Shown here piece by piece: positions 1 to 34,428 of a stretch of DNA of 34,428 nucleotides (the first letter of the stretch is position 1; every line of letters begins with the position of its first letter). The DNA comes from an uncultured Oscillospiraceae bacterium (GTDB lineage: Bacteria > Bacillota > Clostridia > Oscillospirales > Oscillospiraceae). The translations under genes and the position numbers were made by a program. The stretch spans positions 1 to 34,428 of the forward strand of contig CANQTW010000026.1 in NCBI GenBank assembly GCA_947626845.1, in the 5' to 3' direction. A model generated the notes under the pieces. It did not search any database. It was not told the DNA's origin and worked only from the letters and a program-made list of their open reading frames with translations.

Positions 1-120
1 GTCACCATCCAAAATACTGACAGCCTGTCGTGCCTGCTGATACCCATCATGATGTTCCTGCTGTCCTATGTGTTCCGATACGGTGGGGAGCTTCAGCGCC
101 AGTCCGACGAGACGCTCTGA
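1..120 (+). CDS. C-terminal end of a DUF2975-type membrane protein (partial)
   Basis: The window opens inside a reading frame that ends at the TGA at 118-120, leaving 39 residues. A hydrophobic helix (SCLLIPIMMFLLSYVF) is followed by RYGGELQRQSDETL. That ending, a last membrane helix followed by a short FRYG.ELQ.ESDETL-like tail, is typical of DUF2975 integral membrane proteins. Such proteins are usually encoded directly upstream of a small YozG-type XRE regulator, as here: the next gene starts 9 bases after the stop. The N-terminus lies outside the window. Molecular function of the family is unknown; a sensory or regulatory partnership with the XRE protein is inferred from the pairing only. 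Confidence 0.7.
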   Translation, partial: VTIQNTDSLSCLLIPIMMFLLSYVFRYGGELQRQSDETL

Positions 121-129
121 GGTGGTCAA

Positions 130-339
130 ATGCCAATCATATTACGTCTGGACCGGGTCATGGCGGACCGAAAAATGTCCCTGAACGCCCTCAGCGAAAA
201 GGTGGGCATCGCCAACGTGAACCTGTCCAAGATCAAGACCGGCAAGGTCAGCGCCATCCGCTTCTCCACCCTGGAGGCCATCTGCGAGGCGCTCCAATGC
301 CAGCCCGGAGACATTTTGGAATATAAAAAAGAACAGTAA
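130..339 (+). CDS. YozG-like XRE family transcriptional regulator
   Basis: This 69-residue protein is almost entirely one Cro/CI-type helix-turn-helix. Residues 12-60 (MADRKMSLNALSEKVGIA, then NLSKIKTGKVSAIRFSTLEA) hold the two DNA-reading helices, and CQPGDILEY is the usual end of the YozG-like group. It is the typical length for these single-domain regulators. The ATG follows a GAGGTGG ribosome binding site inside the intergenic gap. It is probably co-transcribed with the DUF2975 gene just upstream and likely controls that operon or links a membrane signal to transcription (inference). The operon ends at the terminator at 344-383. Confidence 0.85.
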   Translation: MPIILRLDRVMADRKMSLNALSEKVGIANVNLSKIKTGKVSAIRFSTLEAICEALQCQPGDILEYKKEQ

Positions 340-343
340 CGCA

Positions 344-383
344 AAATCCCCCGTGCCGGGGCGAAGTCCGGCACGGGGGATTT
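344..383. terminator. Bidirectional intrinsic terminator
   Basis: A perfect 16-base inverted repeat, AAATCCCCCGTGCCGG with its complement, has an 8-base loop. The ends are A-rich on one side and T-rich on the other, so it can serve both the XRE gene on the plus strand and the convergent small membrane protein on the minus strand. Confidence 0.85.
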
Positions 384-396
384 ATTTCGGCGATAC

Positions 397-594
397 TCAA
401 ATATCCGCGAAGCATTCCCGCTCCTCGTCGGTAAAATCCGGCTCCGGTTCGGCGGGCGCTTTGCCCTTTTTCAGCTTGGCGGAGAGGGTGGCGAAAAACG
501 CCGCGATCTGCTCATGGAAGAGGATAACGGCTGTAACGGCGGCGGTGACGGCCACAAGGACCGATATGAGGACGGCAATTTTTTTCTTGCTCAT
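397..594 (-). CDS. Small single-pass membrane protein, uncharacterised
   Basis: The product is 65 residues. Lys-rich MSKKK is followed by one membrane helix at about residues 6-29 (IAVLISVLVAVTAAVTAVIL), then an amphipathic stretch, a KLKKGK basic patch and an acidic tail (EPEPDFTDEERE). I chose the ATG at 594 because GGAGGG lies 7 bases upstream; a longer reading frame to 633 has no ribosome binding site. A good promoter sits at 648-676. No family is recognised. The layout suggests a membrane anchor with a cytoplasmic charged tail. It could be a lineage-specific protein of the cell envelope. Confidence 0.6.
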   Translation of the reverse strand: MSKKKIAVLISVLVAVTAAVTAVILFHEQIAAFFATLSAKLKKGKAPAEPEPDFTDEERECFADI

Positions 595-647
595 TTTCAA
601 CCCTCCGTAAAATCGTTTAAGGGAACAGGGCACATATACCGATACAT

Positions 648-676
648 ATTTTACACTATCTTCGCCATTTTTTCAA
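648..676 (-). promoter_or_regulatory. Sigma-A promoter of the small membrane protein gene
   Basis: Read on the minus strand: TTGAAA (676-671), 17-base spacer, TAAAAT (653-648). It lies 54 bases before the ATG at 594. Confidence 0.7.
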
Positions 677-718
677 TACCCACACGCAACTTTATCAAAA
701 AATCGTGGAATTGCCATC

Positions 719-747
719 TTGTATACGGGCCGGCAATGTATTATAAT
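719..747 (+). promoter_or_regulatory. Sigma-A promoter of the Gls24-fakA operon
   Basis: TTGTAT (719-724), 17-base spacer, TATAAT (742-747), 75 bases before the ATG at 823. It drives the Asp23/Gls24 gene and fakA. Confidence 0.8.
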
Positions 748-822
748 AATATCTGTATGAATATGCGTTTGTGTACGCATATACCGTTATGTTTGAAGCT
801 GAACTCAAAAAGGGGTGTTCAT

Positions 823-1173
823 ATGGTAAGATTCAAAACGAGTCTCGGCGTCATCTCCATCTCGCCCGACGTTATCACCACCTTAGTGGGCGACGCGGCC
901 ACCAGCTGTTTCGGCGTCAAGGGAATGGCCATGCGCTCCGTCACCGACGGACTTGTCCATCTGCTGAAGCCGGAGGCCATGGGCAAGGGCGTCCACATCG
1001 CCTACGGGGAGGATTACATCCTCATTGATCTCCACATCATGGTGGATCACGGCGTCAACATCCCCGTGCTGTGCAGCAGCATTATCAACGAGGTCAAATA
1101 CAAGGTCACGGAGGCCACCGGCATCGAAGTCCGCTCCGTGGACGTATTTGTAGACTCGGTAAGTCTTGATTGA
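823..1173 (+). CDS. Asp23/Gls24 family envelope stress protein (YloU-like)
   Basis: The product is 116 residues, the size of the YloU group of Asp23/Gls24 proteins. It shows the expected pattern: an N-terminal strand (KTSLGVISISPDVITTLVG), a middle segment with GVKGMA, and a C-terminal part, IDLHIMVDHGVNIPV followed by VKYKVTEATGIEV. The start at 823 is preceded by AGGGGTG; reading further upstream runs through the promoter. It lies 15 bases before fakA, the standard YloU-YloV order in Firmicutes. In that lineage the pair is conserved but the exact role of YloU is unsettled; a link to membrane or fatty acid homeostasis is inferred from the neighbour. Confidence 0.88.
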   Translation: MVRFKTSLGVISISPDVITTLVGDAATSCFGVKGMAMRSVTDGLVHLLKPEAMGKGVHIAYGEDYILIDLHIMVDHGVNIPVLCSSIINEVKYKVTEATGIEVRSVDVFVDSVSLD

Positions 1174-1188
1174 TGGAGGACGAAAGCC

Positions 1189-2880
1189 TTGATACAGTCG
1201 ATAGATGCCGCGCTGTTCAAATCCATGATCATCTCCGGCGCGGCCCTTTTGGAACAGAACAAACAGCAGATCAATGAACTGAACGTGTTCCCCGTCCCCG
1301 ACGGCGACACGGGCACGAATATGAGCCTGACCATGGGCTCCGGCGTCACCGCCCTGAAAAACGGCGACTTCAGCACCGTCACCGCCTGTGCCGATGCCGT
1401 TGCCAGCGCGCTTCTGCGGGGCGCCAGGGGGAACTCCGGCGTTATCCTCTCCCTCCTTTTTCGGGGCATCGGCAAGAGCCTGAAGGAGAAGAAAACCTGC
1501 GGCGCCTCCGAGCTGGCCGCCGCCTTCCAGCGGGGCGTGGACGCCGCCTACAAGGCCGTCATGCGTCCCACAGAGGGCACCATCCTCACCGTCTCCCGCA
1601 TCGCCGCCGAGTCCGCCAGGGCCTACGCCGAGACGGGCAGCGATCTGGAGGAGATGCTGGAAAAGATGATCGCCGCCGGGGATGTGGCCCTGGCCGGCAC
1701 CACCGACTTGAACCCCGTCCTCAAGAAGGCCGGCGTCGTGGACGCGGGCGGCAAGGGGTATCTGTGCATCCTGCGGGGTATGCTCTCCGCCCTTCGGGGC
1801 CAGCCCATCGAGCACGTGGTCACGGACGAGCCGGAAAACAAGGGCGCGGACTTCGCCGGCCTTTCGGAGGAGGAGATCACCTTCGCCTTCGACACCGTGT
1901 TCATCGTCCGCAAGAAGGACCCCAACGTGGACCTTGACCCCTTCCGGGAATATTTGAGCTCCATCGGCGACAGCCTGGTCATCGGCGAGGACGACGACGC
2001 CTTCAAGGTGCACGTCCACACCAACACCCCCGGCGACGCCCTCAACGCCGCCCAGCAGTACGGCGTCCTGGAGCTGGCTAAGATCGAGAACATGGTCACC
2101 CAGCGGGATGACCTGGCCGCCGGGCGGAAGGCCCAGTCCACCGATGACCTGGAGGCCGTGGAAAAGGAGCTGGAGGCCATGGAGAAGCAGCGGGAGGCCC
2201 AGCCCGTGGACGTGCCGCCTGAGAAAAAATACGGGCTTGTCTCCGTCTGCGCTGGTCAGGGCATGGAGGCCGTATTCAAAAATCTGGGCGTGGACGCCCT
2301 GGTCACCGGCGGCCAGACCATGAACCCCTCCACCGAGGATATCCTTCGGGCCGTGCAGTCCGTCCCCGCGGAGACGGTGTTCGTCCTGCCCAACAACAAA
2401 AACATCATCATGGCCGCCCAGCAGTGCGACAGGCTGACCGATAAAAACGTGGTGGTCATCCCCTCCAAGACCGTCCCCCAGGGCATCTCCGCGCTGGTGT
2501 GCTTTGATGACTCCCTGGAGCCGGATGACCTTACCGACGCCATGACCGACGCCTGCGGCTCCGTCCACACCGCCCTTGTTACATACGCGGCGCGGGATTC
2601 CGAGTTCGACGGCACCCACATCAAATCCGGCGAATATCTGGCCCTGCTGGAAAACCAGCTTCTTGCCAGCACCTCCGATTTGGCGGAGCTGATCGGCGGC
2701 ATCGCCGACGCGGTGCGGGATTTCGACCCGGAGGTGCTGACCATCTTCTACGGCGAGGATGTCACCGAGGAGGCGGCAAAAGCGGTGGAGGAAAAGCTGG
2801 CGCTGCTCTTCCCCGACGCCGATATCCAGCTCATTTCCGGCGGCCAGCCCGTGTACTACTACATGATCTCCGCCGAGTGA
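1189..2880 (+). CDS. fakA: Fatty acid kinase subunit FakA (YloV/DAK2-type)
   Basis: FakA phosphorylates fatty acids held by a FakB (DegV-family) carrier, giving acyl phosphate for phospholipid synthesis. The 563 residues contain an N-terminal DhaL-type ATP-binding domain (residues 1-200) with PDGDTGTN at 37-44, GARGNSG at 78-84 and GTILTVSR further on. A middle domain and a DegV-like C-terminal half follow (GLVSVCAGQGME, then NNKNIIMAAQ). The length is normal. Translation starts at TTG (1189), with GGAGGA 8 bases upstream; no ATG fits. The only DegV protein in the window (15968-16840) is a candidate partner. Function is assigned from family knowledge. Confidence 0.9.
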   Translation: MIQSIDAALFKSMIISGAALLEQNKQQINELNVFPVPDGDTGTNMSLTMGSGVTALKNGDFSTVTACADAVASALLRGARGNSGVILSLLFRGIGKSLKEKKTCGASELAAAFQRGVDAAYKAVMRPTEGTILTVSRIAAESARAYAETGSDLEEMLEKMIAAGDVALAGTTDLNPVLKKAGVVDAGGKGYLCILRGMLSALRGQPIEHVVTDEPENKGADFAGLSEEEITFAFDTVFIVRKKDPNVDLDPFREYLSSIGDSLVIGEDDDAFKVHVHTNTPGDALNAAQQYGVLELAKIENMVTQRDDLAAGRKAQSTDDLEAVEKELEAMEKQREAQPVDVPPEKKYGLVSVCAGQGMEAVFKNLGVDALVTGGQTMNPSTEDILRAVQSVPAETVFVLPNNKNIIMAAQQCDRLTDKNVVVIPSKTVPQGISALVCFDDSLEPDDLTDAMTDACGSVHTALVTYAARDSEFDGTHIKSGEYLALLENQLLASTSDLAELIGGIADAVRDFDPEVLTIFYGEDVTEEAAKAVEEKLALLFPDADIQLISGGQPVYYYMISAE

Positions 2881-2945
2881 TTTCCCATTGCGAATTTCCG
2901 CATTGTTCACCCCAAAACGGTTGCGGCTCCGCCGCGTATTTAATT

Positions 2946-2974
2946 CACGGGCGGGTTTAGAACCCGCCCCTACT
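2946..2974. repeat. 29-base dispersed repeat, copy A
   Basis: This stretch is a perfect hairpin (GGGCGGGTT, TAG loop, AACCCGCCC) with short flanks. It recurs as an exact reverse complement at 19572-19600. Both copies have a GGCTCCGC-like stretch nearby, so they may be cores of a larger degenerate intergenic element. Confidence 0.8.
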
Positions 2975-3122
2975 CGTCATCGCACAAGCCGCTTCACCTC
3001 GCCCCGGCGTAAACGCCAGGGCTCAGGCGCGGGCTTGGCTCCTCCTCTCCCCACCGAACTAACGTTCGGCGGGGGCCCCATCCCTACGGGATGTTCCCCT
3101 GCGGGCGCTCCCCTGGGGGAGT

Positions 3123-3198
3123 CCAGATGGGGGTCGCAACCCCCTCTGGTCGTTTCAAGGGGGAGTCCAGAGGGGGGAAATCGAAATCCCCCCTCTGG
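3123..3198. repeat. Two related hairpins in tandem
   Basis: Unit 1 (3123-3149) pairs CCAGA-T-GGGGG with CCCCC-TCTGG. Unit 2 (3167-3198) pairs CCAGAGGGGGG with CCCCCCTCTGG perfectly over 11 bases. Both are preceded by GGGGGAGT, so the module [GGGGGAGT-CCAGA-hairpin-TCTGGT-GTTT] occurs twice, with different loops. Confidence 0.75.
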
Positions 3199-3216
3199 TT
3201 GTTTTTCTCCTCTTTG

Positions 3217-3258
3217 TTACTTTCTCCTCTTTTGTCAACACAAAAGAGGAGAAAGTAA
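3217..3258. repeat. Perfect 18-base-pair hairpin
   Basis: The arms at 3217-3234 and 3241-3258 are exact reverse complements, with a 6-base loop (TCAACA). The left arm is purely pyrimidine-rich (TTTCTCCTCTTTTG). Part of the left arm is also repeated just upstream (TTTCTCCTCTTTG, 3204-3216). It is not followed by a T-run typical of an intrinsic terminator. Confidence 0.8.
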
Positions 3259-3416
3259 ATCCCCCTTCGCCTATATGGCGAAAAACTCTCCCGCCGCTCG
3301 GTGGAAATCCCCTCCGCCCTGTAAGGGCGGACATTCAAACCCTCCCTCTTTGGTGCATAGACTTTTTTCACTGCCCCATCTTTTACTGTATTTTGTCCCA
3401 TTCTACTGTCTATCGG

Positions 3417-3445
3417 TTGACGGTTTTCGGGAGCGCGGCTATACT
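3417..3445 (+). promoter_or_regulatory. Sigma-A promoter of the membrane XRE gene
   Basis: TTGACG (3417-3422), 17-base spacer, TATACT (3440-3445), 30 bases before the GTG at 3476. It supports a short leader and the start chosen for the gene. Confidence 0.8.
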
Positions 3446-3475
3446 GGAGGCATCCTGATAAAAGGAGGGACAGCT

Positions 3476-4252
3476 GTGTTCCAGATCGACAAGTCAGAAT
3501 TTGGGTCGTTTATCGCGGCCCTGCGTCGGGAGCGGGGAATGACCCAACGGGAGCTGGCGGAAAAGCTGAGCGTATCGGATAAGGCCGTATCCAAGTGGGA
3601 GACGGGAGTCAGTCTCCCCGATATAACTCTGCTGCCGCCCCTGGGGGAGGAGCTGGGGGTGACGGTGACGGAGCTTCTCAACTGCCGGCGGATGGACAGC
3701 GGCGAGACGTTGAGACCCCAGGAGACCGACGAGCTTCTCCGGCGGGCCATGGAGCTGGCGCCGGAGTCGGGGCGCGGACGGCCAACCTTAAAAAACGTCC
3801 TGGCGTTCCTGCTCTGCGCGGGCGCCTGCGCGCTGGAGCTCCTGCTGCTGATGGTGCCCCTAAGGTGGAGGCCGGAGGGAGACGCGGCGGCCATGCTCTG
3901 GGTCACGGTTGCCCTTGGGGCGGTTTTCGGGGCGTACTTCTTCCTGGCGGTGAAGAGGAGGCTCCCCGGATTCTATGACGAGAACAGGATCGGCTATATC
4001 ACCGACGGCTTCTTGCGGATACATATGTCCGGCGTCAGCATCAATAACACGAACTGGCCCCATATGATCCGGGCCTTTCGCGGCTGGTCGGCGGCGGCAT
4101 TGACGCTCGGTCCCGTGACCGTCTACGCCCTGGACCGCCTGACGCCGAAGGACAGCCCCTGGCGGATGATCGTCTTTTTCGCCCTCCTCCTGGGCGGCCT
4201 CTTTATCCCCGCCTATTACGCCGCTATAAAATATCGTAACGGCAGGAAATAA
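3476..4252 (+). CDS. XRE-type regulator with four predicted membrane helices
   Basis: The product has 258 residues. A Cro/CI helix-turn-helix occupies residues 4-64 (RGMTQRELAEKLSVSDKAVS, then GVSLPDITLLPPL). After a linker, about four hydrophobic segments follow (VLAFLLCAGACALELLLLM, MLWVTVALGAVFGAYFFL, ALTLGPVTVYAL, MIVFFALLLGGLFIPAYYAA). Between helices 2 and 3 lies DENRIGYITDGFLRIHMSG...NNTNWPH, a segment I associate with other clostridial HTH-membrane proteins. The start is GTG at 3476, because AAGGAGGG ends 4-5 bases upstream and a promoter lies just before it. It is likely a membrane-tethered regulator; ligand and targets are unknown. No partner gene is adjacent. Confidence 0.75.
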   Translation: MFQIDKSEFGSFIAALRRERGMTQRELAEKLSVSDKAVSKWETGVSLPDITLLPPLGEELGVTVTELLNCRRMDSGETLRPQETDELLRRAMELAPESGRGRPTLKNVLAFLLCAGACALELLLLMVPLRWRPEGDAAAMLWVTVALGAVFGAYFFLAVKRRLPGFYDENRIGYITDGFLRIHMSGVSINNTNWPHMIRAFRGWSAAALTLGPVTVYALDRLTPKDSPWRMIVFFALLLGGLFIPAYYAAIKYRNGRK

Positions 4253-4274
4253 GGACAACTCCAAATTTTGAGGA

Positions 4275-4300
4275 GCGTGCGGCCCTTCGGGCCGTGCGCG
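4275..4300 (+). other. GC-rich hairpin after the XRE gene
   Basis: GCGTGCGGCCC and GGGCCGTGCGC pair around a TTC loop, with two G-U pairs, 22 bases after the stop codon. There is no following T-run, so termination is possible but not typical. The convergent tuf terminator at 4316-4359 may serve both directions. Confidence 0.5.
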
Positions 4301-4315
4301 GAGCAAAACAGCAAA

Positions 4316-4359
4316 AAAGACCTCCGAGAAAAACCCGCAGGCTTTTCTCGGAGGTCTTT
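4316..4359 (-). terminator. Intrinsic terminator of the str operon (tuf)
   Basis: A 17-base perfect stem (AAAGACCTCCGAGAAAA and its complement) with a 10-base loop. Read on the minus strand it ends in TTTTTT. It is the end of the rpsL-rpsG-fusA-tuf transcript. Confidence 0.88.
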
Positions 4360-4377
4360 CGCACGTTTCCCTTGGCA

Positions 4378-4404
4378 TTGGAAGGCCGCAAAGCGGCCTT
4401 CCAA
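4378..4404 (-). other. Second hairpin in the tuf 3' untranslated region
   Basis: TTGGAAGGCCGC and its exact complement (12 base pairs, AAA loop) lie between the tuf stop codon and the terminator. It has no T-run and probably acts as a 3'-end stabiliser (inference). Confidence 0.6.
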
Positions 4405-4414
4405 GCCGGTTATT

Positions 4415-5623
<1,209 letters not shown>

Positions 5624-5677
5624 TGGTGTTTTTCCTCCTTTAAATGTTTGGAAAAGGTTTCGGTCTGTCTGAGTTGT

Positions 5678-5706
5678 ATTCTAATACATCCTCATGGATT
5701 TTGCAA
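5678..5706 (-). promoter_or_regulatory. Sigma-A promoter of tuf
   Basis: Read on the minus strand: TTGCAA (5706-5701), 17-base spacer, TAGAAT (5683-5678). It lies in the fusA-tuf gap, 55 bases before the tuf ATG, and would add tuf transcripts independent of the operon promoter. Confidence 0.75.
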
Positions 5707-5728
5707 CTGTTTTTCTGGTTTATACGGG

Positions 5729-7807
5729 TTATTTTGCCCCGTGCGTCCGGACGATCTCATCCCGGAGGCTCTTGGGCAGCTCAACGAAGTGACTGGGCTC
5801 CATGGAGTAGTTGGCGCGGCCCTGGGTCTTGGAGCGAAGGTCGGTGGAGTAGCCGAACATGGTGGAGAGCGGTACGTCGCAGGTGACCCGGACGGTCCCG
5901 TTCTGGATGTCGGTGGCGGTGACGCTCCCGCGGCGGGAGTTGATGTCGCCGATGATGTCGCCCATGTACTCGTCCGGCCCGATGACCGTGACCTTCATGA
6001 TGGGCTCCAAGATGGTGGGATCGGCCTTGGCCATAGCCTCCTTGAAAGCCATGGAACCGGCGATCTTAAAGGCCATCTCCGAGGAGTCCACCTCATGGAA
6101 GGAGCCGTCGTACAGGTGTACCTTCACGTCCACCACCGGGAAGCCGGCCACGACGCCGGAGAGCATCGCGCCCTGGATACCGGCGTCTACCGCGGGGATA
6201 AACTCCTTGGGGATGACGCCGCCGGTGATCTCGTTGAGGAACTCATAGCCCTTGCCGGACTCGTTGGGCTCGATGCGGATCTTCACGTGGCCGTACTGGC
6301 CCTTGCCGCCGGACTGGCGGGCGTACTTGCAGTCCACATCCGCCGTGCTCTTGATGGTCTCCTTATAGGAGACCTGGGGACGGCCTACGTTGGCCTCCAC
6401 CTTGAACTCGCGCATAAGGCGGTCCACGATGATCTCCAGATGGAGCTCGCCCATGCCGGCGATGATGGTCTGACCCGTCTCCTCGTCGGTGTAGGTCTTG
6501 AAGGTGGGGTCCTCCTCCGCCAGCTTCTGCAGGGCAATGGCCATCTTCTCCTGGCCGGCCTTGGTGCGGGGCTCGATGGCCACGCGGATGACCGGTTCGG
6601 GGAATTCCATGGATTCCAGAATGATCTGGTGGTCGGCGTCACACAGGGTATCGCCGGTAGTGGTGTTTTTCAGGCCCACGGCGGCGGCGATGTCGCCGGT
6701 GTAGACCTTGTCGATGTCCTCCCGGTGGTTGGCGTGCATCTGAAGGATGCGGCCAAGCCGCTCGCGCTGGCGCTTCACGGGGTTCACTACCGTGGAGCCC
6801 GCCTCCGCCGTGCCGGAATAGACCCGGAAGAAGCTGAGACGCCCCACATAGGGGTCGGTCATGATCTTGAACGCCAGGGCGGAGAAAGGGGCGTTGTCGT
6901 CCGCGGGACGTTCCTCCTCCTCGCCGGTCTTGGGGTCCGTGCCCTTGATGGGCGGGATGTCCAGCGGTGAGGGCATGAAATCCACAATGGCGTCGATAAG
7001 CTTCTGAACGCCCTTGTTGCGATAGGAGGTGCCGCACACCACAGGCACCATCTCGTTGGCGATGGTGGCCTTGCGGATGGCCGCCTTGATGGCGTCGGAG
7101 CTGACGGGCTCGCCCTCAAGATACTTCTCCATGATCTCGTCGTCGAAGTCCGAAACGGCCTCTAAGAGCTTCATTCTGTACTCCTCGGCCATCTCGCGCA
7201 TCTCTTCGGGGATGGGCTCCACGCGCATGTCCTGGCCCAGCTCATCGTAGTAGACGTCCGCGTTCATCTCGATAAGATCGACGATGCCGCGGAAGTCCGC
7301 CTCCTTGCCGATGGGCAGCTGGATGGGGACGGCGTTGGCCTTGAGACGCTCATGGACCATGTTGATCACGTTGAAGAAATCAGCGCCCATGATGTCCATT
7401 TTGTTGACGTAGATCATGCGGGGGACATGGTAGGTGTCGGCCTGACGCCACACCGTCTCGGACTGGGGCTCCACGCCGCCCTTGGCGCACATCACCGTGA
7501 CGGAACCGTCCAGCACCCGCAGAGAGCGCTCCACCTCCACGGTGAAGTCCACGTGGCCCGGTGTGTCGATGATGTTGATGCGTGTTCCCTTCCAGAAGCA
7601 GGTGGTGGCGGCGCTGGTGATGGTGATGCCGCGCTCCTGCTCCTGCACCATCCAGTCCATGGTGGCGGCTCCCTCGTGGACCTCGCCCAGCTTGTGGGTG
7701 CGGCCCGTGTAGAAGAGGATACGCTCCGTGGTGGTGGTCTTTCCGGCGTCGATGTGTGCCATGATGCCGATGTTTCTTGTTTTCTCTAAGGAATATTGTC
7801 TGGGCAT
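5729..7807 (-). CDS. fusA: Elongation factor G
   Basis: EF-G is the GTPase that moves tRNAs and mRNA through the ribosome after peptide bond formation. At 692 residues it is the normal length. Visible motifs are the P-loop [13 protein letters not shown] (17-29), DTPGHVDF around 80, NKMD around 135, the domain II region [17 protein letters not shown], domain III (GMGELHLEI) and domain IV ([26 protein letters not shown]). The ATG at 7807 has AGGAGAAAG upstream. It is the third gene of the str operon, 84 bases after rpsG. Confidence 0.98.
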
Positions 7808-7891
7808 AAAATACTCTTTCTCCTGATGCGCTCAGAGCTCCGACGGCCCTGAACCATACTCAAAATAGAAGCGCTGAAGAGCCGCCGGAAC

Positions 7892-8362
7892 TTACCAACG
7901 GAAGTGCGCGAACGCCTTGTTGGCATCGGCCATCTTGTGGACGTCCTCACGCTTCTTCACAGAGGAGCCGGTATTGTTGGCGGCGTCCATGATCTCGCCG
8001 GCCAGCTTTTCCTTCATGGTCTTCTCGCCGCGGGCGCGGGTGTAGGTGGTCAGCCACCGAAGGCCAAGGGTCTGACGGCGGGCGGGACGGACTTCCATGG
8101 GGACCTGGTAAGTGGAGCCGCCCACACGGCGGGACTTGGTCTCCACGGAAGGCATGATGTTTTCAAGAGCGGCCTGGAAAACCTCAAGGGGCTCCTTGCC
8201 GGTCTTCTCCTTGACGATGTCGAAGGCGCCGTAAACCACCTTCTGGGCCACGCCCTTCTTGCCGTCAAGCATGATGGAGTTTACAAGCTTTGTGACGAGC
8301 ACGGAGTTGTAAACAGGATCGGGCAAAATTTCTCTTTTGGGAACATTACCTCTTCTGGGCAC
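7892..8362 (-). CDS. rpsG: 30S ribosomal protein S7
   Basis: S7 nucleates assembly of the 16S rRNA 3' domain and lines the exit site. The 156-residue protein is full length, with the family start [20 protein letters not shown], the SIMLDGKKG loop, [14 protein letters not shown], and an ending [14 protein letters not shown]. The start codon is GTG at 8362, with AAGGAGGG 6-7 bases upstream. An unusually long 286-base spacer separates it from rpsL. In Escherichia coli S7 represses its operon through that spacer, so the structured spacer here may be regulatory (inference). Confidence 0.97.
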
Positions 8363-8648
8363 TTTGCTTCCCTCCTTCTTAATAAGAATTCACAGGTACT
8401 CTCGGTTGATTTAAATGCCGGGGGCATTTAAATCAAGGGGGAACGTGCGGCAGCGCGGGGCGCTGCCTGCTGTCACGCTGCGCGCGGCCATGCCGCACAC
8501 TTGCGTGACAAAAGGGATTTTTTTCGACGTACATGCCGCCGAAAAAAATATTTGAATATTCACGCCGCCCTTAACGAACCGAGTTCGCGCCGCCGAGGTG
8601 TGCAATAAATGTATTGTCACAACAACGAGGACGCTGTTGGGGAATGGC
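8363..8648 (-). other. Structured rpsL-rpsG intergenic region
   Basis: No gene was found here. It holds a 14-base-pair perfect hairpin TTGATTTAAATGCC/GGCATTTAAATCAA (8406-8436, GGG loop) and an ATTTTTTTCG/CGAAAAAAAT inverted repeat (8517-8549). It also holds GC-rich complementary stretches around 8440-8510 (GTCACG...CGTGAC type). Ribosomal operon spacers are usually much shorter. It may be a control region for rpsG-fusA or an inserted intergenic repeat. Confidence 0.6.
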
Positions 8649-9074
8649 TTACTTTTTCTTGCCGGCCTTGGGCTTCTTGGCGCCGTACTTGGACCTCGCC
8701 TGCATACGGCCGTTGACGCCCTGGGTATCGAGGGTGCCGCGGATGATGTGATAACGCACACCGGGCAGGTCCCTGACACGGCCGCCGCGGATCATGACCA
8801 CGGAATGCTCCTGCAGATTGTGACCGACGCCGGGGATGTAGGCGGTGACCTCGAAGCCGTTGGTCAGACGCACACGGGCGATCTTACGGAGAGCGGAGTT
8901 CGGCTTTTTCGGGGTCATGGTCCTGACCGCCGTGCAGACGCCGCGCTTCTGGGGGGAGCTTAAATCAGTGGCACGATTCTTCAGGGTGTTGAGACCCTTC
9001 TGGAGAGCCGGGGAGGTGGACTTGTAGACGGAAGTCTCGCGTCCCTTCCTGACGAGCTGGTTAATAGTGGGCAT
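8649..9074 (-). CDS. rpsL: 30S ribosomal protein S12
   Basis: S12 monitors codon-anticodon pairing at the decoding centre. The 141 residues start at [11 protein letters not shown] (ATG at 9074, AGGAGG upstream); the longer frame to 9170 runs across the promoter and is rejected. The 13-residue Gram-positive insertion before [10 protein letters not shown] is present. The streptomycin-contact loop TPKKPNS is intact at 54-60. The second loop reads GGRVRDLPG, so residue 101, equivalent to Lys88 of E. coli (Met counted), is Arg. The C-terminus is [13 protein letters not shown]. It is the first gene of the str operon, with a strong promoter at 9161-9189. Confidence 0.97.
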
Positions 9075-9160
9075 TTTGTTCCTCCTTTCTTCAAAAATCA
9101 TCGGTTTCGCGCATGGATATTGTACCCGCAAATGGGCGCAAAAACCCCACGCAGACAGGT

Positions 9161-9189
9161 ATTTTAGCATATTTCCCCCGTAAAGTCAA
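9161..9189 (-). promoter_or_regulatory. Sigma-A promoter of the str operon
   Basis: Read on the minus strand: TTGACT (9189-9184), 17-base spacer, TAAAAT (9166-9161), 87 bases before rpsL. It is the main promoter for rpsL-rpsG-fusA-tuf. Confidence 0.85.
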
Positions 9190-9322
9190 CACTTTTTTCC
9201 CTCACGCGGGAAAGTTTCAGTCGGTAATTGAAACAAAAATTTCAAAAAATAAAAAGGTATTTTGGTTTTTACGGCGTATAAAGATATCAACGGGTCAATA
9301 ACGGGCTGAAAGGGGGATGGAA

Positions 9323-10336
9323 ATGGCGAATATCCGTGAAAAGCGCGAGGAGCTGGAAAGACTTCTGGTCTGCGACGCCGGCGTCAGGGCCGCGGACTCC
9401 TCCGGCAGGTTCCGTCCGGAGCCGGAGGACGGGGTACGCACCTGCTTCCAGCGGGATATCGACAGGATCACCCACTCCAAGGCGTTCCGCCGCTTAAAGC
9501 AGAAAACACAGGTCTTTCTGGAGCCGGAGGGCGACCACTACCGCACGCGCCTCACCCACACGCTGGAGGTCACCCGCATCGCCCGCACCATCGCCAGGGC
9601 GCTGTGCCTGAACGAGGACCTGACGGAGGCCATCGGCCTGGGCCACGATCTGGGGCACACGCCCTTCGGACACGCGGGGGAACGGGCCCTCAACGAGCTT
9701 TTGGCCGACGAGGGCGGCTTCCGCCATTATGAGCAGAGCCTGCGGGTGGTGGACATCATTGAAAAAGAGGGCCGGGGCCTCAACCTGACCAACGAGGTCC
9801 GCGAGGGCATCCTCCGCCACACCTGCGACCCCCTGAGCGCCACCCTGGAGGGGCAGACGGTGAGGCTGGCCGACAAGATCGCCTACATAAACCATGACGT
9901 GGACGACGCCATCCGCTCCGGCACCCTCAAGGGCGAGGAGATACCAGAGATCGTCCGAGATACCCTGGGCCACCGGTACAGCGCCCGGATAAACACCATC
10001 GTGGAGGACATCATAGCCCAGGGCACCGGTTCAGGCGCCGTGCGCATGAGCGGAGAGGTGGAACGGGCAGTGGACGTCTTTTCCGACTTCCTCTATGAGC
10101 GGGTCTATCACAATCCCGTCGTAAAAGGGGAGGAAAGAAAGGTCCAGGGCCTGCTTTCCGGAATTTTTGATTATTTCGCGGCAAATCCGGCAAAAATGTC
10201 GGCAGAATACCTGGCCATCGCCGAAAGAGACGGCGTCCGCCGCGCCGCCGCGGACTATGTGGCCGGCATGACCGACCCCTACGCCATCGAGATACACAAC
10301 AGTATCTTCGTGCCTATGGCCTGGACAGTGAAATAG
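9323..10336 (+). CDS. dgt: Deoxyguanosinetriphosphate triphosphohydrolase-like HD protein
   Basis: This family splits dNTPs into deoxynucleoside and triphosphate. In 337 residues the HD-domain metal ligands are in place: H79 in TRLTHTLEV, H108-D109 in GLGHDLGHTPFGH, and a late Asp in YINHDVDDA. The N-terminus has the family's RDIDRITHSKAFRRLKQKTQ segment. I start at the second ATG (9323), since AAAGGGGG ends 6 bases before it; it abuts the first ATG at 9317. It lies upstream of dnaG and rpoD, a common clostridial order. Substrate range cannot be told from sequence. Confidence 0.92.
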   Translation: MANIREKREELERLLVCDAGVRAADSSGRFRPEPEDGVRTCFQRDIDRITHSKAFRRLKQKTQVFLEPEGDHYRTRLTHTLEVTRIARTIARALCLNEDLTEAIGLGHDLGHTPFGHAGERALNELLADEGGFRHYEQSLRVVDIIEKEGRGLNLTNEVREGILRHTCDPLSATLEGQTVRLADKIAYINHDVDDAIRSGTLKGEEIPEIVRDTLGHRYSARINTIVEDIIAQGTGSGAVRMSGEVERAVDVFSDFLYERVYHNPVVKGEERKVQGLLSGIFDYFAANPAKMSAEYLAIAERDGVRRAAADYVAGMTDPYAIEIHNSIFVPMAWTVK

Positions 10337-10513
10337 AACGGCCTTGGCCCCCAAAAGGGGACACACTTCGCCGGTTTTCCTTGTGCGAGCTTATTATAAC
10401 GCATTAAAAAGCATTTGTCAAGTAGAAATTTAAATATTTTTAATTCGTTTTATGAATAAATAAAATATTGTGGGAAACACTTGGATCAAGAGGATCAAAA
10501 GGGGGGAAGGAAC

Positions 10514-12262
10514 GTGCCGCTGCCTGAAAGCTTTATTGAGGAGGTCATCGCCCGCAACGACATTGTGGATGTGGTCTCGGAATATGTTCATCTGACCCGG
10601 CGCAGCGGGTCCAACCAGTTTGGCCTCTGCCCCTTCCACTCGGAAAAGACGCCCTCCTTCTCCGTGGCGCCGGACAAGCAGATCTATCACTGCTTCGGCT
10701 GCGGCAAGGGCGGGAACGTCATCGGCTTCATCATGGAGATCGAGAACATGACCTTCCGGGACGCGGTGGAATATCTGGCCCGCAGGGCCCATATGGAGAT
10801 GCCGGAGGACGGCGAGGACCGCCAAGTGCGGGACCGCCGGGCCAGGATCTTCGAGCTGAACCGGCTGGCCGCCCGGTGGTTTTATGAGAATCTCTCCAAG
10901 CCGGAGGGGGCCGCGGCGGTGGAATATATCCGCAAGCGGGCCCTGTCCAAAAAGACAGTGACCAGCTTTGGCCTGGGGGCGGCGCCCGACGACTGGTACG
11001 CGCTGACCAATGAGATGCGCCGCCGGGGCTACTCCGACGGGGAGCTCATCGAGGCGGGCCTGGCCAAAAAGGGCCGGAACGGCGGGGCCTACGACGTGTT
11101 CCGCAACCGGCTGGTCTTCCCGGTGATCGACGTCCGCGGCAACGTGGTGGCCTTTTCGGGGCGCATCCTCAGCGATGACGGGGGGCCGAAATATCTGAAC
11201 ACTCCCGATACGCCCGTCTACGCCAAGAGCCGGAACCTTTTCGCGCTGAATCTGGCCAAGCGCTCCAAGCGGGATATGTTCATCCTGGCGGAGGGGAACG
11301 TGGACGTGGTGATGCTCCATCAGGCGGGCTTTGACTGCGCCGTGGCCTCCCTGGGGACGGCGCTGACGGCGGAGCAGGCGCGGCTCATGAAGAATTACAA
11401 GGAAAAGGTGGTCATCGCCTACGACTCCGACGGCGCCGGCCTGAAGGCGGCCCAGCGGGCCATCGGCATCCTGGAGCCGGCGGGCCTGCAGGTGCGCGTC
11501 CTGCGGATGGAGGGCGCCAAGGACCCGGACGAGTTCATCAAGGCCAGGGGGCCGGACGCTTTTCAGGTGCTCCTGGAGCAGAGCGCCAACCATGTGGAGT
11601 ACAGAATACTGGCGGCGAGGTCGAAATACGATATGGATACGGACGACGGGCGTCTGGGCTTCCTGCGGGAGGCGGTGGACATCCTGGCCGAAAATCCCAA
11701 CCGTGTGGAGCGGGAGCTGTACACCGCCCGTGTCGCCAATATGGTGGGCGTCTCTAAGGAGGCGGCCCGCCTGGAGGTGGAGAAGGCCGCCAAGCAGCGG
11801 GCCTTCTCGGAAAAGCGCCGGCGGGAGCGGCAGACGCTGCGGGTGGACGCCGGTATGCAGCCCAGGGACCGGAAGAGCCGGTATGAAAATCTCCCCTCCG
11901 CCAGGGCGGAGGAGGGGGTCATCCGGCTGCTGATGGCGGACCCGGAGCTGGCCCGGTACACCGGCGGGCTGACCAGCGCCGAGTTCACCGCGCCCTTCCT
12001 GGGCCGCCTCTACGATAAGATCCTGAAAAAGGCCGAAAACCACGAGAGCGTCAGCCCCGCGGTGATCGCCGCCGGCCTGGAGCCGGGCGAGGCGGCGCAG
12101 TTCACGGAGCTGCTGCGGGAGCCGGAGGAGCTTTCCACCGCCCGCGAGGCCCTTGCCAACTACATAGACAAAATCAGAGAGAGCGGACTCTACAGCAAGA
12201 CCAACAGGGATGTGGGCGCCCTCTATGAGATGAGAAAAAAGAAAATGGGTAATGGAGGATAA
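10514..12262 (+). CDS. dnaG: DNA primase
   Basis: DnaG makes RNA primers for replication. The 582 residues contain the N-terminal zinc domain (C39, H42, C60, C63: [12 protein letters not shown]...[10 protein letters not shown]). The RNA polymerase core follows ([20 protein letters not shown]), and the TOPRIM acidic motifs are EGNVD and YDSDGAG followed by KDPDEF. A C-terminal helicase-binding region closes the protein. The start is GTG at 10514, preceded by AAGGGGGGAAGG; a TTG at 10481 would add 11 residues without a good site. It is followed 4 bases later by rpoD. A weak promoter candidate is TTGTCA at 10415 with TTTAAT at 10439. Confidence 0.97.
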
Positions 12263-12266
12263 AGAA

Positions 12267-13433
<1,167 letters not shown>

Positions 13434-13452
13434 TAAAAAACGAATGACGCCG

Positions 13453-13479
13453 CCCCGGAGGGAATATACTCCTCCGGGG
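13453..13479 (+). terminator. Hairpin between rpoD and ylmC
   Basis: CCCCGGAGG and CCTCCGGGG pair over 9 bases with a 9-base loop, followed by TGATTTT. The right arm ends only 7 bases before the ylmC ATG and includes the GGGGTGA that would be its ribosome binding site. The hairpin may therefore both end rpoD transcripts and hide the ylmC start. Confidence 0.65.
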
Positions 13480-13486
13480 TGATTTT

Positions 13487-13837
13487 ATGGATTGCAGGAT
13501 CGGCGACCTCCGCTACAAGGAGGTCATCAACGTGAACACCGGCTTGCGGCTGGGCTATGTGTCTGACGGTGTTTTTGACATAAAAACCGGGCGGATGCGG
13601 GCCCTGGTGGTGCCGGGCGGGTACAGGGTGATGGGCCTTTTTGGCAGGAGCGACGACTACGTCATCCCCTGGGAGGCCATACGGCGCATCGGGGACGACA
13701 TCATCCTGGTGGAGGACAGCCGCCTGGAGACCAGGGAGCGCAAGCGGAAGAAGTGGCCGGAGACAGCCGCCCCCTGCCCGGAGCGGCGGGAGAAGGAGCC
13801 GCCGCGCCATGAGGGCGAGAAGAATACATATTCCTGA
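13487..13837 (+). CDS. YlmC/YmxH family PRC-barrel protein
   Basis: The product has 116 residues. The first 80 are a single PRC-barrel domain ([20 protein letters not shown]; then [33 protein letters not shown]). This is the YlmC/YmxH family, found in spore-forming Firmicutes and often annotated as a sporulation protein; its function is not known. The C-terminal 35 residues are a charged extension (KRKKWPE...[10 protein letters not shown]) beyond the usual length of about 80. Its ribosome binding site GGGGTGA lies in the arm of the hairpin before it. Confidence 0.88.
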
Positions 13838-13940
13838 AAGAGCGGGGCGCTGGCAGACGCGCAAACGGGCCGGAAGGACGCCGACGTCTCTTAAAGCGCC
13901 CGGAGGGGAGTAATATTTTGAAAAAAGAGCAAAATAAGGG

Positions 13941-13969
13941 TTGCAATTTGAAATCCGCTCTGATATAAT
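13941..13969 (+). promoter_or_regulatory. Sigma-A promoter of rpsB-tsf
   Basis: TTGCAA (13941-13946), 17-base spacer, TATAAT (13964-13969). It leaves a leader of about 115 bases before rpsB. Confidence 0.85.
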
Positions 13970-13975
13970 ATCTAA

Positions 13976-14075
13976 GCCCTGAGAAGGGATTACGCACACG
14001 CGGGGATGCCGGGTCATGTGCCCAAGGGTTGGCACGGCAGTGGAGCCGCGTGGAGGGTAAAAACTAAATTTTAAA
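13976..14075 (+). ncRNA. Structured leader RNA upstream of rpsB (putative)
   Basis: Between promoter and ribosome binding site the transcript can form a closing stem CACGCGG/CCGCGTG (13997-14003 with 14046-14052). Inside it are TGCC/GGCA (14007-14010 with 14031-14034) and a GGGTCA..TGCCC hairpin (14011-14023). A leader of this kind before rpsB suggests feedback control by S2. The structure is seen by eye and the regulation is inferred; I cannot assign it to a named RNA family. Confidence 0.55.
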
Positions 14076-14090
14076 AAGGAGAACACAAAC

Positions 14091-14849
14091 ATGGCAGTCG
14101 TATCAATGAAGCAGCTGCTGGAGGCCGGCGTACATTTCGGCCACCAGACCCGCAGGTGGAACCCCAAGATGGCGCCCTACATCTACATGGAGCGCAACGG
14201 CATCTACATCATCGACCTTTCCAAGACCGTGAAGAAGCTGGAGGAGGCCTACAACTTCGTCCGTGAGCTTTCCGAGAACGGCGGCACCCTTCTGTTCGTG
14301 GGCACCAAGAAGCAGGCCCAGGACGCCATGAAGGAGGAGGCCGAGCGCGTGGGCATGTACTATGTCAACGCCAGGTGGCTGGGCGGTATGCTCACCAACT
14401 TCAAGACCATGCGCACCCGCGTGGACAGGCTGGCGCAGCTCAAGCGTATGCAGGAGGACGGCACCTTTGACATGCTCCCCAAGAAGGAAGTCATGAAGCA
14501 CCTGGGCGAGATGGCCAAGCTTGAGAAATATCTTGGCGGCGTCAAGGAGATGAACAAGCTCCCCTCCGCCCTCTTCATTGTCGATCCCCGCAAGGAGCGC
14601 AACGCCATCGCCGAGGCCCGCAGGCTGGGCATCCCCATCGTCGCCATCGTGGACACCAACTGCGACCCCGATGAGGTCGATTATGTGATCCCCGGCAACG
14701 ATGACGCCATCCGCGCCATCCGTCTGATCGCCTCCACCATGGCCAACGCCATCCAGGAGGGCCGTCAGGGCGAGGACGCCGCCGAGGCAAAAACCGAGAC
14801 CGAGGCCGAGGCCGTGACCGAGGACGCCCAGGCCCCCACCGAAGAGTAA
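14091..14849 (+). CDS. rpsB: 30S ribosomal protein S2
   Basis: S2 binds the back of the 30S subunit and is needed for S1 or mRNA recruitment. The 252 residues show the family start [20 protein letters not shown], then the coiled-coil helices, [15 protein letters not shown], and [17 protein letters not shown] followed by [11 protein letters not shown] and [13 protein letters not shown]. The C-terminal 25 residues are an acidic, Ala/Glu/Thr-rich tail. The ATG is preceded by AAAAAGGAGAA. It is followed by tsf after 18 bases, the standard pairing. Confidence 0.98.
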
Positions 14850-14867
14850 GACAGGAGGACAAAGGAT

Positions 14868-15782
14868 ATGGCTATTACCGCCGCAGATGTAAAGAATCTT
14901 CGTGAGATGACCGGCGTTGGCATGATGGACTGCAAGAAGGCCCTGGCCGCCACCGATGGAGATATTGACAAGGCCGTTGAATGGCTGCGCGAGAAGGGCC
15001 TTGCCGCCGCCCAGAAGAAGGCCGGACGCATCGCCGCCGAGGGCGTGGCGTACGCCGCCGTCATTGACGGCGTGGGCGTGTGCGTTGAGGTCAACGCCGA
15101 GTCCGACTTCGTGGCCAAGAACGACGTGTTCGTGGACTACGTCCATCAGGTGGCCGCCGTTGTCGCCAAGGACGCCCCCGCGGACCTTGACGCCCTGATG
15201 GCCTGCAAATATCCCGGCTCCGAGCTCTCCGTCAAGGAGGCCCAGAATGAGAAGGTCCTGGTGATCGGCGAGAACATCAACGTCCGCCGCTTCGCCCGCT
15301 TCGACACCGGCGTTTCCGTCGCCTATGTCCACATGGGCGGCAAGATCGGCGTCATCGTCAACCTGGACACCGACCTGCCCGCTGAGAAGGTGGAGGCCGT
15401 GGGCAAGGACGCCGCCATGCAGATCGCGGCCCTGAATCCCCGCTTCTGGGACAAGTCCCAGGTCACCCAGGACGTGCTGGACGAGGAGAAGAAGATCATG
15501 ATGGCCCAGATGGCCAACGATCCCTCCATGGCCAGCAAGCCCGAACAGGTCCGTGAGAAGATCGTCATGGGCAAGCTCAACAAGTTCTACGCCGAGAACT
15601 GCCTCTTGCAGCAGGAGTTCGTCAAGGACAATTCCGTCACCGTGGAGAAGTATATCGCCAACACCGCCAAGGCCCTGGGCGGCAGCATCAAGTTTTCCGG
15701 CGCCGTCCGCTTCGAGAAGGGCGAGGGCATCGAGAAGCGTCAGGATGACCTGGCCGCCGAGGTCGCGAAGCTGGTAAAATAA
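14868..15782 (+). CDS. tsf: Elongation factor Ts
   Basis: EF-Ts recycles EF-Tu by exchanging GDP for GTP. In 304 residues the UBA-like N-terminal domain holds VKNLREMTGVGMMDCKKAL, and AEGVAYAAVIDGVGV begins the core. The essential EF-Tu contact follows: EVNAESDFVAKNDVF. The dimerisation or coiled-coil region and EQVREKIVMGKLNKFYAENC close the protein. The ATG at 14868 follows ACAGGAGGAC. It is co-transcribed with rpsB and ends at two tandem terminators. Confidence 0.98.
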   Translation: MAITAADVKNLREMTGVGMMDCKKALAATDGDIDKAVEWLREKGLAAAQKKAGRIAAEGVAYAAVIDGVGVCVEVNAESDFVAKNDVFVDYVHQVAAVVAKDAPADLDALMACKYPGSELSVKEAQNEKVLVIGENINVRRFARFDTGVSVAYVHMGGKIGVIVNLDTDLPAEKVEAVGKDAAMQIAALNPRFWDKSQVTQDVLDEEKKIMMAQMANDPSMASKPEQVREKIVMGKLNKFYAENCLLQQEFVKDNSVTVEKYIANTAKALGGSIKFSGAVRFEKGEGIEKRQDDLAAEVAKLVK

Positions 15783-15799
15783 ACTGAACCGATCCCCCC

Positions 15800-15831
15800 A
15801 TCCCCGGAGAGTATTCTCTGGGGATTTTTTT
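15800..15831 (+). terminator. Intrinsic terminator 1 of rpsB-tsf
   Basis: ATCCCCGGAGA pairs with TCTCTGGGGAT (one G-U pair), followed by TTTTTTT. It starts 17 bases after the tsf stop. Confidence 0.9.
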
Positions 15832-15840
15832 GTAAACAGC

Positions 15841-15867
15841 GCCCGCGTTGAGCGGGCTTTGTTTTTT
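15841..15867 (+). terminator. Intrinsic terminator 2 of rpsB-tsf
   Basis: GCCCGC pairs with GCGGGC around a 5-base loop, followed by TTTGTTTTTT. It is a back-up terminator 10 bases after the first. Confidence 0.75.
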
Positions 15868-15895
15868 AATTTTACAGACGTGCCGCATTTTGTAC

Positions 15896-15923
15896 TCGAC
15901 AAGCCGGAAGAAAATGCTATAAT
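15896..15923 (+). promoter_or_regulatory. Promoter of the DegV gene
   Basis: TCGACA (15896-15901), 16-base spacer, TATAAT (15918-15923), 44 bases before the ATG at 15968. Confidence 0.65.
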
Positions 15924-15967
15924 AGATACCGAGATGACCCATCACTTCCTGAAAAGAGGTAAACGCG

Positions 15968-16840
15968 ATGAAAGACTACATTCTTCTGACCGACTCCTCC
16001 TGCGACCTGCCCCCGGCCATCGCGGAGGAGCTGGATATACAGGTGCTTCCCCTGAAGGTGAACCTGGACGGCAGGGAGTTCCGCAACTATCTGGACGAGC
16101 GGGAGATCCCGTCGGGCGAATTTTACGCGGCCCTGCGCGCCGGCGGCAGCGCCTCCACCAGCGCCGTGAATCCCAGCGAGTTTGTGGAGCTGATGACGCC
16201 TTTCCTGGAGCGGGGCCTGGATATCCTCTACGTGGGCTTCGCCACGGCCCTGTCCAGCACCTGCCAGAACGGCGCTATCGCCGCCGAGGAGCTGCAGGAG
16301 AAATATCCGGAGCGTAAAATTTACGTCGTTGACTCCAAATGCGCCTCCATGGGCCAGGGACTTCTGGTGTATCTGACGGCGCTGAAACGGCGCGAGGGCA
16401 TGGAGATCGACGCCGCCCGCGATTTTGCCGCCGCCACCGCCCCCCGCGTGGTACACTGGTTCACCGTGGACGATCTCTACTTCTTGAAACGCGGAGGCCG
16501 CGTCAACGCCGCCACCGCCGTGGTGGGGACGCTGCTGAACATCAAGCCCGTCCTCCATGTGGACGACGGGGGATATCTTATCAATATGGCCAAGGCCAAG
16601 GGCAGAAAGGCCTCCATCAAGGCCCTTTACGATAAGTGCGCCCAGACCGGCGACGATATCGCCCATCAGCACGTCTTTATCAGCCACGGCGACTGCCTGG
16701 AGGACGCCCAATACCTGGCCGCCATGGTTCGGGACAACCTGCACCCCCTGGACATCACCATCAGCCCCGTGGGCCCCGTCATCGGCGCCCACTCCGGCCC
16801 CGGCACCCTGGCCCTCTTCTTCCTGGGCGACGTGAGATAA
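15968..16840 (+). CDS. DegV family fatty acid-binding protein (FakB-like)
   Basis: DegV/FakB proteins hold one fatty acid and present it to FakA. The 290 residues match the family throughout: N-terminal ILLTDSSCDLPP, STSAVNPSEF, FATALSSTCQNG, the VVDSKCASMGQGLLV segment, and the loop FLKRGGRVN. The C-terminus is GPVIGAHSGPGTLALFFLG. The ATG has AAAGAGGT upstream, with a promoter at 15896-15923. It stands alone between terminators. With fakA at 1189-2880 in the same window, a FakA-FakB pairing is a reasonable inference; the preferred fatty acid cannot be predicted. Confidence 0.92.
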   Translation: MKDYILLTDSSCDLPPAIAEELDIQVLPLKVNLDGREFRNYLDEREIPSGEFYAALRAGGSASTSAVNPSEFVELMTPFLERGLDILYVGFATALSSTCQNGAIAAEELQEKYPERKIYVVDSKCASMGQGLLVYLTALKRREGMEIDAARDFAAATAPRVVHWFTVDDLYFLKRGGRVNAATAVVGTLLNIKPVLHVDDGGYLINMAKAKGRKASIKALYDKCAQTGDDIAHQHVFISHGDCLEDAQYLAAMVRDNLHPLDITISPVGPVIGAHSGPGTLALFFLGDVR

Positions 16841-16856
16841 ATCCGGCGCGAGCCAG

Positions 16857-16950
16857 AACGCCCTCCCTTTTTGATATGCTCCCCCTATAGTAGACAGTGA
16901 AAAGGCTGTCAAGATAGGGGGAGCATATCATTTTCGGGGAGGGCGTTTTT
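16857..16950 (+). terminator. Terminator-like hairpin after degV
   Basis: AACGCCCTCCC (16857-16867) pairs with GGGAGGGCGTT (16937-16947), followed by TTT. The loop is interrupted by a second long palindrome (16872-16930) flanked on both sides by TTTT. Confidence 0.7.
16872..16930. mobile_element. 59-base palindromic element, MITE-like
   Basis: TGATATGCTCCCCCTAT (16872-16888) and its exact reverse complement (16914-16930) bound a 25-base centre. The centre itself has GACAG/CTGTC. Flanking TTTT on both sides (16868-16871, 16931-16934) looks like a target duplication. The ends resemble terminal inverted repeats of an insertion sequence with the interior lost; this naming is inference. Confidence 0.5.
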
Positions 16951-17092
16951 ATGTCCGCCACGCCGCACGGCATGACAGGGCCGCTGATGGCGGCCATATC
17001 CTGTTTTGTGAGTTGGCGGCGTTTTGTGGCAGAATCCTTTTCGGAACATAGAATGGTACGACAAGACTATGTCGGAAAGGAACATACATTTA

Positions 17093-17323
17093 ATGGACAC
17101 ATCGCTTTTCCTCCTGCCGGAGGGGGAGACGGGGGTGGTGGAGGAGATTTTTCTTCCCTGGGAGACGCGGCGCAGGCTTCTTGATCTGGGGCTGACGCCG
17201 GGGGCCAGGGTCGCGTGCCTCTTCTCCGCGCCATCGGGGGACCCCAGGGCCTATATGGTGCGGGGCTCGGTGATCGCGCTCCGGCGCGAGGACGCCGACC
17301 GCGTGGCCCTCTGCCGGGGATAG
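17093..17323 (+). CDS. feoA: Ferrous iron transport protein A
   Basis: FeoA is a small SH3-like cytoplasmic partner of the FeoB iron transporter. The 76-residue protein shows the family pattern: GETGVVEEIFLPWETRRRLL, DLGLTPGARVACLF, and an ending VRGSVIALRREDADRV. I chose the ATG at 17093 because GGAAAGGA is nearby (about 11 bases) and the length then fits the family; an upstream ATG at 17069 is possible. It lies 9 bases before feoB. No Fur box was identified with confidence. Confidence 0.88.
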   Translation: MDTSLFLLPEGETGVVEEIFLPWETRRRLLDLGLTPGARVACLFSAPSGDPRAYMVRGSVIALRREDADRVALCRG

Positions 17324-17332
17324 GAGGGGAAA

Positions 17333-19444
17333 ATGGGACTTACCTTGCGATCCGTGGGCAAAAACGCCGCGGACACGAATCACATAGAGGCCGGGGCTTT
17401 CCGCACGGCGGCGCTGGCCGGAAACCCCAATGTGGGCAAAAGCACCGTCTTCAACGGCCTTACCGGCCTTCACCAGCACACCGGAAACTGGTCGGGCAAA
17501 ACCGTCCTCACCGCCGCCGGAAGCTTCCGGCTGGACGGGCGCACCTATGCCCTGGTGGACATACCGGGCACCTACTCCCTACGGGCCGGTTCAGCCGAGG
17601 AGGAGGCCGCCCGAAACTATATCGCCTTTGGAGGCGCCGATCTCATTGTGGTGGTCTGCGACGCCGGGGCGCTGGAGAGGAATCTCAACCTGGCCCTGCA
17701 GATTTTGGAGGTGACGCCCAACGTCATCCTGGCGGTGAATCTGATGGACGAGGCGAAAAAACGGGGCATCGCCGTGGACACGGGCCGCCTCTCCGCCCTT
17801 CTTGGCGTGCCGGTGATCCCCATGGCGGCGCGCCGGAAAAAGGGCCTTGAGGAGCTGAAAAGGGCCATAGCGGAGTATACCCCGCCGGCCTACGCCTACA
17901 CGGCGCGGTATGAGGAGTGCGTCGAGGACGCCGTGAATCTGCTGGAAATGCCTCTGGAGAACCTGCTGGACGGGCGGCTCAACGCCCGCTTCGCCGCCCT
18001 GCGGCTTTTAGAGGGGGATCGGGGGATGACGGCGCGGATGGACGAATACCTGGGCTTCCCCCTGGCCGGTCACCCCGCCGTCGCGCCGGCTTTGGAGCAG
18101 GCCAGGGAAAGGCTGCGCCGGGCCGGAATCCGCTCCGGCGCGGTGGGAGACGCGCTCATCGCCGGAATCTACAAAAGCGCCGGGGAGATATGCCGCCAGT
18201 GCGTCAGCGGCCCCGCCGGATACGGGGAGCGGCAGCTGAAGATAGACCGGCTCCTGACCCGCCGGCTTACGGGAATCCCCGTGATGCTGGCCCTGCTGGC
18301 CCTTATCTTCTTCATCACCATCAAGGGGGCCAACGGGCCGTCCGACCTGCTTTACGCCCTCTTTGAGCGGGCGGGGCGCGCTATGGAGCGGGGGCTTGCC
18401 GCCCTGGGCGCGCCGGAAAAGCTCACGGAGGCGCTGATCTTCGGCGTCTGGCGGGTGCTGGGGTATGTGGTCAGTGTGATGCTGCCGCCTATGGCCATCT
18501 TCTTCCCTCTGTTTACCCTGCTGGAGGACCTGGGCTACCTGCCGCGGGTGGCCTTTGATCTGGATGCCGGTTTCCGCAAAGCCGGCGCCTGCGGAAAGCA
18601 GTGCCTGACCATGGCCATGGGCTTCGGCTGTAACGCCGCCGGGGTGGTGGGGTGCCGAATCATCGACTCGGAGCGGGAGCGGCTCATCGCCACGGTCACC
18701 AACGCCCTGGTGCCCTGCAACGGGCGCTTCCCCATCCTTATCGCGCTGATCTCCATGTTCCTCATAAGCTCCGGCGGCACGGGCGCGTCGGTGCTGGCCG
18801 CCCTGGCTCTCACCGGCTTTATCGTGGCGGGCGTCATCGCCACGCTTCTGGCGTCCCGCCTTTTGAGTCGCACGGTGCTGAAGGGCCGCCCCTCCTCGCC
18901 CACCCTGGAGCTGCCACCCTTTCGGATACCCAAGGTGGGGGAGGTCGTCGTCCGGTCCCTCTTTGACCGCACGCTGTTCGTCCTGGGCCGGGCCGCCGCC
19001 GTGGCCGCCCCGGCGGGGCTGCTCATCTGGCTGGCCGCCAACCTGCGGGTGGGGGAATCCACCGTTCTGGGGATTGTCACCGGAGCGCTGGACCCGTTGG
19101 GAAGATTTCTGGGGATGGACGGGGTGATCCTCACCGCCTTCCTGCTGGGCCTGCCGGCCAATGAGACGGTAGTACCCATCATGATCATGGCCTATGCCGC
19201 CTCCGGCACCTTCCAGGGATATGAGGACCTGGACGCCCTGCGCGGCCTCCTGCTGGACAACGGCTGGACCACCGTGACCGCCGTGTGTACGGCCCTGTTT
19301 ACCGTCCTCCACTGGCCCTGCACCACCACGCTCCTGACCGTCAAAAAAGAGACGGGGAGCGTCAAATGGACGGTCCTGGCCGCCCTCCTGCCCACGGCCA
19401 TGGGCGTGGCCGTCTGCGCGCTCATCGCCCATGTTTTTGGGTGA
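17333..19444 (+). CDS. feoB: Ferrous iron transporter FeoB
   Basis: FeoB moves Fe2+ across the inner membrane. Of 703 residues, the first 190 or so form the G domain: GNPNVGKST (P-loop), DIPGTYSL (G3), NLMDEAKKRGI (G4). A helical guanine-dissociation-like spacer comes next, then the membrane part with two Gate repeats (FPLFTLLEDLGYLPRVAF, CNAAGVVGCRIIDSERERL, PANETVVPIMIM). About 8-10 helices are visible. The ATG has TAGGAGGGGAA upstream. No feoC follows, which is common in Firmicutes. It is co-transcribed with feoA and terminated at 19447-19476. Confidence 0.96.
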   Translation: MGLTLRSVGKNAADTNHIEAGAFRTAALAGNPNVGKSTVFNGLTGLHQHTGNWSGKTVLTAAGSFRLDGRTYALVDIPGTYSLRAGSAEEEAARNYIAFGGADLIVVVCDAGALERNLNLALQILEVTPNVILAVNLMDEAKKRGIAVDTGRLSALLGVPVIPMAARRKKGLEELKRAIAEYTPPAYAYTARYEECVEDAVNLLEMPLENLLDGRLNARFAALRLLEGDRGMTARMDEYLGFPLAGHPAVAPALEQARERLRRAGIRSGAVGDALIAGIYKSAGEICRQCVSGPAGYGERQLKIDRLLTRRLTGIPVMLALLALIFFITIKGANGPSDLLYALFERAGRAMERGLAALGAPEKLTEALIFGVWRVLGYVVSVMLPPMAIFFPLFTLLEDLGYLPRVAFDLDAGFRKAGACGKQCLTMAMGFGCNAAGVVGCRIIDSERERLIATVTNALVPCNGRFPILIALISMFLISSGGTGASVLAALALTGFIVAGVIATLLASRLLSRTVLKGRPSSPTLELPPFRIPKVGEVVVRSLFDRTLFVLGRAAAVAAPAGLLIWLAANLRVGESTVLGIVTGALDPLGRFLGMDGVILTAFLLGLPANETVVPIMIMAYAASGTFQGYEDLDALRGLLLDNGWTTVTAVCTALFTVLHWPCTTTLLTVKKETGSVKWTVLAALLPTAMGVAVCALIAHVFG

Positions 19445-19446
19445 AA

Positions 19447-19476
19447 TCCCTGACGCCGTAAGGGAAACACTTTTTT
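19447..19476 (+). terminator. Probable terminator of feoAB
   Basis: TCCCT (19447-19451) pairs with AGGGA (19461-19465), with an inner AC/GT pair. TTTTTT follows six bases later. The stem is short, so confidence is moderate. Confidence 0.55.
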
Positions 19477-19571
19477 GAAAAAAAGGAATAATGGTGACCT
19501 TCACCAATCCTCACGGGTTCTCCACCTTCGCGCTTTACGGCGGCTCCGCGCCTGGTAACCTGGCAGCAAGC

Positions 19572-19600
19572 AGTAGGGGCGGGTTCTAAACCCGCCCGTG
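19572..19600. repeat. 29-base dispersed repeat, copy B
   Basis: It is the exact reverse complement of 2946-2974, and is itself a hairpin (GGGCGGGTT...AACCCGCCC). It sits in the feoB-yitT gap. Confidence 0.8.
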
Positions 19601-19671
19601 CGGATGGTTCGGTTTTTTGTGATTTTGCGGCTGCTGGGGCACTTTTTCCGCGGCCCTATTTGAAATTTTTC

Positions 19672-19700
19672 TTGCATTTTCCGGACCCTGGAAGTATACT
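19672..19700 (+). promoter_or_regulatory. Sigma-A promoter of the YitT gene
   Basis: TTGCAT (19672-19677), 17-base spacer, TATACT (19695-19700), 35 bases before the ATG at 19735. Confidence 0.8.
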
Positions 19701-19734
19701 TATCTCACGCATTCAAAAGAGAGAGGGGCTTTTT

Positions 19735-20595
19735 ATGGCTAAAAAGACGCCCAAACAGTGGGCGGTCTGGTTCCTCATTCTGAACGCCGGCCTTATCGCC
19801 ACGGCGGCGGGCATCTCCCTTTTTAAAACGCCCAACCATTTCGCCATGGGCGGCACATCGGGCCTCGCCGTGATCATGGCGGCCCTGTGGCCGGGCCTGA
19901 ACGTGTCAGGGGCCATGTTCATCATCAACGCCGCGCTGATCGTCATCGGCTTTATCTTCCTGGGCCGAGGCTTCGGATGGGGCACCATCTACGCCTCCGT
20001 GGCCCTGTCCACCTATGTGGCCGTCTTTGAGTGGCTGATCCCCCTCTCCGTGCCGCTGACAGACGACAAGCTCCTGGAGGTCATCTGGGCTGTGATCCTG
20101 CCCGCCGTGGGCTCCGGCATGGTGTTCAACATCGGCGCCTCCACCGGCGGCACGGACATCATCGCCATGATCCTCTCCAAGCACACCTCCCTGGAGGTGG
20201 GCAAGGCCCTGCTCATCCCCGATTTCGCCATTACCGCGTGCACGTTTTTCATCTTCGACGTGAAAACGGCCCTTTACAGCCTGACGGGCCTGCTGATGAA
20301 GACCTTCCTGGTGGACATCGTCATCGACGGCATCAACTCCCGCAAGTACTGCACCATCATCTCCTCCCACCCGGAGGAGGTCAAGGAATTTATCCTCGCC
20401 AAGCTGGGCCGCGGCGCCACCATCACCAAGGCGGAGGGCGCCTTCTCCGGCAAGGCCGAGGTGATGATCACCACCGTCCTCACCCGCCGGCAGGCGGTCT
20501 ATCTGCGCAACTTCATCCGCTCCATCGACGCCAACGCCTTTATCACCATGGTGAACTCGTCCCAGATCATCGGCAAGGGCTTCCGGGAGATATGA
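19735..20595 (+). CDS. YitT family membrane protein
   Basis: The 286-residue protein has five or six hydrophobic helices in the first 190 residues (WFLILNAGLIATAAGISLF; LAVIMAALWPGLNVSGAMFI; a Gly-rich SGMVFNIGASTGGTDIIAM segment). A cytoplasmic DUF2179-type C-terminal domain follows (RKYCTIISSHPEEVKEFILA ... AEVMITTVLTRRQAVYLRNF). This arrangement defines the YitT family; its substrate is unknown. The ATG at 19735 was chosen over 19660, because GAGAGGGG precedes it and the promoter lies between the two. It stands alone, ended by a shared terminator. Confidence 0.9.
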   Translation: MAKKTPKQWAVWFLILNAGLIATAAGISLFKTPNHFAMGGTSGLAVIMAALWPGLNVSGAMFIINAALIVIGFIFLGRGFGWGTIYASVALSTYVAVFEWLIPLSVPLTDDKLLEVIWAVILPAVGSGMVFNIGASTGGTDIIAMILSKHTSLEVGKALLIPDFAITACTFFIFDVKTALYSLTGLLMKTFLVDIVIDGINSRKYCTIISSHPEEVKEFILAKLGRGATITKAEGAFSGKAEVMITTVLTRRQAVYLRNFIRSIDANAFITMVNSSQIIGKGFREI

Positions 20596-20610
20596 CCGGC
20601 GATATCCATA

Positions 20611-20653
20611 AAAATCCCGCGCTTTCCGGTTGACGGAAGGCGCGGGATTTTTT
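20611..20653. terminator. Bidirectional terminator between yitT and GH105
   Basis: An 18-base stem (AAAATCCCGCGCTTTCCG with complement, one G-U pair) has a 5-base loop and T-runs in both directions. It separates the convergent YitT gene and the pectin cluster. Confidence 0.9.
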
Positions 20654-20677
20654 GATTTCGGGTAGTCGAAGGCCCGT

Positions 20678-21820
20678 TTATTCGTCGTCCAGCTCGTGGC
20701 TGAGAAGGTGCTCGGTGTAGCACATGAGGAACGGGGCCACGCCTTTGGCGTCATTTTCCACGATGGGTTCGGAGATATAATACTCATAGGAGCCGTCGCG
20801 GCGGCGGTTGTTCTCCGGTCCCAGGCCGGCCACCAGGCAGATGCCGCCCAGGTTCAGCTTGCCGTCACGCTCGGTGAGGTATCTGTCGCAGATGGAGCGG
20901 AAAATAGCCTCGCCGCGGGGGCAGTAGTGGTAGTCCAGGACGCCCAGGCGCGCTCCCTTCAGGAAGAAATAGGCCACCATGGCGCTGCCGGAGGTTTCGG
21001 GGTAGTTGCCCTCCCGGCCCACCTGGTTGGGGACCTGATAGAGCATACCGGACTCGTGGTCGATATAGGGCAGGAGGTTCCTGGCCAGCTCGCGGGCGAT
21101 GGAGATCATCTCCTCCTTGAATTCATCGTGGCCGGGGGCGATGTAGCTGATCACGTCCACCAGCGCCGCGGCGAACCAACCCAGGGACCTGAGCCAGGGG
21201 TTCTTGGATTTTCCGTCCGGGCCGGCCCAGAAGGCCTTGCCGGAGGCGTCATAGCCGTGGCGGTAAAGGCCCGTTTCAGCGTCCAGCATCTTCTCGTGGA
21301 CGGTGTGGAACTGCCGGCGGATATCCTCATAGCCGGCGCAGTTTTCAAATTCCGTGGTGTAGCGGGTGCTGAACACCTGGGCCATATAGAGGCCGTCCAG
21401 CCACACCTGGTTGGGATAGATGGCCTTGTGCCAGAAGCTACCCTCGCTTGTTCTGGGCTGGCGGAGGATCTGGCCGTGAAGGATCTCCATGGCCTTGCGG
21501 TATTTCTCCTTGTGGGTGGCGGCGTACAGGTCGAACAGTACCCGGCCCTCGCAGATGTTGTCCAGGTTGTAGTCCTCCTCGGAGTAGCCCAGGATGGTGC
21601 CGTCCTCATGGACATAGAAGTCGATGAAATTGTCCACGAAGTCGAAATATCTCTTCTCGCCGGTGATGGCGTAGAGGTTTAGAAGGGAGATCATCATGCA
21701 GCCGTCGATATAGTTCCAGCCGTTGATCTTGCCCTCTTTGATCTTCTCGATGTTCCACAGCGGCGTGCTGGGGGTGGAGTCCGCCATAACGCGCTCCACA
21801 TAGCGTTCAATGGTGTTCAT
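20678..21820 (-). CDS. GH105 unsaturated rhamnogalacturonyl/glucuronyl hydrolase (YteR/YesR-like)
   Basis: GH105 enzymes remove the unsaturated uronic acid left at the end of pectin fragments by lyases. The 380 residues have the alpha/alpha-barrel pattern of this family: GWNYIDGCMMISLLNLY, NICEGRVLFDLYAAT, FWHKAIYPNQVWLDGLYMAQ (Asp of the WLDG motif is the expected catalytic residue), LRSLGWFAAALVDV, and ETSGSAMVAYFFLKG. No signal peptide is seen, so it acts on imported oligosaccharides. The ATG at 21820 has GGAGGTCACC upstream. It is last in the pectin cluster, 72 bases after kduI. Confidence 0.9.
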   Translation of the reverse strand: MNTIERYVERVMADSTPSTPLWNIEKIKEGKINGWNYIDGCMMISLLNLYAITGEKRYFDFVDNFIDFYVHEDGTILGYSEEDYNLDNICEGRVLFDLYAATHKEKYRKAMEILHGQILRQPRTSEGSFWHKAIYPNQVWLDGLYMAQVFSTRYTTEFENCAGYEDIRRQFHTVHEKMLDAETGLYRHGYDASGKAFWAGPDGKSKNPWLRSLGWFAAALVDVISYIAPGHDEFKEEMISIARELARNLLPYIDHESGMLYQVPNQVGREGNYPETSGSAMVAYFFLKGARLGVLDYHYCPRGEAIFRSICDRYLTERDGKLNLGGICLVAGLGPENNRRRDGSYEYYISEPIVENDAKGVAPFLMCYTEHLLSHELDDE

Positions 21821-21853
21821 CAGGTGACCTCCATAATAGGATTTTTTAGAAAC

Positions 21854-21882
21854 GGCCCCGCGCGGTAAAAAGACGCGGGGCC
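21854..21882 (-). other. Hairpin between kduI and GH105
   Basis: GGCCCCGCG pairs with CGCGGGGCC around an 11-base loop. No T-run follows in the operon direction, so it is more likely a processing or stabilising hairpin than a terminator. Confidence 0.5.
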
Positions 21883-21892
21883 GGCAAGGGGC

Positions 21893-22735
21893 TTATTTCA
21901 GATCCTGGGTGGGAATGCCGTCCATATCGTCGAAGTCCTGGTTCTCGCCGCACATGCCCCAGATGAAGGTGTAGTTGGCCGTGCCCACGCCGGAGTGGAT
22001 GGACCAGCTGGGGGAGATGACGGCCTCCTCGTTGTGCATCACCAGATGGCGGGTCTCCTGGGGCTGGCCCATCATGTGGAATACGCACTGGTCGGGGGCG
22101 ACCTCGAAGTACATATAGACCTCCATCCGGCGCTCATGGGTGTGGCTGGGCATGGTGTTCCAGACGTTGCCCGGCAGCAGGGCGGTCATGCCCATGGAGA
22201 GCTGGCAGCTCTCGCACACGGCGGGGTGGATGTACTGGCGCAGGATGCGCTCGTTGACCGTCTCCTGGCTTCCCAGATGGTTGTAACGGGCCTTCTCCAT
22301 GGGGATCAGCACCGTGGGGCAGGTGCGGTGGGCGGGGCTGGAATTGACGTAGAATTTGGCGGGGTTGGCCTTGTCGGCGGACTTGAACACCAGCTCCTTG
22401 GTGCCCATGCCCACATAGATGCCGTCCTTGGTGCCTACCTTGTACTCCACGCCGTCCAGCACCATGACGCCGGGGCCGCCGATGTTGATGGCGCCCAGCT
22501 CCCGGCGCTCCAGGAAGTAGGGGGCGGCCAGCTCCTTGAAGGAGCCCAGAACCAGGTCCTCCTCCACCGGCATGATGCCGCCGGCGATGATGCGGTCCTG
22601 ATGGGAGTAGGTCAGGTTGATGGAATCGGGCTCGAAGATGTGGGAGATGTGATAGTGCCGGCGGAGGTCGGCGGTGTCGTAGTGCTTGGAATCATCGGGG
22701 TGATTGGCGTAACGGACGTCAAAATTGATTTTCAT
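21893..22735 (-). CDS. kduI: 5-dehydro-4-deoxy-D-glucuronate isomerase (KduI)
   Basis: KduI converts 4-deoxy-5-ketouronate, the monosaccharide released from unsaturated pectin ends, to 3-deoxy-glycero-hexulosonate. The 280-residue protein is full length. Motifs are [12 protein letters not shown] near the N-terminus, [13 protein letters not shown], the metal-binding cupin segment [16 protein letters not shown], and [17 protein letters not shown] with the last metal His. The ATG at 22735 is preceded by AGGAGG. It lies upstream of GH105, whose product would feed it, a good metabolic match. No kduD is in the window. Confidence 0.96.
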
Positions 22736-22807
22736 GGTCGTGCTCCTCCTGATATGTAAAATTGAAATAAATTCCCTGTCTGGCGGCCCTCCGCTTCCGG
22801 ACGGCGC

Positions 22808-23653
22808 TTACACCCTGGCCCAGATGTCCCTGACGGTCTTCACGGCGAGGGGGATGTCCGCTCCCGTGGTGCCCTCCAGCACTAAAATGGCGTCGGGGTT
22901 GGAGGCCTTGATGCGGCCAAGAATGGCTTCCTTATCCAGATCGCCCTGGCCGAAGCCCACCTGCTGTGGAGCCGAGCCGTCGGAGCTTAAAAGGCAGTCC
23001 TTGATGTGGAAGAACTTGATCCTCTGGCCGAAGAGCTCCAGCCCCCGGTCAAGGATGGCCAGGTAGTCGCGCTGATTTTCCGCGTCCATGTAATTATAGA
23101 GGTCAAAGGTGACATAGACGTTGGGCCGCCCCATACGGCGGATCACCATGTCCAGAATGTCCGGATTCCAGCAGACGTGTCCCGCCGCGCCCTCCATGGC
23201 GATGTTGACCTCATTCTCCGCGGCGATGTCCGCCAGACGCCCGAAGGTGTCCGCCACCAGGGCGTAGGCCTCCTCGGCGCGGTTTTTGGGGTTGTAGGTC
23301 CACTTGTCGTCGTTGTAGGAGCCGGTCTCGCTGCCCACGTACATACAGCCGAAGCTCCGCGCCGCCCGCAGGTAGTCCGCGAATATGTCGAAGCACCGCT
23401 GTGCCTTGGCGCGGTCTGAGTGGACGGGGTTGAAGTAAGCGCCCAGAAGAAGCGGCGACGCGCCGCCCAGGTTCAGGGCCCGGCCTATCTCCCCGGCCCG
23501 CTCCGGCGTTATGGCGCCGGGGGCGTAGGGGATGTCGTCGTAGGACTTGTAGCACACCAACTGCAGGCCGTCAAGTCCCAGCTCCTTCACTCTGGCGATG
23601 ATGTTCTCCGTGCCCTTGACACCCAGGTCGTGGCCGCGAATACAAAGCGTCAT
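22808..23653 (-). CDS. Sugar phosphate isomerase/epimerase-type TIM barrel protein
   Basis: The 281 residues belong to the xylose isomerase-like TIM barrel (AP endonuclease 2) superfamily. Signs are RVKELGLDGLQLVCYKS, a CMYVGSETG strand, INIAMEG (metal Glu), NVYVTFDLYNYMD (metal Asp), KFFHIKD (His) and a C-terminal LVLEGTTG. The start at 23653 follows GGGGAGG by about 10 bases; a longer frame to 23740 crosses the promoter at 23712-23740 and is rejected. It is the first gene of the isomerase-kduI-GH105 transcript. Role: probably isomerisation of a uronate or deoxy-sugar; the exact substrate is unknown. Confidence 0.8.
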   Translation of the reverse strand: MTLCIRGHDLGVKGTENIIARVKELGLDGLQLVCYKSYDDIPYAPGAITPERAGEIGRALNLGGASPLLLGAYFNPVHSDRAKAQRCFDIFADYLRAARSFGCMYVGSETGSYNDDKWTYNPKNRAEEAYALVADTFGRLADIAAENEVNIAMEGAAGHVCWNPDILDMVIRRMGRPNVYVTFDLYNYMDAENQRDYLAILDRGLELFGQRIKFFHIKDCLLSSDGSAPQQVGFGQGDLDKEAILGRIKASNPDAILVLEGTTGADIPLAVKTVRDIWARV

Positions 23654-23711
23654 GGTTCCGTAACCTCCCCATTTTGTAATATGCGCCGTGGTATATCTCG
23701 TCACCTTAACC

Positions 23712-23740
23712 ATTATACACCGCCCGATAAGCCGTGGCAA
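23712..23740 (-). promoter_or_regulatory. Promoter of isomerase-kduI-GH105
   Basis: Read on the minus strand: TTGCCA (23740-23735), 17-base spacer, TATAAT (23717-23712), 58 bases before the ATG. It lies directly downstream of the AraC gene, a likely target of that regulator (inference). Confidence 0.75.
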
Positions 23741-23777
23741 TAGTTATTTTCGACAGAAGATATTCATTTTTCGGAGG

Positions 23778-24545
23778 TCAGCCCTTCCCCGCGCCACTGT
23801 TCTGGCGGCACCGTTTGGCGAAAGTGGAGGGAGAGCAGCCGAAGTGCTTGTTGAAGACGCGGGAGAAGTAGAGGGGATCGGAATATCCGCACATCTCCGC
23901 CACCTCGGCCACAGAATAATCGCGGCTCCAGGCGGAGGAGAGCATTCCCTCGGCCTTCTTCATCCGCAGGCCGGTCATATACTCCAAGGGGGTGACGCCC
24001 ACCTCTTTTTTAAAGAGCTTCCGAAGATAGTCGTAGTGGAAGGGAAGCTCCCGAATGGCGGCGTCCAGGGCGAAATCCGGCTGGGTATAGCTGTGCATGA
24101 TGGCGTAGCGGATCTGTTCCACCGGCTCGGAGAAGCCGGAGTTGGACAGGCTCACCATGATGTAGCTGGCGATCAGATCCCCCAGGGCCTCCAGCACCAG
24201 CTCGCGCTTGGTGATGTCGGACTGGTAGTAATATTTCGCCTCGCTGAAGGCGAACAGGAATCGCCCCTCCGGGTCGCCGGAGACCTTGAAGGCGCTCTTG
24301 CTGTGAAAAGCCGGAGTGTCCATACGCATGTGAATATTTGTGAAGCCGTCGCTGCTGGAATTGGCGTGGAGAAGACGGGGCGGGATCGCCACCGTGTCGC
24401 CGGCCTTATAGGCGATGACGGAGCCGTTCTCAAAGGCGAAAGCGCCCTCGCCGCCGGTGCAGTAGACAAGCTCCCACTCCTCGTGGGTGTGCCACAGCAC
24501 GTCGTAGGTCTTGGGGTGCTCGCCCATATACAGGATGGAATTCAT
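23778..24545 (-). CDS. AraC family transcriptional regulator
   Basis: The 255-residue protein has an N-terminal cupin sensor (WHTHEEWELVYCTGGEGAFA, then YKAGDTVAIPPRLLHANSS). The C-terminal double helix-turn-helix (about residues 150-245) includes FALDAAIRELPFHYDYLRKL, GVTPLEYMTGLRMKKAEGML and the signature VAEMCGYSDPLYFSRVFNKH. The start at 24545 overlaps the esterase stop in ATGA, so the two are translationally coupled, with AAGGGGA upstream. It probably senses a pectin-derived sugar and controls the promoters at 23712 and 25483 (inference). Confidence 0.92.
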   Translation of the reverse strand: MNSILYMGEHPKTYDVLWHTHEEWELVYCTGGEGAFAFENGSVIAYKAGDTVAIPPRLLHANSSSDGFTNIHMRMDTPAFHSKSAFKVSGDPEGRFLFAFSEAKYYYQSDITKRELVLEALGDLIASYIMVSLSNSGFSEPVEQIRYAIMHSYTQPDFALDAAIRELPFHYDYLRKLFKKEVGVTPLEYMTGLRMKKAEGMLSSAWSRDYSVAEVAEMCGYSDPLYFSRVFNKHFGCSPSTFAKRCRQNSGAGKG

Positions 24546-25399
24546 CGTTTTTCCCCTTCGTCGTGTATTCTGAGTCCCTTTTCCGTAAAGAACCGGATCA
24601 TCGCCTCGTACCACTCCGGCACGTCGGCGCTGATCTCCGGCAGGGCGTAGCTGGGGAATACCAGCTCATTGGCCACGGAAAGTCCGTGCTGGCCGTGGGC
24701 GTACACGTGCAGGGCAAAGGGGACGCCTGCCTCCTCCAGCGCCACCGCCACCAGAAGGGAGCTGCGGCAGGGGACCGACCCGTCGTCGCGGGTGTGCCAG
24801 AGGAACACGGGGCACATGTCGGGCCGCACTAACTTTTCGATGCTGAGCCGTTCGGCCAGCGCTTTGTCCCCGCCGGAGATATTTTCGATGCTTCCGGCGT
24901 GGGTCCGGCCATGGCTGAGGGTCACAGGATAGCAAAGGCCCAGGGCGTCCGGCCGGATGTCCGCGGGGGCGGCGATGTCCGCCACCTCCGGCGCGTCGAA
25001 CATGGTGCCCAGGGTGGCGCACAGATGCCCTCCGGCGGAGAAGCCGATGGCCGCCACCATATGGGGATCGACCCCGTCTTTTTCGGCGTTGTCCCGGATG
25101 AACCGCATGGCCGCCGCGGCCTCCCGCAGGGCCGTGGGGAAGACGTGGGGGGCGCAGCTGTACACCAGCACATACGCCGCCCATCCCCTGGCGGTGAATT
25201 GGAGGGCCACAGGTTCCGCCTCCCTGGCGGAGCAGTATTCATAGCCGCCGCCGGGCAGGATCAGCACGGCGGGCCGCAGGCGTTTTTTGACGCCCCAAAG
25301 CTCCGTCTCCTGGGGCAGATAACAGGTAAGCTCCGCCGCGGCGCCCGCGGGCCGGTCAAGCCCCATCTCCTGATAAAGATCAAAGCGCGCTGTCTTCAT
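24542..25399 (-). CDS. Alpha/beta hydrolase, probable carbohydrate esterase
   Basis: The 285 residues form an alpha/beta hydrolase of the acetyl-xylan esterase/xylanase-B-like group. Features are the oxyanion motif LPGGGYEYCSARE (49-60), the nucleophile elbow GFSAGGH with S121, an Asp in LWHTRDDGSVP, and the catalytic His in YAHGQHGLS. No signal peptide is seen. The ATG at 25399 follows GGAGGAGA. In this cluster it may deacetylate imported pectin or hemicellulose oligomers; feruloyl or other ester substrates are possible. It is the first gene of an esterase-araC unit with a promoter at 25483-25511. Confidence 0.82.
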   Translation of the reverse strand: MKTARFDLYQEMGLDRPAGAAAELTCYLPQETELWGVKKRLRPAVLILPGGGYEYCSAREAEPVALQFTARGWAAYVLVYSCAPHVFPTALREAAAAMRFIRDNAEKDGVDPHMVAAIGFSAGGHLCATLGTMFDAPEVADIAAPADIRPDALGLCYPVTLSHGRTHAGSIENISGGDKALAERLSIEKLVRPDMCPVFLWHTRDDGSVPCRSSLLVAVALEEAGVPFALHVYAHGQHGLSVANELVFPSYALPEISADVPEWYEAMIRFFTEKGLRIHDEGEKR

Positions 25400-25476
25400 C
25401 TTCTCTTTCTCCTCCGTTCCGTGCCAGATCATCCGGCCCAATTCATCCATATGGGTTTTCCGAAAAGTCCATTCTA

Positions 25477-25492
25477 AAGGTAATCATACCTT
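25477..25492. promoter_or_regulatory. Palindromic operator candidate over the esterase promoter
   Basis: AAGGTA-ATCA-TACCTT is a perfect 6+6 palindrome that overlaps the -10 hexamer at 25483-25488. This is a typical place for a repressor site. Which protein binds is unknown; AraC proteins usually prefer direct repeats. Confidence 0.45.
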
Positions 25493-25511
25493 AAATTCCC
25501 CCATCCGTCAA
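25483..25511 (-). promoter_or_regulatory. Promoter of esterase-araC
   Basis: Read on the minus strand: TTGACG (25511-25506), 17-base spacer, TATGAT (25488-25483), 84 bases before the ATG at 25399. Confidence 0.75.
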
Positions 25512-25567
25512 GAGCTTTTTCGATTTAAATGGCCCCTCCTGCTTCGTCAGCCCCACCGGACGCAAAA

Positions 25568-25591
25568 ATCCGGCCCCCAAAGGGGCCGGAT
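25568..25591 (-). terminator. Second terminator after rplT
   Basis: ATCCGGCCCC pairs with GGGGCCGGAT, and TTTTT follows in the minus direction. It is nearly identical to the hairpin at 25643-25666, 75 bases away, as though duplicated. Confidence 0.8.
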
Positions 25592-25642
25592 ACACAGTCT
25601 GATAAAAAAACTCAAATTCAACATTTTTTCCGGCAGATAAAA

Positions 25643-25666
25643 ATCCGGCCCCCAAGGGGGCCGGAT
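25643..25666 (-). terminator. First terminator after rplT
   Basis: ATCCGGCCCCC pairs with GGGGGCCGGAT (11 base pairs, very tight loop), then TTTTTA on the minus strand. It is 25 bases after the rplT stop. Confidence 0.85.
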
Positions 25667-25690
25667 ACAGGCGCATAGTTGTTATCTGGT

Positions 25691-26044
25691 TCAAAGGGCC
25701 GCCTTGGCGGTGCTGACCAGCTGGGAGAACGCCTCAGGATTGTGGATGGCGGTCTCGGAGAGCATCTTGCGGTTCATCTCGATGCCGGCCTTCTTCAAGC
25801 CGTGCATAAAGGTGGAGTAGTTCATGCCGTTGGCCTTGCAGCCGGCGGAGATACGGGTGATCCAGAGCTTGCGGTAGTCGCGCTTTTTCTGCTTGCGGCC
25901 AATGTAGGCGTAGGTCAGAGACTTCATCATGGCCTGATTGGCCATCTTGAAGTGCTTGGATTTGGCACCCCAGTAGCCCTTGGCCAGCTTGAGGACCTTA
26001 TTTCTTCTCTTGCGCGTCATCATCGCGCCTTTGATTCTTGCCAT
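25691..26044 (-). CDS. rplT: 50S ribosomal protein L20
   Basis: L20 is an early 23S rRNA-binding protein and represses its own operon. The 117-residue protein is full length: basic N-terminal arm ([20 protein letters not shown]), [39 protein letters not shown], and a C-terminus [19 protein letters not shown]. The start at 26044 has AAGGAGGTCACTGA upstream. Last gene of infC-rpmI-rplT, it is followed by two terminators. Confidence 0.97.
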
Positions 26045-26058
26045 CTTCAGTGACCTCC

Positions 26059-26256
26059 TTATTTATACAGGATCATGCGCTTGATCGCCGCTTCGTTGGT
26101 GACGTCGGCGTAGGTTCCCTTGCGGAGGCCTCTCTTGCGCTTGGTTGACTTCTTGTTGAGGATGTGGCTCTTGTATGCGTGGGCGCGCTTGACCTTGCCG
26201 GTCTTGGTGAGATTAAATCTCTTCTTCGCGCCGCTGTGGGTCTTGATCTTGGGCAT
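26059..26256 (-). CDS. rpmI: 50S ribosomal protein L35
   Basis: L35 is a small, highly basic 50S protein. All 65 residues match the family: [40 protein letters not shown], and a terminal [15 protein letters not shown]. It lies 14 bases before rplT and 103 bases after infC. Read on the minus strand, the ribosome binding site is AAGGAGTAACC just before the ATG. Confidence 0.97.
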
Positions 26257-26359
26257 CTTTGGTTACTCCTTCCATTGTTTTGGCGGCATGAGCCGCCCTA
26301 TTAACGCGCGGTAAAGCGCGGAAATATACTGCTCAAAAACGGGCTCCGCCCCGTTCCCA

Positions 26360-26878
26360 TCACTTGTTGGGCTTGGGGGACAGGAAAATGCTCATGTTCC
26401 GCCCCTCAAGCTTGGGGGGCTTGTCGAGGGAGGCCACCTCGGCGCACTCCTGGGCGTACCGGTTCAAAAGCTCCTCGCCGATGGAGGTATGGGCCATTTC
26501 ACGTCCGCGGAAGCGCACGGAGACCTTGAGCCTGTCGCCGTCCTTCAGGAATTTCATGCCGTTTTTCAGCTTGACGTTGAAATCGTTGTCGGCGATGCCG
26601 GGAGACATGCGTATCTCCTTGATCTCGATGACGTGCTGGTTGCGGCGGGCTTCCTTCTCACGCTTGGCCTGCTCAAAGCGGTATTTCCCGTAGTCCATGA
26701 TGCGGCAGACGGGCGGCACGGCGTTGGGGGAGATCTTCACCAGATCCATACCCTTTCCCTCGGCCACCTTCAGCGCCTCCGAAGCCGGCATGATGCCCAG
26801 CTGAGCGCCGTCCTCGCCGATGAGCCGCACCTCGTTGTCGGTGATCTCCTCATTGATTTGATGAGCGATGTTAGCGAT
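26360..26878 (-). CDS. infC: Translation initiation factor IF-3, ATC start codon
   Basis: IF-3 keeps subunits apart and checks start codon pairing. The protein has 172 residues: N-terminal domain INEEITDNEVRLIGEDGAQL, linker YRFEQAKREKEARRNQ, and C-terminal domain KEIRMSPGIADNDFNVKLKN with FRGREMAHTSIGEELL. Between an in-frame stop and the first GTG (26830) there is no ATG, GTG or TTG. The conserved N-terminus begins earlier, and GGAGGTG (26892-26886) sits 7 bases before ATC at 26878. An ATC or ATT start is a hallmark of infC, allowing IF-3 to repress its own synthesis. Confidence 0.93.
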   Translation of the reverse strand: MANIAHQINEEITDNEVRLIGEDGAQLGIMPASEALKVAEGKGMDLVKISPNAVPPVCRIMDYGKYRFEQAKREKEARRNQHVIEIKEIRMSPGIADNDFNVKLKNGMKFLKDGDRLKVSVRFRGREMAHTSIGEELLNRYAQECAEVASLDKPPKLEGRNMSIFLSPKPNK

Positions 26879-26885
26879 GATAAAA

Positions 26886-27016
26886 CACCTCCGAAATCAA
26901 AAAACGGATGCCAAACGGCACCCGCGCAAAGTCCCATAGGGACCCTATCACGCTGTTGACCGGACTGCGACAGGTCGAGCCGGTGAGAAACGATGCCGCT
27001 TCTGCTTTGTTTTTGC
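26886..27016 (-). ncRNA. L20-type ribosomal leader with attenuator
   Basis: The leader of about 130 bases between promoter and infC ends in an intrinsic terminator: GGGTGCC (26923-26917) with GGCATCC (26912-26906), then TTTTTT. Upstream segments (AGTCC near 26970, GGGTCCC/GGGACT near 26940) can form alternative stems. In Firmicutes, infC-rpmI-rplT is controlled by L20 binding such a leader and causing premature termination. Position and parts fit that RNA; the exact fold was not computed. Confidence 0.75.
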
Positions 27017-27022
27017 TTGAGT

Positions 27023-27051
27023 AGTATACCAGAGGAAAATCCCTTTGTCAA
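27023..27051 (-). promoter_or_regulatory. Sigma-A promoter of infC-rpmI-rplT
   Basis: Read on the minus strand: TTGACA (27051-27046), 17-base spacer, TATACT (27028-27023). Confidence 0.88.
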
Positions 27052-27074
27052 GAGCTTTTTTGAAAAAATATGTA

Positions 27075-27091
27075 CCCCCCGAAAAGGGGGG
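27075..27091 (-). terminator. Probable terminator of the helical protein gene
   Basis: CCCCCC and GGGGGG pair around GAAAA. On the minus strand a T-rich stretch (TATTTTTTC) follows a few bases later. It separates the upstream gene from the infC promoter. Confidence 0.6.
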
Positions 27092-27096
27092 AATAA

Positions 27097-27534
27097 TTAT
27101 TTCAGATACGCTTTCAGCCGCTGGATGTTGTCGTGCTCGCAGGTGATAAGCTTCTGGGCCAGGCCCAGAGTCTCGGCGCTGGCGTTTTGGTGGCCGTTGA
27201 CCACCTTTGTCATCTGGATGATGCCCATGTTGGAGCCCTTGATCATCAGCTCCGCCAGGTGCTCCGTCTCGTCGTTCATCATGGTGTTCATGGTGACGCC
27301 CATCTTCATCCCCAGCTTCTTCATCTCGCCCACGGGCTCAGGCTGACCGCCAAGGCCCACGATCCTGGCTGCGGCCTCGCCGCCGATGGAGTCATATTCC
27401 CGCCGCTGTGTCTCCAGGTCCGCGATGAAGGACGAATCGGAGGCGCTGGGCAGCAGATCCACAATGGACTGAGAGCCGGTCTTGGCGTTCCGGTAGACGG
27501 AGTTCAACACGGCGATGTCCACATTTTCAGGCAT
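27097..27534 (-). CDS. Uncharacterised helical, ferritin-like-sized protein
   Basis: The 145 residues appear all-helical, with four or five amphipathic helices: VAVLNSVYRNAKTGSQS-like start, SFIADLETQRREYDSIGGEA, a Met-rich GMKMGVTMNTMMNDETEHL, and AELMIKGSNMGIIQMTKVVN, ending CEHDNIQRLKAYL. E and H residues (DETEHLAE, CEHDNI) recall ferritin-like bundles, but no complete metal-binding set is certain. I recall similar clostridial proteins annotated only as hypothetical. GAAAGGAGC precedes the ATG. It is transcribed alone, divergent from prmA. Confidence 0.7.
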   Translation of the reverse strand: MPENVDIAVLNSVYRNAKTGSQSIVDLLPSASDSSFIADLETQRREYDSIGGEAAARIVGLGGQPEPVGEMKKLGMKMGVTMNTMMNDETEHLAELMIKGSNMGIIQMTKVVNGHQNASAETLGLAQKLITCEHDNIQRLKAYLK

Positions 27535-27552
27535 AAAAATCCGCTCCTTTCG

Positions 27553-27581
27553 TTGTATTCGCCTTTAGTTTGTGATAGAAT
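27553..27581 (+). promoter_or_regulatory. Sigma-A promoter of prmA
   Basis: TTGTAT (27553-27558), 17-base spacer, TAGAAT (27576-27581), 32 bases before the ATG at 27614. Confidence 0.75.
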
Positions 27582-27613
27582 AAGCGAAATACTCTGAAAC
27601 CGGAGAGGTAATT

Positions 27614-28537
27614 ATGAACTGGCTTGAGATAACCGTGAACACTTCCCACGAAAAGCTGGACCCGCTGACAAGCCGCCTCACCGCGCTGGGCGTGGAGGGC
27701 TTTATCACCGAGGACGAGGCGGATGTGAGGGATTTTCTGGAAAACAATCGAAAATATTGGGACTATGTGGACGAGGACTTCATCAAGAGCATGGCAGGGG
27801 TGTGTCGGGTAAAATTCTACCTGGAGGACTCCCCCGCCGGCAGGGCGGAGCTTGCGGGACTTGAGGCGGCGCTTCCCGCTTTTGAGCTGATTTCCCGGCA
27901 GGTGAAGGACGAGGACTGGGAGAACAACTGGCGGGAGTACTACAAGCCCATCGAGGTGGGCGAAAGGCTCGTCATCGTCCCCCAGTGGCTCGCCTCACCG
28001 GAAAGCGGGCGGGTGGAGCTGCGGCTGGACCCCGGCCTCATTTTCGGCACCGGCGCCCACGCCACCACACAGCTTTGCCTTGCCGAGATCGAAAAATACG
28101 CCCCCGGCCAAAAGGTGCTGGACCTGGGGTGTGGCAGCGGCATCCTGGCCATCGGGGCCCTGCTCCTGGGCGCGGAAAAGGCCGTGGGGGTGGATATCGA
28201 CGAGAAGGCCCCGGCGGTGGTCATGGAGAACGCCGGCTTCAACGGCATCGGTCCGGACAGGCTGTCCGTCTTTGCCGGGGACGTGCTGTCGGATAGGGAC
28301 TTGAGCCGCCGCCTGTCCGGGGAGAGATTCGGCCTCGTGCTGATGAATATCGTCTCTGACGTGATCATCGCCCTCTCGCCCAAGGTGCCGGAATTTCTGG
28401 CCCCCGGCGGCGTTTTCATCTGCTCCGGCATCATCGAGGGGCGGGAGACCCAGGTAAAGGCCGCTTTGGAACGGGCCGGCCTTCGGGTGCTGGAGCACCG
28501 CCAAAAGGACGGCTGGCACGCATACATATGCCGGTAA
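27614..28537 (+). CDS. prmA: Ribosomal protein L11 methyltransferase
   Basis: PrmA trimethylates ribosomal protein L11 using S-adenosylmethionine. In 307 residues the substrate-recognition N-domain (WLEITVNTSHEKLDPLTSRL) is followed by the linker DEDWENNWREYYKPI. The catalytic domain has DPGLIFGTGAHATTQLCL, the SAM motif VLDLGCGSGILAI, VDIDEKA, and MNIVSDVI. The ATG follows GGAGAGG. Normal length, no oddity. It is the last gene before the AT-rich region. Confidence 0.95.
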   Translation: MNWLEITVNTSHEKLDPLTSRLTALGVEGFITEDEADVRDFLENNRKYWDYVDEDFIKSMAGVCRVKFYLEDSPAGRAELAGLEAALPAFELISRQVKDEDWENNWREYYKPIEVGERLVIVPQWLASPESGRVELRLDPGLIFGTGAHATTQLCLAEIEKYAPGQKVLDLGCGSGILAIGALLLGAEKAVGVDIDEKAPAVVMENAGFNGIGPDRLSVFAGDVLSDRDLSRRLSGERFGLVLMNIVSDVIIALSPKVPEFLAPGGVFICSGIIEGRETQVKAALERAGLRVLEHRQKDGWHAYICR

Positions 28538-29250
28538 TAGAAATCCCCTCTCCGTGCGCAAAAGCGCCCCCTGCAAGGGGTGGGGTGCCTGTAAGAAAGT
28601 TTTGGGACATATTTGATTGCTGCATGTCAATCTTGTTTAAAGTAAAAAAAGTTACAGGGTGTTGACTCAATCATTTTGCATTAATATATTTTTGATATTC
28701 TTGCTCTAATATAAAAAATTATAAATATAATTTGGTTAAAAATTACTCCTGCCTGAGTTAATGAACGTAGCCGAAATGATATCAACAGATTAACATCAAA
28801 AAAATAAGATAGGTTACATGCATAATTTGAGAATATTGATTGCGCCTTTAGAGTACCTGCTGTGTAACAGAGGGCATGTAATGGCGGCTGTTAGATAAGG
28901 GAAATAATGGTTTTCCTCAAAAGAGAAGAAAGATACGCAAGAAGACATAAAAATACAATTGTATTGAAATATTTATCTTTTTCTGGTATACTAAAATTGT
29001 AGATGTGTCTGTAGAAGCGTCAAAATGGCAGTTATTTATACGAAGTGGTGTGGAGCCACGCAGATTGCCTTGAAAACGAGAAGCGGACTAACCTAAAAAT
29101 AAATTGCTGGTATTAATATTAATAGTAGAACACATACAAAATTCGGTAAAGGCAAATTGTCCATGGCTGACCTTAATCGATTTTTCGGCATCGAGATGTA
29201 GTAATTTAAAAGTTTATTTATTTTGTAAATGAAAGTCAAGGAGAAGATAA
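28538..29250 (+). other. AT-rich, gene-poor stretch upstream of the restriction gene
   Basis: No gene of credible length was found on either strand. From about 28600 base composition turns AT-rich. Only very short frames are open, e.g. 28819-28896 (MHNLRILIAPLEYLLCNRGH...), 29024-29095 (MAVIYTKWCGATQ...) and 29163-29201 (MADLNRFFGIEM). The last resembles the beginning of DUF4160 proteins. They look like remnants or leader peptides. A promoter lies at 28964-28992. Confidence 0.6.
28964..28992 (+). promoter_or_regulatory. Promoter of the restriction-modification operon
   Basis: TTGAAA (28964-28969), 17-base spacer, TATACT (28987-28992). It gives an untranslated leader of about 250 bases before the endonuclease gene, long for a two-gene operon. 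Confidence 0.7.
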
Positions 29251-30057
29251 ATGACGACCGAACAGTTTATTCGATATAGAAATATTCTAATTGAGCCTAT
29301 TAACGAGTGTGCAAAGTATACTCCAAAATTTGGACATGGACGAAATGGCGGTTTTTCTTTTTCAGAATTTCAAAGATTATACGGAGCTGATGCGTTTTAC
29401 AAATGGCTTGGATTAGACAATCCACTTATGTATTCTGCTCACAAAGCTGCTGGCGGCATTACCAGTATTTATCGGCAAATTGGCATAGGTTGTGAGCGGC
29501 TTGTTAGAGCCATTTTTACGGATTATCTTGGCCATAACGAGGATGATGTTACATGGTCCTATCATGTGCCCAGTTCCAATGGACGAGAGCGCACACTTTC
29601 CCTTGATGGTCGAATTATACTTGACAAGATTGCAGATCGTGACGTCAAGACGCGATGCACCGAATGGATGATGCGGGTAGCAGATAATTTGGAGCTGGCT
29701 ATGCCTATTCGCCAAGCTATAACTGGTATTGTTTTTGAGGTGCGGCAGGGCTATAAAAGCAAGGATTCCAAGCGTCAAAATGCGGATATTGCAAATGCGG
29801 CAAATGCTTATGCTAACGGGTATATTCCCTGCTTGATGGTTATGTCATCACAGATCGATGATGATATCGTTTCTCGGTATAATGTCGCAAAATGGGCGAT
29901 TCTCCAAGGCTTTATTGAGACATCCCCATATGTTTCTACATTTAGCTTTTTTAAATATGTGATCGGATTTGATTTTGCCGAGTTTATGAATAACAATCAA
30001 GAATACTTTCAAAGAAAAATTCAGGCTGTTCTCGAACAGTTGATGAGGGCAGAGTAA
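29251..30057 (+). CDS. Type II restriction endonuclease, CfrBI-like
   Basis: The 268-residue protein has GGITSIYRQIGIGCERLVRA (69-88) and the core VFEVRQGYKSKDSKRQNADI (161-180). D119 followed by E163-x-R165...K169/K171 fits a PD-(D/E)XK-like nuclease centre. The VRQGYKSKDSKRQ segment is one I associate with the CfrBI endonuclease family (C^CWWGG); the family call is from memory, and the target site is not proven. The ATG has AAGGAG upstream. The methyltransferase gene begins at the very next base after its stop. AT-rich codon use contrasts with the surrounding chromosome, suggesting transfer. Confidence 0.7.
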   Translation: MTTEQFIRYRNILIEPINECAKYTPKFGHGRNGGFSFSEFQRLYGADAFYKWLGLDNPLMYSAHKAAGGITSIYRQIGIGCERLVRAIFTDYLGHNEDDVTWSYHVPSSNGRERTLSLDGRIILDKIADRDVKTRCTEWMMRVADNLELAMPIRQAITGIVFEVRQGYKSKDSKRQNADIANAANAYANGYIPCLMVMSSQIDDDIVSRYNVAKWAILQGFIETSPYVSTFSFFKYVIGFDFAEFMNNNQEYFQRKIQAVLEQLMRAE

Positions 30058-31272
30058 ATGTACAAAGAGACCATAACACAAAACGCACAATATACATTTA
30101 AATACAATTCTTCATTGGGTAGACACGGATGGTTACGACTTACTCCAGCGTATTCTGTTTGTTTGGTTGAAGAAATACTTTCAGAGCTTGATTATTCGCC
30201 TCATTGTGTTATGGACCCTTTTTCCGGCACAGGAACGACAGGATTGGTGTGCGCAAATAAAGGTATTCCGTCATTTGCATTAGAAATAAATCCTTTTCTG
30301 GTTTGGTTAGGGAATGCAAAATTGAAAATTTATCCGGAAAATAAAGTTAGAGATTTTCTTTCCGTTGCAAATTGTCTGATGTATAACATTGAGAACTATC
30401 CTCCTGCCGACCTTCCACCAATACACAATATATACCGCTGGTGGAATCCCCGGCAAGCTGACTTTTTGGCAAGATTAAAATATGCAATAAAAACTATAGA
30501 AGACAGCACTGTGGCACAACTATTTACGGTTGCTTTTTGCCGGATCATAATTGAACTCTCTAATGTTGCGTTTAACCATGTGTCCACATCATTCAAGGAC
30601 ACTGAAGATTATTCCTTTTCGATTGAGACAGCAAAAGAAACTGTCCTTTTAATCTGCGAAATGGTTGCGAAAGGGGCTTTATCGCAACCTTGTGCTACAT
30701 CAGAGGTCATATTACATGATTCGAGATCTGTACCTATTGAGCATGTTGGTAAGTATGATACCGTTATCACATCACCCCCTTACCCGAACAGAGTATCATA
30801 CATTCGTGAATTGCGTCCGTATATGTATTGGCTGGATTACCTTAAAACCTCAGAGCAGGCCAGTGACCTTGATTGGAAAGCTATTGGCGGCACATGGGGT
30901 AAAGCAACAAGCTTGTTAAGCACATGGAAAAGCGATAATTCTCTCCCGCAATATGTTTACGATATTGCAAAAAGAATATCTGGTGTTGACAATAAGTCTG
31001 CGGGATTAATGGAAAGTTATGTTTTAAAGTATTTTGAAGATATGTATCAGCACTTATCGGCAGTTTACGGCGGGATGGAACATAAAGGAAAAGCATTCTA
31101 TATTATTGGAAATTCAAATTTTTATGGAGTTACTGTTCCCGCTGAAAGAATATATGTTGACATGATGACCAAAATAGGGTTTGTTAATGTGGACTACCAA
31201 GTTGTTCGAAAGCGGAATTGTAATAAGCAACTCTATGAGTTTGTAGTTTTTGGGCAAAAGAGTACGGGTTAA
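30058..31272 (+). CDS. Site-specific DNA methyltransferase of the type II system
   Basis: This enzyme modifies the host's recognition sites so the neighbouring nuclease cannot cut them. The 404 residues carry the SAM motif I DPFSGTGTT (53-61) and the catalytic motif IV TSPPY (238-242), then PNRVSYIRELRPYMYWLDYL. Motif order is I...IV, and SPPY points to an amino-methyltransferase, probably N4-cytosine given its partner (inference). The ATG abuts the endonuclease stop (TAA-ATG), so translation is coupled; AGGGCAGAG upstream is a modest ribosome binding site. No controller gene or specificity subunit is seen. It is AT-rich, like its partner. Confidence 0.9.
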   Translation: MYKETITQNAQYTFKYNSSLGRHGWLRLTPAYSVCLVEEILSELDYSPHCVMDPFSGTGTTGLVCANKGIPSFALEINPFLVWLGNAKLKIYPENKVRDFLSVANCLMYNIENYPPADLPPIHNIYRWWNPRQADFLARLKYAIKTIEDSTVAQLFTVAFCRIIIELSNVAFNHVSTSFKDTEDYSFSIETAKETVLLICEMVAKGALSQPCATSEVILHDSRSVPIEHVGKYDTVITSPPYPNRVSYIRELRPYMYWLDYLKTSEQASDLDWKAIGGTWGKATSLLSTWKSDNSLPQYVYDIAKRISGVDNKSAGLMESYVLKYFEDMYQHLSAVYGGMEHKGKAFYIIGNSNFYGVTVPAERIYVDMMTKIGFVNVDYQVVRKRNCNKQLYEFVVFGQKSTG

Positions 31273-31473
31273 CATCATATTTGACATCCATTAATGAGGT
31301 TAACTGCCTTGAGGGAAACTTGAGTGTTTCCAGTCTGCTATTGATATTGCTAATCAAGCGCTTGGAAAAGGACAAACAGTTTTTGCTTTCGCCGGCACTT
31401 TAGAATTCCAATGTCCAAAAGTACGTATATACAGGGTAAGCGCCCTATGTATGCACGGCATCACTTAAATCGC

Positions 31474-31502
31474 CCGGATACTTGAATATCCGGCGGTTTT
31501 TT
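31474..31502 (+). terminator. Terminator downstream of the methyltransferase
   Basis: CCGGATA (31474-31480) pairs with TATCCGG (31487-31493) around a 6-base loop, followed by CGGTTTTTT. Confidence 0.75.
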
Positions 31503-31527
31503 GACTCTGTACAGCTATCCATGCAAG

Positions 31528-31555
31528 ACCGTCTGCTAAAGCAGGCGGTTTTTTC
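31528..31555 (+). terminator. Second terminator in the remnant region
   Basis: ACCGTCTGC (31528-31536) pairs with GCAGGCGGT (31541-31549, one G-U pair), followed by TTTTTT. Confidence 0.8.
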
Positions 31556-31830
31556 TTTGGCATTTTCGCGGAAATCCGTCACACCCGCATTACGCATTAT
31601 AAGGAGAATGATAAATTGAACGAAGAGTTAGACAGGCATCAATCCCCAAAAGAGAAAGCGGATTGATAGGCATAGACAGACATGTTGCCGGTTCCAGCAG
31701 TTAGGAAATTGTAAAAGATTATTACGAAACAGACGAGCGGAAGAAACGGTCACATTGTACTGCCCGTCCGGTGCAAATCCCACGATGGTTCCGGTAATAA
31801 AAAATAATTAAAAAAATTTCAAAAAAGTAC

Positions 31831-31859
31831 TTGACAAATGCTTAGACCTCTGTTATAAT
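31831..31859 (+). promoter_or_regulatory. Consensus sigma-A promoter of the GH43 gene
   Basis: TTGACA (31831-31836), exactly 17 bases, TATAAT (31854-31859): both hexamers are perfect consensus. It lies 62 bases before the ATG at 31922. Confidence 0.92.
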
Positions 31860-31921
31860 ACTTCATGTAAGGCCCTGAGAGAGCCGCGTCTGCCCCTGTG
31901 CACGGAAGGAGCGTTTCATTC

Positions 31922-33451
31922 ATGGACTATCAGAACCCGATCCTTTACGCCGACTACTCGGACCCTGACGCGATCCGGGTGGGGGAGGACTACTACATGG
32001 TGGCCTCCTCCTTTACTTACCTGCCCGGCGTGCCCCTCCTGCACTCTAAGGACTTGGTACATTGGGAGATCATCAACTACTGCGTCCGCGCCCTGCCCTT
32101 TGAAAAATATGACCGGCCCTCCCACGGCTCCGGCGCCTGGGCCCCCTCCATCCGGTATCACGACGGGCAATTCATCGTCTTTATCCCCCTGCCCGACGAG
32201 GGCATCTTAGTGGCCCGCTCCGCCGATCCTTATGGGGAGTTTAGGCTGAACCTGTTGTGTGAGTCCCTGGGCTGGATCGACCCCTGCCCCCTGTGGGACG
32301 ATGATGGGCGCGCCTACATGGTCTTTGCCCTGGCCCGAAGCCGCTGCGGCGTCAAGCATCGGCTGATGCTGACGGAGATGGACCCGGACTGCACCCGCCT
32401 TATCGGGGAGCCGCGGCTCATTTTCGACGGGGAGCAGATGGCCCCCACCACCGAGGGGCCAAAGCTCTATAAGCGGGACGGGGAATACCTGATCCTGGCC
32501 CCCTCCGGCGGCGTAGCCACAGGCTGGCAGTCGGCCTTCCGAGCCAAAAATGTCTGGGGCCCCTATGAGTATCGGGTGGTGATGCGCCAGGGGAGCACAC
32601 CGGTGAACGGCCCCCACCAGGGCGGCTGGGTGACGGCCCCTGACGGCAGGGATTGGTTCCTCCACTTCCAGGACGTCCATGAGCTGGGCCGCATCACCCA
32701 CCTCCAGCCCCTGTGCTTCATCGGCGGCTGGCCCCTCATCGGCAGTGACCTGGACGGCGACGGCGTCGGCGAGCCGGTAAGCCGGTGGAGTATGCCCGCG
32801 GAAGGGAAGCCCGCCTATGAGATCGCCCAGTCCGACACCTTCCCAGAGGGCCGCCCCGGCCTTCAATGGCAGTGGCAGGCCAACCCGAAAAAGCGGTATT
32901 TTGCAAGCAGCAGGGCCGAAAACGCCCTGCGTCTTGCCTGCCTTGTCAACGAAAAGCGGGAAAACCTCCTGTGGTACGCCCCCAACGCCCTGACCCAGAT
33001 CCCCCAGCACCCGTCCCTGACCGCCACGGTGACCGTGCGGCTTTCCCAGGCGGGCACAGCCGGGGATATGGCCGCCCTGGGCGTCATCGGCCACGCCTAC
33101 GGGTATCTGGGCCTCCAGCGCACGGAGGGCGGCTTCCGGCTTGCCCTGTACCACGGTGAGGTGACGGAAAAGACCTTTGAGGGCCAGGCCGCGGAGACCC
33201 TGGAGGCGGCCCTGGACTGGCCGCGGGAGACGGCCACTTTGCGCCTTGAGATATTCCCCGACAAGACCTATGGCTTTGCCTGGTCCGCCGACGGGGAACC
33301 ATACACGCCCATCGGCGGGCGGTATCCCCTCCGCCGCGCCACCTGGACCGGCGCCAAGCTGTGCCTGTGGGCCTGCAGTCGGGAGAACCTGCCCTCCGAC
33401 GGGTACGGGGAGTTTACCAGCTTCCAAATCAGGGGCACCGAGGAAAACTGA
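31922..33451 (+). CDS. GH43 family glycosidase (beta-xylosidase/arabinofuranosidase type)
   Basis: The 509-residue protein has a five-bladed propeller GH43 domain followed by a C-terminal beta-sandwich of the GH43_C2 kind (from about 320). The catalytic base is D14 (YSDPDAIR), the pKa-modulating Asp is D120 (GWIDPCPLWDDDG), and the acid is E178 (PTTEGPKLYKRDG). FTYLPGVPLLHSKDLVHWE is a family-typical N-terminal stretch. No signal peptide is seen, so it acts inside the cell on imported xylo- or arabino-oligosaccharides. The ATG at 31922 follows AAGGAGC. High GC marks the end of the AT-rich island. Exact sugar specificity is uncertain. Confidence 0.92.
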   Translation: MDYQNPILYADYSDPDAIRVGEDYYMVASSFTYLPGVPLLHSKDLVHWEIINYCVRALPFEKYDRPSHGSGAWAPSIRYHDGQFIVFIPLPDEGILVARSADPYGEFRLNLLCESLGWIDPCPLWDDDGRAYMVFALARSRCGVKHRLMLTEMDPDCTRLIGEPRLIFDGEQMAPTTEGPKLYKRDGEYLILAPSGGVATGWQSAFRAKNVWGPYEYRVVMRQGSTPVNGPHQGGWVTAPDGRDWFLHFQDVHELGRITHLQPLCFIGGWPLIGSDLDGDGVGEPVSRWSMPAEGKPAYEIAQSDTFPEGRPGLQWQWQANPKKRYFASSRAENALRLACLVNEKRENLLWYAPNALTQIPQHPSLTATVTVRLSQAGTAGDMAALGVIGHAYGYLGLQRTEGGFRLALYHGEVTEKTFEGQAAETLEAALDWPRETATLRLEIFPDKTYGFAWSADGEPYTPIGGRYPLRRATWTGAKLCLWACSRENLPSDGYGEFTSFQIRGTEEN

Positions 33452-33564
33452 CCGTATTTCACCGGGAAAAACGGGCAAAAGAACCGCCGGAGGGGCAAAA
33501 ATGCCCTTCCGAACGGCCTTCACCTCCGCGCCGTCCCGTTCCGGCAGGTTTTTCGTTTTGTCCC

Positions 33565-33593
33565 TTGACAAGTGGGGGGAATGCGGGTAAAAT
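33565..33593 (+). promoter_or_regulatory. Promoter of the tRNA-Arg repeat locus
   Basis: TTGACA (33565-33570), 17-base spacer, TAAAAT (33588-33593). Transcription would start about 5 bases before the first tRNA half and run through all three copies. Confidence 0.85.
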
Positions 33594-33604
33594 ACATCAT
33601 ACAC

Positions 33605-33710
33605 GCCCTTGTAGCTCAGCAGGATAGAGCGTTCGCCTCCTAAGCAGACGGAGAAGCAATCGCCTTTTCCCTCAAAAGCGGACAGTCCGCTGTTCAACTT
33701 AAGTCAATAT
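33605..33710 (+). repeat. tRNA-Arg 5'-half repeat unit 1 (106 bases)
   Basis: The first 41 bases (33605-33645) are identical to the 5' half of tRNA-Arg(CCT), from acceptor strand through D arm and anticodon loop. A 12-base segment (AGACGGAGAAGC) that differs from unit 2 and a 53-base constant segment shared with unit 2 follow. The constant segment has a small AGCGG/CCGCT hairpin. The 3' half of the tRNA is missing, so this is not a working tRNA gene. Confidence 0.9.
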
Positions 33711-33816
33711 GCCCTTGTAGCTCAGCAGGATAGAGCGTTCGCCTCCTAAGCACACGAACCATCAATCGCCTTTTCCCTCAAAAGCGGACAGTCCGCTGTT
33801 CAACTTAAGTCAATAT
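33711..33816 (+). repeat. tRNA-Arg 5'-half repeat unit 2 (106 bases)
   Basis: It has the same layout and length as unit 1: the 41-base tRNA 5' half, a differing 12-base segment (ACACGAACCATC), then the 53-base constant segment, ending directly at the intact tRNA. The unit boundaries are exactly 106 bases apart. Confidence 0.9.
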
Positions 33817-33893
33817 GCCCTTGTAGCTCAGCAGGATAGAGCGTTCGCCTCCTAAGCGAAAGGCCACGCGTTCGAATCGCGTCAAGGGTGCCA
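33817..33893 (+). tRNA. tRNA-Arg (anticodon CCT)
   Basis: This 77-base tRNA has an encoded CCA. Acceptor GCCCTTG pairs with CAAGGGT (one G-U), the D stem is GCTC/GAGC, and the anticodon stem TTCGC/GCGAA holds the loop CTCCTAA with anticodon CCT. The T stem ACGCG/CGCGT holds TTCGAAT. It reads AGG codons. It is the only complete member of the three-copy array. Confidence 0.96.
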
Positions 33894-33896
33894 CCG

Positions 33897-33957
33897 AAAA
33901 ACACCGATTTTTGCCCCTGTTTTCGTCAGAAAGCACACAAAAACCGGTGTTTTTTTG
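33897..33957 (+). terminator. Terminator of the tRNA-Arg locus
   Basis: AAAAACACCG (33897-33906) pairs with CGGTGTTTTT (33945-33954), then further T. An alternative stem, TTTTCGTCAG (about 33920-33929) with CTGACGAAAA (33963-33972), overlaps it. Confidence 0.65.
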
Positions 33958-34267
33958 TTTGCCCTGACGAAAATCGTCCTTTGTGCAAACACGGCTTTTT
34001 TCGTACACCAAGCTATATGCCGCTTTGCACTTCAATTAGCAAAAGTTGTCCGCCTAAGATGAGGATTGCGCAGGTTCAAGGTATATAACCCTTGCCAAGA
34101 GAACCCAGTATTTTACTTTCTGCTAATCAAATTAGCAGGAATGGGGTATTTTTCGGCCCGAAAAGGGGCCTCCAGCTAATTTGAGGTTTAGAACCCTCAA
34201 AAAACTGCTAATTTCCCAGGCGGATGACGCCAGTTCAAACAATTTCAACAGTGCATATGACATATTC

Positions 34268-34295
34268 AGCCGGTCCAGATTGGGCCGGCTTTTTG
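34268..34295 (+). terminator. Intrinsic terminator before the last gene
   Basis: AGCCGGTCC (34268-34276) pairs with GGGCCGGCT (34282-34290, one G-U pair), followed by TTTTT. It lies 21 bases before the next start codon, so it ends an upstream transcript or attenuates the next gene. Confidence 0.8.
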
Positions 34296-34316
34296 TATTT
34301 CAAGGAGGTTTTCAAA

Positions 34317-34428
34317 ATGGTAAAAATCAAAGTCATGTTCCCCGAATCCAAGAAGAAGCAGCGCAAGATCGCGGACGAGGTGCGGCATACGGCCTACGAG
34401 TGCGCGGAGGAGCTTTGGGAGGCCATGC
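34317..34428 (+). CDS. N-terminus of an unrecognised protein (partial)
   Basis: The ATG at 34317 is preceded by a strong AAGGAGG, 8 bases away, and the frame is open to the window edge (37 residues). The start is basic and strongly charged (MVKIKVMFPESKKKQRKIAD), followed by a helix-prone EVRHTAYECAEELWEAM. I do not recognise the family. Being the first gene after a tRNA with possible recombination sites, it may be the first cargo gene of an integrated element. High GC matches the main chromosome. Confidence 0.6.
   Translation, partial: MVKIKVMFPESKKKQRKIADEVRHTAYECAEELWEAM

Follow-up and report, generated by a model that had tools for sequence, protein, structure and literature searches.

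The closest precedent for the locus described here is the tRNA-dependent lysogeny of actinobacterial phages (PMC10865867, Guerrero-Bustamante and Hatfull 2024), in which, according to the relevant passages of that paper, a tyrosine integrase recombines a short core (about 10 bp) at an attB within a tRNA gene, the core does not rebuild the tRNA, and the incoming element brings along a complete tRNA of matching isotype. The arrangement proposed below resembles it in each of these respects. In the phage Fionnbharth, the supplied tRNA is described as overlapping phage gene 37, and its own promoter has been demonstrated. The same passages describe the evolutionary relation to classical systems as unclear and raise the question of how widespread such integration is elsewhere. 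Described through the same source, prophage Lj965 of Lactobacillus johnsonii likewise has a junction tRNA that is not rebuilt and a prophage-encoded cognate tRNA. Replacement of a host tRNA gene by a copy resembling those of other taxa is also described in Sinorhizobium meliloti (PMC11476347). Tandem islands at one tRNA gene, with an anticodon-centred crossover and displaced 3' fragments, are known from the Islander study (PMC4383910), whose finder, as there described, presupposes restoration of the tRNA by a fragment, looks for pieces of the tRNA now in place and discards intervals below 2 kb.

The present elements differ from the actinobacterial phages, as these are portrayed in PMC10865867, in being an integrative conjugative element where typed and in having mostly Clostridia as hosts. 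Unlike that of Fionnbharth, the tRNA has the att core on one side and arm-like sites on the other, has no promoter that was found and would use that of the host, and unlike in phage tRNA-dependent lysogeny as described there, it is itself re-targeted, producing tandem scars. Lj965 is a phage, and the S. meliloti substitution is phage-related, the relevant passages of PMC11476347 mentioning neither promoter capture nor stacked scars. In contrast to the Islander islands, the gene is here replaced by a complete tRNA, with the left scar only 71-114 bp away, core to core. A literature search over titles and abstract openings, mostly of openly licensed papers, returned no report of a promoterless tRNA inside an attachment site or of stacked tRNA 5'-half scars.

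The window is the whole stretch of DNA analysed, the complete 34,428-bp contig C26 of an uncultured Oscillospiraceae genome (G000, 68 contigs). A preliminary description had noted two tandem 106-base units that open with the first 41 bases of an intact tRNA-Arg(CCT), and this proved accurate: the units start at 33605 and 33711 and the tRNA at 33817 (spacing 106 and 106), with all three 41-base copies identical, a register of exact copies that is not chance. Equally accurate were the variable 12-mer (33646-33657 versus 33752-33763, five differing positions) beside an identical 53-base tail, and the expectation that a full tRNA would be scored at 33817-33893 only. ARAGORN reports this as the single tRNA of the whole window, and Rfam gives it 67.1 bits, compared with 17.8 for unit 1, under the gathering score of 29; apart from tRNA, no Rfam family reaches its gathering score in the units. 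The most suitable boundary for the shared tRNA half is the end of the anticodon loop CTCCTAA, at 33643, because the next two shared bases (GC) also open many element arms in other genomes. The promoter described just upstream of unit 1 was recovered as the sole match in 33440-34100 (0.3 expected in shuffles), and in empty sites of relatives (e.g. L021-L024) a promoter stands immediately before the tRNA. A GH43 beta-xylosidase-like gene (31898-33451) ends 113 bp before the window promoter and belongs to the host flank of the insertion site.

We consider it very probable that the units are a layered record of insertions into tRNA-Arg(CCT) by tyrosine-integrase elements, each bringing a full replacement tRNA. 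The features of the window would then be as follows.

33565..33593, + strand: promoter of the host tRNA-Arg(CCT) (TTGACA-17-TAAAAT, 11/12 consensus), presumed to be read through both scars into the replacement tRNA
33605..33643, + strand: scar 1, the putative oldest; 5' half of the host tRNA up to and including the anticodon loop (core CTCCTAA, 33637-33643); its in silico fusion to C34:3235 yields an empty-site tRNA
33644..33710, + strand: putative element arm and linker of the older insertion, 67 bp; 12-mer at 33646-33657, then the 53-base tail
33711..33749, + strand: scar 2, putative 5' half of the replacement tRNA that the older element brought; core at 33743-33749
33750..33816, + strand: putative element arm and linker of the younger insertion, 67 bp, adjoining the replacement tRNA; no promoter match
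33817..33893, + strand: tRNA-Arg(CCT), putative replacement copy of the youngest element and also the next attB; core at 33849-33855
33897..33954, + strand: inverted repeat (17 nt, 94%) and T run 3' of the tRNA, likely terminator, the element's own
34036..34211, no strand: four TGCTAA/TTAGCA sites (at 34036, 34121, 34132 and 34206), putative arm-type integrase sites
34317..34428, + strand: first element gene (MVKIKV...), truncated by the contig end; by eye, equal to the inner part of L056:3669-4148 (G001 element)

The tRNA carried by the window as its replacement copy is also found behind different scars in L014 (G018) and L016 (G030), and the sequence downstream of it recurs in L011, L013, L014 and L018. 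The first gene past it resembles the first gene of the G001 element.

Since all 5' halves in the window are identical, the window by itself cannot distinguish scar from replacement. Its genome was searched with the locus. Besides itself and two weak matches to other tRNA-Arg genes, the query hit the tRNA 3' half twice on contig C34, at 459-506 and at 3235-3282, both copies being preceded by the same arm, ending GGTCTA, and then by the core CTCCTAA; one intact tRNA-Arg(CCT) was found in the genome. When the 5' side of the window, up to the core of unit 1, was joined in silico to C34 from after the core at 3235, the product gave an uninterrupted alignment with the empty tRNA-Arg(CCT) site of G012, a member of the same genus (183/211 identical; tRNA 77/77; promoter and terminator covered). 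Unit 1 and C34:3235 thus have the appearance of the two parts of the original host gene, divided at the anticodon loop. Gene-level similarity was not found between the wider flanks and those of G012. Because the window contig stops 535 bp past the tRNA, the extent of its element that is visible, the linkage of C26 to C34 is drawn from sequence. Downstream of the displaced half at C34:459 there is a host-like terminator instead of the left-end sequence that follows the window's tRNA, so the middle unit (about 2.7-2.8 kb, on C34) may be a non-autonomous relative. Between the displaced halves (L006, 506-3235) lie a GH5 cellulase-like lipoprotein gene, a copy of the host-like terminator and an element arm. 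The GH5 gene is the sole long ORF found there and no integrase was seen; this unit is possibly a non-autonomous cargo cassette mobilised by the same integrase.

In the proposed mechanism, the integrase would recombine the short core CTCCTAA of the element with the anticodon loop of the host tRNA, leaving the promoter and 5' half in place and pushing the 3' half to the far right. Between its core and arm-like sites the element would bring an entire tRNA-Arg(CCT) without a recognisable promoter, which would come to lie 33-75 bp beyond the core of the scar (67 bp in the window), where the host promoter could reach it by reading through the scar. The leader would presumably be trimmed by processing, plausibly by RNase P, and the host may need the replacement for viability. 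As the replacement tRNA is itself a target, serving as the next attB, elements could stack, a second element splitting the replacement and adding one scar and one displaced 3' half. Of this scheme, the sequences themselves show the junctions, matching halves, an empty site, linkage to the integrase, the position of the promoter and nesting. More doubtful, with chances that we put somewhat below even, is the further idea that the tRNA gene serves as a functional component of the attachment site, through which the element captures a promoter, the host comes to depend on the newest element and the landing site is renewed, one chromosomal tRNA gene being exchanged again and again for foreign copies; the scars may in addition lower or tune the supply of tRNA-Arg(CCU) through competition for the 3' half.

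The occurrence of scars and displaced halves was compared among relatives, of which 99 were searched and the upstream side was viewed for 34 loci (L017 and L067 stop before a complete tRNA). The genus set comprises 34 genomes, G000 included, of which 11 lack a usable locus. Scars are present in 13 (G000, G001, G004, G005, G006, G009, G011, G018, G023, G024, G030, G031 and G033; those of G004 and G006 only on contigs ending inside the tRNA, G004 being counted by its search match), and an intact tRNA without a scar in 10 (G007, G012, G013, G015, G019, G021 and G026-G029). A displaced 3' half accompanies the scar in 10 of the 13 scarred genomes, being not found in G005, G006 and G024, versus none of the 10 unscarred ones; G001 and G011 have two scars each, with one displaced half found in each. 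In G023, scar and displaced half combined give the tRNA that is intact in G013. In G030, the scar (GCCCTCG...TCCGC) differs from the intact tRNA (GCCCTTG...TTCGC) and is the best fit to the displaced 3' half (GCGGA...CGAGGGT), indicating that the intact tRNA arrived with the element. The 106-base unit occurs in relatives in one or two copies, as a comparison of related strains proposed in the preliminary description was meant to establish, and it does so behind different upstream sequence, which makes an assembly artefact, the possible refutation named there, unlikely. By eye, the flank after the displaced half in L065 (G004:C42) resembles the flank after the intact tRNA in L024 (G019), a candidate second pair of occupied and empty sites. 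Locus L124 (CANROF010000024.1, an uncultured Oscillospiraceae MAG) has the same sequence around its tRNA as G031:C24.

The elements are linked to tyrosine integrases. Pfam PF00589 was found in the G001 and G101 elements, and homologous integrases lie beside scars in G001, G030, G031, G033, G054 and G068, with 38-86% identity to the G001 protein (tblastn; G030, G031 and G054 partial only). No integrase match was found in the 38.9 kb of G024 and the 60 kb of G089 that were searched. In G000 itself, no integrase close to the element family was found, the reported ones being 21-26% identical to the G001 protein and up to 31% over shorter pieces; the younger element is incompletely assembled. With an alignment of four integrases as query, 346 stretches encoding integrase relatives were found in a collection of 84,980 species genomes, and the best 80 of the 346 were examined as loci from named genomes. 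In 67 of these 80, an intact tRNA-Arg(CCT) lies no more than 2.7 kb from the integrase end, and in 11 there is a split copy. By class, 57 of the best 80 have a scar and an intact tRNA-Arg(CCT), 11 a split tRNA beside the integrase and 10 an intact tRNA without a recognised scar, while two are at contig ends. The 11 split loci are identified as nested insertions, the element's own tRNA having been split by a younger element, with the displaced 3' half beside the integrase. Among viral contigs, 13 integrase relatives were found, with tRNA-Arg(CCT) beside the integrase in none of the five inspected.

In the 57 loci with scar and intact tRNA, the 5' half of the scar differs from the intact one in 53 (median six changes), and sequence past the scar core CTCCTAA is not classed as a matching 3' half. 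The distance from core to core is 92 or 93 bp in 47 of the 57 (range 71-114 bp). The exact spacing of units, 106 in the family of the window, thus follows from an arm plus linker of near-fixed length per element family. Numbers of scars range from one (37 loci) through two (14), three (4) and four (1) to five (1), the last in L145 of Angelakisella massiliensis (G099), where five scars precede one tRNA and the split tRNA of the next older element lies 8.4 kb downstream. Over the same 57 loci, Mantel correlation with integrase distance is highest for the linker (r = 0.84), followed by the intact tRNA (0.48), the adjacent scar (0.29, p 0.006) and the promoter-proximal scar (0.15, p 0.066). Since the linker tracks the integrase, the variable 12-mer, whose variation had been singled out for comparison between strains, is read as the core-proximal part of the element's own arm. 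Linkers differ within single loci. A GTCT/AGAC inverted repeat between the C34 arm and unit 1 was tried and rejected, as G011 and G030 pair the same right arm with the other 12-mer. The elements of L165, L173, L177 and L181 have a tRNA-Arg(CCT) of different shape, with a TAGTTAAATGGATATAAC-like D arm, which means that the CCT tRNAs carried have not all been alike.

Displaced 3' halves were tested for pairing with scars of their own genome over the anticodon and acceptor stems, a scar call requiring GGA in the D loop. The test covers 23 displaced halves in 20 genomes, leaving out G004 (which lacks a complete tRNA) and G023; for G066 no scar was available, and 22 halves were scored. With G-U allowed, 18 of the 22 find a 12/12 partner among the available scars of the same genome; the other four are those of G094, G100 and G106 and the middle half of G102. 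Counting Watson-Crick pairs only, the scar scores better than the intact tRNA for 13 of the 22, equally for seven and worse for two. For most halves, scars from other genomes rarely reach an equal score; for a few common sequences they often do, e.g. at a frequency of 0.84 for G099 with G-U. Expectations had been fixed in advance for G102, a complete genome in which three ordered scars were predicted, and for the older scars of G100 and G106. Two of the three predicted scars were found in G102, the middle one being absent: the oldest fits the farthest half (with CACTC in place of the predicted CACCC, a G-U variant) and the next fits the nearest half. In G100 and G106 the advance expectation failed, and in G107 and G108 the fitting scar is the second of three, not the oldest.

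The interval between tRNA and integrase is rich in TGCTAA/TTAGCA sites, with a mean of 3.06 per locus and at least two in all 54 testable loci of the 57, compared with 0.14 in shuffles and 0.07 elsewhere in the loci. The window has four such sites after the tRNA, versus 0.05 per 437 bp over positions 1-33000. At least one also lies to the left of 18 of 20 displaced halves in other genomes and of both on C34. Integrases of the lambda type use arm-type sites, and by analogy the TGCTAA sites would be arm-type integrase sites; taken as such, they would place the tRNA gene inside attP, between core and arm sites. The best-typed element, that of [Clostridium] asparagiforme (G101), spans 31.6 kb from the tRNA to the displaced half and, among 14 ORFs searched, encodes an integrase, a relaxase, a coupling protein, TrbL-like and TraG-like proteins, ArdA, a topoisomerase and an NlpC/P60 protein, with ABC transporters as cargo, a gene content that identifies it as an integrative conjugative element, not a temperate phage. 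The G001 element (12.6 kb) contains ParA, ParB, PrgI, and integrase and helicase pieces, and in the G068 element (about 6 kb) the integrase adjoins the tRNA on the opposite strand.

Promoters were sought on both sides of the scars. Over the 120 bases that precede the promoter-proximal scar, 30 of 57 loci have a sigma-70 match of at least 10/12, and the best match averages 9.65 versus 7.87 in shuffled sequence. Between scar and tRNA (linker plus 25 bases), no locus of the 57 has a match of at least 10/12, and the mean is 7.12 versus 7.48 shuffled; the G094 linker has, by eye, a promoter-like stretch, a possible exception. It would thus seem that the replacement tRNA relies on transcription entering from the old host promoter. 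Equilibrium folding, which leaves aside co-transcriptional and tertiary folding, predicts that scar 1 captures the 3' half of the tRNA in the window's leader plus tRNA (P 0.99). Over the 57 loci, the scar is predicted to win the 3' half (P >0.5) in 13, and in 55 when a copy of the intact half is swapped in; the correct acceptor stem has a mean P of 0.40 with the scar versus 0.98 without it. An identical scar half could thus compete for the tRNA 3' half. Relative to shuffled sequence, folding is better for the linker of unit 1 (z -2.56) but not for whole units (z -0.55 and 0.11).

A classical tRNA-targeting island, whose attP fragment restores the tRNA and whose units are later slippage duplications of one 5' fragment, would share two of its marks with these loci, the displaced 3' halves and the tyrosine integrase. 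It would also accommodate the element-like downstream side without a scar in G021 and G066, the excess in G100 of scars over displaced halves found, and the identical or nearly identical neighbouring units of G100 and G105, which duplication would give. We nonetheless regard this explanation as highly improbable, as no matching 3' half follows the core of the scar, linkers vary within one locus, displaced halves match particular scars, and among the best 80 of 346 loci the scar differs from the intact tRNA in 53 of 57. Decayed tRNA copies or slippage as the main cause were rejected on the difference between scar and intact tRNA in those 53 of 57 loci and the variation of linkers within a locus. 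The preliminary description had suggested footprints of repeated integration and excision. Integrase footprints in the anticodon stem-loop are retained by the layered-insertion reading; excision is not supported, because exact excision would restore the tRNA and displaced 3' halves match most scars, which fit standing left junctions.

The same description had offered a tRNA-substitution or decoy device producing stable 5'-half RNAs. Substitution comes close to the event proposed here, and a 5'-half RNA or decoy is not needed. In the full form of that alternative, the array would make stable tRNA 5'-half or 106-base RNAs as decoys or regulators, its mobile-element origin being incidental. The upstream promoter, the identical halves, the folding of the unit 1 linker and the predicted capture of the 3' half by an identical scar half, in the window and in 13 of 57 loci, would suit such a role, but that capture comes from a folding model that ignores co-transcriptional and tertiary folding, whole units fold like shuffles, scars vary freely among genomes, and scars are missing from 10 of the 23 genus genomes in which the locus was usable. 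Its probability is, if anything, slightly lower than that of the classical island.

If the layered-insertion reading is correct, the 346 stretches with integrase relatives in 84,980 species genomes (best 80 examined) point to a common route for the horizontal swapping of tRNA genes. The family would bear on the question of prevalence raised in the relevant part of PMC10865867 with conjugative elements, mostly in Clostridia, that have a tRNA in the attachment region, a borrowed promoter and a capacity to stack. Tandem tRNA-half arrays would become readable as an ordered insertion history, and a scar with its displaced 3' half would give the exact ends of an element that an Islander-like finder would tend to miss. 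Two testable questions arise. Can a mobile element keep its host captive through a gene that it provides but that is expressed from the host promoter alone, and how does a leader full of tRNA 5' halves affect tRNA maturation?

Several loci depart from the common arrangement. In L023 (G021) and L036 (G066), element-like sequence ending TTTGCTAATTACTT directly follows the tRNA, with no scar upstream; either a unit was lost through recombination between identical halves, or these are cases of classical tRNA restoration. L105 and L108 are elements with an intact tRNA at sites without a 5' half, ending CTCCTAA. The reverse complement of the L105 site (TTAGGAGGAGG) resembles, by eye, the Shine-Dalgarno region before the start of an ABC transporter ATPase, and this site is likely a secondary attachment site. 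Some linkers resemble worn tRNA 3' halves (e.g. GCGGCAGTTCGTTCGAATCC), which would fit an origin from classical elements, the restored half having decayed after a whole tRNA was gained.
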